Below, one piece after another: positions 1 through 64,000 of a stretch of 64,000 nucleotides of DNA. The notes under the pieces are model-generated. The model was given only the letters and a program-made list of their open reading frames with translations. It was not told where the DNA came from and did no database searches. Source of the stretch: Candidatus Arcticimaribacter forsetii. GTDB lineage: Bacteria > Bacteroidota > Bacteroidia > Flavobacteriales > Flavobacteriaceae. The stretch lies in NCBI RefSeq assembly GCF_910589745.1, contig NZ_OU342399.1:1240001-1304000 (forward strand), written 5' to 3'. The translations under genes and the position numbers were made by a program. Numbering within the stretch: the first letter of the stretch is position 1; each line of letters starts with the position of its first letter.

Positions 1-222
1 ATCAAACCCTTGATCTATATTTTCACAAACCCATTTAAGCTTCTCTTCATAATCAATACGATCGTCGCAGCTCAAGCCTCTTAAAATACCGCACTCGCCA
101 ATTCCCCTTTTACCATTGTTCTCAAGTTTAATAAACCAAGTTTCCTTTTGTATTAAAATACCTCGAGAAGTTCCGCTAGGTTGTTTAAAATCAAGAATAT
201 ATCGATGATAGCTAGCTTTCAT
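1..222 (-). CDS. menC: o-Succinylbenzoate synthase MenC, N-terminal part (cut by window edge)
   Basis: Partial gene: 74 codons are visible from the ATG at 222-220, reading leftward off the window. The peptide starts MKASYHRYILDF and contains TSRGILIQKETWFIKL and GIGECGILRGLS, matching the N-terminal capping domain of enolase-superfamily o-succinylbenzoate synthases. These dehydrate SHCHC to o-succinylbenzoate in menaquinone synthesis. The catalytic barrel lies outside the window. The start is one base past the menA stop codon, so the two are translationally coupled. The call rests on the N-terminal motifs plus position in a men operon. It is too short to appear as a complete ORF here. Confidence 0.85.
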   Translation of the reverse strand, partial: MKASYHRYILDFKQPSGTSRGILIQKETWFIKLENNGKRGIGECGILRGLSCDDRIDYEEKLKWVCENIDQGFD

Positions 223-223
223 T

Positions 224-1123
224 TTATATATTTTGTCCTATTGAAAAAAGAAGAGCAAATAAGAACGTACACAATGCTAATCTCTTTAACTCTGGATCAA
301 ATTCTTTTGGATCAGTATATCCTAAAACACGTCTTAAATGAATCATCAATAATAAAACGGCAATCATAAAAAGATAAGAAGGTTGACTCAATGTTTTAGA
401 ATATAAAACAGATGTAAATACCGCTCCAATTAATAAAAAAGCATGGTAAATTTTAGAATAACTTGATCCTAAAAGAACCGCTATAGTAATCTTATTAGAT
501 TTTTTATCAGTTTCAAGATCGCGCATATTATTTAAATTTAAAACACCAACACTTAATAATCCAATGGAGGTAGCCGGTAAAATTAATTCAATTGAAAAGG
601 TATTATTTTGTAAAAAATAGGAACCTAAAACACTTACTCCTCCAAAAAACACAAAGACAAAAAAATCGCCAAAAGCTCGATAACCATATGCATTTTCGCC
701 TACAGTATATTTAATAGCTGCATAAACAGAAGCAACGGCTAGAGCAACAAAAATTAAAACATACAGCAGTTCAGAAGAATCAAATGCAATTAATATTAGA
801 GTGAATGATAAAATAAGCGAAGAAGCAACTGTGATTTGAATTCCTTTTTTCAGTTCCTTTCTAGAAAGTAATCCCTGCTGTAAAACTCTTGCAGGACCAA
901 TTCTATCATTATTATCTGTTCCCTTTACACCATCACCATAATCATTAGCAAAATTTGATAAAATCTGAAATGCGATCGTAGTAGCTAAGGATAGTATTAA
1001 AATAGTTATCGAAAAACTAGGACTAGAATATGCAAGACCGTTACCAACAATTATTCCGGATAAAGAGAGTGGTAACGTTCTCAAACGAGCAGCCTCTAAC
1101 CAAACTTTAAATTTTGAATTCAT
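224..1123 (-). CDS. menA: 1,4-dihydroxy-2-naphthoate polyprenyltransferase MenA
   Basis: A 299-residue UbiA-family integral membrane prenyltransferase that joins DHNA to a polyprenyl chain to give demethylmenaquinone. The first Asp-rich motif, NDYGDGVKGTD at residues 60-70, and the second, NNMRDLETD at 198-206, are the Mg-diphosphate-binding sites. The N-terminal ARLRTLPLSLSGIIVG is characteristic of MenA rather than UbiA. About eight or nine hydrophobic segments fill the rest. It lies fifth in the men operon, with a 205-bp gap after menB and only 1 bp before menC. Expression of menA-menC could therefore be partly independent, although I found no good -7 box in the gap. Confidence 0.95.
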   Translation of the reverse strand: MNSKFKVWLEAARLRTLPLSLSGIIVGNGLAYSSPSFSITILILSLATTIAFQILSNFANDYGDGVKGTDNNDRIGPARVLQQGLLSRKELKKGIQITVASSLILSFTLILIAFDSSELLYVLIFVALAVASVYAAIKYTVGENAYGYRAFGDFFVFVFFGGVSVLGSYFLQNNTFSIELILPATSIGLLSVGVLNLNNMRDLETDKKSNKITIAVLLGSSYSKIYHAFLLIGAVFTSVLYSKTLSQPSYLFMIAVLLLMIHLRRVLGYTDPKEFDPELKRLALCTFLFALLFSIGQNI

Positions 1124-1328
1124 CTATTATTTTGTAATTCAATTCGTTTTATTTTAATAAACTACCCTATCCTAATACAGAATTAAAAAACAATTAAATA
1201 CATCTAAAAAAATAAAGATGCTTTTTTACAGTTTAATACTATTCTAATAAAACGGATGATCTATTTTTATTTTCTTGATTGTCCAATTTAAATAACCCTT
1301 TGCTGTGAAAGAAAGCAATAAGACTCTT
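1124..1328. other. menB-menA intergenic spacer
   Basis: This is a 205-bp AT-rich spacer inside the men operon. It holds a weak CATCT/AGATG hairpin at 1201-1220, with a T run at 1222-1227 on the plus side and A/T runs on the other side. No convincing TAnnTTTG box on the minus strand and no ORF were seen. It may simply be leader for menA, or a processing site. Confidence 0.3.
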
Positions 1329-2150
1329 TTATGGAAACTTAGGATACTGTTTAAAATTAGGGTCACGGCGTTCTAAAAATGCATTTTTACCCTCCTGAGC
1401 CTCATCCATTAAATAATACATTAAGGTTGCATCTCCAGCTAATTGCATTAATCCATGCTGCCCATCTAATTCAGCATTTAAACAGCGTTTAACCATTCTT
1501 AAAGCGAGCGGGCTTCTTTTTTGCATAATTTGACACCATTCAACTACAGTTTTTTCAAGATCTTCAAGGGGTACAACTTTATTTACCATACCCATTTCTT
1601 CCGCTTCTTTAGCAGAATATTGTTGACATAAGAACCAAATCTCACGTGCTTTTTTCTGACCAACGTGACGTGCTAAATAAGATGAACCAAATCCACCGTC
1701 GAAACTTCCAACTTTAGGACCTGTTTGTCCAAAAATTGCGTTATCGCTTGCTATTGTTAAATCACAAACAACATGTAAGACATGACCACCACCGATAGCA
1801 TAACCATTGACCATTGCAATAACTGGTTTAGGGATTTCTCTTATCTTTTTATGTAAATCAAGTACATTTAATCTGGGTACGCCATCTTCACCTACATAAC
1901 CCCCAACACCTTTAACATTTTGATCGCCTCCACTACAAAAAGCCTTGTCCCCCATTCCGGTAAAAACAATGATATCAATATCATTACGTTCACGACAAAC
2001 ATCCATAGCTTCTAACATTTGATTGTTTGTTTCTGGGCGGAATGCATTATAAACTTCTGGGCGATTTATAGTAATTTTAGCTATTCCCTTGTGAAATTCA
2101 AATAAAATATCCGAGTATTCTGTTATCGTTTCCCAAACTACATTTTCCAT
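1329..2150 (-). CDS. menB: 1,4-dihydroxy-2-naphthoyl-CoA synthase MenB
   Basis: A 273-residue crotonase-fold enzyme that cyclises o-succinylbenzoyl-CoA to DHNA-CoA. Visible signatures are the CoA/oxyanion segment FCSGGDQ at 72-77, the second oxyanion loop [11 protein letters not shown] at 116-126, and [14 protein letters not shown] at 140-153. The QTG glycine (144) and Asp151 match E. coli Gly156/Asp163 in spacing. By family knowledge this places it with the bicarbonate-dependent type I MenBs rather than those with Asp in the QTD position. The C-terminal [13 protein letters not shown] tail is typical of MenB. It sits 35 bp after menD in the same operon. Confidence 0.97.
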
Positions 2151-2185
2151 ATTATATTGTATTTATTGATTTAAAAATAAGTGTT

Positions 2186-3964
2186 TTATTGCATTGCTTT
2201 AAAGTAATTTAATAAAACTTTGTCATTGATTTTTCTTGGAGTAAATATCTCTAAAATTTGCGGTCTATCAGAGGGTTTAAAAAAAGATTTTAATTTCAAC
2301 TTTAAACGCCATCCAGAATAAACACTTGAGTATCCTAAACCAAAAGATTTAGATAAATCTTTGGCATTTCGATTATGAACTGTCTCATAATATTTATCGT
2401 AAAGTGGAGTGTCTTTTTTACCTGGAAGAATCCTAAAAATTCCACCTCCTTGATTGTTAATTATAATAACTCTAAAATTAGATTTCCAATATGTATTCCA
2501 TAAGGCATTACAATCGTAGAAAAAACTTAAATCCCCTGTAATTAATAATGTTTGCAACTCTGTTTTATAGGCAGCTCCAACAGCTGTAGATGTACTTCCG
2601 TCGATCCCGCTTGTCCCACGGTTGCAATATACAGATACATTTTTCGGAAGATCGAATAGCTGTGCATAACGAATAGTAGAACTATTAGCGAGTTGTAAAT
2701 GAAGTTTTTTGGGGATTGAATTGAATATAATTTTAAAGGCTAATAAATCAGAAAAAGGGATCGTCTTTAAATAAGCTAATCCTTTCAATAAATTTCTAGA
2801 ATAAATCGAATGTACCGCACTATTAAATGAAGATTCAATTGGAGTATTGGGTTTTGAAAATAAATAATCGAAAAACTCTTGAGGATCTAATTTCACATGA
2901 TTTGAAAGCACATAGTAGGTATTGTAAGCTTTCTTAGAGTTGATGTGCCAGTGTTTTTTTGGTGGAAATTTTCTTAAAAAATTTTTTACTTTTTTTGAAA
3001 CAACCATTCCGCCTAGTGTAATCAGTAAATCAGGTTGAATTTCTTCAAAAGCACTTTCTCCATTTTGCTCTAATGGAGCAATTAAAGAATCTATTGCATC
3101 TAAAAACCTACTATGTTTTAAGTTAGATGTTTTTTCAGTTAAAACAATTACTGAAGGGTCCAAAGCCCATGTTTCTAAAATTTTGTCATTTATTGAATTT
3201 GGAGGTAAAACTCCTACTAAAATAATCTTTTTGGCAGCAGAATTCCATTGGGTAACATAAGAATCAAGATTAATTTCTGTCTGATTTGGTTCAGGATCAC
3301 TTATAAATTGGGGAATAAGTTCTTTTGAGGTTGTTCCATAAAGCGGTTCCTCTAAAGGAACATTTATATGAACAGGACCAGAGTTCAGGATGGCTTTATT
3401 TAAAACGGAATCCAGTTTTTGTTCATTTGATCGCTGAATCTCTACTTGTTTGTGCATTAAATCGGATTCCGATGCGTCTTGAGCTACTAATTTTTGAGAT
3501 GGATTTTCAAGAAGCGTTTTCGAGGCATGCGACACATCTGGAGTTAAATATGCAGCTGCTTCTAGGTGAGGTTCAAATACTTCTGGCTGTCGTATGGTTT
3601 GTCCATCACCAACATCAATTCTGTGGGGTAATCTATCTGCAGAAATCACAACCAATGGTATATCGCTATAAAAAGCTTCTGAGACTGCTGGATAATAGTT
3701 TAATAAAGCGGAACCAGACGTACAAACAACTGCTACAGGATGTTTAAGTTGCTGTGCCAAACCAAGTGCAAAGAATGCAGCAGAGCGCTCGTCTACAATG
3801 CTATAAGTAATGAAATTATCGTTATTTGTAAATCCTAGATTTAAGGGTGCATTTCTAGAGCCTGGTGAAATTACAATATGATTAATTCTTTTAATATCAC
3901 AAAACTTTACAACGGTTTGAGCTAAGGGTATTTCAGAAAAAGATTGTTTTGGGTATTGACTCAT
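2186..3964 (-). CDS. menD: 2-succinyl-5-enolpyruvyl-6-hydroxy-3-cyclohexene-1-carboxylate synthase MenD
   Basis: A thiamine-diphosphate enzyme that condenses isochorismate with 2-oxoglutarate to SEPHCHC. It carries the PYR domain motif SPGSRNAPL near residue 35, CTSGSALLNYYPAVSEA near 105, and a C-terminal PP domain with NRGTSGIDGSTSTAVGAA and NNQGGGIFRILPG. I start it at MSQYPKQS (3964), giving 592 residues. The seven-codon extension to 3982 (MYFCWT) is encoded by a perfect -7 promoter box, TATTTTTG at 3979-3972, and is probably not translated. The operon neighbours menF (55 bp upstream of this start) and menB confirm the role. Confidence 0.95.
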   Translation of the reverse strand: MSQYPKQSFSEIPLAQTVVKFCDIKRINHIVISPGSRNAPLNLGFTNNDNFITYSIVDERSAAFFALGLAQQLKHPVAVVCTSGSALLNYYPAVSEAFYSDIPLVVISADRLPHRIDVGDGQTIRQPEVFEPHLEAAAYLTPDVSHASKTLLENPSQKLVAQDASESDLMHKQVEIQRSNEQKLDSVLNKAILNSGPVHINVPLEEPLYGTTSKELIPQFISDPEPNQTEINLDSYVTQWNSAAKKIILVGVLPPNSINDKILETWALDPSVIVLTEKTSNLKHSRFLDAIDSLIAPLEQNGESAFEEIQPDLLITLGGMVVSKKVKNFLRKFPPKKHWHINSKKAYNTYYVLSNHVKLDPQEFFDYLFSKPNTPIESSFNSAVHSIYSRNLLKGLAYLKTIPFSDLLAFKIIFNSIPKKLHLQLANSSTIRYAQLFDLPKNVSVYCNRGTSGIDGSTSTAVGAAYKTELQTLLITGDLSFFYDCNALWNTYWKSNFRVIIINNQGGGIFRILPGKKDTPLYDKYYETVHNRNAKDLSKSFGLGYSSVYSGWRLKLKLKSFFKPSDRPQILEIFTPRKINDKVLLNYFKAMQ

Positions 3965-3971
3965 TGTCCAA

Positions 3972-3979
3972 CAAAAATA
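3972..3979 (-). promoter_or_regulatory. Candidate -7 promoter box for menD
   Basis: TATTTTTG fits the Bacteroidota -7 consensus TAnnTTTG and lies 7 bp before the menD ATG at 3964. Transcripts from it would be almost leaderless. No clear TTG -33 element was found 17-23 bp upstream, so this would be an internal promoter of moderate plausibility. Confidence 0.4.
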
Positions 3980-4019
3980 CAAAACAGTAGAGATTCGAAA
4001 GAGTTTATTTCAGTTAAAT

Positions 4020-5048
4020 TCAAAGTGCTTTGCAAAAAGTTTTTGCTTTTCTCTTAGTCTCTTCCCATTCATTCAAGGGTATACTTTTTGTTGTAATCCC
4101 AGCACCCACATATACCCTGTAACCCGAGGGTATTAATTCAGCACATCTTAAATTTACATATAAACTTGCATGGTGATCTGAGTCAAAAGGACCCAAAAAA
4201 CCTGTGTAATATTTTCGATTGTGAGCTTCATTTTTTAATATAAATTCTAAACTATTTTTCTTTGGAACTCCTCCTACTGCAGGAGTAGGGTGAAGTGCTT
4301 TTGCAATTTTAAACAAACTTAAATCATCACTTTTTAATCGTATATCTGTTTTTAGATGATATATAGAACCCGCTTGAACAGTTTGTACTGAACCAATTTC
4401 AATTTTAGAATTAGGGTAAATTGAGCGTAAGGAATCTTCAATACTAACTGTAACGAGTTGTTGTTCTTGAAGTTCCTTTTCTGACCATATGGGTTTTTCG
4501 TCTTCTTTTGCAATTGAAGTTCCAGCTAATGAAATTGTATGTAACTCATTATTACTTAAACTCGCAAACCTTTCTGGTGTTGCTCCCATCCAAGAACCTG
4601 TTTTGGGATGATGCCAATAATAAACAAATGCTGTTGGGTAAAGGTTTGCCAAATTAACAAAAGTATTGATGGGCTCTGAGTCTGAAATAGAAACTGGTAT
4701 TGAACGTGATAAAACAATTTTTTCAGTCACCGATTCTGAAAATTCAACTAGGGCTTTTTCAACTAATGTTATAAAAGCCTCTCTATTTTCATTACCAAAA
4801 GAGATATCTGATGAATTTGATTCTTTATAAAAGCTTAGATCAAATTTTTTGTGATTTTTATTTGGGATAAAGGGGTATGAATTAGTGTCATTAAAAGGAG
4901 CCATTAAAAAACCTTGTTCCGAAAAATCTTGGGTTAAATACAAACGGTCATCTTCTTGAAAGTACAGTTCTAATTCGTTGGAATTAGGATGTTTAAAAAC
5001 AACGAAAGGAAGTTTCTTTTCCTCTAAAGCTTTAAGGGCTTTTATCAT
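4020..5048 (-). CDS. menF: Isochorismate synthase (chorismate-binding, MenF type)
   Basis: A 342-residue chorismate-binding enzyme that converts chorismate to isochorismate. Key pieces are EKIVLSRS at 109-116 (Lys110 corresponds to the general-base lysine of MenF/EntC), GSWMGATPERFASL at 151-164, the ALHPTPAVGG motif at 251-260, and NEAHNRKYYTGFLGPF at 273-288. It is shorter than E. coli MenF (about 430) because the N-terminal region is reduced, as is usual in Bacteroidota. It begins at the base next to the menI stop codon, so translation is coupled. An EntC role for a siderophore is possible in principle, but the location in the men operon argues for menaquinone. Confidence 0.93.
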   Translation of the reverse strand: MIKALKALEEKKLPFVVFKHPNSNELELYFQEDDRLYLTQDFSEQGFLMAPFNDTNSYPFIPNKNHKKFDLSFYKESNSSDISFGNENREAFITLVEKALVEFSESVTEKIVLSRSIPVSISDSEPINTFVNLANLYPTAFVYYWHHPKTGSWMGATPERFASLSNNELHTISLAGTSIAKEDEKPIWSEKELQEQQLVTVSIEDSLRSIYPNSKIEIGSVQTVQAGSIYHLKTDIRLKSDDLSLFKIAKALHPTPAVGGVPKKNSLEFILKNEAHNRKYYTGFLGPFDSDHHASLYVNLRCAELIPSGYRVYVGAGITTKSIPLNEWEETKRKAKTFCKAL

Positions 5049-5465
5049 TTATTTTTTAGGTAAAGTTAGGGTGGTTAACTTACAGCTTGAAATTAAATCT
5101 CCGGCTTCATTCGTTACTTTAATTTCCCATATCTGAGTGGTTCTCCCGTTATGAACTGGAATAGCTTTGGCGTATACATAACCCTCGCTTATTCCTTTTA
5201 AATGATTTCCAGACATCTCAATCCCGCGAACCATAGTACTTTTAGACTTATTAAATAGATAGGCGGCAGCACTTCCCACACTTTCTGCTAATGCAAATGT
5301 TGCACCCCCATGAAGAACCCCATCGGGTTGATGAAGTTTTGGTGTTACGGGCATTCTAGCCGTTAAAAAATTGTCCCCCACATCAACAAAATCTATTTCT
5401 AAAGTTCGCATTAAAGACTCCTTTTCGGAGCCATTCATCAGTTTGAGTAATTCCTCTTTTTCCAT
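5049..5465 (-). CDS. menI: Hotdog-fold thioesterase, probable DHNA-CoA thioesterase MenI
   Basis: A 138-residue 4HBT/PaaI hotdog protein. The motif HQPDGVLHGGATFALAES (residues 45-62) is nearly identical to the E. coli YdiI (MenI) motif, including catalytic-type Glu61 and the HGG loop. This enzyme would hydrolyse DHNA-CoA to DHNA between MenB and MenA. It is the first visible gene of the men operon and directly abuts menF. Hotdog thioesterases are promiscuous, so the specific role is inferred from context, but this would complete the cytoplasmic DHNA branch here except MenE, presumably beyond the left edge. Confidence 0.85.
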   Translation of the reverse strand: MEKEELLKLMNGSEKESLMRTLEIDFVDVGDNFLTARMPVTPKLHQPDGVLHGGATFALAESVGSAAAYLFNKSKSTMVRGIEMSGNHLKGISEGYVYAKAIPVHNGRTTQIWEIKVTNEAGDLISSCKLTTLTLPKK

Positions 5466-5811
5466 GGAAGTAAAAGTAATTAAATTCTAAATGATGGGTT
5501 TAATTTATGAGGATAAATATCGATTTCAATTCCAGGAATACATTAGGAACCAATTTAAATAAAATCAATAAATACGAGAGTAATAAACTTAAGGCTTAAC
5601 TTATTAAGAACTGCCGAACCTTTTTTGAACATTTAGGGTGTATAGTTCTGAATTAAAACAAAATTATTTTAGAAAAGAAATTTTGATTAATTACAGCATG
5701 TAAGAGATAAAATTATACTCTCAGATGTATTTTGAAGTTTCTCATAAAACAAAGGATTAACAAAAAAATAAGTGTTTGAAATAGTATCTTAGCAAATCAC
5801 AAAAAGATTCT
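5466..5811. promoter_or_regulatory. Divergent menI / rlmF intergenic region
   Basis: A 346-bp AT-rich gap between divergent genes; it holds no ORF of note and no RNA gene I recognise. For rlmF, TATCTTAG at 5785-5792 is one mismatch from TAnnTTTG and ends 19 bp before the ATG. For menI, no good -7 box was found on the minus strand. No strong inverted repeat was seen. Confidence 0.4.
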
Positions 5812-6771
5812 ATGTCGGACAAGAAAAAACCAAAAATAAAGTCTAAGATGCACCCTCGTAACAAAAATCGAGAACGCTATGATCTTAAAGCATTAATCCT
5901 TGCTCATCCTGAATTAAAAGATTTTATAAAACCAAATAAACACGGAGATGACTCGATAGACTTTTCAAACCCAAAGGCTGTAAAAGTTCTAAACATATCT
6001 CTTCTAAAACATTATTATAAAATTGATTTTTGGGAATTTCCTGATCATAATCTCTGCCCTCCTATTCCCGGTAGAGCAGATTACATCCATTATCTAGCAG
6101 ACTTAATTCGCGAAAATAATTTTGGGCGTTCACCCGAGGGCAACAAAATTACATGTCTAGATATTGGAGTCGGAGCAAGTTGTATTTATCCAATTATAGG
6201 AATTACTGAGTATAATTGGAATTTTATTGCTTCAGATATTGATGAATTATCAATCAAAAATGCAAATAAAATAGTCTCAAACAACACTAAACTTTTAAAT
6301 AAAGTAAACTGTAAATTACAGAAAGATTCTAAAGCAATTTACCAAGGAATTATAGGAAGCAAAGATAAGATTGACATCACGATGTGTAATCCACCATTTC
6401 ATGAATCTCAAGAAGCTGCTCAAAAAGGATCCCTAAGAAAGGTTCAGAATTTAGGGGCTAAAAAAGTTAAAAAGGCAGAATTAAATTTTGCAGGAATCCA
6501 AAATGAACTCATCTATGAAGGGGGAGAAATTAAGTTTATTAGCGCAATGGTCTTGCAGAGTAAAACCTTTAAGAATAATTGTTTTTGGTTCACAACACTA
6601 GTTTCAAAACAATCTAATTTGAACGCAATTTATAAGAAACTTGATCAGGTAAATGCATCAGAAATAAAAACAATTCCCATGGGTACTGGGAACAAAGTTA
6701 CTCGGATAGTAGCTTGGACTTTTTTGAGCAAATCTCAACAAAATCAATGGCGGAAGGATCGTTGGAATTAA
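5812..6771 (+). CDS. rlmF: 23S rRNA (adenine(1618)-N(6))-methyltransferase RlmF
   Basis: A 319-residue SAM-dependent methyltransferase that makes m6A1618 in 23S rRNA. The N-terminal block KSKMHPRNKNRERYD and the WEFPDHNLCPPIPGRADYIHYLADL segment (about 74-98) are diagnostic of RlmF. The SAM-binding motif DIGVGASCIYPIIG is at 117-130, the acidic motif II SDID at 141-144, and the N6-adenine motif NPPF at 193-196 is followed by HESQEAA. It is a monocistronic gene with its own upstream region and a bidirectional terminator after it, convergent with dnaK. Confidence 0.95.
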   Translation: MSDKKKPKIKSKMHPRNKNRERYDLKALILAHPELKDFIKPNKHGDDSIDFSNPKAVKVLNISLLKHYYKIDFWEFPDHNLCPPIPGRADYIHYLADLIRENNFGRSPEGNKITCLDIGVGASCIYPIIGITEYNWNFIASDIDELSIKNANKIVSNNTKLLNKVNCKLQKDSKAIYQGIIGSKDKIDITMCNPPFHESQEAAQKGSLRKVQNLGAKKVKKAELNFAGIQNELIYEGGEIKFISAMVLQSKTFKNNCFWFTTLVSKQSNLNAIYKKLDQVNASEIKTIPMGTGNKVTRIVAWTFLSKSQQNQWRKDRWN

Positions 6772-6787
6772 AAATTTAAAAAAATGC

Positions 6788-6819
6788 AAAAAAAAAGCAC
6801 CGCTTAACGGTGCTTTTTT
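6788..6819. terminator. Bidirectional rho-independent terminator between rlmF and dnaK
   Basis: The stem GCACCG (6797-6802), loop CTTAA and arm CGGTGC (6808-6813) form a perfect 6-bp GC-rich hairpin, flanked by an A run (6788-6796) and a T run (6814-6819). It therefore serves the convergent rlmF and dnaK transcripts alike. Confidence 0.93.
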
Positions 6820-6837
6820 AATTATCAAAATAAAAAG

Positions 6838-8748
6838 TTATTCTTTAACTTCTTCAAAATCAACATCCTGAACGTCATCTGCTCCAGAAGCATCAGCTGA
6901 ACCACCTGCTTGCGCATCTGGGCCAGGTTGAGCAGCTCCATCAGCTTGAGCTTTGTACATTTCTTCGGAAGCATTCTTCCATGCTGCATTGATTTTTTCT
7001 AAAGCTGGCTCAATAGTAGCGAGATCTTTCGCTTCAAACGCTTTCTTCAATTCTTCTAAAGCTTCTTCAATTGGCTTTTTCTTATCATCAGAAAGTTTAT
7101 CTCCAAACTCTTTCAATTGACTTTCAGTTTGGAAAATCATTTGATCAGCACTATTTAGCTTATCAACTTGTTCTTTTGCAGCCTTATCTGCTTCCGCATT
7201 TGCTTCTGCTTCTTGGCGCATTTTTTCGATCTCTTCTTCTGTCAAACCTGAAGAAGCTTCGATACGTATATCTTGAGTTTTTCCAGTTGCTTTATCAGAA
7301 GCTGTAACTTTAATAATTCCGTTAGCATCAATATCAAAAGTTACTTCAATTTGTGGAGTTCCTCTTTGTGCTGGTGGAATTCCATCTAAATGAAAACGAC
7401 CAATTGTTTTGTTATCAGCAGCCATTGAACGTTCCCCTTGAATTACATGAATCTCAACCGATGGTTGGTTATCTGCAGCAGTAGAAAAAACTTGAGACTT
7501 CTTCGTAGGAATCGTGGTATTAGATTCGATTAACTTAGTCATAACACCACCCATAGTTTCAATACCTAAAGAAAGTGGAGTAACATCTAACAACAATACA
7601 TCTTTTACATCTCCTGTTAATACACCTCCTTGAATTGCTGCACCAACGGCAACAACTTCATCTGGGTTTACCCCTTTAGATGGTTTTTTTCCAAAGAATT
7701 TTTCAACTTCTTCTTGGATTACAGGAATACGAGTAGAACCCCCAACAAGAATAATTTCATCAATATCAGAAGTACTTAAACCAGCGTCATCTAATGCTTT
7801 CTTAACTGGAGCCATAGAACGACGAACTAATTCATCTGATAATTGCTCGAACTTAGAACGTGTTAGTGTAGTAACTAAGTGTTTAGGTCCAGAAGCAGTT
7901 GCTGTTACGTATGGTAAGTTAATTTCAGTCTGAGGAGAAGAGGAAAGTTCAATTTTTGCTTTTTCTGCCGCTTCTTTTAAACGCTGTAATGCCATTGGGT
8001 CTTGACGTAAGTCAATATCTTCAGCAGCTTTAAAATCATCTGCTAACCAATCGATAAGCACTTGATCAAAATCATCACCTCCAAGGTGTGTATCTCCGTT
8101 TGTTGAAAGTACTTCAAAAACACCGTCTCCTAATTCAAGGATTGAGATATCAAAAGTTCCACCTCCAAGGTCATAAACAGCAATCTTTCGGTCAGCTCCA
8201 TCTTTTTTATCTAAACCATAAGCTAAAGCAGCTGCAGTTGGTTCGTTAATAATACGTTGAACTTTTAAACCTGCTATTTCACCTGCTTCCTTTGTAGCTT
8301 GTCGCTGAGCATCGTTAAAATAAGCTGGTACGGTAATAACCGCTTCAGTAACATCATGCCCTAAATAATCTTCTGCTGTTTTCTTCATTTTCTGAAGAGT
8401 CATAGCAGAAAGTTCTTGTGGAGTATATAAACGACCATCAATATCAACTCGAGGTGTGTTGTTATCTCCTTTTACCACTTTATATGCAACAGTTGAAGCT
8501 TCTTTAGAAGATTCTGAAAACTTATTACCCATAAAACGTTTAACAGAAGCAATAGTTTTTGTTGGGTTAGTTACCGCCTGGCGCTTCGCAGGATCACCTA
8601 CTTTTATTTCACCACCCTCAACAAATGCAATAACAGAAGGAGTTGTTCTTTTTCCTTCAGCATTTGGGATTACTACCGGTTCGTTACCTTCCATTACAGA
8701 AACACAAGAGTTTGTGGTTCCTAAATCAATTCCAATTATTTTACTCAT
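6838..8748 (-). CDS. dnaK: Molecular chaperone DnaK (Hsp70)
   Basis: A 636-residue Hsp70. It starts [18 protein letters not shown] with the phosphate-1 motif, followed by [16 protein letters not shown] (phosphate 2), [12 protein letters not shown] (adenosine) and the linker [16 protein letters not shown]. The acidic C-terminal tail [12 protein letters not shown] completes it, so it is full length. An in-frame ATG at 8796 would add 16 residues (MAYSLNI...), but those codons overlap a promoter-like element, so I use 8748. No grpE or dnaJ gene is adjacent. Regulation is probably through the dyad and promoter element at 8780-8823. Confidence 0.98.
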
Positions 8749-8779
8749 TTTAAATTTGTTTTTAATTTTCCAAATAATA

Positions 8780-8823
8780 TTCAAGGAGTATGCCATAACA
8801 AAAAAACTGACAGGCTGTCAGTT
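8780..8823 (-). promoter_or_regulatory. dnaK upstream dyad plus sigma-54-like promoter element
   Basis: On the minus strand a perfect 19-bp dyad AACTGACAGCCTGTCAGTT (8805-8823) is followed by 9 bp, mostly T, and then TGGCATACTCCTTGAA (8780-8795). The latter matches the -24/-12 consensus TGGCAC-N5-TTGCW at TGGCA and TTG with the exact spacing, but has A in place of the -12 C. The dnaK ATG is 31 bp further. The dyad is not the CIRCE operator (TTAGCACTC-N9-GAGTGCTAA). Assigning it to sigma-54 or to a heat-shock regulator is inference. Confidence 0.6.
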
Positions 8824-8893
8824 GATGTAACAGGTTTAAGTCACAAGAGGAAGGGAGGGTATCATTTTCATATAAAACTCAAAAGAAAAAGAC

Positions 8894-8901
8894 TACATTT
8901 G
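8894..8901 (+). promoter_or_regulatory. -7 promoter box of panB
   Basis: TACATTTG is an exact match to the Bacteroidota consensus TAnnTTTG and ends 17 bp before the panB start codon. No clear TTG -33 box at the right spacing was found. It lies in the 170-bp region shared with the divergent dnaK promoter. Confidence 0.5.
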
Positions 8902-8918
8902 AAAAAAATTATCTAAAA

Positions 8919-9737
8919 ATGTCTGTAGCTAAGAATACATATAATAGAGTAACCACGAATTCTCTTCTTAAAATGAAGTCCGATGGTGAAAAAATTGCAA
9001 TGTTAACTGCGTATGATTATACTTTAGCTGGTCTAGTAGATCAAGCTGGTATTGATGTTATTTTGGTTGGTGATTCTGCTTCTAATGTTATTGCTGGTCA
9101 TGAAACTACACTTCCAATAACATTAGACCAAATGATATATCATGCAAGTGCCGTTATTCGAGCTGTAAAAAGGGCTCTTGTAGTTGTAGATCTTCCTTTT
9201 GGTTCTTATCAAGCAGACTCTAAAGAAGCCCTTCGATCTGCAATTAGAATAATGAAGGAATCTGGAGCTCATGCTGTTAAACTTGAAGGTGGGAACCAAG
9301 AACGTTCTTCTATTGAGCGAATCATACAAGCTGGTATCCCAGTTATGGGACATTTAGGACTTACGCCACAGTCTATATATAAGTTTGGAACTTACACAGT
9401 AAGAGCGAAGGAAGAACAAGAAGCCAATCAACTTATAGAAGATGCTAAAATGTTAGAATCCGCTGGATGTTTTGGTTTGGTTCTTGAAAAAGTACCTGCT
9501 CATTTAGCTAAAAAAGTAGCCTCTCTTGTTTCTATTCCAGTCATTGGAATTGGAGCTGGAAATGGAGTTGATGGCCAAGTGCTTGTTCTACACGATATGC
9601 TAGGAATGAGCAAAGAGTTTAGTCCGAGATTTTTGCGTCGTTACCTCGATTTACATACCAATATAATTGGTGCTATTCAGCAATACACATCAGACGTTAA
9701 AACAAAAGATTTTCCTAATGAATCAGAACAATACTAA
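8919..9737 (+). CDS. panB: 3-methyl-2-oxobutanoate hydroxymethyltransferase PanB
   Basis: A 272-residue TIM-barrel enzyme that transfers a hydroxymethyl group from methylenetetrahydrofolate to 2-oxoisovalerate, giving ketopantoate for pantothenate and CoA. Family signatures are [30 protein letters not shown] (about 28-57), [32 protein letters not shown] and [23 protein letters not shown]. Mg ligands Asp52 (VGDS) and Asp91 (VVDLPFGS) and catalytic Glu188 (VLEKVP) are present in context. Length is normal. The gene ends 10 bp before an RluA-type synthase and likely forms a two-gene unit with it. No panC or panD is in the window. Confidence 0.97.
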
Positions 9738-9747
9738 TTTTTATTCC

Positions 9748-10425
9748 ATGAAATTAGATATTCTATTCGAAGACAATCATTTACTTATAATTAACAAACC
9801 CATTGGAGTTTTAGTGCAGGGAGATAAAACGGGTGACATTCCTCTTGTAGACCTCGCCAAAGCGTATATAAAACAAAAATACAATAAACCTGGAGCTGTT
9901 TTTCTTGGGGTTGTACACCGTTTGGATCGTCCTACAAGTGGCGCAATTGTATTTGCAAGAACTTCAAAAGCTTTAGAACGGTTAAACAAACAATTTAAAG
10001 ATCGGGTTACCAAAAAAACATACTGGGCAATTACTAAAGAGGCACCAGCTAATTCGGCTGACACACTTGTTCATTGGACTGTTCGCAATCAAAAGCAAAA
10101 CAAATCTTATGCTCACAAAAAAGAAACTCCAGAATCGAAAAAGGCGATCTTAAAATATACTACCAAGAAAAAACTTCACAATTACACACTTCTAGAAATA
10201 GAATTAGAAACTGGACGACACCATCAAATTAGAGCACAATTAAGTGCTATAGGATGTCCAATTAAAGGAGATTTAAAATATGGTTCTGCAAGAAGTAATC
10301 CCAACGGAAGTATTCATTTACACGCTAGATCCCTAGAAATTCTCCATCCAGTATCTAAAGAGTCCATTTGCTGTGTAGCTTCACTTCCTAAAGACTCTCT
10401 GTGGGATGCTTGTCTTTCCGGTTAA
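9748..10425 (+). CDS. RluA-family RNA pseudouridine synthase
   Basis: A 225-residue pseudouridine synthase from the ATG at 9748 (MKLDILFEDNHLLIINKP). The catalytic motif HRLDRPTSGAIVFA (57-70) contains the nucleophilic Asp60. The C-terminal GRHHQIRAQLSAIGCPIKGDLKYG is the conserved RNA-binding block. There is no N-terminal S4 domain, so it resembles single-domain RluA/TruC-like enzymes. The target (tRNA or 23S rRNA position) cannot be read from sequence. Longer in-frame starts at 9667 and 9718 would overlap panB and add an unalignable tail. Its 3' end overlaps the convergent gene at 10388 by 38 bp. A paralogue lies at 57661. Confidence 0.9.
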   Translation: MKLDILFEDNHLLIINKPIGVLVQGDKTGDIPLVDLAKAYIKQKYNKPGAVFLGVVHRLDRPTSGAIVFARTSKALERLNKQFKDRVTKKTYWAITKEAPANSADTLVHWTVRNQKQNKSYAHKKETPESKKAILKYTTKKKLHNYTLLEIELETGRHHQIRAQLSAIGCPIKGDLKYGSARSNPNGSIHLHARSLEILHPVSKESICCVASLPKDSLWDACLSG

Positions 10426-11959
10426 TAATATTTGCTTTTGAGTGAATTATTTCCGCCACAGTTTTATTCTCTATTTTACTTTCTAACCAAGACAATATGT
10501 CGAGATATAAAAATGCTCTTCGTTCATATGGATCTTGTTCATATTGTTTCAATTCTTTGTGTAAGTCTTTAAAAGCTTCCTTAAGCTCACTTGGATATAT
10601 ACTTCCTAATTTACGAACAAACCTTATTAATGATTTTTGAACTTCGTGTAATTCACCCATTTTTAATAAAAACTTGTAGGTATCGCGAATATGTTCATCA
10701 ATATGATAATCATTACCTGCTTCATAATGTGCTATTAAATTCAATAATCGAGTAAAACAAAGCAAATCTTCTCTCATTTTTAATTTTTTGTTTTCTACAA
10801 TTTTATTTAAATAAATAATCGCATTTTCAAAATCGTTAGAACCAAAATACAAGCAAGCAATTTTATAATAAAACATCATGATGTGATGTTCATCAATTTG
10901 ATTTTTATAAAACTCAATTTTAACCAGTAAAGGCGCAATTATATCTTGTCCTTCAATAAATTTTCCCTCTAAAAAATAAAAGTTAAAGAGATTATTATAT
11001 TCATACAAAAAAGCGAGAGAGCTTAAATTATCGTTTTTAGGAAAATGCTCTGAATTAATTATTTGAAGCATTTTGTTTAAAATCTCCTTAAATTTAATTG
11101 GGTACTTAATGAGTGCAGTAGATTCTAACAAATAATTATTTCCTTGCAAATAAAAAACTGGGTGAGAAGAAATCATATCTGGGTTATTATCAAATAAAGC
11201 AACCCATTTAGCTGAGTATCGATAACTGGAAAGAAAATCTTGAGTAAGCAAACTATACCATACATGTGCTTTAAAAAACCATAATTTTTCTCGGAAACCC
11301 AAATCTTCAAAATTAAGATCAGGTAAGCGATCATTAAAGAATTCAGTAACTTCTTTATACTCTTGATCACTTTTGGTGTACCCTGTTTTAATTAAGCGTT
11401 CGTACAACTGAAGTGATAAATTAGATAATTGACTCGAGATGTGGTTGTGATTATTAAAATAAGTAGCATCTCGAACTAATTCTTGCGCTCTATTACTCAT
11501 ACTACGAGTTATATACTGAGATTCGATTACCTTTTCAAGTTCAACTATTTCGAAAGCTGCATATTTTTCGTCTAATTTAACTGCAATTGCCTTAGCCCGA
11601 TCTAGTATTTTTAAACTTTGATTATATAATCCTTTTTGATATAATACCGTAGCAAAATCTAATTGCTCACGAATCAACATGCGTTTATTTCTTTGAGATG
11701 GATTTATTCTTAAACTAACCAAAACCTGCTTGTATAAATGAGCTTTTAAATTTGATAATTGTTGCTTAGAAACAAAACCTTTTTTTAAAATTATCTTTTC
11801 ATCATAAACATCCATCTTATCAAGAAGATTGAATAAAATCAAGAATTTTGAATCCTGATTAGAATCCATTCTACCCACATAAAGTTTAAACTGTCTTTTT
11901 TCCGATTTTGATAAAGATTTTATCAAAACAAAGAGGTTTTCTTTTTGATCGTTAGTCAT
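10388..11959 (-). CDS. Conserved TPR-like hypothetical protein
   Basis: This 523-residue, wholly alpha-helical and charged protein has no signal peptide and no recognisable catalytic motif. The N-terminus KENLFVLIKSLSKSEKRQFKLYVGR suggests an RNA- or protein-binding helix bundle. The middle (about 100-450) has repeated helix-turn-helix hairpins of TPR character, such as LYQKGLYNQSLKILDRAKAIAVKL and ACLYFGSNDFENAIIYLNKIVEN. I recognise the style as an orphan conserved in Flavobacteriia but know no function. It is monocistronic, divergent from the leu operon and tail-to-tail with the RluA gene. Confidence 0.7.
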   Translation of the reverse strand: MTNDQKENLFVLIKSLSKSEKRQFKLYVGRMDSNQDSKFLILFNLLDKMDVYDEKIILKKGFVSKQQLSNLKAHLYKQVLVSLRINPSQRNKRMLIREQLDFATVLYQKGLYNQSLKILDRAKAIAVKLDEKYAAFEIVELEKVIESQYITRSMSNRAQELVRDATYFNNHNHISSQLSNLSLQLYERLIKTGYTKSDQEYKEVTEFFNDRLPDLNFEDLGFREKLWFFKAHVWYSLLTQDFLSSYRYSAKWVALFDNNPDMISSHPVFYLQGNNYLLESTALIKYPIKFKEILNKMLQIINSEHFPKNDNLSSLAFLYEYNNLFNFYFLEGKFIEGQDIIAPLLVKIEFYKNQIDEHHIMMFYYKIACLYFGSNDFENAIIYLNKIVENKKLKMREDLLCFTRLLNLIAHYEAGNDYHIDEHIRDTYKFLLKMGELHEVQKSLIRFVRKLGSIYPSELKEAFKDLHKELKQYEQDPYERRAFLYLDILSWLESKIENKTVAEIIHSKANIINRKDKHPTESL

Positions 11960-12105
11960 TGTATACTTTTTTCATATAAAACACTTATATAAAGTGATTT
12001 ATTCGCAATTAAATACCTTGGGTTTCGTAATAAAAGTAGACAAAAAAACTATAAATTATACATATAAATGCTAAATTCGTATTGCTTTCAATAAATAAAC
12101 AAAAA

Positions 12106-13269
12106 ATGGCTCAGGAACACGTTCAAATTTTTGACACTACACTTCGTGATGGAGAGCAGGTCCCAGGATGTAAATTAGACACTAAAAGCAAATTAGTAAT
12201 TGCTGAACGTCTTGATCTTCTCGGAGTTGACATCATAGAAGCTGGATTCCCAGTATCAAGCCCTGGAGATTTTAATTCTGTTGAAGAAATATCAAAAATA
12301 GTAAAAAATGCAACAGTTTGCGGATTAACACGTGCTGTAGAAAATGATATTAAAGTTGCAGCAGAAGCACTATCTCATGCAAAGCGACCCAGAATTCATA
12401 CTGGAATTGGTACTTCTGACTCACACATTAAATTTAAATTTAACTCCAATAGAGAAGCAATTATTGAACGAGCAGTTGCTGCTGTTAGCTATGCGAAATC
12501 TTTTGTAGAAGATGTTGAATTCTATGCAGAAGATGCCGGTAGAACAGATAATGAGTTTTTAGCCAGAGTCTGTGAAGCAGTTGTAAAAGCTGGAGCTACG
12601 GTTTTGAATATACCGGACACAACAGGATATTGTCTTCCAGAAGAATATGGAGCTAAAATTAAATATTTAAAAGAAAATGTAACCGGTATTCACAAAGCCG
12701 TTTTATCCTGCCATTGTCATAATGATCTTGGACTTGCTACAGCAAATTCGATTGCAGGAATTTTAAATGGTGCTCGCCAAATTGAATGTACCATAAATGG
12801 TATTGGAGAACGTGCTGGAAATACTTCTTTAGAAGAAGTAGTAATGATCATGCGTCAACATCCAGATTTAAATTTAGACACTCGAATTAACTCCAAACTA
12901 TTATATTCCACAAGTCAACTAGTGTCTGACAGCATGGGAATGATGGTACAACCCAACAAAGCTGTTGTTGGAGCAAATGCTTTTGCACACAGTTCTGGGA
13001 TTCATCAAGATGGAGTTATTAAAAATAGAGAAACATACGAGATTATGGATCCCCATGATGTTGGTGTAACAGAATCTGCAATTGTTTTAACTGCTAGAAG
13101 TGGACGAGCTGCACTTGCTTATCGAGCAAAAAATGTAGGGTTTGAACTAGACAAATTACAATTGGATAAGGTTTACAAAGAATTTTTAAAACTAGCAGAT
13201 ACACAAAAAGAAATAAACGACGAAGACATTCCGAAAATCATCAAAGCAAGTGGTATAAGCTTGGTTTAA
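12106..13269 (+). CDS. leuA: 2-isopropylmalate synthase LeuA (short form)
   Basis: A 387-residue DRE-TIM metallolyase starting [25 protein letters not shown]. It condenses acetyl-CoA with 2-oxoisovalerate. The Arg-Asp-Gly signature TLRDGEQ, the metal-binding [14 protein letters not shown] and the [17 protein letters not shown] segments are all present. It ends soon after the linker region, so the C-terminal leucine-binding regulatory domain of the 500-residue LeuA enzymes is missing. This short form is common in Bacteroidota. I start at ATG 12106; a TTG at 12082 would add only MLSINKQK. It is the first gene of leuA-leuC-leuD-cimA-leuB. Confidence 0.92.
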
Positions 13270-13282
13270 CTATAAATAAATT

Positions 13283-14677
13283 ATGAGTAATACATTATTT
13301 GACAAGGTATGGGATTCCCATGTGGTACAGAAAATTGAAGGTGGACCAGATGTGCTTTTCATTGACAGACATTTAGTCCATGAAGTAACAAGTCCTGTTG
13401 CTTTTTTAGGTTTAAAAAATAGAGGTGCAAAAGTTATGAGTCCTGAGCGAACTTTCGCTACAGCAGATCACAACACACCAACTATTAACCAACACTTACC
13501 CGTTGCAGATCCCTTATCTGCGAACCAATTGAAAGCATTAGAAGAAAATGCAGCAGAACATGGAATATCGTATTGGGGATTAGGACATGAAAAAAATGGA
13601 ATTGTACACGTTGTAGGACCAGAATATGGAATTACACAGCCAGGAGCTACAATTGTTTGTGGAGATTCTCACACATCTACTCACGGTGCTTTCGGTGCAA
13701 TTGCATTTGGTATTGGTACCTCTGAAGTAGAAATGGTTCTTTCTACACAATGTATAATGCAACCAAAACCTAAATCAATGCGTATTACGGTTAACGGTTC
13801 TTTAAGTAAAGGAGTCACTCCTAAAGATGTTGCTTTATTCATTATATCTCAACTTAGTACTTCCGGAGCTACTGGATATTTCGTTGAATATGCTGGTGAT
13901 GTATTCAAATCACTAAGTATGGAAGGGAGAATGACTGTATGTAACCTGAGTATAGAAATGGGAGCGCGTGGTGGAATTATTGCTCCTGACGAGAAAACAT
14001 TTGAATATATTAAAGGCAGAGAATTTACACCTAAAGGAGCTGCTTGGGATAAAGCAATGGACTACTGGTCTACTCTTGAAACCGATGCGGATGCAGTTTT
14101 TGACAAAGAATATACTTTCGATGGAAGTGCAATTGAACCTATGATCACTTACGGTACAAACCCAGGAATGGGAATGGGAATTACTAATGGTATTCCTACT
14201 GCCGAAAGTTTAGACGGTGGAGTTTCGACTTACAAAAAGTCACTTGACTATATGGGCTATAAAGAAGGAGATTCAATGATCGGTAAAAAAATCGATTTTG
14301 TTTTTCTCGGAAGTTGTACTAATGGTAGGATTGAGGATTTTAGAGCCTTTACCGAAATTATAGAAGGCCGTAAAAAAGCAGATCATGTTACCGCATGGTT
14401 AGTTCCTGGATCTCATAAAGTCCTTAACGCAATTAAAGAAGAAGGGCTTCTTGATAAATTAGAGGAAGCTGGATTTGAGTTAAGAGAGCCTGGTTGTTCT
14501 GCTTGTTTAGCAATGAACGACGATAAGATCCCTGCTGGAAAATATGCAGTAAGTACTTCTAATAGAAATTTTGAAGGAAGACAAGGACCTGGCTCAAGAA
14601 CCTTATTAGCTAGTCCTACTGTTGCTGCGGCAGCTGCAGTTATGGGCGTAGTTACTGACCCTAGAAGTTTAGTTTAA
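13283..14677 (+). CDS. leuC: 3-isopropylmalate dehydratase large subunit LeuC
   Basis: A 464-residue aconitase-family protein that isomerises 2- to 3-isopropylmalate with LeuD. The [4Fe-4S] ligands are Cys345 ([11 protein letters not shown]), Cys405 and Cys408 ([10 protein letters not shown]). [28 protein letters not shown] and [20 protein letters not shown] are diagnostic. Length is normal for bacterial LeuC. It follows leuA by 13 bp and precedes leuD by 27 bp. In this operon it probably also acts on citramalate made by the synthase at 15321. Confidence 0.98.
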
Positions 14678-14704
14678 AAATAAAAATCCTTAAAAGGAAG
14701 AATA

Positions 14705-15301
14705 ATGGCATACGATAAATTTAATATATTAAAAAGTTCAGCGGTTCCTTTACCAATTGAAAATGTAGATACAGATCAGATAATTCCAGCTCGTTTTTTG
14801 AAAGCAACTGAGCGTGTAGGTTTTGGAGATAATCTTTTTAGAGACTGGAGATACAACCAAGACAATACAGTAAAAGTTGATTTTCCGCTAAATGATTCTA
14901 AATACAGTGGCTCCATTCTTGTTGGAGGTAAAAACTTTGGATCTGGATCTTCAAGAGAACATGCTGCATGGGCAGTTTACGACTACGGATTCCGTTGTGT
15001 TGTTTCTAGCTTTTTTGCAGATATCTTCAGAAATAATTGTCTAAATGTAGGGGTATTACCTGTTCAAATTTCACCTGAGTTTTTAGAGGAAATTTTTACT
15101 GCTATCAACGAAAATCCCGAGACTAAGCTAATTGTTGACCTACCCTCACAAACAATCTCTTTAGAAGGAACAAATTCTTCTGAATCTTTTGATATCAATT
15201 CTTACAAGAAAGAAAATATGTTGAACGGTTTTGATGATATTGACTACTTAATGAACATTAAGGATCAAATAGGAGAATTTGCGAAAAATACTCCTCTTTA
15301 A
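14705..15301 (+). CDS. leuD: 3-isopropylmalate dehydratase small subunit LeuD
   Basis: A 198-residue swivelling-domain subunit that partners LeuC. It carries PLPIENVDTDQIIPARFLK near the N-terminus, ILVGGKNFGSGSSREHAAWAVYDYGFRCVVSSFFADIFRNNCLNVGVLPV in the middle, and NGFDDIDYLM at the C-terminus, all canonical for LeuD. It has a purine-rich AAAGGAAGAATA segment just before the ATG. It lies between leuC and the CimA-like synthase with a 19-bp gap downstream. Confidence 0.98.
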   Translation: MAYDKFNILKSSAVPLPIENVDTDQIIPARFLKATERVGFGDNLFRDWRYNQDNTVKVDFPLNDSKYSGSILVGGKNFGSGSSREHAAWAVYDYGFRCVVSSFFADIFRNNCLNVGVLPVQISPEFLEEIFTAINENPETKLIVDLPSQTISLEGTNSSESFDINSYKKENMLNGFDDIDYLMNIKDQIGEFAKNTPL

Positions 15302-15320
15302 ATAAATTATTTAAAAGTTT

Positions 15321-16850
15321 ATGCAAGCAAGAACGATCGAGATTATGGACACTACCCTTCGTGATGGTGAACAAACTTCTGGAGTATCTTTTTCTTCAAC
15401 AGAAAAACTCACACTGGCAAAACTCCTATTAGAAGAATTAAATGTAGATCGAATTGAAGTTGCATCTGCTCGTGTTTCTGCAGGTGAGTTTAAGGCAGTA
15501 AAAAACATTACAGATTGGGCTAAACAAAATAATTATTTAAGTAAAGTTGAAATATTAACCTTTGTAGACAACGGTGTTTCAATACAATGGATGTTAGATG
15601 CTGGTGCAACGGTTCAAAATCTTCTTACTAAAGGATCCATGAACCATCTTAAGTATCAATTGAAACAAACTCCTGAAGAACATTTTAAAGGAATTCAGGA
15701 TTCTATTGAACTAGCTGATAAGAATAATATCGAAACCAATGTATATTTAGAAGACTGGAGTAATGGTATGAGAAACTCTAAAGAATATGTGTTTTCGTTT
15801 TTAGACTTTCTTTCAAAACAGCCCATAAAAAGAATTTTACTTCCAGATACTTTAGGAATTCTATCGCCATCAGAAACTTATTCTTTCCTAAGTGAAATTA
15901 TAAAAAGGTATCCAAATCTTCATTTTGATTTTCACGGACATAATGACTATGATTTAAGTGTTGCAAATGCAATGGAAGCTATTAAAGCTGGTGTTCATGG
16001 GTTACATTTAACTGTAAATGGAATGGGAGAACGTGCAGGAAATACACCTCTTGCGAGTTTGGTTGCTGTTGTAAATGACTTTATGCCTGGAATATCTGTA
16101 AACATCAAAGAGAATACGCTCAATAAGGTAAGCCAATTAGTCGCTACTTTTTCGGGCTTTAGAATTCCTGTAAACAAACCTATCGTTGGTGCTAACGTTT
16201 TCACCCAAACTGCTGGAATTCACGCAGATGGGGATAGTAAAAAGAATCTTTATTTTAATGACTTACTCCCGGAGCGATTCGGAAGAAAACGCAAATATGC
16301 TTTAGGAAAAACTTCTGGGAAAGCAAATATTCAGAAGAATTTACAAGAATTAGGATTGAGTTTAAGCGACGAAGCTCTTAAAAAAGTTACCCAGCGTATC
16401 ATAGAATTAGGAGATAAAAAAGAACAAGTAACTGCTCAAGATTTACCTTATATAATCTCGGATGTTATGAACAGCGGAGAAAAGACACAAAAAGTATTTG
16501 TGAAGTCCTATGTTCTTACTCACTCTAAAGGATTACAACCCTCTACCACTGTTGCTGTAGAAATAAATGGCAATACATTTGAAGAAAATGCGAGCGGAGA
16601 TGGCCAATACGATGCTTTCATAAATGCTATTCGAAAAATATATAGCTCAAAATCTATAGAAATTCCTCAACTAATTGATTATGCTGTTCATATACCACCA
16701 GGAAGTACCTCTGATGCTTTATGTGAAACTACAATTACATGGAAAGATGGAGTTAAAGAATTCGTAACCCGAGGACTTGATTCAGATCAAACGGTTTCGG
16801 CGATAAAAGCCACAGAAAGAATGCTAAACATTATAGAAATACAAAAGTAA
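15321..16850 (+). CDS. cimA: (R)-citramalate synthase-like / alpha-isopropylmalate synthase with regulatory domain
   Basis: A 509-residue LeuA/CimA-family enzyme. The catalytic barrel (1 to about 370) has [37 protein letters not shown] and [18 protein letters not shown]. The C-terminal LeuA-type allosteric domain (about 390-505) includes the segments [24 protein letters not shown] and [10 protein letters not shown]. It is a second synthase in an operon that already has leuA, leuC, leuD and leuB. It therefore most likely makes citramalate from pyruvate and acetyl-CoA for threonine-independent isoleucine synthesis. The substrate cannot be proved from sequence alone; a feedback-regulated second LeuA is the alternative. 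Confidence 0.75.
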
Positions 16851-16864
16851 ATAGAATTATAAAT

Positions 16865-17932
16865 ATGAAATTAAACATTGCCCTTTTAGCTGGAGATGGA
16901 ATTGGACCTGAGGTCGTAGATCAAGCTGTTAAAGTATCAGACGCTATTGCAGAAAAATTTGGTCATCAAATTAACTGGAGTTCTGCCCTAACAGGTGCAG
17001 CAGCGATCGATGCTGTAGGAGAACCTTATCCAGACGAAACTCACCAAGTATGTTTAGATGCAGATGCAATTCTTTTTGGTGCAATTGGTCATCCACGTTT
17101 TGACAATGATCCTTCTGCTAAGGTAAGACCTGAACAAGGATTACTTAAAATGCGTCAAAAACTTGGACTTTTTGCCAATGTGAGACCCACTTTTACATTC
17201 CCTTCTTTATTAGATAAATCTCCATTAAAAAAAGAACGCATCGAAGGAACAGATTTAGTGTTCTTAAGAGAACTGACTGGAGGTATATACTTTGGAGAAA
17301 GAGGAAGAAAAGACGATGGTAATACCGCATTTGATACCTGTACATACACAAGAGAGGAAGTTAAACGTATTGCTAAAAAAGGATTTGAACTAGCCATGAC
17401 AAGATCTAAAAGATTATGTTGTGTAGATAAAGCTAACGTTTTAGAAAGTTCCCGTTTGTGGAGAGAAACAGTTCAAGCTATGGAAAAAGATTACCCAGAA
17501 GTTGAAGTAGCATATGAGTTTGTTGATGCTGTAGCAATGAGACTTGTTCAATGGCCTAATAGTTATGATGTTTTAATTACTGAAAATTTATTTGGCGATA
17601 TTCTTACCGATGAAGCATCTGTAATATCAGGATCAATGGGACTTATGCCTTCTGCCTCAGTTGGGACAGATAATGCTTTGTATGAACCAATACACGGGTC
17701 TTATCCACAAGCTACCGGACTTAACATAGCGAATCCTCTTGCAACAGTTCTATCTGCAGCAATGATGTTCGAAATGAGCTTTAACCTAAGTGAAGAAGGT
17801 GCATTAATCAGAAAAGTTGTAGATGCAGCTCTTACTAATGGTTTTGTTACTGAAGATCTTGCTGATGGCGGAAAATCATATGGTACAAATGAAGTAGGTG
17901 ATTACCTAGTAAAACTGATTAAAGAAGCATAA
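16865..17932 (+). CDS. leuB: 3-isopropylmalate dehydrogenase LeuB
   Basis: A 355-residue NAD-dependent beta-decarboxylating dehydrogenase, last enzyme of the leu operon. Signatures are [13 protein letters not shown] at the N-terminus, [14 protein letters not shown] with the substrate-binding Arg/Tyr region, [14 protein letters not shown], and [27 protein letters not shown] with the metal-ligand Asp residues. [25 protein letters not shown] follows near residue 280. It sits 14 bp after the cimA-like gene and is followed by a strong terminator, which ends the operon. Confidence 0.98.
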
Positions 17933-17952
17933 TTAACCTAATATAACTACTT

Positions 17953-17982
17953 AAAAACCACTCTAAAAGAGTGGTTTTTTTT
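17953..17982 (+). terminator. Rho-independent terminator of the leu operon
   Basis: The stem CCACTCT (17958-17964), loop AAA and arm AGAGTGG (17968-17974), extended by A:T pairs, is followed by eight T residues. It lies 20 bp after the leuB stop codon. Confidence 0.93.
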
Positions 17983-18038
17983 GTTCAATTTTAATTTGAA
18001 CAATAAAAATAGTATACCTTGTTTAAAAAATAAAGCTG

Positions 18039-18533
18039 ATGTTAAAATTAGAAACGTTTACTGAGCTTGATTTTGATAGACTTATCGATTGGTTCAATTC
18101 AAAAAAAGAACTTACTCAATTTGCAGCTTCCTTGTTTAAATTCCCCCTTACCAGAAATCAGTTATTTACTTATATAAATACAACTGATTTATATCCATAC
18201 AAAATAATTCATATGGAGTCTAAAGAAATTATTGGGCATTGTGAACTAAATTTTCAAAATGAAATACCGAGATTATCAAGGATTTTAATTGGAGATAAAC
18301 AATATAGAGGAATGGGATATGGAAAAAAAACCATTAGATTAATGATTCATGAAATTTTGAACCTAAGACCAGAAACAAATAAAGTTGATTTGAGGGTCTT
18401 TAAATGGAATGAAAATGCAATTAAATTATATTTGAAATTGGGATTTAAAATTATTCCAAATAACACATTAACATTCAATTACTCAAAAAATGAAACTTGG
18501 GTTGATATGAATATGCAAAAGCAACTTAAATAA
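18039..18533 (+). CDS. GNAT family N-acetyltransferase (RimJ/RimL-like)
   Basis: A 164-residue GNAT-fold protein. The acetyl-CoA motif is QYRGMGYGKKTIRLMIHEI (about 88-106) in the R-G-x-G-x-G/K pattern. NENAIKLYLKLGFK is the terminal helix-strand typical of the RimJ/L group. The N-terminus LKLETFTELDFDRLIDWFNS also fits small-molecule or ribosomal-protein acetyltransferases. The substrate is unknown. It lies after the leu terminator and 28 bp before the DUF2855 gene, perhaps forming a two-gene unit with it. Confidence 0.75.
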   Translation: MLKLETFTELDFDRLIDWFNSKKELTQFAASLFKFPLTRNQLFTYINTTDLYPYKIIHMESKEIIGHCELNFQNEIPRLSRILIGDKQYRGMGYGKKTIRLMIHEILNLRPETNKVDLRVFKWNENAIKLYLKLGFKIIPNNTLTFNYSKNETWVDMNMQKQLK

Positions 18534-18561
18534 CTTCATGATCCACTACTAAATATTTCAA

Positions 18562-19662
18562 ATGAATAGTCTTAAAAGTCTTCAATTTCAAGTTAAAAAA
18601 AACAACTTCACTGAAAACAGAATTCAAGAGGTTCCTTTAGAAAGTTTAATTCCTAAAGAAAATGAAATTCTTGTGAAAATTGATTTATTTTCTTTTACAT
18701 CAAATAACATTACCTATGCAGTTTCTGGGGATATTATTCGATACTGGGAGTTCTTTACTCCAGTTGGAATAGAAACAGAAGGATGGGGAGTTATCCCTGT
18801 TTGGGGATTTGCTGATGTAATAGAATCTAAGAATGAAAATATTCCTGTAGGGGATCGAATTTTTGGTTACTTCCCTCCTGCCTCACATCATATCATGAAT
18901 CCAGGAAACACATCCAAGAGAAGCTTTGAAGATCAATCAGAACACAGATCTACGCTACCAAATACATATAATATTTACAGAAGGGTATTATCTGAACAAA
19001 ACTATAACACCAAACTAGACCGAGATCGCTCCTTATTTTATCCATTATATATAACCTCTTTTTGTTTATGGGATTCCCTAAAAGAAAATAATTGGTTTAG
19101 CTCAAAACAAATAATTTTGTTAAGTGCTTCTAGTAAAACGAGTGTGGGTCTAGCCTATGGACTTCATCGAGACATTGAAGCACCGGATGTAATTGGAGTT
19201 ACTTCAGAGAGAAACATTGAAGCGGTTAAAAAACTAGGTTTATATAAAGAAGTTTATTCTTATGAGCAACTTGATAAAATAAACCAAATTGAAACGGTTA
19301 TCGTAGATATGTCCGGAAACAATAGTGTACTTATTTATTTGCACAACAGACTAGCAGATCTTATGAAGTTTACACTTAAAGTAGGCTTAACTCACTGGAA
19401 AGAATCTAACAACAACCAAGGAATCATAAAAGAACGCTCTAAATTTTTCTTTGCTCCTAGTCACATTCAAAAAAGAATCGAAGATTGGGGTGGAAAAGAT
19501 TTCGATAAAAAAACAACTCAGTTTCTATCGGATGCAATTTTAAAGACAAAAAATTGGCTACACTATAAAAATCTTAATGGTTTAGAAGATTTAACTAATG
19601 AATATCCTAAAGTGTGTTCAGGAACCCTTCCTGCTAACGAAGGATTAATTGTTAAAATATAG
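18562..19662 (+). CDS. DUF2855 family protein (MDR-like)
   Basis: A 366-residue protein with an MDR/quinone-reductase-like N-terminal part: LVKIDLFSFTSNNITYAVSGD, then WGVIPVWGFADVIESKNENIPVGDRIFGYFPPASH (about 73-110). A segment resembling a nucleotide-binding region follows, ILLSASSKTSVGLAYGLHRD. These features match DUF2855, a family related to medium-chain dehydrogenases but with an eroded glycine motif. No zinc-ligand cysteines are evident. The reaction is unknown. It ends 4 bp before the convergent acyl-CoA dehydrogenase gene. Confidence 0.75.
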   Translation: MNSLKSLQFQVKKNNFTENRIQEVPLESLIPKENEILVKIDLFSFTSNNITYAVSGDIIRYWEFFTPVGIETEGWGVIPVWGFADVIESKNENIPVGDRIFGYFPPASHHIMNPGNTSKRSFEDQSEHRSTLPNTYNIYRRVLSEQNYNTKLDRDRSLFYPLYITSFCLWDSLKENNWFSSKQIILLSASSKTSVGLAYGLHRDIEAPDVIGVTSERNIEAVKKLGLYKEVYSYEQLDKINQIETVIVDMSGNNSVLIYLHNRLADLMKFTLKVGLTHWKESNNNQGIIKERSKFFFAPSHIQKRIEDWGGKDFDKKTTQFLSDAILKTKNWLHYKNLNGLEDLTNEYPKVCSGTLPANEGLIVKI

Positions 19663-19666
19663 CTTG

Positions 19667-20827
19667 CTAATAGGGTAACTCTAATTTACCTGTCAATACA
19701 TTTCTAGAAATTATAATTCTTTGTATTTCAGAAGTCCCCTCATATATCTGAGTAATTTTAGCATCTCGCATTAAACGTTCTACATGATATTCTTTAACAT
19801 AACCATTTCCACCATGAATTTGAACTGCTTCCACCGTATGCTTCATCGCGGCTTCTGATGCGATTAATTTTGCCATTGCACTAGCGTACCCGTAATCTAG
19901 ACCAGAATCTTTTAAATAGGCTGCTCGATACACAATCATTCTAGCGGCTTCGATGTCAAGAGCCATATCGGCTAATTTAAATGCAATTGCTTGATGATTA
20001 CCAATAGATATACCGAAAGCTTCTCTCTGATTTGCATAAGAAACTGCAAGTTCATAAGCACCAGCTGCAATACCTAATGCTTGTGCAGCTATTCCAATTC
20101 TACCTCCTTCTAATGTTTTCATAGCAAACTTAAAACCAAAACCATCGGCTCCAATTCTATTTTCTTTGGGTACTTTAACATCAGAATAACTTATGGAATG
20201 AGTATCAGATGAACGTATTCCCATTTTATCTTCCTTTGGACCTATGGTAACACCTTCCCAATCACGCTCAACAATAAATACATTAATACCCTTGTGTCCT
20301 TTTTCTTTATCCGTATGTGCAACAACCAATTGGATGGTTGCTTTTCCTCCGTTAGTAATCCAGTTTTTTACTCCATTTAATAAATAATGGTCACCCATAT
20401 CTATAGCTGTTGTTCTTTGCGAAGTTGCATCACTTCCAGCTTCAGGCTCTGAAAGACAAAAACATCCAATCTCATTTCCAGTAGTTAATCTGGGTATATA
20501 TTTCTGTTTTTGTTCTTCCGACCCATATTCTTCAAGCCCCCAAAGAACAAGTGAATTATTTACAGACATTATTACAGAGCAACTCGCGTCGATCTTAGAA
20601 ATTTCCTCCATAGCAAGAACATAAGAGAGCGTATCCATACCGCTACCACCATATGCAGAATCAGTCATCATAGACAAAAAACCCATCTCACCCATTTCCT
20701 TGACAAATTCAGTTGGATAAGACATAGAAGTGTCTCGTTCAATTACTCCTTCTTTAAGTCTTGATAAAGCGAATTCTCGTGCTGCTTCTTTAACCGCTAT
20801 ATGTTCTTCTTCAAGTTTAAAAATCAT
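19667..20827 (-). CDS. Acyl-CoA dehydrogenase
   Basis: A 386-residue FAD-dependent acyl-CoA dehydrogenase that introduces the trans-2 double bond in beta-oxidation. FAD and substrate motifs are GCFCLSEPEAGSDATSQRTTA (about 136-156), WITNGGKATIQLVVAHT, and the C-terminal QIHGGNGYVKEYHVERLMRDAKITQIYEGTSEIQ. The latter contains the catalytic-base Glu of IYEGTSEI, as in short-chain and butyryl-type enzymes. No C-terminal extension is present. It is the last gene of the beta-oxidation group, 19 bp after tesB. Chain-length preference is not readable; short/medium chain is my guess. Confidence 0.92.
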   Translation of the reverse strand: MIFKLEEEHIAVKEAAREFALSRLKEGVIERDTSMSYPTEFVKEMGEMGFLSMMTDSAYGGSGMDTLSYVLAMEEISKIDASCSVIMSVNNSLVLWGLEEYGSEEQKQKYIPRLTTGNEIGCFCLSEPEAGSDATSQRTTAIDMGDHYLLNGVKNWITNGGKATIQLVVAHTDKEKGHKGINVFIVERDWEGVTIGPKEDKMGIRSSDTHSISYSDVKVPKENRIGADGFGFKFAMKTLEGGRIGIAAQALGIAAGAYELAVSYANQREAFGISIGNHQAIAFKLADMALDIEAARMIVYRAAYLKDSGLDYGYASAMAKLIASEAAMKHTVEAVQIHGGNGYVKEYHVERLMRDAKITQIYEGTSEIQRIIISRNVLTGKLELPY

Positions 20828-20846
20828 GGTTATATAATTTAATTGC

Positions 20847-21719
20847 TTATTCTTTTTTAATCATTTCACTCATCAAACCCTCCTGGGCAACTGAAGCAAC
20901 TAGATCTCCATTTTTATTAAATATACTACCTCTTGAAAACCCTCTAGAATTAGAAGCACTAGGACTATCCATGGCATATAAAAGCCATTCATCTACTCTA
21001 AAATCTCTGTGAAACCATAAAGCATGATCTAAGCTTGCATAAAACATAGATTTACTTTGAAATTCTTCAACATGAGGAAGTGTTGCGGTACTAAGTAAAT
21101 TATAGTCTGACGCATAAGCAAGCAATTGGTGGTGCAAGGGTGTGTCAAAGTCTTTTAATTCATCTGAAGTCGTAAACCAAATATTATCGAAGGGCTCACT
21201 GTTTTTAGAATACTTAGGTAAAAAAGGCTCTACAGGTCGAATATCAAATGCTCTAGGCAATACACTCTTCAATCGTTGATGCAATTTTGGATTGCTAACT
21301 TCTAATTCAACAATTTGATCTAATGTTGGAATAAGTACTTCCGGTTCTTTTAAATTAGGCATTGGAATTTGATGATCCACCCCTTTCATTTTTTTGTTGA
21401 AAGAAGCAGACATTATGAAAATAGTTTTCCCGTTTTGTTTGGCTATCACTCTTCTTGTAGTAAAACTATTTCCATCTCGAATGGGATCAACTTCATATAC
21501 AATAGGAATATCCAATTGACCTCCCAAAATAAAATAAGCGTGCATGGAATGAGCAATTCTATCAGTTGGAACACTTTGGTATGCAGCATGAAGAGATTGA
21601 CCCAAAACTTGCCCACCAAAAACTCTACCCCATGGGGTTATATAATTTTGCCCTAAGAAAGTGTTTGGGCTTGTTTTTTCAAGGGTTATTAAGTCAATTA
21701 CTTCTTGAATTGTTTCCAT
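20847..21719 (-). CDS. tesB: Acyl-CoA thioesterase II (TesB)
   Basis: A 290-residue double-hotdog thioesterase that hydrolyses acyl-CoA to free acid. The N-terminal half has FLGQNYITPWGRVFGGQVLGQSLHAAYQ and HSMHAYFILGG. The C-terminal half has ASLDHALWFHRDFRVDEWLLYAMDSPSASNSRGFSRG and VASVAQEGLMS, in the order usual for TesB. The conserved Asp in SLDHALWFH matches the Asp of the catalytic Asp/Gln/Thr set. It is downstream of a terminator-like hairpin that separates it from fadJ, so expression is probably lower than the upstream genes. Confidence 0.92.
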   Translation of the reverse strand: METIQEVIDLITLEKTSPNTFLGQNYITPWGRVFGGQVLGQSLHAAYQSVPTDRIAHSMHAYFILGGQLDIPIVYEVDPIRDGNSFTTRRVIAKQNGKTIFIMSASFNKKMKGVDHQIPMPNLKEPEVLIPTLDQIVELEVSNPKLHQRLKSVLPRAFDIRPVEPFLPKYSKNSEPFDNIWFTTSDELKDFDTPLHHQLLAYASDYNLLSTATLPHVEEFQSKSMFYASLDHALWFHRDFRVDEWLLYAMDSPSASNSRGFSRGSIFNKNGDLVASVAQEGLMSEMIKKE

Positions 21720-21730
21720 AGAGTGTATTT

Positions 21731-21772
21731 AAAAAAAATGCTCCTGTTTAACTGAATATAAAAGGAGCATTT
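21731..21772 (-). terminator. Hairpin terminator between fadJ-like gene and tesB
   Basis: A perfect 10-bp stem, AAATGCTCCT (21736-21745) and AGGAGCATTT (21763-21772), encloses a 17-nt loop. Read on the minus strand it is followed by a run of eight T residues. It lies 23 bp beyond the fadJ-like stop and before tesB, so it should partly terminate the upstream transcript. Confidence 0.8.
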
Positions 21773-21794
21773 CTATAGTTAAATTTTACTTTTT

Positions 21795-23942
21795 TTAATA
21801 CTCATGAATTGATTTTCCAGCCTCTGACATAGCTCTTAGCTTGTCAGGAACTGTAAATCGCTCACCAAAACGTTTTGTAAAGTCATCGCATTCTGCGACA
21901 AAAGTTTGTATTCCAACAAAATCAATATAAGAAAGAACTCCTCCAGTAAAAATTGGGAATCCCCAACCAAGAACAGAACCTAAATCACCATCAACAACAC
22001 TATTTAAAACACCTTCTTCTAAACATTTGAAAGCTTCAATTGCCTGTCTATGAAGAATTCTTTTACCGACAGTCTCTTTATCTAGATAATCTACATTAGA
22101 GTTATATTTTTCTGCAAGACCAGGCCATAATTTCTTTGGCATTCCCTTAGGATAATCATAAAAACCAGCACCCCATTTCTTACCTTTTCTATCATGGTTC
22201 TCGACCAAATCTTTTTGCATTTTATACGAGCGCTCTTGGAAAGCTGGTTTATTTAGAGTTGGATCACTTTCATAAACATGTAAACCAAGAGTCAGAGTAA
22301 CTTCATCAATTACTGCAAGGGGACCAACAGCCATACCTTCGGCTTTCGATACATTCTCTACCATCGCAGCAGGAACACCTTCTTCAACCATAAATGAACC
22401 TTCTGAAACAAAAGTACCGAAACAACGCGAAGTATAGAATCCACGACTATCATTTACAACTATAGGGATTTTACCAATAGCTACTGTATAATCTACAGCG
22501 GCAGCAATTGCTTTTGCCTCTGTTTTTTCTCCAACAATAATTTCAACTAAAGGCATTTTTTCAACTGGGGAAAAGAAATGTATTCCAATAAAATTATCTG
22601 GCCTAGAAGATGCTTTTGCTAATTCAGTAATTGGTATTGTTGAAGTATTTGATGCGTAAATTTTATCCTTACCAAGAACTGCTTCTGTTTCTGCAGTAAC
22701 AATAGCTTTTAACTTTGGATCTTCAAAAACTGCTTCAATAACTAGATCACAATCTTTCATTGCAGCAGGATCAGTTGTAGCTTCAATTCTTGATAGTAAA
22801 GCTTCAGCTTTTTCTGGAGTGGATCTCTTTTTTGAAATAGCTTTGTCAAGAATAGCCTTAGAATATGCTTTTCCTTTTTCTGCTCCTTCTTGAGTTACAT
22901 CCTTAAGAACTACATTCATCCCTGCCTTAGCTGAAACATAAGCAATACCAGCTCCCATCATACCAGCTCCTAAAATTCCTAGCTTTTTAATTTCATATTT
23001 AGGTTCTGTTTTCGGTCTAGCAATTCCCTTTTTAGCTTTTTGAAGCTCCATAAATCCAGTTCGAATCATGTTTTTAGCCTCCTTAGACGCAAGTAATTTT
23101 GTAAAATAGCGAGCTTCTATTTCTAAGGCACGGTCTATGGTCATCGGTAATCCATCATGAATAACTTTCATGATGTAATTCTGTGCAGGGTAATTTCCAT
23201 GTGCCATTTTACCCAGATTTCCTGCAGCACCAACAAGAGTTTGAACTCCGTTTGCTGACCACACATCACCTCCAGGTACCCTATATTTTTTGTTATCCCA
23301 AGGTTGTACAGGGTTTGAGTTTGCTAAAATCCATGCTTTTGATTTCTCAATAAGTTCTTCCTGTGATTCAGCTAAATCATCAACTAGACCATCTTTTAAA
23401 GCTTGTGCTGGTCGAACTTCTTTTCCTTGTAACAAATACATTAATGCATTTTGTATTCCAAGTAAATAAGGAGCTTTAGAATTTCCACCACCTGCGGGTA
23501 ATAACCCAACTTTAGCTTCAGGAAATCCTAATTTAATTTTAACATTATTTAAAACAATTCGGTGGTGACAGGTTAGACATAATTCTAATCCACCTCCCAT
23601 TGCAGTACCATTAATTGCAGCTACAAAAGGTTTTCCAGCAGTTTCAATAGCGCGTAACGCTTGGTGCATTTGCATAGTAGTTTCGAACTGCTCTTTAGGG
23701 TTATTACCCATATTTTGTAGTTCTCTTAAATCAGCACCTGGCATAAACATACTTCTAGCCGAAGTTATTATAACCCCTTTAATATTCTTATCAGCAATTG
23801 CATCTTGAGCAAGTTGAATATAAGCAGTTATAAATTCTGTACTAAAAAGGTTTGTTGGGTTATTTATTTGATTGATAGAAAGAACTCCGATACCGTCAGT
23901 TCCAACTTCAAATTCAAAAAGGTCGTTTTTAATATTTTCCAT
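21795..23942 (-). CDS. fadJ: Bifunctional enoyl-CoA hydratase / 3-hydroxyacyl-CoA dehydrogenase (FadJ-like)
   Basis: A 715-residue multifunctional beta-oxidation enzyme. The crotonase domain (1 to about 190) has ARSMFMPGADLREL, the oxyanion loop NGTAMGGGLELCL with its hydratase Glu, and LGFPEAKVGLLPAGGG with the second Glu. The dehydrogenase (about 320-610) has the NAD-binding GILGAGMMGAGIAYVSAKAG, the segment CDLVIEAVFEDPKLK, SNTSTIPITELA and the catalytic-His motif NFIGIHFFSPVEKMPLVEII. A C-terminal 3HCDH repeat follows. This is the FadJ/FadB alpha-subunit architecture, and the adjacent thiolase gene is its partner. Confidence 0.93.
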   Translation of the reverse strand: MENIKNDLFEFEVGTDGIGVLSINQINNPTNLFSTEFITAYIQLAQDAIADKNIKGVIITSARSMFMPGADLRELQNMGNNPKEQFETTMQMHQALRAIETAGKPFVAAINGTAMGGGLELCLTCHHRIVLNNVKIKLGFPEAKVGLLPAGGGNSKAPYLLGIQNALMYLLQGKEVRPAQALKDGLVDDLAESQEELIEKSKAWILANSNPVQPWDNKKYRVPGGDVWSANGVQTLVGAAGNLGKMAHGNYPAQNYIMKVIHDGLPMTIDRALEIEARYFTKLLASKEAKNMIRTGFMELQKAKKGIARPKTEPKYEIKKLGILGAGMMGAGIAYVSAKAGMNVVLKDVTQEGAEKGKAYSKAILDKAISKKRSTPEKAEALLSRIEATTDPAAMKDCDLVIEAVFEDPKLKAIVTAETEAVLGKDKIYASNTSTIPITELAKASSRPDNFIGIHFFSPVEKMPLVEIIVGEKTEAKAIAAAVDYTVAIGKIPIVVNDSRGFYTSRCFGTFVSEGSFMVEEGVPAAMVENVSKAEGMAVGPLAVIDEVTLTLGLHVYESDPTLNKPAFQERSYKMQKDLVENHDRKGKKWGAGFYDYPKGMPKKLWPGLAEKYNSNVDYLDKETVGKRILHRQAIEAFKCLEEGVLNSVVDGDLGSVLGWGFPIFTGGVLSYIDFVGIQTFVAECDDFTKRFGERFTVPDKLRAMSEAGKSIHEY

Positions 23943-23968
23943 TTGAAATATTTTTTCTTAATTCTTTA

Positions 23969-25171
23969 TTAAACACGTTCAATGATCGTAGCAATACCCA
24001 TTCCTCCACCAATACATAGTGTAATCAGTCCGGTATTTAAATCTCTTCTTTCTAATTCATCCATTAAGGTTCCTGCAATCATACAACCAGTTGCTCCTAG
24101 AGGATGCCCCATCGCGATTGCTCCACCGTTTACATTTACAATGGAATGATCAACTCCTAACTTATCCATAAAATACATAGGGATCGCAGAAAAAGCTTCG
24201 TTTACTTCGAATAAGTCAATATCATTAATGCTCATTCCGGCTTGTTTTAATGCTTTAACACTAGCAGGAACAGGACCTGTTAACATTATCGTTGGATCTG
24301 TACCTTCAACAGCAGCAGCTCGAACTCTAAAACGTGGAGTTAAACCTATCGCTTTTCCAATTTCTTTGTTTCCAATTAAAGTCGCTCCCGCTCCATCGAC
24401 TATAGAAGATGAATTTGCGGCATGATGTACATGGTCTAATTCTTCAATTTCAGGATATTTATCTATTGCAACTGCATCAAAACCTCCCATACTTCCCATC
24501 ATTGCAAAGGAGGGTTGCAACTTACTAATTCCTTCTAAAGTGGTTGAAGGACGAATATTTTCATCCGTTGCAAGAATGTCAATTCCGTTGATGTCTGTAA
24601 TTGGAATACGTGATTTAAAACGTTTATCAGCTTCTGCCTCAGAAGCTCTTTTTTGAGATTCAACAGCATACAAATCCGTATCGTTTCTTGAAAAACCATA
24701 TTTAGTTGCAATTAGATCAGCTGAAATTCCTTGAGGAACTAGATTTCTTGGAATAGCTTGTAAAGGATCCATTAAGAACCCTCCTCCATCTGAGCCCATA
24801 GGAACACGGGACATGCTTTCTACACCTCCAGCAACCATAAGGTTGCTAAAACCAGATTTGACATATGCAGCAGCCTGATTCATAGCTTCTAATCCTGAGC
24901 CACAAAAACGATTTAATGTAACCCCGCATAAGTGATCTCCATAATTAGATTCTTGAGCTGCAGATTTTGCAATATTAACTCCTTGATCTTTAACTTGAGC
25001 TACACAACCAAAAATTACATCCTCTACCTTAGAGGTGTCCAATTGATTTCTTTCTTTTAATGCAACCAAAACTTGGCGAGAAAGTTCCGTAGGAGTTACT
25101 CCATACAAAGCTCCCTTTTTATTTCCTTTACCTCGAACCGAGCGAACGGCATCATAAATATATGCTTCCAT
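23969..25171 (-). CDS. fadA: Acetyl-CoA C-acyltransferase (3-ketoacyl-CoA thiolase, FadA/FadI-like)
   Basis: A 400-residue thiolase that cleaves 3-ketoacyl-CoA. The acylated-Cys motif is [16 protein letters not shown] (about 85-100). The C-terminal active-site His lies in [24 protein letters not shown] and the proton-shuttle Cys in [19 protein letters not shown]. Length is normal. It is 26 bp upstream of the fadJ-like gene and 10 bp after the isomerase gene. It belongs to the degradative thiolase group judging from its partners, though biosynthetic thiolases share these motifs. Confidence 0.93.
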
Positions 25172-25181
25172 CTTTATTATT

Positions 25182-25949
25182 TTACTTTTTTAAATTATTC
25201 ATAAATTTCTGTATTACCTCTTGAGTAAAAGGCTCTGACAAATGTTTAACATCATTCTTTACTAATTCAGTGAAATCACGATCCACTAATTTAAGTAAGT
25301 TTTTTCTTAATGCGTATTTAGTTTCTTTAAAAGCAGGGAGATGTATTTTTAACAATTGCTTTAAAAATACTTCTGAACGTTCCAGTACATTTTTTGAAGG
25401 TACAGACTCATTGACTAATCCAACTTGAACTGCTTCATCGCTGGTGTATAATTTCATTAATTGAATTGCCTCCCAAGCTTGTTTCTCTCCCATGTGATAT
25501 GCGTAAATTTGTGCTAGTAGTTCTGGCACCTTCATGGACATTTTAAATTCATGCATTCCGACTACGTGTTTAGCTCCATTAGCCATTATTCTATAATCAG
25601 CACACAAAGCTAATATTGTAGCCCCTGCCGGAGCATACCCTGTAATAGCACAAACAAAAGGTTTAGAGAAACGGATCATTACTTGCAAAGCTTCATAATA
25701 TAAATTCCAAAATTCAGTAGCTTTTGATTCACCTCCAGTTGCTATGTTAACTATATCGAGACCTGCACTAAAACCGTTCGGCCTTCCACTTAACACAACC
25801 CCATAAACAGAATCATCTTGATCTAAGTCTACGAAAGCGTTTTTCAAGTCCCTAACCATCGATGTATTTATCTCATTAACCTTTCCTCCATTTAATTGAA
25901 CAATGGCATAATTTTCTTTACGATTTATTGAAATTGAAGTGTAGGTCAT
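25182..25949 (-). CDS. Enoyl-CoA hydratase/isomerase family, probable delta3-delta2-enoyl-CoA isomerase
   Basis: A 255-residue crotonase-fold protein. The oxyanion segment is GYAPAGATILALCADYRIMA (about 108-127), followed by VVGMHEFKMSMKVPELL. This layout, PAGx-tILA then G-x-x-E, resembles mitochondrial ECI1 (PAGG and GLNETQLGI), where the Glu is the sole catalytic acid/base. The first hydratase Glu position in the GGG(L/C)E loop is absent. That pattern suggests an isomerase needed for unsaturated fatty acids rather than a hydratase. It is the first gene of the beta-oxidation operon, with a -7 box 20 bp upstream. Confidence 0.85.
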   Translation of the reverse strand: MTYTSISINRKENYAIVQLNGGKVNEINTSMVRDLKNAFVDLDQDDSVYGVVLSGRPNGFSAGLDIVNIATGGESKATEFWNLYYEALQVMIRFSKPFVCAITGYAPAGATILALCADYRIMANGAKHVVGMHEFKMSMKVPELLAQIYAYHMGEKQAWEAIQLMKLYTSDEAVQVGLVNESVPSKNVLERSEVFLKQLLKIHLPAFKETKYALRKNLLKLVDRDFTELVKNDVKHLSEPFTQEVIQKFMNNLKK

Positions 25950-25969
25950 TTAATTTTAATGGTCTTGGA

Positions 25970-25987
25970 CAAATATATAAATATATT
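25970..25987 (-). promoter_or_regulatory. -7 box and overlapping dyad upstream of the beta-oxidation operon
   Basis: TATATTTG (25977-25970 on the minus strand) exactly fits TAnnTTTG and lies 20 bp before the isomerase gene start. A dyad AATATAT-AA-ATATATT at 25972-25987 overlaps it and could be an operator for the divergent TetR regulator. It is very AT-rich, so the dyad may be chance. Confidence 0.45.
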
Positions 25988-26046
25988 GGTTATGTTCTTA
26001 ATTAATTCAAAAAATGCATAAAACTATTTTTACATTAAATTAAATA

Positions 26047-26063
26047 TTAGTTAAATTAGCTAA
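26047..26063. promoter_or_regulatory. Candidate TetR operator
   Basis: TTAGTTAAATTAGCTAA is a 17-bp inverted repeat around a central A, with one mismatched pair, ending 2 bp before the tetR ATG. Its size and place are typical of a TetR autoregulatory operator. The binding protein is inferred only from position. Confidence 0.45.
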
Positions 26064-26065
26064 TA

Positions 26066-26704
26066 ATGAATGAAAAAAACAAAAGAAAACGCGGAAGACC
26101 TGCCGAAAAAAAGGGTATAGATCGTGGGATGATATTGAATATAGCTTTGAAAGAATTTTCTAAGCATGGATATGGAGGTGTCAGTTTAAATAAAATTTCT
26201 ACACTTTGTGAAGTCAATGACTCGCTACTCCACTATCATTTTGGAAACAAAGAAGATTTGTGGAAAAAAGCAGTAAGCACTGCCTTTGATGCTTATTTAA
26301 AAGAGTCCGTTATAACTTTTAAGTTACTTAAACATTTATCATTAAAAGATACAGCAAAAACCCTAGCTCGTCAATTTATATACTATAACTCTAAGTTTCC
26401 AGAATTGTATTTAGTTATTGTTCATGAAATGACTCAAGAGTCTTCCAGAAGCGATTGGTTAATCGAAAATGTTCTTAAACCACTTACAGAAAAATCAGGG
26501 CAACTCCATCGAATGTTAGTTAATAAAGGTCTTTCAGAGGACTTCCCTATTCCAAATTTGACTACTATATTTTTCAGTGCTGCTAATTCAATTTTTCTTT
26601 TTAATTATCAAATGAAAAAGCAATTTGGTATTGATCCATTTGATGAAAAAGAAGTTAAAAAACACGCGGATATTATTGTCAAGATATTTTACCCAAACAT
26701 TTAA
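26066..26704 (+). CDS. TetR/AcrR family transcriptional regulator
   Basis: A 212-residue TetR-type repressor. A basic N-terminal arm KNKRKRGRPAEKKG precedes the helix-turn-helix ILNIALKEFSKHGYGGVSLNKISTLCEVNDSLLHYHFGNKEDLWKKAV (about 24-71), which carries the YHFGNKEDL signature. The C-terminal ligand domain is helical. It is divergent from the five-gene beta-oxidation set with a 116-bp gap, so the likely effector is an acyl-CoA or fatty acid and the likely target is that operon. Function as its regulator is inference from context, similar to FadR/FabR-type TetR proteins in other bacteria. Confidence 0.88.
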   Translation: MNEKNKRKRGRPAEKKGIDRGMILNIALKEFSKHGYGGVSLNKISTLCEVNDSLLHYHFGNKEDLWKKAVSTAFDAYLKESVITFKLLKHLSLKDTAKTLARQFIYYNSKFPELYLVIVHEMTQESSRSDWLIENVLKPLTEKSGQLHRMLVNKGLSEDFPIPNLTTIFFSAANSIFLFNYQMKKQFGIDPFDEKEVKKHADIIVKIFYPNI

Positions 26705-26775
26705 ATAAATAAAGGCCAAATCATAAGCGAATTATTCTTTTTTGCTCAGCTGATTTAAAAAACGTTTCTTGCAAT

Positions 26776-27747
26776 ATGATTTCTAACAGTCTTTTAAATT
26801 CACTACTAAAATTTTTCGTATTATTCTTTGGAATAATTCTAATGCTTTTATTGATTTTCAGAACTCCAGATGTTTCTGTAGATTCACTGAAAAGACAGTA
26901 TACTGACTCAAATTCTCATTTCATGTCAGTGGATGGTCTAGAAGTGCATTATAAAGATGAAGGTTCTGGAACTCCAATTATTTTATTACATGGAACAAGC
27001 GCCTCTCTTCATACCTGGGATGGTTGGACCAAAGAATTAACTATAAATAATTACAGAGTAATTCGCATGGATTTACCTGCTTTTGGTATAACAGGAGCAA
27101 ACAAAGACAATTTATATGACCTTCCTAGTTACTCTAAGTTTTTAACTGATTTTGTTAACCAACTCGAACTCGATAAATTTATTCTTGCCGGGAATTCTCT
27201 CGGGGGCTCTATAAGCTGGCATTATACTTCAAGTAATCCTGAAAAAGTTCAGAAATTAATTTTACTAGATCCAGCTGGATTTCCATCAAAAAAGGAACGC
27301 CCTTTAGTATTTGAGTTAGCTGAAATACCTATTTTAAATCAAATATTAAAACACATAACTCCAAAATCTCTTATTAAAGATAACTTAGAGCAGGTTTACT
27401 TTGACGACTCAAAAGTAACAGAGAATCTTGTCGATCGATATCATCAAATGATTTTAAGAAAAGGAAGCCGTGCAGCTTTTATAGAACGTGCAAAACTTGA
27501 AGGTCAAGATTACACAGAGCTTCTATACACTATTAAATCGCCAACTTTAATAATATGGGGAGAAGATGATCTCTGGATTCCGGTTGAAGATGGTTTTAAA
27601 TTTAAAGAACGCATGGCAAACTCTAACTTAGTGATCATGAAAGAAACAGGTCACGTTCCAATGGAGGAAAAACCTTTAGAAAGTTTAGCACTTGCCCTTA
27701 ATTTCCTAAATCTAGAGATTGAAAATGAAAATTTCCTAAAAGAATAA
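26776..27747 (+). CDS. Membrane-anchored alpha/beta hydrolase
   Basis: A 323-residue alpha/beta-fold hydrolase with an N-terminal transmembrane anchor, SLLKFFVLFFGIILMLLLIF (residues 8-27). Then come the oxyanion strand IILLHGTSASLHTWDGW, the nucleophile elbow ILAGNSLGGSISW (Ser in GNSLGG), catalytic Asp in LIIWGEDDLWIP, and His in ETGHVPMEEKP. The triad is therefore complete. The substrate is unknown; it looks like epoxide-hydrolase or esterase-like members. It lies 71 bp after tetR and 2 bp before the DoxX-like gene, with which it is co-transcribed. Confidence 0.82.
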   Translation: MISNSLLNSLLKFFVLFFGIILMLLLIFRTPDVSVDSLKRQYTDSNSHFMSVDGLEVHYKDEGSGTPIILLHGTSASLHTWDGWTKELTINNYRVIRMDLPAFGITGANKDNLYDLPSYSKFLTDFVNQLELDKFILAGNSLGGSISWHYTSSNPEKVQKLILLDPAGFPSKKERPLVFELAEIPILNQILKHITPKSLIKDNLEQVYFDDSKVTENLVDRYHQMILRKGSRAAFIERAKLEGQDYTELLYTIKSPTLIIWGEDDLWIPVEDGFKFKERMANSNLVIMKETGHVPMEEKPLESLALALNFLNLEIENENFLKE

Positions 27748-27749
27748 AT

Positions 27750-28106
27750 ATGGTACAATTATACATTATGGGAGGTATATATTTCGTTTTAGGAATCTTT
27801 CATTTTACCCATACTGGTTTTTATAGGCCTTTAATGCCCAAATTTTTACCAGCACATGATTCATTAATTTATTGGAGTGGAATTGCAGAAATTGTTTTAG
27901 GACTAGGAGTATTATTCCCAATTACAAGAAATAACGCACTTTTAGGAATTATAGTGATGCTTGTAGTTTTTTTAATTGTTCATGTAAATATGCTACTTCC
28001 AGAAAATAGATTAGGGATGTCTTTATGGATTTTGATGTTAAGAATTCCTATACAATTTGTTCTAATGTATTGGGCCTATAGTAATCTTACAAACCCTTTA
28101 TTTTAA
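27750..28106 (+). CDS. DoxX-like small integral membrane protein
   Basis: A 118-residue protein with four predicted hydrophobic helices: LYIMGGIYFVLGIFHF, LIYWSGIAEIVLGLGVLF, LLGIIVMLVVFLIVHVNM and LMLRIPIQFVLMYWAY. The helix 2 motif SGIAEIVLGLGVLFP fits DoxX/DoxX-like families. Function is unknown. The gene begins 2 bp after the hydrolase and its 3' end overlaps the convergent SGNH lipoprotein gene by 20 bp. Confidence 0.75.
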   Translation: MVQLYIMGGIYFVLGIFHFTHTGFYRPLMPKFLPAHDSLIYWSGIAEIVLGLGVLFPITRNNALLGIIVMLVVFLIVHVNMLLPENRLGMSLWILMLRIPIQFVLMYWAYSNLTNPLF

Positions 28107-28788
28107 TAATCTCTTTCTTAATGATTTGATTCCAAAGGGCATATCCGTCTTTGTTTAAATGTAGTAAGTCCGAAACAAATAGTTCATCTCTTGGTTTTCC
28201 AGACTGATTTAAAAAATAAGGAGCAGTTTCAATGAAAAATAAATTATCTTTTTTGGCAGTGTAATCCTGAATAAACTGATTAACTTTTTTAATTTCATTC
28301 CATTGTTCCCAACGGTTTGAAGTAGGTGTTATCTCTATAAATGCCATGGGAATTGTTGGGTGCTTATCTCGTACTTGTCGGGTAAAGTATTTTATTAAAC
28401 GTAAAACCTTCTTTGGACTTTCGTCTTCTGGAACTCCTTTAATATCATTTGCTACAAAGCATACAATAATTTCTGGTTTGTGATTGGCTAAAATCCGATC
28501 GGTATAAAAAATAAGATCTCTAAAATGAGCACCTCCGTAACCTCTTTTAATAACTGGAAAAGGATTCATATCTTCCTCAAGAGTATTCCATAAACGAATA
28601 CTCGAACTTCCCAAAAAAAGGATAGAATTATCAGGGTAGCTTACTTGTTTATCTAGTTGCTCAAATTGACGAATCTCTGGAGCTGCCCAACTGTAACTTT
28701 CCAGTGGATATTTTTTTAAAGAAACACATGAAGTGGCACTTACACAAAAAGTAACCGAGAATACTAATTTAAAAAAGTATTTAATCAA
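28087..28788 (-). CDS. SGNH/GDSL-type hydrolase lipoprotein
   Basis: A 233-residue secreted hydrolase. The N-terminus MIKYFFKLVFSVTFCVSATSC looks like a lipoprotein signal with Cys21 as the lipidation site. SGNH blocks are present: block I ILFLGSSSIRLW (Ser nucleophile in the atypical GSSS form), block II Gly in KRGYGGAHF, block III Asn in VANDIKG, and block V Asp/His in DLLHLNKDGY. Substrates of this group are often acetylated sugars or lipids. It follows gapN by 29 bp on the same strand and might share its transcript. Confidence 0.83.
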   Translation of the reverse strand: MIKYFFKLVFSVTFCVSATSCVSLKKYPLESYSWAAPEIRQFEQLDKQVSYPDNSILFLGSSSIRLWNTLEEDMNPFPVIKRGYGGAHFRDLIFYTDRILANHKPEIIVCFVANDIKGVPEDESPKKVLRLIKYFTRQVRDKHPTIPMAFIEITPTSNRWEQWNEIKKVNQFIQDYTAKKDNLFFIETAPYFLNQSGKPRDELFVSDLLHLNKDGYALWNQIIKKEIIKIKGL

Positions 28789-28817
28789 AAGCTTGCCTTA
28801 GTTTATTAAAAGATAAA

Positions 28818-30419
28818 TTATAACAGATATTCTGTATTCACAAAGTTTGAGTCCTTGGAATCCATTAATGCATCTAAAATTTCATTATTGTAAGGATTAT
28901 CCTTAGCAGCAACAAAAGTTCTAATAGAAAAAGAACGTAAAGCATCGAAAACGCTTAAGGTACCAACAGCAGAATTTTTTCTACCTGTAAATGGATAAAC
29001 ATCTGGACCCCGTTGACAAGCACTATTTAAATTTACTCGACAAACAAGATTTGATAACACGTCAATTAGCGGACCTAATTTTCGAATATCCCTTCCAAAC
29101 AAACTTACTTGCTGACCATATTCAGAGGTCGCCATAGCATCTAAAGGTTCGTTTATATCTGAATATGATATAACCGGAACTACGGGACCAAATTGCTCTT
29201 CATGGTAAACGTTCATTTCATCATTTACTGGATATAATACTGCAGGATAAGAATAATTTTCGCTTAACTCTCCCCCTTTTGCATTCATTATTTTAGCTCC
29301 TTTAGAAACGGCATCTTGGATTAATTCTTGAATATATGCTGGTTTTCCCGGTTCAGGCAATGGGGTTAAAAAGGCTCCTTCCTCCCAAGGTAATCCAAAC
29401 TTTAGATTATCAACAGCGGCAGAAAAACGTTTATTAAACTCATCAACTATAGATTCATGTACATACAATACTTTGAGGGCAGTACATCGTTGACCGTTAT
29501 AAGAAAGTGTTCCAGAGATACATTCTTTGATCGTTGAATCTAAATCAGCATCAGGTAAAATAATACCTGGGTTTTTAGCTTCCAGTCCTAAAACTAATCT
29601 CAATCTGTTTTTATTAGGGTGTAAATCTTGAAGTGCAACTGCCGAAGAACTATGACCAATTAAAGCTAAAACATCTATTTTTCCAGTTTCCATAATTGGA
29701 GAGGCTATTTTTCGTCCTCTACCAAAAAGAATATTTACTACACCTGGAGGAAAACTTTCTTGAAAAGCTTTAAGCAATGGTGTTATTAAAAGGACACCAT
29801 GTTTTGCGGGTTTAAAAATAGCAGTGTTACCCATTACAATAGCAGGAATTAACAAACAGAATGTCTCATTCAGAGGGTAATTGTAGGGTCCCAAACAAAG
29901 AACAACACCCAAAGGTCCTCTTCTAATGTGTGCATGAATTCCAGATTCTTTATCAAACTTAGCACTTTTACGATCTAATTTTTTATACGCCTCTATTGTG
30001 TCAAAAATATAATCTACTGTTCGATCAAATTCTTTATAAGAATCTTGTTTATTCTTACCTATTTCCCACATCAGCAATTCGACTATTTGCTCTCTTGATT
30101 TTTTCATTTTTTCAGCAAAAGTTGTCAAACAGCGTAAACGATCTTTAACCTTCATAGTAGGCCAAACACCTTGGCCTCGATTGAATGCCTTTTCTGCAGC
30201 ATTTAAAGCTGCTAAAGCAGTTTCAGTTTCCATATCGGGAATAGACCCTAATAGGGTTGGTCCTATATTACCTTCTTTATCTTTTGAATGAATTGTAGAA
30301 AAAACTTCAGTAGTTGCTCCTTTCCATGAATGTAATATACCGTCAACTAAATATTCATTACAATACACATGACTATTAAAAACAGGTAATTTAGAATTAC
30401 TCTTATTTGAATCCTTCAT
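28818..30419 (-). CDS. gapN: Aldehyde dehydrogenase, probable NADP-dependent non-phosphorylating glyceraldehyde-3-phosphate dehydrogenase
   Basis: A 533-residue ALDH-superfamily enzyme. It has the cofactor segment [36 protein letters not shown], the general-base Glu in [20 protein letters not shown], and the catalytic Cys in [20 protein letters not shown]. The C-terminal block [20 protein letters not shown] is followed by [16 protein letters not shown]. The block with QRGPD and PFTGRKxS is characteristic of GapN. It would oxidise glyceraldehyde-3-phosphate to 3-phosphoglycerate, yielding NADPH. The exact substrate is inferred. It is divergent from the SLC13 transporter with a dyad in between. 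Confidence 0.78.
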
Positions 30420-30451
30420 TATAAATTTGTTTGGTTTTATTTTTAAAATAA

Positions 30452-30468
30452 CACCAACTAAGTTAGTG
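30452..30468. promoter_or_regulatory. Imperfect 17-bp dyad between gapN and the SLC13 gene
   Basis: CACCAACTAAGTTAGTG is symmetrical around A30460 with a single mismatched pair. It is 33 bp upstream of the gapN start codon in the divergent promoter region. It could be an operator for an unlinked regulator; no regulator gene is adjacent. Confidence 0.35.
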
Positions 30469-30553
30469 ATTAATTATTAGTATAATAAGGTTATCCTATA
30501 AATATGATTAAAAGTTATGTTGATTTTACAAGCAAAATAGCCTAATAAAAAAG

Positions 30554-30584
30554 TTGTAGATGAATTTAAACACAAGTATCTTTA
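30554..30584 (+). promoter_or_regulatory. Promoter of the SLC13 transporter gene
   Basis: TTG (30554-30556), a 20-bp spacer, then TATCTTTA (30577-30584) fits the flavobacterial consensus TTG-N17-23-TAnnTTTG with one mismatch. The start codon is 25 bp further downstream. Confidence 0.5.
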
Positions 30585-30608
30585 ACTTATTAGATCTAAA
30601 AATAAGTA

Positions 30609-32048
30609 ATGAATAATTTTCCACTATCAAAAAAAATAGGACTCTTGGCTGGGCCCTTGTGTTTTATATTCATTCAATATTCAACACTCTTAAACCTTTC
30701 CTTTGAAGCAATTGCAGTACTTGCAACAGCTTGTTGGATGGTAGTTTGGTGGATAACGGAAGCTGTTTCAATTTCTGTAACTGCCTTATTACCGTTAATT
30801 ATATTTCCAATGACAGGAGTTATGGAAATAAATAATGTAGGGGCGAATTATGGAAGTTCCATTGTTTTTTTATTTTTTGGAGGATTTGTTTTAGCCTTAG
30901 GTTTGGAAAAGGTAAATCTTCATAAAAGAATAGCACTTACAATTATTAAAAAAACAGGAACATCTCCTAACAAAGTAGTTTTAGGATTTATGATAGCTAC
31001 TGCTTTTATGAGCATGTGGATAAGTAACACTGCGAGTACGGTAGTTATGCTGCCAATTGCCTTATCGGTAATAAATTTATTAATTAATCAACAAGAAAAC
31101 ACCAGTAAACAAACTAAAAATTTTGCTTTAAGCGTAATGCTTGGAATTGCATTTTCTGCTAACGCAGGTGGTATTGCCACAGTAATTGGGACTCCTCCTA
31201 ATTCGATACTCATTGGACTTTTAGAGAATGAATATAATATTCAAATCTCTTTTGTAAAATGGATGTTAGTTGGTCTTCCCTTCGCAATCCTATTGATTAC
31301 CATTATATATTTTTTATTAGTTCATGTAATGTTTCCTAGCCAAGGACTTTTATTTAATGCCTCTAGTCGGCTTATAAATTCAGAACTTAAGAAACTAGGC
31401 CGACTTACACCCAAAGAAAAACATGTATTATATGTGTTTGGTACTGTTGTTTTTCTGTGGATTTTTAGGACGGTAATTAATTCATTTTTACCAGACCTTA
31501 AGCTATCGGATACTGTAATAAGTATTATAGGAGCCATTGCTCTTTTTGCAATACCCTTTGACCTTAAAAAAGGAGTATTTATTTTAGATTGGAAGGATAC
31601 TCAAAAACTATCTTGGGGAATTTTAATCCTTTTTGGTGGTGGATTAGCACTTGCAAAAGGAATGTCTTCAACAGGTATAGTTTCTCTTATAACAAATTAT
31701 ATTGCAGCAGGAAATTTCAGTATTTTAATTACAGCTTCTCTTTTAATTTTACTAATGCTATTCATGACAGAGCTAATGAGTAATGTTGCGTTAGTAGCCG
31801 TTTTGGCACCTGTGGTTGCAGGAATTGCATTGGGGTTAGAAATACCAATACTCTATCTATTAATTCCAGTTACAATGGCTAGTAGTTGTGCATTTATGCT
31901 CCCTATGGCTACACCACCAAATGCAATAGTTTTTGCAAGTGGTTTCGTAAAAGTTCATGAAATGGCACGAATTGGAGTCATCATTAACTCCATTGCTGTT
32001 GTAATTTTAATTGCATTATTCAAATACATACTCCCGTTGCTTTTTTAA
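30609..32048 (+). CDS. SLC13 (DASS) family sodium/anion symporter
   Basis: A 479-residue transporter with about eleven hydrophobic helices. The first SNT motif appears in MWISNTASTVVMLPIAL and the partner motif in TELMSNVALVAVLAPV, where the second is SNV rather than SNT. GGIATVIGTPPNSILIGLL and the C-terminal ATPPNAIVFASGFV are the loops typical of divalent-anion/sodium symporters for C4-dicarboxylates, citrate or sulfate. Substrate identity cannot be decided. It is divergently oriented from gapN and convergent with ilvC, separated by a terminator. Confidence 0.88.
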   Translation: MNNFPLSKKIGLLAGPLCFIFIQYSTLLNLSFEAIAVLATACWMVVWWITEAVSISVTALLPLIIFPMTGVMEINNVGANYGSSIVFLFFGGFVLALGLEKVNLHKRIALTIIKKTGTSPNKVVLGFMIATAFMSMWISNTASTVVMLPIALSVINLLINQQENTSKQTKNFALSVMLGIAFSANAGGIATVIGTPPNSILIGLLENEYNIQISFVKWMLVGLPFAILLITIIYFLLVHVMFPSQGLLFNASSRLINSELKKLGRLTPKEKHVLYVFGTVVFLWIFRTVINSFLPDLKLSDTVISIIGAIALFAIPFDLKKGVFILDWKDTQKLSWGILILFGGGLALAKGMSSTGIVSLITNYIAAGNFSILITASLLILLMLFMTELMSNVALVAVLAPVVAGIALGLEIPILYLLIPVTMASSCAFMLPMATPPNAIVFASGFVKVHEMARIGVIINSIAVVILIALFKYILPLLF

Positions 32049-32050
32049 AC

Positions 32051-32082
32051 AAAAAAACCTCTACCATTAATCATGATAGAGG
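32051..32082 (-). terminator. Terminator of the ilv operon
   Basis: The stem CCTCTA (32058-32063) pairs with TAGAGG (32077-32082), extended inward by CAT/ATG. On the minus strand it is followed by seven T residues (A run at 32051-32057). It lies between convergent ilvC and the SLC13 gene and acts mainly on the ilv transcript. Confidence 0.8.
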
Positions 32083-32110
32083 CTTTAAAGATTTATTAAA
32101 TCCTAAAAAA

Positions 32111-33586
32111 TTATACAATCTTTTTCATTGCGGTCATCGAAGCACGCAATTCATAACCGATAATTTCGATTGGATGGAAACGAATTATTTCATTAATATC
32201 AATTAATTGTTTGTTATCTACACCATTATTTTGATCAGCTGCATAAGCAGTTCCGATTACATCAATGTTTATTTTCTTCATAAACTCAGTAAGCATTGGC
32301 TTACAAGCATGATCGAATAAGTAACATCCGTATTCCGCTGTATCAGAAATAACGCGATTCATTTCAAATAATTTCTTACGTGCAATTGTATTTGCAATTA
32401 ATGGAGTTTCGTGAAGCGATTCATAGTAAGCAGATTCTTCTTTAATTCCTGCAGCTACCATTGTATCAAATGCTAACTCTACACCTGCTCTAACAAATGC
32501 GACCATAAGAACACCATGATCGAAAAATTCTTGTTCAGAAATTTCTTGGTCAGTTACTTGAGTTTTCTCAAAAGCAGTTTCTCCAGTTGCTGCTCTCCAT
32601 CCCAGTAGATTTTTATCATCATTAGCCCAGTCTTCCATCATGGTTTTAGAGAAGTGACCCGACATGATATCATCCATATGCTTGTGGAATAAAGGCTCCA
32701 TTATTTCTTTCAATTCCTCAGAAAGTTCAAAAGCTTTTACCTTAGCTGGGTTAGAAAGGCGATCCATCATATTGGTAATACCACCGTGCTTTAATGCTTC
32801 TGTAATTGTTTCCCATCCGTACTGAATAAGTTTTGCAGCGTAAGAAGCATCAATACCTTGCTCTACCATTTTGTCAAAACAAAGGATAGATCCTGTTTGT
32901 AATACACCACATAAAATTGTTTGCTCCCCCATTAAATCAGATTTAACCTCAGCAACGAACGAAGATTCAAGAACACCCGCACGGTTACCTCCTGTGGCTA
33001 CAGCATAAGCTTTTGCTTGGGCTAAACCATGGCCTTTTGGGTCATTTTCTGGGTGAACAGCGATCAATGTTGGTACACCAAAGCCTCTTTTATATTCTTC
33101 TCTAACTTCAGAACCTGGACATTTAGGTGCTACCATAATAACAGTTAGATCTTCACGAACTTGGGTTCCTTCTTCAACGATATTGAAACCATGAGAATAG
33201 GATAATGTAGCTCCTTTTTTCATTAATGGCATCACTGCCTGTACAACAGGAGTATGGTTTTTATCCGGTGTCAAGTTGATTACAACATCAGCGTCAGGAA
33301 TCATTTCTTCATAACTTCCTACAGAAAAGTTATTGTCAACAGCATTTTGATATGATGCTCTCTTTTGATCAATTGCACCCTGACGCAATGCGTAAGCGAT
33401 GTTTAGTCCGGAATCACGCATGTTTAATCCTTGATTTAAACCTTGTGCTCCACAACCTACGATAACAATTTTTTTGCCTGCTAATGCTTCAATTCCGTCT
33501 TCGAATTCAGAAGAATCCATGAATCTACATTGTGCTAATTGATCGAGTTGATTTCTTAGTGATAGTTGGTTAAAGTAATTTGCCAT
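32111..33586 (-). CDS. ilvC: Ketol-acid reductoisomerase IlvC (class II)
   Basis: A 491-residue enzyme, the same length as E. coli IlvC and hence the class II form with a duplicated knotted C-terminal domain. It isomerises and reduces acetolactate or acetohydroxybutyrate with NADPH. The Rossmann motif is [22 protein letters not shown] (about 39-60). [26 protein letters not shown] and the Mg-binding [14 protein letters not shown] are all present. It is the last gene of ilvD-ilvB-ilvN-ilvC. No ilvA follows; the next gene is on the opposite strand. Confidence 0.98.
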
Positions 33587-33596
33587 TTTAAAATAT

Positions 33597-34136
33597 TTAG
33601 TCTTTGTTTTGTTGTTTAAATGTATTTAGAATTTCGGAAATCCCCATTTTTTCTTTGGTAATAGAGATTCTACCTGAGCGAACAAACTGAAGTAGTCCGT
33701 AAGGTGCCAATGACTTTCTTAAAGCTTCTGTTTCATGTCTAAAACCCGTTTTTTCAATTACAAAAAATTCTGGAGAAACAGTCACAATATTAGCATGACT
33801 ATCTTTTATCATATTTTGAATCTGACGTTCTTCAAACAAAGAACTAGATTTTACTTTATATAATGCAGATTCCTGAAAAATAGTTTCTTCATCTGTATGA
33901 TAAAAAGCTTTGATTACATCAATTTGTTTTTCAATTTGTTGAACTATTTTCTTAACTCCTGACTCTGTCATTTTTACAACAACTATAAATCTAAAAACAT
34001 CAGGAATCTCAGACTGTGAAGTCGAAAAACTTAAAATATCTATATGTCTTTTCAAGAAAATTGCCGAAACTCTATTGAGTAACCCAACGTTATTCTCTGT
34101 GTAAATCGAGATTGTATATTTAGTAATATCACTCAT
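33597..34136 (-). CDS. ilvN: Acetolactate synthase small (regulatory) subunit
   Basis: A 179-residue ACT-domain protein. The N-terminal ACT fold is [34 protein letters not shown] (about 7-40). A second domain follows, [31 protein letters not shown]. The [12 protein letters not shown] segment corresponds to the valine-binding site of IlvH/IlvN, so feedback control is plausible. Its start overlaps the end of ilvB by one base, giving translational coupling. Confidence 0.95.
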
Positions 34137-35839
34137 TATTTTAATCTTATATCTGAAACCGATGCACCTGTTGGGATCATCGGAAATACGTTCGCTTCTT
34201 TTTCAACACACACTTCTAAGAAATAAGGTTCATCAGAATCGAGCATTGTTTTTAAAGCTGAATCTAAATCTTCTCTTTTACTTACACGATTTGCTTCAAT
34301 GTGATATCCTTTTGCTATGGTAACAAAATCTGGATTGGTCATTTCTGTAGAAGCATATCTTTTATCGAAAAACAATTGTTGCCATTGTCTTACCATACCT
34401 AGGTAATCGTTATTCAAAACTACAATTTTAACGGCTGTTTTGTTTTGAAAAATTGTACCCAATTCCTGAATGGTCATCTGATAACCACCATCTCCAATAA
34501 TGGCTATAACCTCACGATCTTCGGCTCCCATTTTAGCTCCAATTGCAGCCGGTAAAGCAAAGCCCATTGTACCAAGACCACCCGAAGTTACATTACTCTT
34601 AGATTTTATAAATTCTGCATAACGGCAAGCGATCATTTGATGTTGACCAACATCAGTAACAATTACTGCGTCTCCTTTTGTGTATTTATTAATTCCAACA
34701 ATAACTTCACCCATAGTCAAGCCTTCTTTTGTTGGTTGTGTATCATTTTTAATTACCGCTTCAATTTCTTGTTGCATATGATCTGCAAAAAGCTGTTTCC
34801 AATCAGTGTAATCCTCGTGCTTAACTAAAGATGATAATTTAGAAAGACTCTCTTTACAATTTCCAAGGACTGGATAGTGAGCTTCAACATTTTTGCTAAT
34901 TTCAGCCGGATCAATTTCTAAGTGAATGACTTTAGCTTGCTTTGCGTAAGTTGCTAAATTCCCAGTAACACGATCATCAAAGCGCATACCCACTGCAATT
35001 AACACATCGCATTCATTAGTTAGTACATTTGGACCATAGTTCCCATGCATTCCAACCATACCATAGTTAAGTGGATGTTTAGTTGGAAGAGCAGATAAAC
35101 CAAGAATAGTCCAAACTGCTGGAATACCAGAAGATTCAACAAAGTTTTTAAATTCTTCTTCAGCTTCTCCAAGAATCACTCCTTGTCCCCAAATAATCAT
35201 TGGTTTTTTAGCTTGATTTATAGCTTCAGCAGCAGCTTCAACTTGTGTAATATCTAAAGAAGGAACAGGAATATAACTTCTAACCGCCTTACATTTTTTA
35301 TAAGCAAAGTCAAATAATTCAAACTGTGCATCCTTTGTTATATCGATAAGAACAGGTCCAGGTCTACCAGAACGAGCTATATAAAAAGCCTTGGCTAACA
35401 CCTCAGGGATTTCGCTTGCTTTCGTTATCTGATAGCTCCACTTAGTTACCGGAGTTGAAATTCCAATGATATCAGTTTCTTGGAAAGCATCAGAACCTAA
35501 TAAGTGAGAAGCAACTTGTCCGGTTATACAAACCATTGGAGTTGAATCAATTTGTGCGTCTGCGATTCCTGTAACTAAATTTGTTGCACCTGGTCCAGAT
35601 GTAGCCATCGCAACACCTACTTTACCAGAAGTACGCGCATAGCCTTGAGCTGAGTGTGTAGCTCCTTGTTCGTGTCTTGTTAAAACATGTCTTAGATCAT
35701 CTCTATACTTGTAAAGTTCATCATAGATAGGCATGATGGCCCCACCCGGATAACCATAGATTAAATCTACACCTTCTTTTAGAAGACAACGAATTACAGC
35801 TTCTGCTCCAGAAATATTGTTGGTTTCTTGATTTTTCAT
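34136..35839 (-). CDS. ilvB: Acetolactate synthase large (catalytic) subunit
   Basis: A 567-residue ThDP/FAD enzyme that makes acetolactate or acetohydroxybutyrate. The PYR domain has IYGYPGGAIMPIYDELYK with catalytic Glu in VLTRHEQGATHSAQGYAR. TSGPGATNLVTGIADA and the C-terminal PP motif IAIIGDGGYQMTIQELGTIFQNKTAVKIVVLNNDYLGMVRQWQQLF with the GDG-N ThDP-Mg site are present. Length is standard. It overlaps ilvN by 1 bp and is separated by 1 bp from the ilvD stop codon. Confidence 0.98.
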   Translation of the reverse strand: MKNQETNNISGAEAVIRCLLKEGVDLIYGYPGGAIMPIYDELYKYRDDLRHVLTRHEQGATHSAQGYARTSGKVGVAMATSGPGATNLVTGIADAQIDSTPMVCITGQVASHLLGSDAFQETDIIGISTPVTKWSYQITKASEIPEVLAKAFYIARSGRPGPVLIDITKDAQFELFDFAYKKCKAVRSYIPVPSLDITQVEAAAEAINQAKKPMIIWGQGVILGEAEEEFKNFVESSGIPAVWTILGLSALPTKHPLNYGMVGMHGNYGPNVLTNECDVLIAVGMRFDDRVTGNLATYAKQAKVIHLEIDPAEISKNVEAHYPVLGNCKESLSKLSSLVKHEDYTDWKQLFADHMQQEIEAVIKNDTQPTKEGLTMGEVIVGINKYTKGDAVIVTDVGQHQMIACRYAEFIKSKSNVTSGGLGTMGFALPAAIGAKMGAEDREVIAIIGDGGYQMTIQELGTIFQNKTAVKIVVLNNDYLGMVRQWQQLFFDKRYASTEMTNPDFVTIAKGYHIEANRVSKREDLDSALKTMLDSDEPYFLEVCVEKEANVFPMIPTGASVSDIRLK

Positions 35840-35840
35840 T

Positions 35841-37517
35841 TTAAAACTCGTCTGTTACACAACCTTCTGAAGCTGATGAAACATTTTTTATGTATTTATA
35901 TAAAACCCCTCGTTGAAATTTATATTCAGGTTCTATCCAATTTTCTTTTCTTGAAGCTAATTCTTCATCACTTACTAAAACATTTAAAGTGTTTGTTTCA
36001 GCGTTAATTTCAATTATATCTCCATTTTCTATTAATCCAATTGCTCCACCAGTTTGAGCTTCAGGAACAATATGACCTACAACAAAACCATGAGTACCAC
36101 CAGAGAATCTACCATCTGTAATTAAAGCTACATCCTTCCCTAAACCTGCACCCATAATCGCAGCTGTTGGTTTTAACATCTCAGGCATTCCTGGACCTCC
36201 TTTAGGACCCTCATAACGGATTACAATAACTTCTCCTTTCTGAACTTCTCCTTTACCAATACCATCATTAGCATCATACTCACTATTATAAACACGAGCA
36301 GGACCTTTAAACAAAAACCCTTCTTTACCCGTTATCTTAGCAACAGATCCTCCAGAGGCAATATTTCCTTTAAGAACACGAATGTGTCCACTTTCTTTAA
36401 TTGGGTTACTTACTGGATGAATTAGATCCTGACCTTCTTTCAATCCTTCAACTTCATTAAGATTTTCCGCTAATGTTTTACCAGTAACTGTAAGACAATC
36501 TCCATGTAGCATCCCTTCTGCTAACATGAATTTTAATACTGCAGGTACACCTCCAACATTGTGAAGATCTTCCATTAAGTATTTTCCACTAGGCTTTAAA
36601 TCTGCTAAAAATGGAGTGATGTCCATTAATTTTTGGAAATCATCTAAAGTAAATTCTATCTGAGCTGCTTTAGCAATAGCCAAGAAGTGGAGAACTGCAT
36701 TCGTTGATCCTCCTAATACAGCGACTAAACGAATAGCGTTTTCTAGAGATTTTTTAGTAACAATATCAGAGGGTTTAATATCGTTTTCAATGAGGTGTCT
36801 CAAAGCTGCACCTACTTTTTCACATTCTTCTTTTTTGTTTGAGCTTATTGCAGGATTAGATGAATTATAAGGTAATGCCATTCCTAATGCTTCTATAGCA
36901 GAAGCCATTGTATTTGCGGTGTACATTCCTCCACATGCTCCTGCTCCAGGACAAGCTTTCTTAACTACTTGCTTAAACTCTGATTCATCCATGGTTCCTG
37001 CTACTTTCTCTCCCCATGCTTCAAAAGCAGAAACTACATCTAATTTTTTATCCTTATGACATCCAGGTGCAATGGTACCACCATACACCAAAATAGAGGG
37101 ACGGTCTAATCGCAACATTGCCATTAAAGCTCCAGGCATGTTTTTATCACAACCTACAACAGTAACCAAAGCATCATAAGACATTGCTTGAACTACAGTT
37201 TCCATAGAATCAGCAATCACGTCTCTCGAAGGTAATGAAAAACGCATACCGGGGGTTCCCATTGAAATTCCATCACTAACTCCAATTGTATTGAATATTA
37301 GTCCGACTAGATTCGAAGATTGAACTCCATTTTTTATATCGACAGATAAATCATTAAGGTGCATATTACAAGGGTTACCTTCATAACCTGTTGATGCTAT
37401 TCCAACTAGAGGCTTTTTAAAGTCCTCATCGGTTAAACCTATTGCGTGCAACATGGCTTGCGCTGCAGGTTGCGTTGGATCTTGTGTTACTGCTTTACTA
37501 AACTTATTATATTCCAT
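35841..37517 (-). CDS. ilvD: Dihydroxy-acid dehydratase IlvD
   Basis: A 558-residue iron-sulfur dehydratase, third step of the branched-chain pathway. Conserved cluster-ligand cysteines appear in [27 protein letters not shown] and [27 protein letters not shown]. The C-terminal [20 protein letters not shown] motif is also diagnostic. It is the first gene of the ilv operon, with a long AT-rich upstream region containing an attenuator-like hairpin. Confidence 0.98.
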
Positions 37518-37894
37518 TCTATTTAAAAATCTTATTCGAATTTATAACACTTAAAAAAAGCTTAGGATGTAATTTTTAAATACGCCCTAAACCCAAAAGC
37601 TAATTTTATTCATAAAAAACTAATTTTAAGTATTTTAAATCAATATAATTAACGATACTCAAGTTATTTTTTAACTTTAAAATCTAGCAAATAAAAGAAA
37701 TTTTAATTACAAATTCAGTTAGTTTTACACATTTTATAGAATGATTAATAATCTGACAAAAAAGATACATTATCACTTGATTTTAAGCGGTAAAAACTAC
37801 TGTTTTTGAGATATTCGTAATTCATTTTTTACTGAGTTGTCTAATAAATTTTTTGCGTTAGTTAAATAAACTATTATTGTATAAAATATCTATC
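37518..37894. promoter_or_regulatory. ilvD leader / nitroreductase upstream region, with attenuator-like hairpin
   Basis: A 377-bp gap between divergent genes. On the minus strand an 8-codon ORF (MNKISFWV, 37613-37587) ends inside a hairpin, TTAGG (37590-37586) with CCTAA (37566-37562), extended by GTA/TAC after a 2x2 internal mismatch. The hairpin is followed by a T run (A run at 37553-37559), 34 bp before ilvD. This resembles a transcriptional attenuator. The rest is AT-rich with no good -7 box that I could place confidently, and no RNA gene. Confidence 0.4.
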
Positions 37895-38620
37895 ATGGAG
37901 AAAACGGTTAGTGAGGCAATTGAATTCAGAAGATCGGTTCGAAAATATGATCCCAATCAATCTTTAAATCACGAAGATGTTAAAGAGTGTATTCGTCAAG
38001 CCACCCTAGCTGCAACAAGTAGTAATCTACAGTTGTGGGAGTTTTATCACATCACTGATTCTGAAATTCTAAAAAAATTATCAAAAGCATGCTTTAGTCA
38101 ATCTGCAGCTTCAACTGCAGTGCAACTAGTTATTCCAGTTGTTCGAAAAGATTTATGGAGGAAGAGATCAACAGCCAATATTGATTTTCATAAACAACAA
38201 TTCGAAGCTCAAGAAGTTCGAAATGCCAAAAAAGAAAAAAGAACTTTAAAATACTACGAAAAACTTATTCCTGTTTTATATCGAGAATTCTTTGGAATTT
38301 TTGGGTTTTTAAAAAAGGTATTTGCTAAAACTACAGGAATATATCGTCCGATGTACAGAGAAGTAAATCGAGGTGATCTTCGTGTAATTGCTCATAAGAG
38401 TACAGCGCTTGCGGCACAAAACTTCATGATTAGTATGGCTGCAAAAGGGATAGATACTTGTCCAATGGAAGGATTTGATTCCATCCGTGTTAAAAGAATC
38501 CTTAATCTACCCCGAAAGGCAGAGATAAGTATGGTTATTGGCTGTGGATACCGAGATGAGGGAGGAATTTATGGACCTCGTTTTAGAGTTCCCTTCAAAG
38601 ATGTGTATTACTCAATTTAA
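37895..38620 (+). CDS. Nitroreductase family protein
   Basis: A 241-residue FMN-dependent nitroreductase-family protein beginning MEKTVSEAIEFRRSVRKYDP. The early RRSVRKYD motif and SSNLQLWEFYHITD (about 48-61) are the FMN-phosphate and substrate contacts. The C-terminal CPMEGFDSIRVKRILNLPRKAEISMVIGCGYR is typical. The insert HKQQFEAQEVRNAKKEKRTLKYYEKLIPVLYREFFGIFG (about 107-145) is longer than in E. coli NfsB. The physiological electron acceptor is unknown. I use ATG 37895 rather than the TTG at 37877. Its 3' end overlaps convergent pxpC by 26 bp. Confidence 0.85.
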   Translation: MEKTVSEAIEFRRSVRKYDPNQSLNHEDVKECIRQATLAATSSNLQLWEFYHITDSEILKKLSKACFSQSAASTAVQLVIPVVRKDLWRKRSTANIDFHKQQFEAQEVRNAKKEKRTLKYYEKLIPVLYREFFGIFGFLKKVFAKTTGIYRPMYREVNRGDLRVIAHKSTALAAQNFMISMAAKGIDTCPMEGFDSIRVKRILNLPRKAEISMVIGCGYRDEGGIYGPRFRVPFKDVYYSI

Positions 38621-39449
38621 AAAACACTTCCGTACCCTCTATTTTTTGAGCCAGCACATTTAATGCTTCGTCAGTAAGTTGTAGTATTCTTGGGTAACCA
38701 CCAGAAACTTGTCCATCAAAACCAGAAATAAGAAGTGTACCCGAGGGGGTTAATTGTACCGTTCCAGGTCTTATCGATTGACTCAACATTAAGTCAGGCT
38801 TTATTTCCAAGGAGCTTTTCAATCGACAACCCATTCGATTTTGATTGCTTATTTTTAATGGCATTTTAAAAAGTTGTTCTGCCTGTTCTTTGGTTAATAT
38901 TTTAAATTCTGGCCCTTTGTAAACGGATAACTCTTTGTATTCTATGTATGAATCATCCCACTTTATTTTTGAATTAAAATTTCTTAAAGTGCTTTCAGAT
39001 TTTAGCCAAAATAAATGATCACCTTTTTCAATTACAGAAGACTTTGTTAGTGGAAAGTAAAATGAGGTACTGCCTAAAACTTTTTCTGTTATTAAAGATT
39101 TATTGATATGTATATAGGTTCTTAATCCTTTTTCAACCCTTTTTAAACTTAATTCATCCGCCGCCCTAACATTCAAAATGGTATTGTTTGATACTAATTT
39201 TTGGTTTAGTTTAACTTCCATGTTCGCACCTGTTAGGACAATATTGCAAGGTTCATGAAAACGAAGCCTTGGTCCAATTAAAGTACATTCCATAGTGCTG
39301 ATTTCATTTTTTCGACCCAAAAGCAACCTTCCCAGTTCAAATGCTTTCTGATCCATCGCACCTGAAACAGGAACACCCAGGTGCCTATACCCTTTTCTTC
39401 CTTCATCTTGGATGGAAGTATAAAATCCGGAATCAAGAACTTCAATCAT
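38595..39449 (-). CDS. pxpC: 5-oxoprolinase subunit PxpC (KipA/biotin-dependent carboxyltransferase family)
   Basis: A 284-residue protein of the KipA/allophanate-hydrolase-subunit-2 family. Motifs are GRKGYRHLGVPVSGAMDQKAFELGRLLLGRKNEISTMECTLIGP (about 17-60) and the C-terminal QSIRPGTVQLTPSGTLLISGFDGQVSGGYPRILQLT. With PxpA and PxpB it forms the prokaryotic ATP-dependent 5-oxoprolinase that opens pyroglutamate to glutamate. It overlaps pxpB by 8 bp. Confidence 0.92.
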   Translation of the reverse strand: MIEVLDSGFYTSIQDEGRKGYRHLGVPVSGAMDQKAFELGRLLLGRKNEISTMECTLIGPRLRFHEPCNIVLTGANMEVKLNQKLVSNNTILNVRAADELSLKRVEKGLRTYIHINKSLITEKVLGSTSFYFPLTKSSVIEKGDHLFWLKSESTLRNFNSKIKWDDSYIEYKELSVYKGPEFKILTKEQAEQLFKMPLKISNQNRMGCRLKSSLEIKPDLMLSQSIRPGTVQLTPSGTLLISGFDGQVSGGYPRILQLTDEALNVLAQKIEGTEVFFKLSNTHL

Positions 39450-40179
39450 TCTTTATTCTTTTTAACATTGGATGATCGATGCCTTTTGTAATTGCATCAG
39501 TAACCTCAATCCATTCCTCTTTACTGATCTGAAAAAACTGAATGTAGTCTCCTGCTTGAATAAATGTGGGGATTTCTTTTTTTATATCAAATAATGGAAC
39601 CGGACAGTTTCCGATTACATTCCACCCTCCAGGACAATTTTGAGGGTAAATACCTACTTGAGATCCTCCTACAGAAACACTTCCTTTAAACGTTTGATTA
39701 TTTGGAGTTACTTTTCTTGGAATTGACATTTCATCTGGCAATCCACTCAAATATGGAAAACCGGGGAGGAAGCCATAAAAAACCAATCGAAATTCCAAAG
39801 ACAAAAAACGATCCAAATATTCCTTTACTTTAGATTTATTTCCTTTGAAAAACAAATTAAGATCTGCATTTGATGAGTCATCTAAACAAACTGGAAGTTT
39901 CCATTTTTTGTAATCAATTAGAGCATTAAATTTAGAATCTTCTAAAAGTTTAGATATTTCTGTTCGAAGCTTCTGATGGTCATATTCATTTTTAAAATAC
40001 AGATTAATACTATCGAAAGTTATAGTTATGTCCTCAATTTGGTCTTTATAATAAATGAATAGTATGTTTTTAAAATTTAGAACAAAATCAAAAACACTGT
40101 TATTTTCTTCCCAAGGAAAATTCAAAATAAGTGTTTTTCCAAGACATGAAAAACGAATCTGCTCTTTAGTATACATCAA
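39442..40179 (-). CDS. pxpB: 5-oxoprolinase subunit PxpB (KipI family)
   Basis: A 245-residue protein of the KipI/AHS1 family. The motif block LVFYGFLPGFPYLSGLPDEMSIPRK (about 132-156) is followed by GSVSVGGSQVGIYPQNCPGGWNVIGNCPVPLFD. This block is the hallmark of PxpB and allophanate hydrolase subunit 1. The N-terminal 120 residues are divergent. It overlaps pxpA by 14 bp and pxpC by 8 bp, showing tight coupling of a three-subunit enzyme. Confidence 0.92.
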   Translation of the reverse strand: MMYTKEQIRFSCLGKTLILNFPWEENNSVFDFVLNFKNILFIYYKDQIEDITITFDSINLYFKNEYDHQKLRTEISKLLEDSKFNALIDYKKWKLPVCLDDSSNADLNLFFKGNKSKVKEYLDRFLSLEFRLVFYGFLPGFPYLSGLPDEMSIPRKVTPNNQTFKGSVSVGGSQVGIYPQNCPGGWNVIGNCPVPLFDIKKEIPTFIQAGDYIQFFQISKEEWIEVTDAITKGIDHPMLKRIKND

Positions 40180-40900
40180 TCCCTTCTGATTTAAGACTTT
40201 GATTTACAAATTGAATTAGTTGTAGGGCATTTGGGTGATCTCCGTGCAAGCAAAGGGTGTCAATCGGCATAGAAATTAAATTTTCTTCATAGGACAGAAC
40301 CCTGCTTTCTTTTACAAAACGGACTGCTTGATTTTTAACTTGATTCTTATCTATAAAAACGGAGTCCATTAATTTTCTGTCCCGTAAGGTTCCATCAGAA
40401 TTATAAGCACGATCCATAAAACCCTCTCGAATTGTAGCAAAACCAATCCGCTTTGCCTCTTTCTCCAAAACACTCCCAGGTGCGCAATAGATAATTACTT
40501 TTGGAATAAGTTCTTTTATAACGTCTAAAAAAAGGAGTACAAGAACATGATTAAAATACAAGTCGTTGTACAATGCTCCATGAGGCTTTACATGATGAAT
40601 TCTAGAGTTGTTTTTTTTACAACAAAGGACAAACAAAGAAATCTGTTTTTTAATACTATTCGTAAAGTCTGAATTTGATATTTCGATAGATTTTCTTCCA
40701 AAATTTTCTGAGTCTGGATACGATGGATGAGCACCGATTTTGACTTTATATTGATCAGCCAAACTTATAGTTTCCAAGATAGATTTTTCTGTACCCGTAT
40801 GCCCTCCACAAGCAATAGAGCAAGAAGAAATATAAGGCATTAATAAATGATCATTACCTATCCCCTCTCCCATATCGCAATTTATATCTATGTGGAGCAT
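40166..40900 (-). CDS. pxpA: 5-oxoprolinase subunit PxpA (LamB/YcsF family)
   Basis: A 244-residue LamB/YcsF protein. MLHIDINCDMGEGIGND at the N-terminus, SSCSIACGGHTGTEKS (about 26-41), KIGAHPSYPDSENFGR and HVKPHGALYNDL are family-specific. The late segment SMPIDTLCLHGDHPNALQ completes the set of conserved His/Asp positions. Here the order is pxpA-pxpB-pxpC, preceded by an Nramp-like transporter one base away. Role: the hydrolytic subunit of 5-oxoprolinase, cytoplasmic. Confidence 0.93.
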   Translation of the reverse strand: MLHIDINCDMGEGIGNDHLLMPYISSCSIACGGHTGTEKSILETISLADQYKVKIGAHPSYPDSENFGRKSIEISNSDFTNSIKKQISLFVLCCKKNNSRIHHVKPHGALYNDLYFNHVLVLLFLDVIKELIPKVIIYCAPGSVLEKEAKRIGFATIREGFMDRAYNSDGTLRDRKLMDSVFIDKNQVKNQAVRFVKESRVLSYEENLISMPIDTLCLHGDHPNALQLIQFVNQSLKSEGIDVY

Positions 40901-40901
40901 A

Positions 40902-42095
40902 TTAAAAAATTAAACCTAAACTTTTAAATCCTAAAAAAACAAAGAAAAACTCAATTGAAAACAATAAAATATTCAACCCGACAGAAGCAGTAAGTCCGCG
41001 CATTAACCTTGAATTATTTATTAAAACTATAATAAAAATACCGATTACAGGCAGCAGTATTCCATTTGTAATTTGAGCAAATTGAATCACCTCAATGGGC
41101 TTAATTTGAAGTGAAGAAAATACAACACCACTAGAAAGAACAAAAAGTGCTGCTATCTTGTATCCCCAGGAATCTGATCGCCATCCAAAACATTCAGACA
41201 CTACAAAAGCGGCAGCCATAGGGGCTGTTATCGCAGATGTAATGCCAGCGGCAAATAAACCTAAAGACATTAAAATAGTTGCGTAATCTCCATATAAAGG
41301 AGCTAAAGCTAACCCCAGGTCAGCTGCTGACAGAATGGGTTGTCCCGTTAAAGAAGCTGCACAGATTATTATTGACAAAGAAACTATTCCCCCTAAGGTT
41401 ACAGCAAAAATTGTATCTAACCGTAAAGCACTTAAAGAAAAGGTTTCATATTTAACTAATGCAGCATGCAGAAATAAATTATAAGGCACAACCGTTGTTC
41501 CCAACAAACCAACAATAGTTAAGGTGTCTTTACTATTGAATTCAGGAATAAACATACCTTTAAGAACCAGTAAAAGGTTAGGCTTAGTTAATATAGCTGT
41601 TACTAAAAAAGAAATACTCATGAGTAAAACTATACCGACCAGTATATTTTTAAGCAACTTGTTAGATCCTAGTAAAATTAAAACCGCAACAATACAACCG
41701 ACGATGATTGGTAAAAAATAAACATCAGTCCCAAAAGTAAAATCAATATTTTTGGTTAATGACTCAATCCCAATTAATGCTCCCGTTAGGTTTCCAGCTT
41801 CATAGGCTGCATTTCCAATAAAAATCGCACCGATTAACAATGCTCCAAACAAAAACTTAAGAAAAGGATTAGAGGTTTGGAATAATACACTTTCGGCTAG
41901 TCCTTTTCGGGTAGTAAAACTTATTCTTGCGGTTGTATTCTGAATTACAATGGTAATCAAAATGGAAAGGACCATAGCCCACAGGAGGGAAAAACCATTT
42001 TGAACACCTGCTAAAACACAGAGTGTAATGGTTCCCGGGCCAATAAATGCTGCGGTAATGACTAATGCGGGTCCACCCCTAAAGTTCGAAAACAT
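40902..42095 (-). CDS. Nramp-fold transporter lacking canonical metal-binding motifs
   Basis: A 397-residue membrane protein with about eleven hydrophobic helices and overall Nramp (SLC11) character, such as FRGGPALVITAAFIGPGT and LTIVGLLGTTVVPYNLFLHAALV. Canonical Nramps bind the metal with DPGN in helix 1 and MPH in helix 6. Here these positions read GPGT (19-22) and VPYN (203-206), so the Asp, Asn and Met ligands are absent. With pxpABC starting one base later, it more likely moves 5-oxoproline or another non-metal solute. That is inference. A magnesium-type Nramp-related protein is the main alternative. Confidence 0.8.
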   Translation of the reverse strand: MFSNFRGGPALVITAAFIGPGTITLCVLAGVQNGFSLLWAMVLSILITIVIQNTTARISFTTRKGLAESVLFQTSNPFLKFLFGALLIGAIFIGNAAYEAGNLTGALIGIESLTKNIDFTFGTDVYFLPIIVGCIVAVLILLGSNKLLKNILVGIVLLMSISFLVTAILTKPNLLLVLKGMFIPEFNSKDTLTIVGLLGTTVVPYNLFLHAALVKYETFSLSALRLDTIFAVTLGGIVSLSIIICAASLTGQPILSAADLGLALAPLYGDYATILMSLGLFAAGITSAITAPMAAAFVVSECFGWRSDSWGYKIAALFVLSSGVVFSSLQIKPIEVIQFAQITNGILLPVIGIFIIVLINNSRLMRGLTASVGLNILLFSIEFFFVFLGFKSLGLIF

Positions 42096-42259
42096 ATTTT
42101 TAAGGTAAGTTAATCATTATTAAAAATAAAACTCCAAATAAGAACGAATTAAAATTGAATCGTTAACTACAAATTATTTTTAAAAGATTATTATTAATAG
42201 AATTACAACGCTTTAACAAGCTAAGAAATAAATATTGAGGGTTTTTATCTCAGTAAAAC

Positions 42260-43783
42260 TCAACCCATCCACCCTTCACGATCTAAACTTCTATATTGAA
42301 TTGCTTCTGCAATATGATTTGACAATACTTCAGGTTCTTTTTCTAAGTCAGCTATAGTTCGAGCTACTTTAAGTATTCTATCATAAGCACGAGCAGATAA
42401 AGAAAGTTTTTTCATGGCTACTTTTAGTAATTCCTCTGCATCGGGTTTTAATTTACAATAAAAACGAATCAACTTAGGAGTCATTTGCGCATTGTAATGA
42501 ACTGTTTCTAGCTCTTGGAATCGATTGGTTTGAATTTTTCGAGCTTGAGTGACTCGTTTACGAATTGAATCAGAATTTTCTCCTAATTGTTTATCAGATA
42601 ATTCTTCAAAAGGAACAGGTTCTACTTCAATATGTAAATCAATTCGGTCTAAAAGAGGACCCGAAATTTTACTTAAATAACGTTGAGTTTCAATTGGGGT
42701 TGCACTTCCAGTATTGAAATATCCTGAGGGACTGGGGTTCATACTCGCTACCAACATAAAAGAACTTGGATAGGTTACAGTAAATTTAGCGCGTGATATG
42801 GTAACTTCTCTATCTTCTAAGGGTTGCCGCATAACTTCCAAAACAGATCGTTTGAATTCGGGAAGCTCATCCAAAAATAGCACACCATTATGAGCCAAGG
42901 ATATCTCTCCAGGTTGGGGATATTGTCCTCCTCCGACTAAAGCAACATCAGATATAGTATGATGTGGCGCCCGAAACGGTCGAGAATTAACCAATCCTTT
43001 ACCTTTTACCCTTCCCAAAACAGAATGAATTTTTGTCGTTTCTAAGGCCTCTCCCAGACTCATCGGTGGTAAAATACTGGGCAGTCTTTTGGCTGACATT
43101 GTTTTTCCAGCCCCAGCAGGACCAATTAAAATTATGTTATGACCGCCAGCTGCAGCAATTTCCATACAGTACTTAATGGTTTCTTGCCCTTTTACATCGG
43201 CAAAATCTTGCTCTGGAAAAAGAAGTTGACTTTCAAATAATTCCCTGGTGTTAATTACTAGAGGTTTCACTTCACTTTTTGCTTCAAAAAAACCTATGAC
43301 TTCTTTCAAATTATCCATGCCTAGAATATCAATTCCAGAAACAATAGCAGCTTCTTCAGCATTTTCTTTTGGCAGTATAAAGCCTTTAAAACCGTCTTTC
43401 AATGCCTGTATCGCAATTGGAAGAGCTCCTTTTATTGGACGTAAAGAACCATCTAGAGCGATCTCTCCCATAACAATGTATTGACTTAAGATCTCTGTTT
43501 TAAGCTGATCAGATGCAGCAAGTATACCTATTGCAAGGGTCAGGTCGTAAGCAGACCCTTCTTTTCGAACATCCGCCGGAGCCATGTTAATGGTGATTTT
43601 CTTTCCTGGAAGTCGGTATCCAATATTTTGAAGAGCAGCTGCAATTCGAAAATTACTTTCCTTAATTGCATTATCAGGTAAACCAACTAAATGGTAACCG
43701 ATTCCCTTATCTATATTTACTTCAATGGTTATTAAATAGGCATCCACGCCATAAACGGCGCTTCCGTAGAGTTGAACGAGCAT
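42260..43783 (-). CDS. comM: YifB/ComM family Mg-chelatase-like AAA ATPase
   Basis: A 507-residue protein. It has an N-terminal Lon-protease-like ChlI domain ([28 protein letters not shown]), Walker [20 protein letters not shown] (about 216-234), Walker [12 protein letters not shown], and the [16 protein letters not shown] loop. A C-terminal Mg_chelatase_C domain ends [23 protein letters not shown]. ComM promotes branch migration and integration of taken-up DNA in naturally transformable bacteria. It is single-gene or distal to dsbD, 75 bp away. No other competence gene is visible. Confidence 0.92.
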
Positions 43784-43857
43784 GATTTAAATGTGGTTAT
43801 TACAATATACATTATAATATATGTTTTAAGTCATAAAAACCAAGTATCTCTTAAAAA

Positions 43858-45807
43858 TTAATCTTTTAGAAGTCCATCCTTCAACCAGTAATAATAGGTA
43901 TTCGCATCTGTGTATTGAATGGGACTGTTAAGAATTGTACCGTCTGCTTTCATTAATACATAAAAAGGCTGTGATGCGGTATTAAAATTTAAACTCTGAA
44001 ATGCGGCCCACTTCTCCCCGATGGTATTAATTTTTTGTACCCGTCCATTGGGAAATTTAAAATTAAATTGATCGGACAACTCGAGCTCTTTCCTATCATC
44101 AATGTACAATGAAATTAAAACCACTTCCTCTTTCAATAGTTTGTATATTTTAGCTTGAGACCAAACATTTTCTTCAACTTTCCTGCAGTTTACACAAGCC
44201 CAGCCTGTGAAATCAAATAAAATCGGTTTTTTTGTTTCAAGAGAAACAGCTAAACCAGTTTCGTAATCTTTATAACATTCAAGACCAAGAGGGCAATCGT
44301 TTTCAGTTGAATTGATACTATAAAACTCAGGAGGCGGAAAACCACTTAACAACTTAAGCGTATTATTTTGAGAAAATAAGCCAAAGGATAAATATACCGT
44401 TAGTAATAAACTGAGGATTCCTCCAAATAATCTCCCTTTAGAAAGTTTTGTCTTTTGATCTTGAGGAAAACGGATAAGACCAAATAGATAAAGAGTTAGC
44501 CCCAATGAAAGCACGACCCAAATCCCAATGAACACCTCTCTTTTAAGGAGACCCCAATGGGAAACTAAATCCGCATTAGATAAGAATTTAAGAGCAAGTG
44601 CAAGTTCTAAAAATCCTAAAACAACTTTAACAGTTGTCATCCAACCACCAGATTTAGGAATCGAGTTTAAAGCATTCGGAAATAAAGCAAATAAAACAAA
44701 CGGTAAAGCTAAAGCAAAACCAAAACCAAACATACCAAAAGTTAGTTGGGTTGCTCCCCCATCGGAAGTTAAACTACCTGCAAGTAAAGATCCTAGAATA
44801 GGGCCTGTACAAGAAAAAGAAACTATAGCGAGTGTAAGTGCCATAAAAAAGATTCCTAATCCTCCTTTTAAAGAAGTATTTGAATCTGTTGAATTCCCCC
44901 AACTACTAGGCAAGGTAAGTTCATAATATCCAAAAAACGAAAAAGCAAAGAATATGAAAATCAAAAAGAAGAAAATATTCAAAGGCACATTGGTAGCAAT
45001 TGAATTTAAAACCTCAGGATTTAAAGAATCTAAAAAGTGAAATGGAAGGCTCAGTAACACGTAGATAAGAACAATAAAGAAACCGTATAAAAACGCATTA
45101 GAAACACCAGTTCTTAAACTATTACTTTGGTTCAGGAAGAAGGAAACCGTTAGGGGAATCATTGGAAAAACACAAGGAGTTAATAAAGCAATCAGACCCG
45201 ATACAAATCCTAATAAAAATAATCTCAAAAAAGGAGATTCTTCATTAGAAGTAATCGAATTTTTCAAAAGTTCTTTATTCTTGAGTTTTAAAGTCAAGGC
45301 TGCTGAGCGTTTTAAATCATTTTCAGAAACTTCAATAGTTGGAGTTTTGACTTCTTCGCCTGTTAAAGAAACTACAAAAGGTTCCGTTCTAAAAATACAC
45401 AAACGATCATCACAGGCTTGATAATTTATTTCACCAGACAACTGATTAATTGATTCATTTAATAGTTCAAAACGTTGAGTAAATGTTGCGTTCTTCTCAT
45501 AATACGGCAACAAAATTTCAAAAATTTGATCGTACTCAACCTTAGGAGAACTTTGTTGCATTTCTCCGACAAGACGAATGTTTAATGAGTCTGTAAAGTA
45601 ATTAAATTCAGTTGGCAAAGGACCATCTTCAAATTCCTCTAAGCTATAAAGATGCCAAATACCTTTTATTTCTGCTTCAAATTCTAAATCAAAAATAGAT
45701 TCAGAAACTCTATTAATCTCAACATTCCAAACTACGGGTTCCTCATCTGATTGAGCGAAACTCATTAGGCTTAAGAGAGTTAGTAAAAAGAAATAATGTT
45801 TTTTCAA
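43858..45807 (-). CDS. dsbD: Thiol:disulfide interchange protein DsbD-like
   Basis: A 649-residue membrane reductant conduit. A signal peptide (MKKHYFFLLTLLSLMSFAQS) precedes an N-terminal periplasmic domain with a Cys pair in CDDRLCIF (about 152-159). The eight-helix core has the Cys motifs TPCVFPMIPLTVSFF and SFSCTGPILGSLL. A C-terminal thioredoxin-like domain has GWACVNCRKVE. It passes electrons from cytoplasmic thioredoxin to periplasmic proteins. Its start overlaps tilS by 4 bp, so it is translated from the same message. Confidence 0.92.
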   Translation of the reverse strand: MKKHYFFLLTLLSLMSFAQSDEEPVVWNVEINRVSESIFDLEFEAEIKGIWHLYSLEEFEDGPLPTEFNYFTDSLNIRLVGEMQQSSPKVEYDQIFEILLPYYEKNATFTQRFELLNESINQLSGEINYQACDDRLCIFRTEPFVVSLTGEEVKTPTIEVSENDLKRSAALTLKLKNKELLKNSITSNEESPFLRLFLLGFVSGLIALLTPCVFPMIPLTVSFFLNQSNSLRTGVSNAFLYGFFIVLIYVLLSLPFHFLDSLNPEVLNSIATNVPLNIFFFLIFIFFAFSFFGYYELTLPSSWGNSTDSNTSLKGGLGIFFMALTLAIVSFSCTGPILGSLLAGSLTSDGGATQLTFGMFGFGFALALPFVLFALFPNALNSIPKSGGWMTTVKVVLGFLELALALKFLSNADLVSHWGLLKREVFIGIWVVLSLGLTLYLFGLIRFPQDQKTKLSKGRLFGGILSLLLTVYLSFGLFSQNNTLKLLSGFPPPEFYSINSTENDCPLGLECYKDYETGLAVSLETKKPILFDFTGWACVNCRKVEENVWSQAKIYKLLKEEVVLISLYIDDRKELELSDQFNFKFPNGRVQKINTIGEKWAAFQSLNFNTASQPFYVLMKADGTILNSPIQYTDANTYYYWLKDGLLKD

Positions 45808-47093
45808 AAGCTTTTTAATATTAAAGGATTATTTGTCTCTGAATTACCTGCAAATCGAGCATCTACCCGATGTCCAACAACCCAAACAATTTGATCTTCG
45901 GAACACAAAACCCATTGGGTTTCTTTATCTAACAATGAAAATTTTTGGTCTTTAAAATATTTACTTAATTTTTTCTTACCCTTCATTCCTACAGGACAAA
46001 AATAATCCCCTTCTTTATACTTGCGAAGGATTAAAGGATATTTTAACAAATCTGCATTTAATAGCGCATACTTGTTTTTAGGTACAAATTCTGACTCTAT
46101 TGAAATCTGGATAGGAGCTTTTAAATCATGTTCTGGAATCCATTTAATTTCTCTTGAAAGATCTGATTTTTCAATTGGAGTTAAAATAAGCTGTTCTCGA
46201 TCTCGTATCAATCTATGCGTATTTGAAACTAAAAATTTCCCGCTTTGAGCCTGAATAAGAGACAATAAGTCAGTTACATTATTAAATCCATAGGGAGAAA
46301 AAAGTGCGTGTAAATAATAGTTTTGAGGCTTCAAACCTTGGAGAGATTCAAGCAAAATAGAAAGTTTATTTTTTGTTTTAATAAAATGTTTGTCCTGGAA
46401 GTCATTAATAATAACATTTAAAGCTTCCTGGGCCAAGCTCAGATTTTCAAAAGAGTTTGAAACTTGCTTCAATAAATTTTCATCCGTTTTTTTCCATTGT
46501 GGGATTACATGATGTCTTAGTTGATTCCTTAGATAATCATCTTTCTCATTAGAAGAATCCGCTCTCCATTCAATTTTATTTTCTTCAGCATAGGCATGAA
46601 TCTCATCTTTGCTGAAAGGGAGTAACGGACGGATGATCTGATCGGTAGTAATTCCCCTTAACCCCTTCAAACCACTCCCTCTTCCCAAGTTAATTAAAAA
46701 AGTTTCTAATTGATCATCTAAATGATGAGCAGTTAAAACATGAGTGTAACCCAAGTTTTCTTGCAATTCATTAAACCAAGAATATCTAAGATCACGGGCG
46801 GCCATTTGAATTGAAATCTTATTATTTCTAGAATATTCGACTGTTTCAAATTTTTTAATATGAAAAGTAATCGAATTTAATTTGCATAAATCTGCACAAA
46901 ATTTTGCATCCTGATCACTTGCGGTGGCACGTAAATTAAAATTACAATGGGCTACAGAAAAATCAATTTTAGACTTTAAAAGTAAGTCAAAAAGAACCCT
47001 ACTATCAACACCTCCACTAAAAGCGAGAACTAAGTTTTGGTTTTTGAAGCCCTTAAAATTTTTGGCAATATGTAATTTAAATCTATCAATCAC
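45804..47093 (-). CDS. tilS: tRNA(Ile)-lysidine synthase TilS
   Basis: An N-type ATP pyrophosphatase that puts lysidine at position 34 of tRNA-Ile(CAU). The PP-loop is LVLAFSGGVDSRVLFDLL near residue 25, followed by HCNFNLRATASDQDAKFC, LTAHHLDDQLETFLINLGRGSGLKGL and the C-terminal TilS domain with LRKYKEGDYFCPVGMKGKKKLSKYFKDQK. I start at the GTG at 47093 (VIDRFKLHIAKN, 429 residues), because the five extra codons to the ATG at 47108 lie in a TATTTTTG -7 box. ATG 47108 remains possible. It is the first gene of a tilS-dsbD unit. Confidence 0.92.
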   Translation of the reverse strand: MIDRFKLHIAKNFKGFKNQNLVLAFSGGVDSRVLFDLLLKSKIDFSVAHCNFNLRATASDQDAKFCADLCKLNSITFHIKKFETVEYSRNNKISIQMAARDLRYSWFNELQENLGYTHVLTAHHLDDQLETFLINLGRGSGLKGLRGITTDQIIRPLLPFSKDEIHAYAEENKIEWRADSSNEKDDYLRNQLRHHVIPQWKKTDENLLKQVSNSFENLSLAQEALNVIINDFQDKHFIKTKNKLSILLESLQGLKPQNYYLHALFSPYGFNNVTDLLSLIQAQSGKFLVSNTHRLIRDREQLILTPIEKSDLSREIKWIPEHDLKAPIQISIESEFVPKNKYALLNADLLKYPLILRKYKEGDYFCPVGMKGKKKLSKYFKDQKFSLLDKETQWVLCSEDQIVWVVGHRVDARFAGNSETNNPLILKSF

Positions 47094-47097
47094 CCTA

Positions 47098-47105
47098 CAA
47101 AAATA
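47098..47105 (-). promoter_or_regulatory. Candidate -7 box of tilS
   Basis: TATTTTTG on the minus strand fits TAnnTTTG exactly and ends 4 bp before the GTG that aligns with the TilS N-terminus. Transcripts would be leaderless. A -33 element was not identified. Confidence 0.4.
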
Positions 47106-47202
47106 CATGAAAGTAAATCAAATCGATTGTTTTTTGAGAAATTCGAAAAAATGAGATGTTCTTTGGTAGTCTTAATATATTTTGTGAAATTTGTAACATC
47201 TT

Positions 47203-47304
47203 ATGAAAGAAAACTATACACATAACAACACACCCGCTGTTTTAACCAACAGTAGATTCCCGCGTGTTTACCGCTGTCGCCCTTTGGGGTATTTTTTCGT
47301 GTAG
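47203..47304 (+). CDS. Arginine-rich leader peptide ORF upstream of the arginine operon
   Basis: A 33-codon ORF from ATG 47203 to TAG 47304, beginning MKENYTHNNTPAVLTNS and ending RFPRVYRCRPLGYFFV. Four Arg codons (AGA, CGT, CGC, CGC at residues 18, 21, 24, 26) cluster in nine residues, and the CGN codons are unusual in this AT-rich genome. Right after them is a short CCC/GGG hairpin and a T6 run (47280-47297). A CTGTT/AACAG hairpin (47237-47252) precedes them, and CTGT recurs at 47274-47277, so alternative pairing is possible. Position and content suggest an attenuation leader; the mechanism is inferred. Confidence 0.55.
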   Translation: MKENYTHNNTPAVLTNSRFPRVYRCRPLGYFFV

Positions 47305-47374
47305 AAACTCAGGTGAGTCCGGTTTCAAAATCAACATCCATTTTTTTTTACAATTTCAACTTAATATTCCAATA

Positions 47375-47905
47375 ATGAAAATCGTTATTGCCAGCACAGA
47401 ACACATACATTTAGCAAAGACCATAAGTCTTTGTATCGATGAGTCCGCAAAAGACAGAGGAACCGGTATTGCAAGAAGAACACCTGAATATATTCATAAA
47501 AAAATGCAAAATGGGAATGCTGTCATTGCCCTAGAGGGAGATAAATTTGCGGGATTTTGTTATATCGAAGTTTGGGGACATGGAAAATATGTTGCTCATT
47601 CAGGTCTTATTGTCTCTCCTGAATTTAGAGGACAAGGTTTAGCAAAAAAAATTAAGAAAAAAGTTTTTGAACTATCACTAGAAAAATACCCTGGAGCAAA
47701 AATATTTGGAATAACAACAGGTCAAGCGGTAATGAAAATCAATTATGAGCTAGGTTACAAGCCAGTTCATTTTTCAGAGCTTACAGACGATCCTGAATTT
47801 TGGAATGGATGTCAAACTTGTAAAAACTATGATATTCTAACCCGGACTGAACGAAGTATGTGTTTATGTACGGGTATGCTTCATGATCCAAATGAAAAAA
47901 AATAA
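47375..47905 (+). CDS. GNAT acyltransferase at head of arginine operon, candidate N-acylglutamate synthase
   Basis: A 176-residue GNAT starting MKIVIASTEHIHLAKTI. The acyl-CoA motif is VSPEFRGQGLAKKIKKKVFEL (80-100). The C-terminal tail carries Cys146, Cys149, Cys163 and Cys165 (CQTC and CLC), possibly a metal site. It directly precedes argG (30 bp) in an operon that has every other arginine step but no argA or argJ. The Bacteroidota route uses N-succinylated intermediates, so it is a good candidate for glutamate N-succinyl- or N-acetyltransferase. An in-frame extension to 47264 lies in the leader region and is unlikely. Confidence 0.7.
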   Translation: MKIVIASTEHIHLAKTISLCIDESAKDRGTGIARRTPEYIHKKMQNGNAVIALEGDKFAGFCYIEVWGHGKYVAHSGLIVSPEFRGQGLAKKIKKKVFELSLEKYPGAKIFGITTGQAVMKINYELGYKPVHFSELTDDPEFWNGCQTCKNYDILTRTERSMCLCTGMLHDPNEKK

Positions 47906-47935
47906 AGACTCAAAACACAACTTTAAAAATAATAA

Positions 47936-49123
47936 ATGAAAAAATTAGTTCTCGCTTATAGTGGAGGTTTAGACACCTCATACTGCCTAAAAACACTTTC
48001 TAAAGAAGGCTACGAAGTTCATGCAGTTAGTGTGAATACTGGTGGTTTTTCGGAGCAAGAAATTATAGATCAAGAATCTAAAGCCATGCAAATGGGGGCT
48101 AGTACTTACACCTCAATAAACGCATTAGAATCGTTTTACCAAAAAATTGTAAAATATTTAGTTTTTGGAAATGTACTAAAAAATAACAGCTATCCATTAT
48201 CTGTTAGTGCAGAACGTATTATACAAGCGGTTGAAATCATTTCCTATGCCAAAAAAATAGGAGCTCAATATATTGCCCATGGAAGTACGGGGGCTGGGAA
48301 TGATCAGGTTCGTTTTGATTTAATTTTTCAAGTATTGGCTCCAGGAATTGAAATTATTACTCCAATTAGAGACCAACAACTCTCTAGGGAAGCAGAAATT
48401 GAATACCTAAAATCAGAGGGAATAGAACTCTCATGGGAGAAAGCACAATATTCAATTAATCAAGGTCTATGGGGAACTAGTGTTGGAGGTAGTGAAACAC
48501 TTACATCACATCAAGCTTTACCTAGTTCAGCATATCCGAGTCAATTAGTGAAATCCGAATCAAAGAAAATTACACTTGATTTTGAAAAAGGAGAATTAAA
48601 AGGAATAGATGGAGTAAAAGGAAATTCGGTTGCCCTTATTCAACAATTACAAGAAATTGCAAAAGGTTATGCTATTGGAAGAGATATTCATGTAGGAGAT
48701 ACGATTATTGGGATAAAAGGACGCGTAGGTTTTGAAGCTGCAGCTCCTTTGATTATAATAAAAGCACATCATTTACTAGAAAAACATACCCTCTCGAAGT
48801 GGCAACAATTTCAAAAAGAACAGATGGGGAGTTTCTATGGTATGCAATTACATGAAGGAAATTATTTAGATCCCGTTATGAGAGATATTGAGTCTTTCCT
48901 GGAGAGTAGTCAAAAAACTGTAAACGGATCTGTAACCCTAACATTACATCCCTACCGTTTTGAGATGGAAGGAATCCAATCCCCGAACGATTTAATGAAT
49001 GCTTCTTTTGGAAGTTATGGAGAAATGAATAAAGGCTGGACAGCAGATGACGCTAAAGGTTTTATAAAAATAACAGCAAACGCACATACCATTTATGGGA
49101 GTGTAAACAATAACGATATATAA
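47936..49123 (+). CDS. argG: Argininosuccinate synthase ArgG
   Basis: A 395-residue N-type PP-loop enzyme that condenses citrulline and aspartate. The PP-loop is LVLAYSGGLDTSYCLKTL (4-21). IAHGSTGAGNDQVRFDLIF, SINQGLWGTSVGG and HEGNYLDPVMRDIESFLESSQKTVNGSVTL are diagnostic. Length is normal for the family. It is second in the operon after the GNAT and overlaps argC by one base (TAATG). Confidence 0.97.
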   Translation: MKKLVLAYSGGLDTSYCLKTLSKEGYEVHAVSVNTGGFSEQEIIDQESKAMQMGASTYTSINALESFYQKIVKYLVFGNVLKNNSYPLSVSAERIIQAVEIISYAKKIGAQYIAHGSTGAGNDQVRFDLIFQVLAPGIEIITPIRDQQLSREAEIEYLKSEGIELSWEKAQYSINQGLWGTSVGGSETLTSHQALPSSAYPSQLVKSESKKITLDFEKGELKGIDGVKGNSVALIQQLQEIAKGYAIGRDIHVGDTIIGIKGRVGFEAAAPLIIIKAHHLLEKHTLSKWQQFQKEQMGSFYGMQLHEGNYLDPVMRDIESFLESSQKTVNGSVTLTLHPYRFEMEGIQSPNDLMNASFGSYGEMNKGWTADDAKGFIKITANAHTIYGSVNNNDI

Positions 49124-50097
49124 TGAAAACAGTAGGTATAATTGGTGGATCAGGGTATACAGGAGGAGAACTACTAAGACTTGTTCTGAATCATCCAGCA
49201 CTTGAATTAAACTTTGTTTACAGTACAACAAGACCAGGTTTTGCAATAAGCGATACCCATCCAGATTTACTTGGAACAACTTCTATGAACTTTACAGATC
49301 AGGTGAATTTAGAAGTTGATGTAGTTTTTCTTTGCCTTGGTCATGGAAATTCTTCTAAATTTTTAGAGCAGAAAAGATTTTCTGACCAGACTATAATCAT
49401 TGACTTAAGTAATGATTTTAGACTATCAAGCGATAGTGAATTTATGGGAAGAAAATTCATCTACGGCTTACCTGAACTTAATAAAGAAGCCATTGAACAA
49501 ACAAATGCAATAGCAAATCCAGGATGTTTTGCAACCGCAATTCAATTAGCATTACTTCCTTTAGCAAAGGAAAATAAGCTTTCGAACAGTGTTCACATTA
49601 ATGCAACTACTGGAAGTACTGGAGCGGGTGTTGGTCTTTCTGCAACTGCTCATTTTAGTTGGAGAAACAATAACGTATCCTGGTACAAACCCTTTACGCA
49701 CCAGCATCTTGGAGAAATTAATGAAACCATTGAAACTCTTCAAGGGTCAAAACCTCAAATTCATTTTTTACCCCACCGAGGTGATTTTACCAGAGGAATT
49801 TTTGCTACGGCGTACACCTCATATCAAGGAACTTTGGAGGAAGCAAAGGAACTTTACAAAAACTATTATGCAAATGATCCTTTTACACATGTTTCAGAAC
49901 AAGAAATTTCTTTAAAACAGGTCATAAACTCAAATAACTGCTTCATTCACTTACACTTGCATGAAGGCACTTTACTGGTTACATCAGTGATCGACAATTT
50001 AATTAAAGGAGCATCTGGACAAGCTATTCAAAATTTAAATTTAATTTTTGGATGGGAAGAAAAATTAGGACTAAACTTAAAAGGGTCTACTTTTTAA
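49123..50097 (+). CDS. argC: N-acyl-gamma-glutamyl-phosphate reductase ArgC
   Basis: A 324-residue NADPH-dependent reductase. The Rossmann motif is GIIGGSGYTGGELLRLVLNHP (5-25). The active-site Cys lies in AIANPGCFATAIQLALLP and HFLPHRGDFTRGIFATAY is the conserved C-terminal block. It reduces N-acylglutamyl phosphate to the semialdehyde; the acyl group is probably succinyl here. It overlaps argG by one base. Confidence 0.97.
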   Translation: MKTVGIIGGSGYTGGELLRLVLNHPALELNFVYSTTRPGFAISDTHPDLLGTTSMNFTDQVNLEVDVVFLCLGHGNSSKFLEQKRFSDQTIIIDLSNDFRLSSDSEFMGRKFIYGLPELNKEAIEQTNAIANPGCFATAIQLALLPLAKENKLSNSVHINATTGSTGAGVGLSATAHFSWRNNNVSWYKPFTHQHLGEINETIETLQGSKPQIHFLPHRGDFTRGIFATAYTSYQGTLEEAKELYKNYYANDPFTHVSEQEISLKQVINSNNCFIHLHLHEGTLLVTSVIDNLIKGASGQAIQNLNLIFGWEEKLGLNLKGSTF

Positions 50098-50113
50098 AAC
50101 TAAATAAAACATA

Positions 50114-50908
50114 ATGAAAATTGCAATTATAGGTACTGGGAATCTTGGTTTAAGCATCGCAAAAGGCTTAATTATTAATAATACAATCACAAAACTGTAT
50201 CTTACAAAGAGAAATTTAAGTTCAATAGAAGAATACGGAGCTAATAAAAATGTGATACTAACTACGGATAATTCGGAAGCAATTACCAACTCTGATATTT
50301 TAATTTTTGCAGTTCAACCGGGTCAATTTGAAAACATACTTTCCTCTATAAAGCATTTGCTAACGGACAAGCATGTTATTATTTCTACAATAACTGGATT
50401 TAAAATTGAGCGAATTGAACGCATTATCGGTGCCGAGTTTCCAATAATTCGAAGCATGCCTAACACTGCAATATCTGTTGGTAAATCAATGACTTGCATT
50501 TGCTCTAATGAAGTTGGTAAAAAACGTATTGATATTGCGAGTGCAATCTTCAATGGATTGGGAACTTCGATTAAAATATCAGAGGAGAATATGCAAGCTG
50601 CCACAGTAATCTGTGCAAGTGGAATTGCATTTTGGATGCGATTAATTAGAGCCATGACTCAAGGTGGAGTTCAGCTAGGTTTTGAAGCAAAAGAAGCTAT
50701 GGATATGGCAATGTATACTGCCTTAGGAGCAGCAACACTTTTGAATGAAAATAAGTCTCACCCAGAAGAGGAAATTGATAAAGTTACAACTCCAAGAGGA
50801 TGTACTATTACAGGTTTAAATGAAATGGAACACCAGGGACTTAGCTCCTCGTTAATACAAGGGTTAACAGCATCATTTAATAAGATTAACGAAATCTCAA
50901 CAGAATAA
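50114..50908 (+). CDS. proC: Pyrroline-5-carboxylate reductase ProC
   Basis: A 264-residue NAD(P)H enzyme, final step of proline synthesis. The nucleotide motif is IAIIGTGNLGLSIAKGLII (3-21). IIRSMPNTAISVGKSMTC and the C-terminal EEIDKVTTPRGCTITGLNEMEHQGLSSSLIQGL are ProC hallmarks. It lies within the arginine operon without proA or proB, 16 bp after argC and 2 bp before argD. It presumably uses pyrroline-5-carboxylate made elsewhere, or from ornithine. Confidence 0.95.
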   Translation: MKIAIIGTGNLGLSIAKGLIINNTITKLYLTKRNLSSIEEYGANKNVILTTDNSEAITNSDILIFAVQPGQFENILSSIKHLLTDKHVIISTITGFKIERIERIIGAEFPIIRSMPNTAISVGKSMTCICSNEVGKKRIDIASAIFNGLGTSIKISEENMQAATVICASGIAFWMRLIRAMTQGGVQLGFEAKEAMDMAMYTALGAATLLNENKSHPEEEIDKVTTPRGCTITGLNEMEHQGLSSSLIQGLTASFNKINEISTE

Positions 50909-50910
50909 AT

Positions 50911-52050
50911 ATGAAGTTATTTGATGTTTACCCACTTTATGAAGTAACACCTGTAAAAGCAAAGGACGTTTATGTATACGATGAAAAAGGCACTGAATAT
51001 CTAGACCTATATGGAGGACATGCTGTTATATCAATCGGTCATGGACATCCACATTACATCAAAAAAATAAAAGATCAGTTAGATAACATTGGTTTCTATT
51101 CAAATGCAATACAAAACCCTTTGCAACAAGAGCTTGCAGATGGTATTGGGTACCAATCTTGTTGCCATGATTACCAATTGTTTTTATGTAGTTCTGGTGC
51201 GGAAGCTATTGAAAATGCTTTAAAGCTTGCTTCTTTTCATACCGACAAAAAAAGAATTATAGCTTTTAAAAACGCATTTCACGGAAGAACCAGTGCAGCA
51301 GTTGCGGCAACAGACAATCCAAATATAAATGCACCTTTAAACAAACAACAGGCAGTTACTTTTATTGAATTTAATGATGCTAAAAGTCTTGAAGAAGAAC
51401 TTCAAAAGGGAGATGTTTGTGCAGTAATTTTTGAAAGTATTCAAGGAGTTGGTGGATTAGATCAACCGACAGATGATTTTGTTTTAGAAATGAATCGTCT
51501 TTGTAAACACTATAATAGTTGTTTAATTGCAGACGAAGTTCAGTCCGGATTTGGAAGAACAGGAACCTTCTTTGCATATCAAAAATATGCTATAGAGCCA
51601 GACATTGTTACTATGGCCAAAGGGATGGGGAATGGATTTCCTATTGGAGGAATTTTAGTTCATCCTAACATCAAAGCTAAATACGGTATGTTAGGGACTA
51701 CATTTGGTGGTAATCATCTAGCCTGTGCAGCCTCTATTGCAGTTTTGGAAGTTTTAGAAAAAGAAAACTTACAAGCGAAAGCGAAAGCTATGGAATCTTA
51801 CTTTGTAGAACAAGCAAAAGAGATTCTGCAAGTGTCCAAAATAAAAGGACGTGGATTAATGTTAGGACTTGAATTTAACTTTGAAGTGGGTGATCTAAGA
51901 AAAACATTAATTTACGATAAAAAAATATTTACTGGAGGAAGTAGTAACAAGAAACTACTGAGAATTTTACCCCCCTTAACGGTCCAGAAAAAACATATTG
52001 ACTATTTCTTTAAGAGTTTAAAAGAAGCACTTAAAGAACATAAAAACTAA
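50911..52050 (+). CDS. argD: N-acylornithine aminotransferase ArgD
   Basis: A 379-residue PLP aminotransferase of class III. The motif LYGGHAVISIGHGHPHYIK (31-49) is followed by LCSSGAEAIENALKLA and KRIIAFKNAFHGRTSAAVAATDN. CLIADEVQSGFGRTGTFFAY and the PLP lysine in DIVTMAKGMGNGFPIGG complete the site. It converts N-acylglutamate semialdehyde to N-acylornithine. It is 2 bp after proC and 3 bp before argF'. Confidence 0.95.
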   Translation: MKLFDVYPLYEVTPVKAKDVYVYDEKGTEYLDLYGGHAVISIGHGHPHYIKKIKDQLDNIGFYSNAIQNPLQQELADGIGYQSCCHDYQLFLCSSGAEAIENALKLASFHTDKKRIIAFKNAFHGRTSAAVAATDNPNINAPLNKQQAVTFIEFNDAKSLEEELQKGDVCAVIFESIQGVGGLDQPTDDFVLEMNRLCKHYNSCLIADEVQSGFGRTGTFFAYQKYAIEPDIVTMAKGMGNGFPIGGILVHPNIKAKYGMLGTTFGGNHLACAASIAVLEVLEKENLQAKAKAMESYFVEQAKEILQVSKIKGRGLMLGLEFNFEVGDLRKTLIYDKKIFTGGSSNKKLLRILPPLTVQKKHIDYFFKSLKEALKEHKN

Positions 52051-52053
52051 CAA

Positions 52054-53001
52054 ATGAAAAATTTCATATCCCTTACTGACCTTCCAAATTTTGATGCTGC
52101 CTTAGAACTTGCTAAATCTCTAAAGGAGGATCCTTATGCATTCGAAAATCATGCAAAAAGGAAGACTTTAGGGTTAATATTTTTCAATCCAAGTTTAAGA
52201 ACACGATTAAGCACCCAGAAAGCAGCTCAGAATTTAGGATTCGAAACCTTAGTAATGAATTTCTCAAACGAAGCTTGGGCTCTTGAATTTGAAGATGGAA
52301 CAGAAATGCGAGGAATTCGTTCTGAACATGTTCGAGAAGCAGCAGCCGTTATTTCTCAGTATTGTGACGTTGTAGCAATTCGTGCTTTTGCTTCCCTTAA
52401 TAACAAAGAACAAGACGAAGCAGAAATTGTTTTAAACAGTTTTGCTAACTACGCAAGTATTCCAGTAATCAATATGGAAAGTGCTACCGGTCACCCCCTA
52501 CAAGCTCTGGCAGATGCATTAACTTTAGCAGAACATAAAACACTTCATAAACCAAAAGTTGTTTTGTCCTGGGCACCACATCCAAAAGCATTACCCCATG
52601 CGGTTGGTAATTCTTTTGTTAAAATGATGGAACATCAAGATGCAGAATTTGTAATAACAAACCCAGAAGGATATGATCTAGATCCTAGAATTACAAAAGA
52701 TATTCCTGTGATTCATAATCAAGAAGAAGCTTTAAAAAATGCTGATTTTGTATATGCAAAAAACTGGTGCTCTTACTCAAATTATGGCTCTATACTCAGA
52801 ACAGATGACGAATGGATGCTAACAGCTGACAAGATGAAATTAACAAATAATGCTAAATTTATGCATTGTCTTCCAGTACGAAGAAACATTGTAGTAGCTG
52901 ATGGAGTTTTAGATAATTCTAACTCGCTGGTTATAGAACAAGCGAATAACAGAACTTATGCTGCACAAGCTGTTCTAAAAACAATAATCGATCATGTCTA
53001 A
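52054..53001 (+). CDS. argF': N-succinylornithine carbamoyltransferase ArgF'
   Basis: A 315-residue transcarbamylase of the acylated-ornithine type. The carbamoyl-phosphate loop reads FNPSLRTRLS (44-53), unlike the STRTR of ornithine carbamoyltransferases. The acyl-pocket segment is MRGIRSEHVREAA (85-97) with Ser90, where N-acetylornithine enzymes have Glu and B. fragilis succinylornithine transcarbamylase has Pro. As I recall, changing that Glu to Ser or Pro gives succinyl specificity. The C-terminal HCLPVRRN motif is present. It yields N-succinylcitrulline. It overlaps argB by 8 bp. Confidence 0.9.
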   Translation: MKNFISLTDLPNFDAALELAKSLKEDPYAFENHAKRKTLGLIFFNPSLRTRLSTQKAAQNLGFETLVMNFSNEAWALEFEDGTEMRGIRSEHVREAAAVISQYCDVVAIRAFASLNNKEQDEAEIVLNSFANYASIPVINMESATGHPLQALADALTLAEHKTLHKPKVVLSWAPHPKALPHAVGNSFVKMMEHQDAEFVITNPEGYDLDPRITKDIPVIHNQEEALKNADFVYAKNWCSYSNYGSILRTDDEWMLTADKMKLTNNAKFMHCLPVRRNIVVADGVLDNSNSLVIEQANNRTYAAQAVLKTIIDHV

Positions 53002-53767
53002 ACTAAATATTGTAAAAGTTGGTGGAAATGTAATTGAAAACCCTAAAACGTTATTCCCATTTCTTCAAGAATTTGCAAAATTAGAAGGAAATAAAATCCT
53101 TGTTCATGGTGGGGGTAAAAAAGCTACACTTTGGGCTGAGCGTTTAGGTATTCCTGTACAAATGAATGATGGACGAAGAATTACTGATGCTGAAACTCTA
53201 GAGCTAATAACTGGAATTTACGGAGGTCAAGTTAATAAAAACATTGTTGCCCTACTCCAAGGGCTGGACTGTAATGCCATCGGATTATCAGGGGCAGATG
53301 GAAATGCGATTAGAGCTAAAAAAAGACCTGCAAAACCAATTGATTATGGGTTTGTTGGAGATGTTACATTGGTTAACTCTGCATTTTTTGTTAATTTATT
53401 AAAACAAAAATTAAGTCCAGTTTGTTGTGCATTAACTCATACAGGTTCCGGTCAAATCTTAAACACAAATGCAGACACGATTGCCTCAAAAATTGCAGTA
53501 GCACTAAGCACTAAATTTGAAGTAAACTTATTTTATTGTTTTGAAAAACCTGGGGTATTAGAATCTGTTGAGGAAGATGATTCCCTGATTGAACATATAG
53601 ATTCAAAAAAATATAAAGAATTAAAAGAACACAAAATTATTCATGAAGGTATGCTACCGAAAATGAAAAATGCATTTGATGCACTTAATCAAGGAGTCTC
53701 AAAAGTAGCGATTGGAAAACCGGAAATGATTGGTGGAAAAATTAAACATACCTCATTAACACTATAA
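52994..53767 (+). CDS. argB: N-acylglutamate kinase ArgB
   Basis: A 257-residue amino-acid kinase. It starts KLNIVKVGGNVIENP with the phosphate-binding GG, then ILVHGGGKKATLW. The substrate Arg lies in DGRRITDAETLEL. LSGADGNAIRAKKR, TNADTIASKIA and EGMLPKMKNAFDALNQGVSKVAIGKP complete the fold. It phosphorylates N-acyl-glutamate, in this pathway probably the N-succinyl form. Feedback by arginine is known for some ArgBs, but the N-terminal helix typical of arginine-sensitive enzymes is not apparent. Confidence 0.95.
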   Translation: MSKLNIVKVGGNVIENPKTLFPFLQEFAKLEGNKILVHGGGKKATLWAERLGIPVQMNDGRRITDAETLELITGIYGGQVNKNIVALLQGLDCNAIGLSGADGNAIRAKKRPAKPIDYGFVGDVTLVNSAFFVNLLKQKLSPVCCALTHTGSGQILNTNADTIASKIAVALSTKFEVNLFYCFEKPGVLESVEEDDSLIEHIDSKKYKELKEHKIIHEGMLPKMKNAFDALNQGVSKVAIGKPEMIGGKIKHTSLTL

Positions 53768-53768
53768 A

Positions 53769-54827
53769 ATGAACGAAGTCTTAACCCAAGAAGCCTTAGC
53801 ATTGTTAAAAGATTTAATTTCAATTCAATCTTTTTCAAGCGAAGAACAAGGAACAGCAGAAAGGATAGAAAAATGGTTTACAGACCATGACATTCCATTC
53901 ATGCGTGAAAATAATAATGTTTACGCCTTCAATCATACGTTTGAAGAAGGTAAACCTACCCTACTTTTAAATTCACATCACGATACTGTAAAACCAAATA
54001 GTGCTTATACCAAAGATCCATTTCAACCCCATGTAGAAGATGGAAAACTCTATGGTTTAGGGAGTAACGATGCAGGAGGTCCACTCGTTTCACTGATTGC
54101 ACTTTTTACACATTACTATGAACATCCTAACCCAAAATACAATCTCATTATCGCAGCTACTGCGGAGGAAGAAAGCTCTGGTCCTTTGGGGCTCAACTCT
54201 CTTTTAAAAACATTACCACCTATTGATGTTGCAATAGTGGGAGAACCTACCCTGATGCAACTAGCTGTAGCTGAGAAGGGTCTGGTTGTATTTGACGGAG
54301 TTATTTCTGGAACAGCAAGTCACGCTGCACATCCAAATGATGATAATCCAATCATGAAACTACCAGGAGTATTACAGTGGTTTAATGACTTTGAATTCGA
54401 AAAAGTATCAGATCAATTAGGACCTGTAAAAATGACCGTAACACAAGTAAGTGCTGGAAAACAACACAATGTAGTTCCTGCCGAAGTAAATTTGGTTATT
54501 GATGTTCGAGTGAATGACCGTTATACTAATCAAGAAATTGTTGATTTACTTCAAAAGGAAGCTCCTTGTAAATTAACGCCTAGATCAATAGATCTAAATT
54601 CCTCATCAATTCCTTTAGATCATGAATTGGTAACAACAGGAATAGAATTAGGAAGAAAACCATACGGATCTCCTACCCTATCAGATCAAGCAAAATTATC
54701 TTGTCCTTCCCTAAAACTTGGTCCTGGAGACTCGACAAGATCACATACCGCAAATGAATACATTCATGTCTCTGAAATTGAGGAGGGCATTTCTATATAT
54801 ATCAACTTATTGAATGAAATCTTATGA
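53769..54827 (+). CDS. argE: M20 family deacylase (ArgE/DapE-type), N-succinylcitrulline desuccinylase
   Basis: A 352-residue M20 metallopeptidase-fold deacylase. It shows metal ligands HHDTVKP (about 66-72), GLGSNDAGGPLVSLI, the catalytic Glu pair in AATAEEESSGPLG, and a dimerisation lid with HAAHPNDDNPI. The C-terminal GPGDSTRSHTANEYI supplies the last His. In an operon with a succinylornithine-type transcarbamylase it should remove the acyl group from N-succinylcitrulline, giving citrulline. The substrate is inferred from context. Its end overlaps the argH start by 4 bp. Confidence 0.9.
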   Translation: MNEVLTQEALALLKDLISIQSFSSEEQGTAERIEKWFTDHDIPFMRENNNVYAFNHTFEEGKPTLLLNSHHDTVKPNSAYTKDPFQPHVEDGKLYGLGSNDAGGPLVSLIALFTHYYEHPNPKYNLIIAATAEEESSGPLGLNSLLKTLPPIDVAIVGEPTLMQLAVAEKGLVVFDGVISGTASHAAHPNDDNPIMKLPGVLQWFNDFEFEKVSDQLGPVKMTVTQVSAGKQHNVVPAEVNLVIDVRVNDRYTNQEIVDLLQKEAPCKLTPRSIDLNSSSIPLDHELVTTGIELGRKPYGSPTLSDQAKLSCPSLKLGPGDSTRSHTANEYIHVSEIEEGISIYINLLNEIL

Positions 54828-56104
54828 AACTTTGGCAAAAAGGTAACGCAGCACATCAAAAAGTAGATCATTTTACCGTTGGTAGTGATCGCGAATACGA
54901 TTTATTACTAGCAGCATATGACTGTGAGGCATCTAGCGCTCATGCTCAAATGCTAGCTAAAATTGGACTTTTAACTAAGGAAGAAGCCAATTTAGTTACC
55001 CTTGCTTTAAATAATCTAAAAAAGAAAGCTCTAGAAGGGAGCTTTACGATAGAAGATGAATTTGAAGATATGCATTCTAAAATTGAACATGTTCTAACCG
55101 ATCAATTAGGTGATTTAGGGAAAAAAATACACACTGCACGATCTCGAAATGATCAAGTTTTAGTTGCAATGCACTTATATCTAAAAAATGAAATTACTGG
55201 AATTAAAAAAACTGTAATTGAATTATTCGATCTTTTAATGAGTTTAGCAGAACAACATAAAAATGAATTAATCCCAGGTTACACCCATTTACAAGTAGCC
55301 ATGCCATCTTCTTTTGGAATGTGGTTTTCTGCTTATGCCGAAAGTCTAATTGATGATGTTCAGTTTTTAAACACTGCATTTTGTTTAGTAGATCAAAATC
55401 CCCTAGGTAGTGCAGCAGGATATGGTAGTTCGTTTCCTATTGACAGAGAATATACTACTGAAGCATTGAACTTTGGAACTTTAAAATACAACTCCGTTGC
55501 AGCTCAAATGAGTCGTGGAAAAGTTGAAAAAACAACAGCTGTTGCACTAAGTATGGTGGGAAGTACACTTTCTAAATTTGCTATGGACGTTTGCTTATAT
55601 ATGGGGCAAGATTTCAATTTTGTATCCTTTCCAGATGATCTTACAACAGGTTCGAGTATAATGCCACATAAAAAAAATCCTGATATTTTTGAATTGATCC
55701 GAGGTAAGTGTAATGCTCTTCAAGCTTTACCAACCCAATTAACTTTACTAACAACAAATTTACCCTCCGGTTACCATAGGGAGTTACAACTTGCTAAAGG
55801 TCCAATAATTGATGGAATTCAAGAATTAAAAGCATGCTTAGATATGTTGTTGTTTAGTCTTCCAAAAATTGAAGTTTCAAAAAACATAACCGATCAATCT
55901 AAATATGATTACCTCTTTAGTGTTGATACATTGAATGCAAAAGTTCAAGATGGAATGCCTTTTAGAGATGCCTATAGAGAATTAGGAAATGCAATTGAAA
56001 ATGGAGATTATGATCCAAACCGTTCAGTTGAACACACTCATTTAGGAAGTATTGGAAACTTAGGGTTAGAACAGATTAGAGAAAAAATGAATGGGTTACG
56101 TTAA
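54824..56104 (+). CDS. argH: Argininosuccinate lyase ArgH
   Basis: A 426-residue fumarase-superfamily lyase that cleaves argininosuccinate to arginine and fumarate. HTARSRNDQVLVAMHLYLK and GYTHLQVAMPSSFGMW precede the flexible catalytic loop GSSIMPHKKNPDIFELIRGK with the active-site Ser. NPLGSAAGYGSSFPIDREYT is also canonical. It is the last gene of the arginine operon, slightly shorter than the E. coli enzyme. No terminator hairpin was seen in the 98 bp before the next gene. Confidence 0.97.
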   Translation: MKLWQKGNAAHQKVDHFTVGSDREYDLLLAAYDCEASSAHAQMLAKIGLLTKEEANLVTLALNNLKKKALEGSFTIEDEFEDMHSKIEHVLTDQLGDLGKKIHTARSRNDQVLVAMHLYLKNEITGIKKTVIELFDLLMSLAEQHKNELIPGYTHLQVAMPSSFGMWFSAYAESLIDDVQFLNTAFCLVDQNPLGSAAGYGSSFPIDREYTTEALNFGTLKYNSVAAQMSRGKVEKTTAVALSMVGSTLSKFAMDVCLYMGQDFNFVSFPDDLTTGSSIMPHKKNPDIFELIRGKCNALQALPTQLTLLTTNLPSGYHRELQLAKGPIIDGIQELKACLDMLLFSLPKIEVSKNITDQSKYDYLFSVDTLNAKVQDGMPFRDAYRELGNAIENGDYDPNRSVEHTHLGSIGNLGLEQIREKMNGLR

Positions 56105-56202
56105 GATTTAAATAAAAAATTCCTTCAAACAATTATTATTAAATTTATAAAAATACCTTTAGTGTAATTTAAATAAATTAAGATCCTTTAATAATAATTG
56201 TA

Positions 56203-57084
56203 ATGAAAAAAAATATCGGTCTGCATTTACTTTTCTTGTTATTGACTGTTAGTTGTAGTTCAGACAATTATAAAGGGAATTTTAATGCATGTTTTTCAAA
56301 TCAAAATCCAGAGACAATGCTACATTCTGGAGAAACAAGAGAATATATTCTCTACATTCCTAGTAGTTATAGAAGTTCTAATCCTGTACCCATGGTATTA
56401 AATTTTCATGGTTTTGGAGGAAGTGCTTCAGAGTACAGCAGTTATGCTGATATGCGAGAGGAGGCAGAAGCCAATTCTTTTATTTTAGTGTATCCACAAG
56501 GCAGTTGTCTGAACAATACATCACATTGGAACCCTTGTCCTGTTGGAGGTGATAATAAAAGTACAGCTGATGACCTTGGTTTTATTGATTCATTAATTTC
56601 AAAAATATCTAATGAATATTCAATAGATAATCAACGTGTTTACGCTGTTGGATATTCTAATGGCGGAATGATGGCTTATGGTTTAGCTAATTACAAAAGT
56701 AACCTTATAGCAGCAGTAGCTTCAGTTTCTGGAGTACAATTGAGTTGTGGAAGCTCTAATTCAAGTCCAATGCCTGTTGTACATCTTCATGGAACTTCTG
56801 ATGATGTTATTCCATATGAGGGAAATAATGATTATAATTCCGCTCAAAGCGTTTTAGATTATTGGATTAATTTTAATAACACTGCAATCCAACCCGATGT
56901 AAATTCAGAAAGTACTGTAGAGCATTATATCTATAGTCAAGGGGATGACGGTGTTCGTGTAGAACATTTTAAATATATAGGAGGAGAACACATTTGGTTT
57001 AATACAAACTATCAGGGGAAAACTACCTCCCAGATCATATGGAATTTTGTTTCACGCTTTGACAGAAACGGATTACGTGATTGA
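56203..57084 (+). CDS. Extracellular esterase / PHB-depolymerase-like lipoprotein (LpqC-type)
   Basis: A 293-residue secreted alpha/beta hydrolase with a lipoprotein signal MKKNIGLHLLFLLLTVSC (Cys18 as lipidation site). It contains MVLNFHGFGGSASEYSSYADM, the Ser elbow VYAVGYSNGGMMAYGLANY, acid HLHGTSDDVIPYEG and His in YIGGEHIWFN, so a full Ser-Asp-His triad. Extra cysteines (SCLNNTSHWNPCP) may form a disulfide. The family includes feruloyl/acetylxylan esterases and PHB depolymerases, so the natural substrate is uncertain. It stands alone after argH. Confidence 0.85.
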   Translation: MKKNIGLHLLFLLLTVSCSSDNYKGNFNACFSNQNPETMLHSGETREYILYIPSSYRSSNPVPMVLNFHGFGGSASEYSSYADMREEAEANSFILVYPQGSCLNNTSHWNPCPVGGDNKSTADDLGFIDSLISKISNEYSIDNQRVYAVGYSNGGMMAYGLANYKSNLIAAVASVSGVQLSCGSSNSSPMPVVHLHGTSDDVIPYEGNNDYNSAQSVLDYWINFNNTAIQPDVNSESTVEHYIYSQGDDGVRVEHFKYIGGEHIWFNTNYQGKTTSQIIWNFVSRFDRNGLRD

Positions 57085-57138
57085 ACTATTCTAAATTAAA
57101 TATTCTGATCTAATTTTAAAATAACTAAATAAAAAAAA

Positions 57139-57594
57139 ATGGATAATTACACACTAAGGTTTGCCATAAAATCTGACTTAAATAATTTAGTTGGATTATG
57201 TGAAAGACATGCTGTTTTTGAGCAAAGTGAATACGATGCAACAAATAAAAAAGAACTATTGGATTCTCATTTATTCAAAAAAGATCCTAGTTTATTTTGT
57301 TTGGTTGTTGAACATAAAAAAGAACTGATTGGATATGCAACCTACATGAAACAATTTTCTACCTGGGATGCTGAATTTTATATTTATATGGACTGTTTGT
57401 TTATGGACGATAAATTTAGAGGCTTTGGAATAGGAGAAGAATTAGTGAATCGAATAAAAAAAGAAACAAAAGAAAATGGATGTTCACATATTCAGTGGCA
57501 AACACCAGAATTTAACAAACGTGCTATGAAGTTTTATGACCGAATAGGAGCTCAGTCTAAATCTAAAGCAAGATATTTTTTAGGATTAAAGTAA
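57139..57594 (+). CDS. GNAT family N-acetyltransferase
   Basis: A 151-residue GNAT with the strand YIYMDCLFMDDKFRGFGIGEELVNRIKKETKENGCSHIQWQTPEFNKRAMKFYDRIGAQ (about 81-139). That includes the acetyl-CoA P-loop RGFGIGEEL and the C-terminal Tyr typical of the catalytic acid. It is related to spermidine/diamine-acetyltransferase-like proteins in overall shape. Substrate unknown. It sits between the esterase and an RluA gene, both on the same strand. Confidence 0.82.
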   Translation: MDNYTLRFAIKSDLNNLVGLCERHAVFEQSEYDATNKKELLDSHLFKKDPSLFCLVVEHKKELIGYATYMKQFSTWDAEFYIYMDCLFMDDKFRGFGIGEELVNRIKKETKENGCSHIQWQTPEFNKRAMKFYDRIGAQSKSKARYFLGLK

Positions 57595-57660
57595 ACAAGT
57601 TCAAGAATTAAATTAGATAGAATTGACTTTTTTGTATGAATATAAAGACAGATACCAAAG

Positions 57661-58329
57661 ATGATGTTAGAAGTGATCCATGAAAACAAAGACCTAATAG
57701 TAGTAAATAAACAAAGTGGGTTGATCAGCGAGAAAAGTCCATTCGAAAAAATAACCGTAGAGGATCAAGTAAAAAATCATTTAACAAAAGTTAGAAAAAA
57801 CCCGTTCATTGGAATCATTCATCGACTTGATCGAGTTACAAGTGGAGTACTAATTTTTGCAAAGAAAAAAAGTATACTCGTCAACTTCAATAAACTTTTC
57901 AGTACTAAAAAAGTTCAAAAAACCTATCTAGCAATTGTTGAAAAAGAACCCGAAATAAGGAAAGATGAATTGGTTAACTTCTTGTTTAAAAATAATTTAA
58001 AAAAGAAATCTGAAATTAAAAAAGTAAAATCAAAAGAAACCCAAGAAGCTATATTAACATATGAAGTTATTGATAAAAACGAGTTTGGATATTTACTTAA
58101 AATAAAGCCAAAAACAGGTCGTTTTCATCAAATAAGAGCACAACTATCCGATATGGGATGTCCTATAATTGGGGATGAAAAATATGGTGCTAACACAAAA
58201 CACCTGCCTTTATCTATAGGTCTACATTCTTGGAAAATAAACTATAAAGATCCAAAATCAATGGAATTTATAAGCTTTGAAGCACCACTTCCAAAAAACA
58301 AATATTGGAATTTTAATTCCATTAAATAA
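57661..58329 (+). CDS. RluA-family RNA pseudouridine synthase
   Basis: A 222-residue paralogue of the synthase at 9748. It starts MMLEVIHENKDLIVVNKQSG; the second Met (57664) is equally possible. The catalytic HRLDRVTSGVLIFAKK (54-69) holds Asp57. The C-terminal GRFHQIRAQLSDMGCPIIGDEKYG is the RNA-contact motif. A lysine-rich stretch (about 121-140) sits between. The target site is unknown. Confidence 0.88.
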   Translation: MMLEVIHENKDLIVVNKQSGLISEKSPFEKITVEDQVKNHLTKVRKNPFIGIIHRLDRVTSGVLIFAKKKSILVNFNKLFSTKKVQKTYLAIVEKEPEIRKDELVNFLFKNNLKKKSEIKKVKSKETQEAILTYEVIDKNEFGYLLKIKPKTGRFHQIRAQLSDMGCPIIGDEKYGANTKHLPLSIGLHSWKINYKDPKSMEFISFEAPLPKNKYWNFNSIK

Positions 58330-58385
58330 AAGCTAAAAAGCTCCATCGTTAGGAAGTACGGATACTATTCATTTCATTTGTAGTT

Positions 58386-59492
58386 GTGAAAACTAAACTA
58401 CAACCAATTCAAAGACTCTATTTTTTAGATGCCCTGAGAGCATTTGCTATTTTAATGATGCTTCAAGGACATTTTATAAGTGGCATTCTTGATCCCATTT
58501 ATATAAATTCTGACAACTACTTATACTCTTTTTGGCTTTATTGTAGAGGATTTACAGGGCCTGTTTTTTTTACGGTTACTGGATGGGTTGTTTATTTCTT
58601 ACTTCTTAAAAATCCAATTCAAGGTTTTCATAATCCTAGAATAAAAAAAGGATTGAAACGAGGGATTGAATTAATCCTGTGGGGATATCTTTTGAGATTA
58701 AATTTGCCAATGTTGATTCAGGGAAAGCTGAACCATTCTTTTTTAATGCCAGATGTACTTCAAATCATAGGCTTAGGATTGATATTCACTGTAACATCGT
58801 ATGCTTTGTTTAGTTATTTGAAAAAGGGAGTTGCTTTATTTTTTTTAGGAATAACACTGATTATTTTCTTTACACAACCCCTTTATGTAGATATAAAATT
58901 TGATCACCTTAGCCCTTTCCTTGCGGCATATTTAACTAAAGCAAATGGAGGAGTTTTTTATATTTTCCCTTGGTTAGGATATGTAAGTTTTGGAGCTTTT
59001 ATAGCGGTTTTATTTGGGAATGAACCTAAGCATTTTTTTTATAAAAGTTTGTGTTTTGCAATTTTTGGATTTCTTCTAATTAAAAAATCTTCTGATTTAT
59101 TTATTTGGGTTTATGAACAGACAAATTGGTTGTTATTGAACAAGGTTGCATACAATAATTTCCTTTTTATTAGACTGGGCGATGTCTTTATTCTAATTGC
59201 AATTTTCATGTCACTAAACCTCATTTTCTCCAAAGGTTTTTGGGTTTGGATCGGACAAAAAACATTGACAATATACATCGTACACTATTTTATATTGTAC
59301 GGCAGCCTTTATGGTATTGGAATTTATAAATACTATAAATATTCAGGCACAATAACCGAGAGTACTATTAGCGCTATCTTGTTTACCATAACTTGTTTAT
59401 TTATAACATTTTATATACACAAGTATAGAAGTAGATTATTTTTTATACTTTGGAGTAAATTAAATCTAAAGCAAAAACCTCCGTATAATTAG
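58386..59492 (+). CDS. DUF1624 / heparan-alpha-glucosaminide acetyltransferase-like membrane protein
   Basis: A 368-residue membrane protein with about ten hydrophobic helices and a GTG start at 58386. The motifs RLYFLDALRAFAILMMLQGHF and FFTVTGWVVYFLL near the N-terminus match the DUF1624/HGSNAT-like family of transmembrane acyltransferases. The conserved His in MMLQGHF is the likely acyl-transfer residue by analogy. A cytoplasmic C-terminal KYRSRLF tail is present. It lies 56 bp after the RluA gene and 5 bp before the ThuA gene. Substrate unknown. Confidence 0.8.
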   Translation: MKTKLQPIQRLYFLDALRAFAILMMLQGHFISGILDPIYINSDNYLYSFWLYCRGFTGPVFFTVTGWVVYFLLLKNPIQGFHNPRIKKGLKRGIELILWGYLLRLNLPMLIQGKLNHSFLMPDVLQIIGLGLIFTVTSYALFSYLKKGVALFFLGITLIIFFTQPLYVDIKFDHLSPFLAAYLTKANGGVFYIFPWLGYVSFGAFIAVLFGNEPKHFFYKSLCFAIFGFLLIKKSSDLFIWVYEQTNWLLLNKVAYNNFLFIRLGDVFILIAIFMSLNLIFSKGFWVWIGQKTLTIYIVHYFILYGSLYGIGIYKYYKYSGTITESTISAILFTITCLFITFYIHKYRSRLFFILWSKLNLKQKPPYN

Positions 59493-59497
59493 CTTTT

Positions 59498-60352
59498 ATG
59501 AAAAAAAGATATTTTGCAATAATTGTAATCATAGTATTCTATTTCATTGCAAGAATGCAACTATCTAAGACCATAAAAGAAACAAATAATTCTCCCTTTG
59601 TAGAATTAAATCTTGATACACTGAATTTAAATATTTTAGTTTACTCGAAAGCAAACGGATGGTATCATGAAGAAGCAATTCCAGCTGCAAAAGAAATGCT
59701 TTCATCCCTCGCTAAAGAGAACAATTGGGTCATTACTTTCCTAGATGATGCTTCAATTTACAATTCGAACCAACTCAAACTTTTTGATATTGTTTTATGG
59801 AATAACGTTACTGGATCTACACTTAATGAAGAGCAACGTCTTAATTTCAAAAAATACATCGAACAAGGAGGTAGCTTTATAGGTATTCATGGCTCTGGTG
59901 ATAATTCCGGAACTTGGGATTGGTATTATGATGAAGTTATTAACGCTCGTTTTTCACATCATCCTATGGTTCCGCAATATCAAATAGGTGTTTTAAATAA
60001 AGAATGCCCTCCCGGCTTTCCAAAATGCGACACACTTATTAGTCAATGGAATCAAGAAGAAGAATGGTATGTGTTTTATGAAAGTCCTAGAAAAAAAGGT
60101 GCTAAAATCCTTTATACCCTCGATGAAACAAATTTAGTTATGAGCGGTGTTTTGGAAGATGGAACCTTAGCAGATAAAGACTTTGGAATGGCTGAAGATC
60201 ATCCAATAGTATGGTATAACTGCATAAAAAAAGGGAAGGTATTTTACTCTGCATTGGGTCATAAATCAGAATATTACCAAAATTTACACTACAAACAACT
60301 TTTAAAAGAAGTTATAAATTGGGCTGGAAATCCTGCAATAAAATGTGAATAA
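59498..60352 (+). CDS. ThuA-like domain protein (secreted or membrane-anchored)
   Basis: A 284-residue protein with an N-terminal membrane segment (YFAIIVIIVFYFIA) and a ThuA-like trehalose-utilisation domain. KANGWYHEEAIPAAKEMLSSL and KYIEQGGSFIGIHGSGDNSGTWDWYYDEVINARFSHHP are its signature, with GKVFYSALGHKSEYY at the end. ThuA domains are often fused to sugar-binding or oxidoreductase proteins, and their reaction is poorly defined. The stop codon overlaps the start of the next gene by one base, so they are coupled. Confidence 0.85.
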   Translation: MKKRYFAIIVIIVFYFIARMQLSKTIKETNNSPFVELNLDTLNLNILVYSKANGWYHEEAIPAAKEMLSSLAKENNWVITFLDDASIYNSNQLKLFDIVLWNNVTGSTLNEEQRLNFKKYIEQGGSFIGIHGSGDNSGTWDWYYDEVINARFSHHPMVPQYQIGVLNKECPPGFPKCDTLISQWNQEEEWYVFYESPRKKGAKILYTLDETNLVMSGVLEDGTLADKDFGMAEDHPIVWYNCIKKGKVFYSALGHKSEYYQNLHYKQLLKEVINWAGNPAIKCE

Positions 60353-61248
60353 TGAACGTATTGAGAACCCCTGAAACTGCATTTGAAAATCTTAAAGATT
60401 ATTCATTTAAAGCTAACTATCATCAAATAAATTCTGAATTAAGAATGCATTATTTAGATGAAGGAAATCCAGATGGCCCAATTATTTTACTTCTCCACGG
60501 AGAACCAAGTTGGTCTTATTTATATAGAACAATGATTCCGACTTTAGTACATTCTGGATTCCGAGTTATTGCACCTGATTTAATTGGTTTTGGAAAATCA
60601 GATAAACCATCGGAACAAACCGATTATAGCTATGCAAGTCATATAAAATGGACACATGCTTTATTAGATCATCTAGAATTAAAAAACATAAATATCTTTA
60701 TTCAAGATTGGGGTGGTCTCATTGGTTTACGCTTATTGACTGCAAACCCTAATAATTTCACATCTGTAGTTGCGGGAAACACAATGCTTCCTACAGGAAG
60801 CGTAAGCCCACCTCAGGCATTTTTAGATTGGCAAAACTTTGCAGCTAATAGTCCAGAATTTGATGTAGCAACTGTTATTCAAATGGCAACAACAACAGAT
60901 TTATCCAAGGAGGTATTAGCAGCATACAATGCGCCGTTTCCCGATGATAGTTTCAAAGCAGGTGCCAGAGTTTTTCCAGCACTGGTTCCCACCACTGAAC
61001 AAAATCCTGAATGTGAAAACAACAAAAATGCATGGAAAATATTGACCCAATGGAAAAAACCTTTTTTAACACTTTTTAGTGATCAAGATCCCATCACTAA
61101 GGGTGGAGATAAAGTATTTCAGAAACTGGTGCCGGGAACTAAAGACCAGGAACATAAAACCATCAAAGGTGGGCATTTTCTACAAGAAGATGCGGGACCA
61201 GAAATAGCAGAACTCATGGTCAAGTTCTATAAAAAAAATAAAATCTAA
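60352..61248 (+). CDS. Haloalkane dehalogenase-like alpha/beta hydrolase (HLD subfamily I type)
   Basis: A 298-residue alpha/beta hydrolase. The nucleophile is Asp119 in IQDWGGLIGLRL, with Trp120 adjacent, the halide-stabilising position in DhlA-like enzymes. LLHGEPSWSYLYRTMIP (48-64) holds the second oxyanion region. The catalytic acid is Asp246 in FSDQDPITKGGD and the base is His275 in KGGHFLQEDAGPEIAE. The acid after strand 7 is the HLD-I arrangement. It probably hydrolyses a C-X bond, but close relatives include epoxide hydrolase-like proteins. It is translationally coupled to ThuA. Confidence 0.83.
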   Translation: MNVLRTPETAFENLKDYSFKANYHQINSELRMHYLDEGNPDGPIILLLHGEPSWSYLYRTMIPTLVHSGFRVIAPDLIGFGKSDKPSEQTDYSYASHIKWTHALLDHLELKNINIFIQDWGGLIGLRLLTANPNNFTSVVAGNTMLPTGSVSPPQAFLDWQNFAANSPEFDVATVIQMATTTDLSKEVLAAYNAPFPDDSFKAGARVFPALVPTTEQNPECENNKNAWKILTQWKKPFLTLFSDQDPITKGGDKVFQKLVPGTKDQEHKTIKGGHFLQEDAGPEIAELMVKFYKKNKI

Positions 61249-61258
61249 AAGATTTATT

Positions 61259-62662
61259 TTAGATATGTAGCGGGCGATTTTCAGTTGCAGCTAGTGCCGC
61301 TTCCTTAACTGCTTCAGCATATGTTGGATGCGCATGACTCATACGAGCAATATCCTCTGCTGAGGCTCTAAATTCCATTGCAGTGACTGCCTCAGAAATT
61401 AAATCAGCAACTCGAGCACCAACCATATGTACACCTAACACTTCGTCTGTTGCTGCATCAGCTAGAATTTTAACAAAACCATCGGTATCCATACTTGCCC
61501 GTGCACGACCTAAAGCTCGCATAGGGAATTGTCCACTTTTATATTGAACACCTGCTTCCTTAAGTTGTTCTTCAGTTTTTCCAACAGATGCAACTTCTGG
61601 CCATGTATAAATTACATTAGGTATTAAGTTATAATCAATATGTGGTTTCTGACCTGCTAAAAATTCAGCAACTAACACACCTTCTTCTTCAGCTTTATGA
61701 GCAAGCATAGTTCCTCGAACTACATCACCAATAGCATAAATATTAGAAGCTGTTGTTTGCAAATGATCATTTACTTCTACTTGTCCGCGTTCATTTAATT
61801 GAACTCTAGCAGCTTCTGCATTTAGACCAGCAGTGTATGGTTTTCTACCCACAGAAACTAGGCAATAATCTCCTTCAAAAGAAACTTCTGCTCCTTTTTT
61901 GTCTGTTGCAGTAATTTGAACTGTATCACCAGTTCGTTCAACCTTATTTACTCCATGAGATAAATAAAATTTAACTCCTTGTTTTTTCAAAACTTTTGTC
62001 AATTCACGAGAGCAAGCACTATCCATTGCAGGTGTAATTCGATCTGCATATTCAATTACGGAAACTTCAGCACCTAACCTTTTATATACTTGTCCTAACT
62101 CAAGGCCAATTACTCCCCCTCCAATAACAACAAGGTGTTTAGGGATTTCTTTAAGCTCTAATGCTTCTGTAGAAGTAATAACTCGTTCTTTATCTATTGT
62201 AATAAAAGGTAGAGAGCCTGGCTTAGAACCTGTTGCAATTATCGTGTTCTTTGCTTCTATTGTTTCTTTGTTCTCACCATCTACTAGAATATGGGTATCA
62301 TCCACAAAACTTCCTAAACCTTGGAAAACTGTAATCTTATTTTTATCCATTAAAAACTCGATTCCTTTCGTAGTTTGCTCAACAACTGAACGTTTACGCC
62401 CAATCATTTTTTCAAAGTTTATGTTTATGTCTCCAGGAATTTCAATCCCATGGGTATCGAAATGCTTAATAGCGTCTTCATAATGATGTGAAGAATCTAG
62501 AAGTGTTTTAGAAGGTATACATCCAACATTTAAACAGGTACCTCCAAGGGTACTATACTTTTCTATTAAAGCTGTTTTCATTCCTAACTGTGCACAACGA
62601 ATTGCAGCTACATAACCACCTGGTCCTGATCCAATTACAGCAACATCAAATTTACTCATCAT
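61259..62662 (-). CDS. lpdA: Dihydrolipoyl dehydrogenase (E3)
   Basis: A 467-residue FAD flavoprotein, E3 of 2-oxo-acid dehydrogenase complexes. The FAD motif is VAVIGSGPGGYVAAIRCAQLG (about 7-27). The redox disulfide is in GGTCLNVGCIPSKTLLDSS, and the NAD motif is LVVIGGGVIGLELGQVYKRLG. The C-terminal His-Glu dyad lies in SHAHPTYAEAVKEAALAA. Starts at 62662 and 62659 are equally possible (MMSKFDV). It is monocistronic and convergent with the dehalogenase. No partner E1 or E2 gene is in the window. Confidence 0.97.
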   Translation of the reverse strand: MMSKFDVAVIGSGPGGYVAAIRCAQLGMKTALIEKYSTLGGTCLNVGCIPSKTLLDSSHHYEDAIKHFDTHGIEIPGDININFEKMIGRKRSVVEQTTKGIEFLMDKNKITVFQGLGSFVDDTHILVDGENKETIEAKNTIIATGSKPGSLPFITIDKERVITSTEALELKEIPKHLVVIGGGVIGLELGQVYKRLGAEVSVIEYADRITPAMDSACSRELTKVLKKQGVKFYLSHGVNKVERTGDTVQITATDKKGAEVSFEGDYCLVSVGRKPYTAGLNAEAARVQLNERGQVEVNDHLQTTASNIYAIGDVVRGTMLAHKAEEEGVLVAEFLAGQKPHIDYNLIPNVIYTWPEVASVGKTEEQLKEAGVQYKSGQFPMRALGRARASMDTDGFVKILADAATDEVLGVHMVGARVADLISEAVTAMEFRASAEDIARMSHAHPTYAEAVKEAALAATENRPLHI

Positions 62663-62974
62663 TTATTTTTTAAAAATTGCAATGCAAAAATACAAATGTT
62701 TCTCTCACTACCCTAGTATTTGATTTTTGTTCTTTTAAAAAAAATGTTAAATAATTTATTTATCAATTAAATCATAGAATTTGATGAACATTTCTTCAAA
62801 CCTAAATCTTTATTTATGAAATCATTTATTTTGTTCTTTGCAATAATACATAGTGCGATAAGCCTTGAATTCTTCCAACTCTAAAACCTGTATGGAGTAG
62901 CTATGAAATTAGTTTGACAATTCAGTTTTAGTAAGCTATAAAAAAGTTGTATTATTACATTTAATATATTTTTA
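62663..62974. promoter_or_regulatory. Divergent lpdA / nhaC promoter region
   Basis: A 312-bp AT-rich gap. For lpdA, a minus-strand -7 box TATTTTTG is at 62692-62685, 22 bp before its ATG. For nhaC, TTGACA (62914-62919) and TATAAA (62937-62942) are 17 bp apart, an unexpectedly E. coli-like sigma-70 pattern. A 22-codon plus-strand ORF (62816-62884) encodes a signal-peptide-like hydrophobic segment and is probably not a gene. No RNA gene was recognised. Confidence 0.45.
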
Positions 62975-64000
62975 ATGCAACAAGAAAATCAATCTTCTAT
63001 TACTCTCAGGGGTGCTTTGATCCCGGTAATTATTTTAGTTCTTCTATTATCGTTTAATGTAACCATCTTCGGGGATGATGCTCTTGGGGGTTCCAATCAA
63101 TTCATATTATTAATTGGTGCAGCTGTGGCAGCTATTGTTGGTTTTAAAAATAAAATAACCTACGAATCTATGCTGGATGCAATTGGTTCAAACTTAAAAT
63201 CAACAACGGGTGCGATATTAATTTTGTTGTTTGTTGGAGCTCTAGCTGGAACCTGGTTATTAAGTGGAATTATACCTGCAATGATCTATTATGGATTACA
63301 AATCTTACATCCAAGTATATTTTTACCAGCCTGTATCATTATCTGTGCTATAATCTCGATAGCAACAGGGAGTAGTTGGACTACATCTGCAACTGTTGGA
63401 ATAGCGTTAATTGGAATTGGACGCGCTTTAGAAATCCCTGTTGGAATGGTAGCAGGGGCTGTAATATCTGGAGCCTATTTTGGAGATAAATTATCTCCAT
63501 TAAGTGATACAACTAATCTAGCTCCTGCTATGGCTGGATCAGATTTATTTACTCACATTAAATATATGACTCACACTACAATACCAAGTATTGTAATTAC
63601 AATGGTTGTTTTTTTAATTCTTGGATTCTTTCAAAACACTTCAGGAGCAGCAGATACAGATGTTTTACTAACGAGCATTAAAGAGCGTTTCACTATAAAT
63701 TTAGGCTTATTTATTGTTCCCATATTGGTTATTGTTTTAATCATAAAAAAAACACCTCCTCTAGCAGCACTACTTGCGGGGACTCTTTTGGGAGGTATTT
63801 TTGCTTTAATTTTTCAACCTGATATTGTGACTAAGATTGCAGGTTCAGAAACCTTAACTATAAGCAGTGGTTATCAAGGGGTCATGAATGCGATTACCAG
63901 TGATATAAGCATCACTACAAACAATGAGTTATTGAATGACTTATTTAGCTCGGGCGGAATGAAAGGAATGCTAGGAACTATATGGCTGATTATTTGTGCT
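62975..64000 (+). CDS. nhaC: NhaC family Na+/H+ antiporter, N-terminal part (cut by window edge)
   Basis: The ATG at 62975 opens a frame of 342 codons that runs off the right edge. The protein begins MQQENQSSITLRGALIPVI and shows hydrophobic helices with the family blocks ATGSSWTTSATVGIALIGIG and AYFGDKLSPLSDTTNLAPAM. These are the conserved NhaC (IT superfamily) motifs for sodium/proton exchange. An NhaC-type symporter of malate/lactate is an alternative. The antiporter role suits a marine bacterium. The C-terminal part is not visible. Confidence 0.9.
   Translation, partial: MQQENQSSITLRGALIPVIILVLLLSFNVTIFGDDALGGSNQFILLIGAAVAAIVGFKNKITYESMLDAIGSNLKSTTGAILILLFVGALAGTWLLSGIIPAMIYYGLQILHPSIFLPACIIICAIISIATGSSWTTSATVGIALIGIGRALEIPVGMVAGAVISGAYFGDKLSPLSDTTNLAPAMAGSDLFTHIKYMTHTTIPSIVITMVVFLILGFFQNTSGAADTDVLLTSIKERFTINLGLFIVPILVIVLIIKKTPPLAALLAGTLLGGIFALIFQPDIVTKIAGSETLTISSGYQGVMNAITSDISITTNNELLNDLFSSGGMKGMLGTIWLIICA

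Follow-up and report, generated by a model that had tools for sequence, protein, structure and literature searches.

A conserved arginine-codon leader ORF and two hairpins upstream of the GNAT-argG arginine operon in Flavobacteriaceae

The arginine operon of Candidatus Arcticimaribacter forsetii is preceded by a short ORF rich in Arg codons, which raises the question of whether the ribosome translating this ORF senses arginine on behalf of the operon. We analyzed the region within a window of 64,000 nucleotides (the whole stretch of DNA studied), which comes from a genome of 2.03 Mb in one contig, and compared it with the same region in relatives. The original prediction, made from the window, had described a 33-codon ORF with four Arg codons 70 bp before the first operon gene, and we confirmed this ORF at 47203-47304. 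It is almost certainly a real, conserved arginine leader ORF, and it very probably senses arginine via its codons. The features of the region, in window positions, are as follows.

47186..47193, + strand: tentative -7 promoter box GAAATTTG, which departs from TAnnTTTG at one position and lies 9 nt ahead of the leader's ATG
47203..47304, + strand: Arg-codon leader ORF, 33 codons, ATG to TAG; frame and Arg codons conserved
47237..47252, + strand: weak upstream hairpin CTGTT/AACAG within the leader, also in a locus of the same genus (L003)
47279..47290, + strand: hairpin 1, GCCC-UUUG-GGGU, its 5' arm starting within the last Arg codon
47292..47297, + strand: T6 between hairpins 1 and 2, in a linker that is T-rich in relatives
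47304..47326, + strand: hairpin 2, GAAACU..GG-UGAGU-CC..GGUUUC, with a covarying stem and a near-fixed core
47375..47905, + strand: first operon gene, GNAT acetyltransferase (PF00583, 33.4 bits)
47936..49123, + strand: argG, argininosuccinate synthase, second gene (PF00764, PF20979)
49123..56104, + strand: remaining operon: argC, proC, argD, acetylornithine carbamoyltransferase, argB, argE-like and argH

The leader ORF (47203-47304, + strand) encodes the peptide MKENYTHNNTPAVLTNSRFPRVYRCRPLGYFFV, in which Arg occupies residues 18 (AGA), 21 (CGT), 24 (CGC) and 26 (CGC). It carries no annotation; its stop codon runs to 47304 and the next gene begins at 47375, which leaves the gap of 70 bp. We deduce the role of this GNAT gene in arginine synthesis from its position, and it may be the first-step acyltransferase of the group. 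The sole NCBIfam model that touches it (47375-47905) scores 26.2 bits, far below the cut-off of 154. Among named matches to the GNAT gene, the best comes from Candidatus Arcticimaribacter, with 91% identity. The acetylornithine-type carbamoyltransferase of the operon scores above its curated cut-off, the argE-like gene codes for a deacylase, and proC (50114-50908; 210 bits, cut-off 197) also lies within the operon.

In the window itself, hairpin 1 has four pairs only (-5.7 kcal/mol), and 1 of 200 shuffles was equally good. Hairpin 2 is unremarkable by itself (-6.1 kcal/mol; 28 of 200 shuffles equally good), and the CTGTT/AACAG hairpin reaches -2.6 kcal/mol (11 of 200). Folding the whole region of the window gave no improvement over shuffles, and the covariance models of 4,227 Rfam families, T-box included, gave no match at gathering score anywhere in the window. 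It is by conservation, not by the window sequence alone, that the leader element exceeds chance.

We searched a sample of the same family containing about one genome per genus. The GNAT gene was present in 130 of 199 genomes (129 of 198 genera), and the upstream DNA of all 130 was taken. A covariance model of hairpins 1 and 2, termed R1, was built from 78 loci and applied with E values up to 0.01; in the window it matched 47269-47328 with 52 bits. R1 matched the DNA ahead of the GNAT gene in 124 of the 130 family genomes (68/70 plus 56/60). Half of the sampled loci (65/130) are rows of the model or copies of them, all of which match; among the held-out loci, 59 of 65 match. The alignment from which R1 was made (A2) holds 78 of 111 listed loci, 33 having been dropped for shortening by no rule, and another alignment (A1) holds 133 of 183 loci chosen for the loop motif GGTnnG[TC]CC. 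Because loci were chosen via the loop motif, the invariance of the loop in A1 and A2 is by selection, and loop counts in the family sample were taken on R1 matches instead.

Conservation of the frame and of the Arg codons in relatives was the check that the original prediction had itself proposed, and when run, it came out strongly in favor of the leader. With the frame defined by reading hairpin 1 as CGC-CC, the Arg frame was open over 66 nt upstream in 122 of 124 family loci, compared to 25 and 32 for the other two frames. An ATG, GTG or TTG was found 45 to 115 nt upstream in 122 of 124 loci (11 and 16 in the other frames), and ATG alone in 66 (2 and 2). The leaders contained 375 Arg codons among 1,240, compared to 66 and 33 in the other frames, and a control region farther upstream had 0.48 Arg per ten codons. 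The same held for held-out R1 matches, where the frame was open in 59 of 59 (other frames, 12 and 14), and beyond the part covered by the model, at codons 4 to 10 before the hairpin, where Arg accounted for 184 of 868 codons in the 124 loci (54 and 31 in the other frames).

The choice among Arg codons was also distinctive. The CGN codons had been described as out of place in this DNA, which agrees with the nine genes of the operon, where AGA supplies 37 and CGY 17 of 73 Arg codons. Across the family sample, the leader Arg codons were CGT or CGC in 337 of 375 cases (90%), and the parts of the GNAT gene from 130 loci used CGY for 152 of 512 Arg codons and AGA or AGG for 259. This preference could come partly from the need for a G+C hairpin. 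The RFPRVYRCRPL-like peptide proposed as a check is not conserved as such; it is the Arg codons running into the hairpin that are conserved. Typical leader endings in the family are ..RRRP-stop and ..RRPLGV-stop, and outside its Arg residues, the proximal peptide shows no conservation in most family genomes.

The two hairpins are placed in a constant manner with respect to this frame. The stop codon follows 6 nt after the start of hairpin 1, at its loop, in 99 of 122 family loci, with the last Arg codon in the 5' arm; in this species, the leader stop codon touches the first base of hairpin 2. Hairpin 1 starts 31 to 36 nt ahead of the core of hairpin 2 in 123 of 124 loci. Hairpin 2 (47304-47326) is a conserved element that the original prediction had overlooked. 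Its stem averages 6.2 bp, compared to 4.25 bp when the 3' flanks were swapped between loci (top of 200 swaps, 4.56), and is at least 5 bp long in 120 of 124 family loci. Its core is GGTGAGTCC in 80 of the 124 R1 matches, GGTGTGTCC in 24, GGTGCGTCC in 8 and others in 12. Such a conserved loop suggests that something reads it. A second reading frame across hairpin 2 was dropped by eye, as the frame shifts between subgroups, and a Shine-Dalgarno-like site was dropped as well, the base after GGTG being A, T or C.

We measured covariation on 94 of 100 loci aligned by fitting to the model, so that this alignment leans towards it. The two-hairpin structure had 86.5% of cells paired and eight pairs changed on both sides, with a covariation of 0.234, compared to 0.129 for shuffled alignments (0 of 500 as high) and 0.152 and 0.070 for slides by one column. 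Hairpin 2 supplies seven of the eight covarying pairs and nearly all of the covariation. In hairpin 1, a single pair changes in this way, from CG to AU at two loci, and the outermost pair is open in 25 of 93. Two stem columns of hairpin 2 are unpaired in about half of the rows (47 and 48), which we read as an apparent one-base register shift between subgroups. When the stretch was folded in isolation, 112 of 124 loci formed hairpin 1 and 107 formed hairpin 2; with the arm of hairpin 1 masked, hairpin 2 persisted in 84. RNAalifold favored a long-range pairing of the Arg-codon CGCC with the GGUG of hairpin 2; we rejected it since it shows no covariation. The four A changes in the core, by contrast, preserve hairpin 2 through a matching T.

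Six family genomes had no R1 match (L129, L141, L179, L200, L210 and L211). Four of them keep a short ORF with at least two Arg in the last 12 codons, by a rule that was applied without a control; L200 and L211 had no such ORF. A species-rich genus of the same family, g127, gave no R1 match in the 17 genomes listed for it in the phylum sample. At two of its loci (L246 and L248, the latter being the place of L200), another ORF lies at -329 from the GNAT start and reads, in both genomes examined, MNKISLHITSLSRT.SP.TSPEVR.LS.-stop, with two Arg only, both CGG, and a hairpin that we judged by eye to stand ahead of the second Arg codon. A distal ORF, M..KNKIR..PGLP.R.RRRF-stop, occurs about 300 nt before the GNAT start in 24 of 211 loci scanned. 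It belongs to one subgroup (e.g., L126, L137, L138 and L141) and precedes the usual leader; in L141, only the distal ORF was found. Differences by codon position are 0.234, 0.273 and 0.293 in the 14 of these 24 ORFs that are equal in length. There is no synonymous pattern, and we rejected the distal ORF as proof of coding; the third positions are hardly freer, and therefore RNA or peptide may be constrained. Longer leaders of about 40 to 45 codons, ending in RR or RRR, were seen in L252, L259, L263, L266, L268, L270 and L210. FLSAADK is common to L210 and L252, L266 has FFSATGK, and AVLF occurs in all three. L210 is of this long-leader type though its genome is in the window's family.

The original prediction had also placed a CCC/GGG hairpin followed by T6 behind the Arg codons. 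Both parts are present in the window, but the T6 does not generalize to relatives: a relaxed hairpin-plus-T test was passed by 38 of 124 family loci (5.8 when shuffled), the window's own not included, and nearly all of these consist of hairpin 1 plus part of the linker. In the linker, T peaks 9 to 12 nt past hairpin 1 (0.63 to 0.78 T in 166 of 183 motif-selected loci). No canonical terminator was found on the + strand of the window region. The CTGTT/AACAG hairpin, proposed to precede the Arg codons, is likewise present in the window, with modest enrichment in the family (53 of 124 loci, compared to 27 when codon-shuffled). The second CTGT, proposed for competing pairing, does lie beside hairpin 1, but no competing partner rises above chance. 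An antiterminator was not apparent either; the freed 3' arm of hairpin 1 pairs downstream in 96 of 124 loci, compared to 102.6 for shuffled sequences. A cluster of partners 28 to 35 nt past the core of hairpin 2 (96 of 431 pairs) was rejected as chance, shuffled tails giving a mean of 114.55.

The same genome carries leaders of the ordinary kind. A His leader, MIKTNLHTHHHTSDSSEI-stop, lies upstream of hisG (L274, contig C1, about 1,189 kb), and a Phe leader, MNTTTTYFNRFFFFFYPEDNRAL-stop, lies before the gene for prephenate dehydratase (L275, C1, about 1,716 kb). Both look ordinary: behind each come a hairpin and at least 7 consecutive T. The region upstream of ilvD in this genome showed nothing obvious. 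Because it has no canonical terminator, unlike the His and Phe leaders, we regard the arginine leader as a new variant within known leader-peptide control.

We then looked outside the family. In a sample of the class, 58 of 149 genomes carried the GNAT gene. Of these, 54 belong to other families, and tests were run on the 26 best-scoring of these 54. An Arg-ending leader, with at least three Arg in the last ten codons, was found at 18 of the 26 loci, compared to a shuffle mean of 1.2 (maximum 5 in 200 shuffles) and 2 for the reverse strand. At the leader ends of these 26 loci, each of the remaining 19 amino acids stayed at or below the mean of its own 20 shuffles. Four of the 26 had no visible leader and were dropped, the remaining 22 being picked by eye. 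A hairpin at the leader end was present in 19 of these 22, compared to 7.4 when codon-shuffled (maximum 13 in 200 shuffles), and its 5' arm overlaps an Arg codon in 15. This wider definition was adopted after seeing the result of a narrower one, a hairpin spanning the stop codon, which gave 14 of 26 compared to 8.0 shuffled. The hairpin sequences include AGGGT/ACCCT, AGGCCC/GGGTCT, CGCCC/GGGCG and ACGC/GCGT; since they differ, it is the architecture that is kept, not the sequence. A hairpin with a Y-N-N-G-Y loop and two closing G-C pairs lies downstream in 11 of 26 loci, compared to 0.14 shuffled, one of the eleven (L269) probably being mis-parsed. The margins of all these outside-family counts are generous, because the tests were designed after reading the same loci.

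R1 itself was specific. In a phylum sample of 296 genomes, searched with stricter filters that lose weak matches, 13 matches were strong (E up to 2.1e-9), and every one of them lies in this family, ahead of GNAT-argG. A further 22 weak hits outside the family, in 20 genomes (E 6.5e-4 to about 0.0096), were taken as chance because no operon gene lay near the 17 with loci (L228-L244). In its own genome, the only strong match is at the arg locus, and the other hits (E 0.4 to 3) had no arg genes.

The region ahead of the leader contains a candidate promoter. Of 122 family loci, 58 have a -7-like box no more than 24 nt from a leader start, compared to 38 of 366 matched control sets, and the strict form TAHHTTTG gave 26 and 7, respectively; the commonest distance from box to start is 7 nt (23 loci). 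A sigma-70 type promoter was rejected, with one match compared to 1.0 expected. The -7 box is placed at -12 to -5 in the available portions of PMC6847099 and PMC9723704, and so at the commonest distance the leader would have about three untranslated bases before it, which is unusual.

We propose a mechanism in which transcription start, translation, stalling, direction of control and termination are inferred from this arrangement. RNA polymerase would probably initiate a few bases upstream of the ATG of the leader, and since transcription would start so close to it, the ribosome would load near the 5' end of the mRNA. When the Arg-tRNA that reads CGY is charged, the ribosome would pass the Arg codons, end and leave, the site of termination in most family loci being the stop codon in the loop of hairpin 1. 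With the ribosome gone, hairpins 1 and 2 could form and would lower operon output, most likely by premature termination, either weakly intrinsic (hairpin 1 and the T-rich linker) or by Rho. When arginine is short, the ribosome would stall with an Arg codon in the A site, on the 5' arm of hairpin 1; hairpin 1 would be prevented, and the operon would be expressed. Because the control codons form or adjoin that arm, a stalled ribosome would cover it, a geometry that takes the size of the ribosome footprint into account. With the codons so placed and the freed arm pairing at chance level, the simplest model is that the ribosome blocks the hairpin directly and no antiterminator is involved. We consider it probable that the element works in this full sense as a cis-acting, ribosome-mediated arginine sensor. 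A broader proposal is tentative, and we lean somewhat against it: a class-wide arginine attenuator with codons in the 5' arm of a hairpin that is blocked without an antiterminator, in which hairpin 2, with its conserved Y-N-N-G-Y pentaloop and near-constant distance, would replace the U-tract terminator and be read by RNA polymerase, Rho or another protein.

The same sensor could have another output: as with orf34-speF of Salmonella, the position of the ribosome would not end transcription but alter how stable the mRNA is or how the first gene is translated. The missing U-tract terminator would fit, as would the near-fixed loop of hairpin 2 as a site of binding or cleavage, and orf34 has Arg codons and hairpins at the stop codon and downstream, resembling hairpins 1 and 2, in the available part of PMC6386406. 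However, the GNAT start lies at least 38 nt past hairpin 2 (median 49, n = 124), so that neither hairpin directly covers it, and we regard this output as rather unlikely. Arrest by the nascent peptide, which would stall the ribosome together with free arginine or ornithine, could account for the subgroups in which more than Arg is conserved (the distal ORF, and the longer leader with its shared residues). We judge it improbable, given that the non-Arg residues of the proximal peptide are not conserved in most family genomes and that the Arg codons alone recur across families. Most improbable of all is a protein-free, riboswitch-like RNA regulator with arginine or a related molecule as its ligand, in which the Arg codons would be incidental. 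The nearly invariant core of hairpin 2 would suit such an RNA, which no Rfam family matches, but the open frame, the start codons and the Arg codons outside the hairpin argue against it, and other families keep Arg-ending leaders although their hairpin sequences are unrelated.

Sensing of arginine by the translating ribosome, the reading that we prefer, can be set beside known systems. T-box riboswitches sense tRNA charging for amino-acid operons and need no ORF; the window has no Rfam match of any kind. The arginine leader resembles classical his, trp and phe attenuators in being a short ORF before an operon, enriched in codons for the end product. It differs from them in that the control codons stand within the 5' arm of the hairpin and reach the stop codon, that there is no canonical U-tract terminator and no antiterminator was found, and that a second hairpin is added with a near-fixed loop at a near-constant distance. 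A literature search, with most subscription journals outside its scope, found no description of this element. Lopatovskaya et al. (2010) reportedly treat attenuation across bacteria and could hold a precedent. The genus of F. psychrophilum presumably belongs to the same family as the window's species. The available text of PMC9723704 reports strong clues that amino-acid operons of F. psychrophilum are attenuated by leader peptides, along with 5' elements conserved ahead of pheA and hisG, among others, and this text names no arginine operon or Arg leader. Small ORFs of B. thetaiotaomicron are described as reminiscent of attenuation leaders in the available part of PMC7366714.

The closest worked-out arginine case that we found is orf34-speF (PMC6386406, available part). 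Like the arginine leader, it consists of a short ORF in which Arg codons stand in a row, with one hairpin at the stop codon and another just downstream; arginine controls the gene behind it, as we propose here. It differs in its gene downstream, speF (ornithine decarboxylase), compared to GNAT, argG and the rest of the operon here, and in its phylum. According to the same part of that source, its peptide is conserved (DUF2618), its start site lies 516 nt before speF, and the participation of Rho and RNase G was shown by experiment.

This tiny gene rich in Arg codons, kept by most related genera that have the operon, most likely serves as a switch: a ribosome that runs out of arginine would activate the pathway. 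Since ordinary His and Phe attenuators are present in the same genome, the lowering of output without a terminator could be compared with them side by side. The comparative set of 124 family loci and 22 outside the family shows the end hairpin rewritten while the Arg codons beside or inside it stay, and it includes hairpin 2, whose loop hardly changes. Leader-peptide control by arginine may be the norm across a large branch of the Bacteroidota, before an operon that is widely kept.
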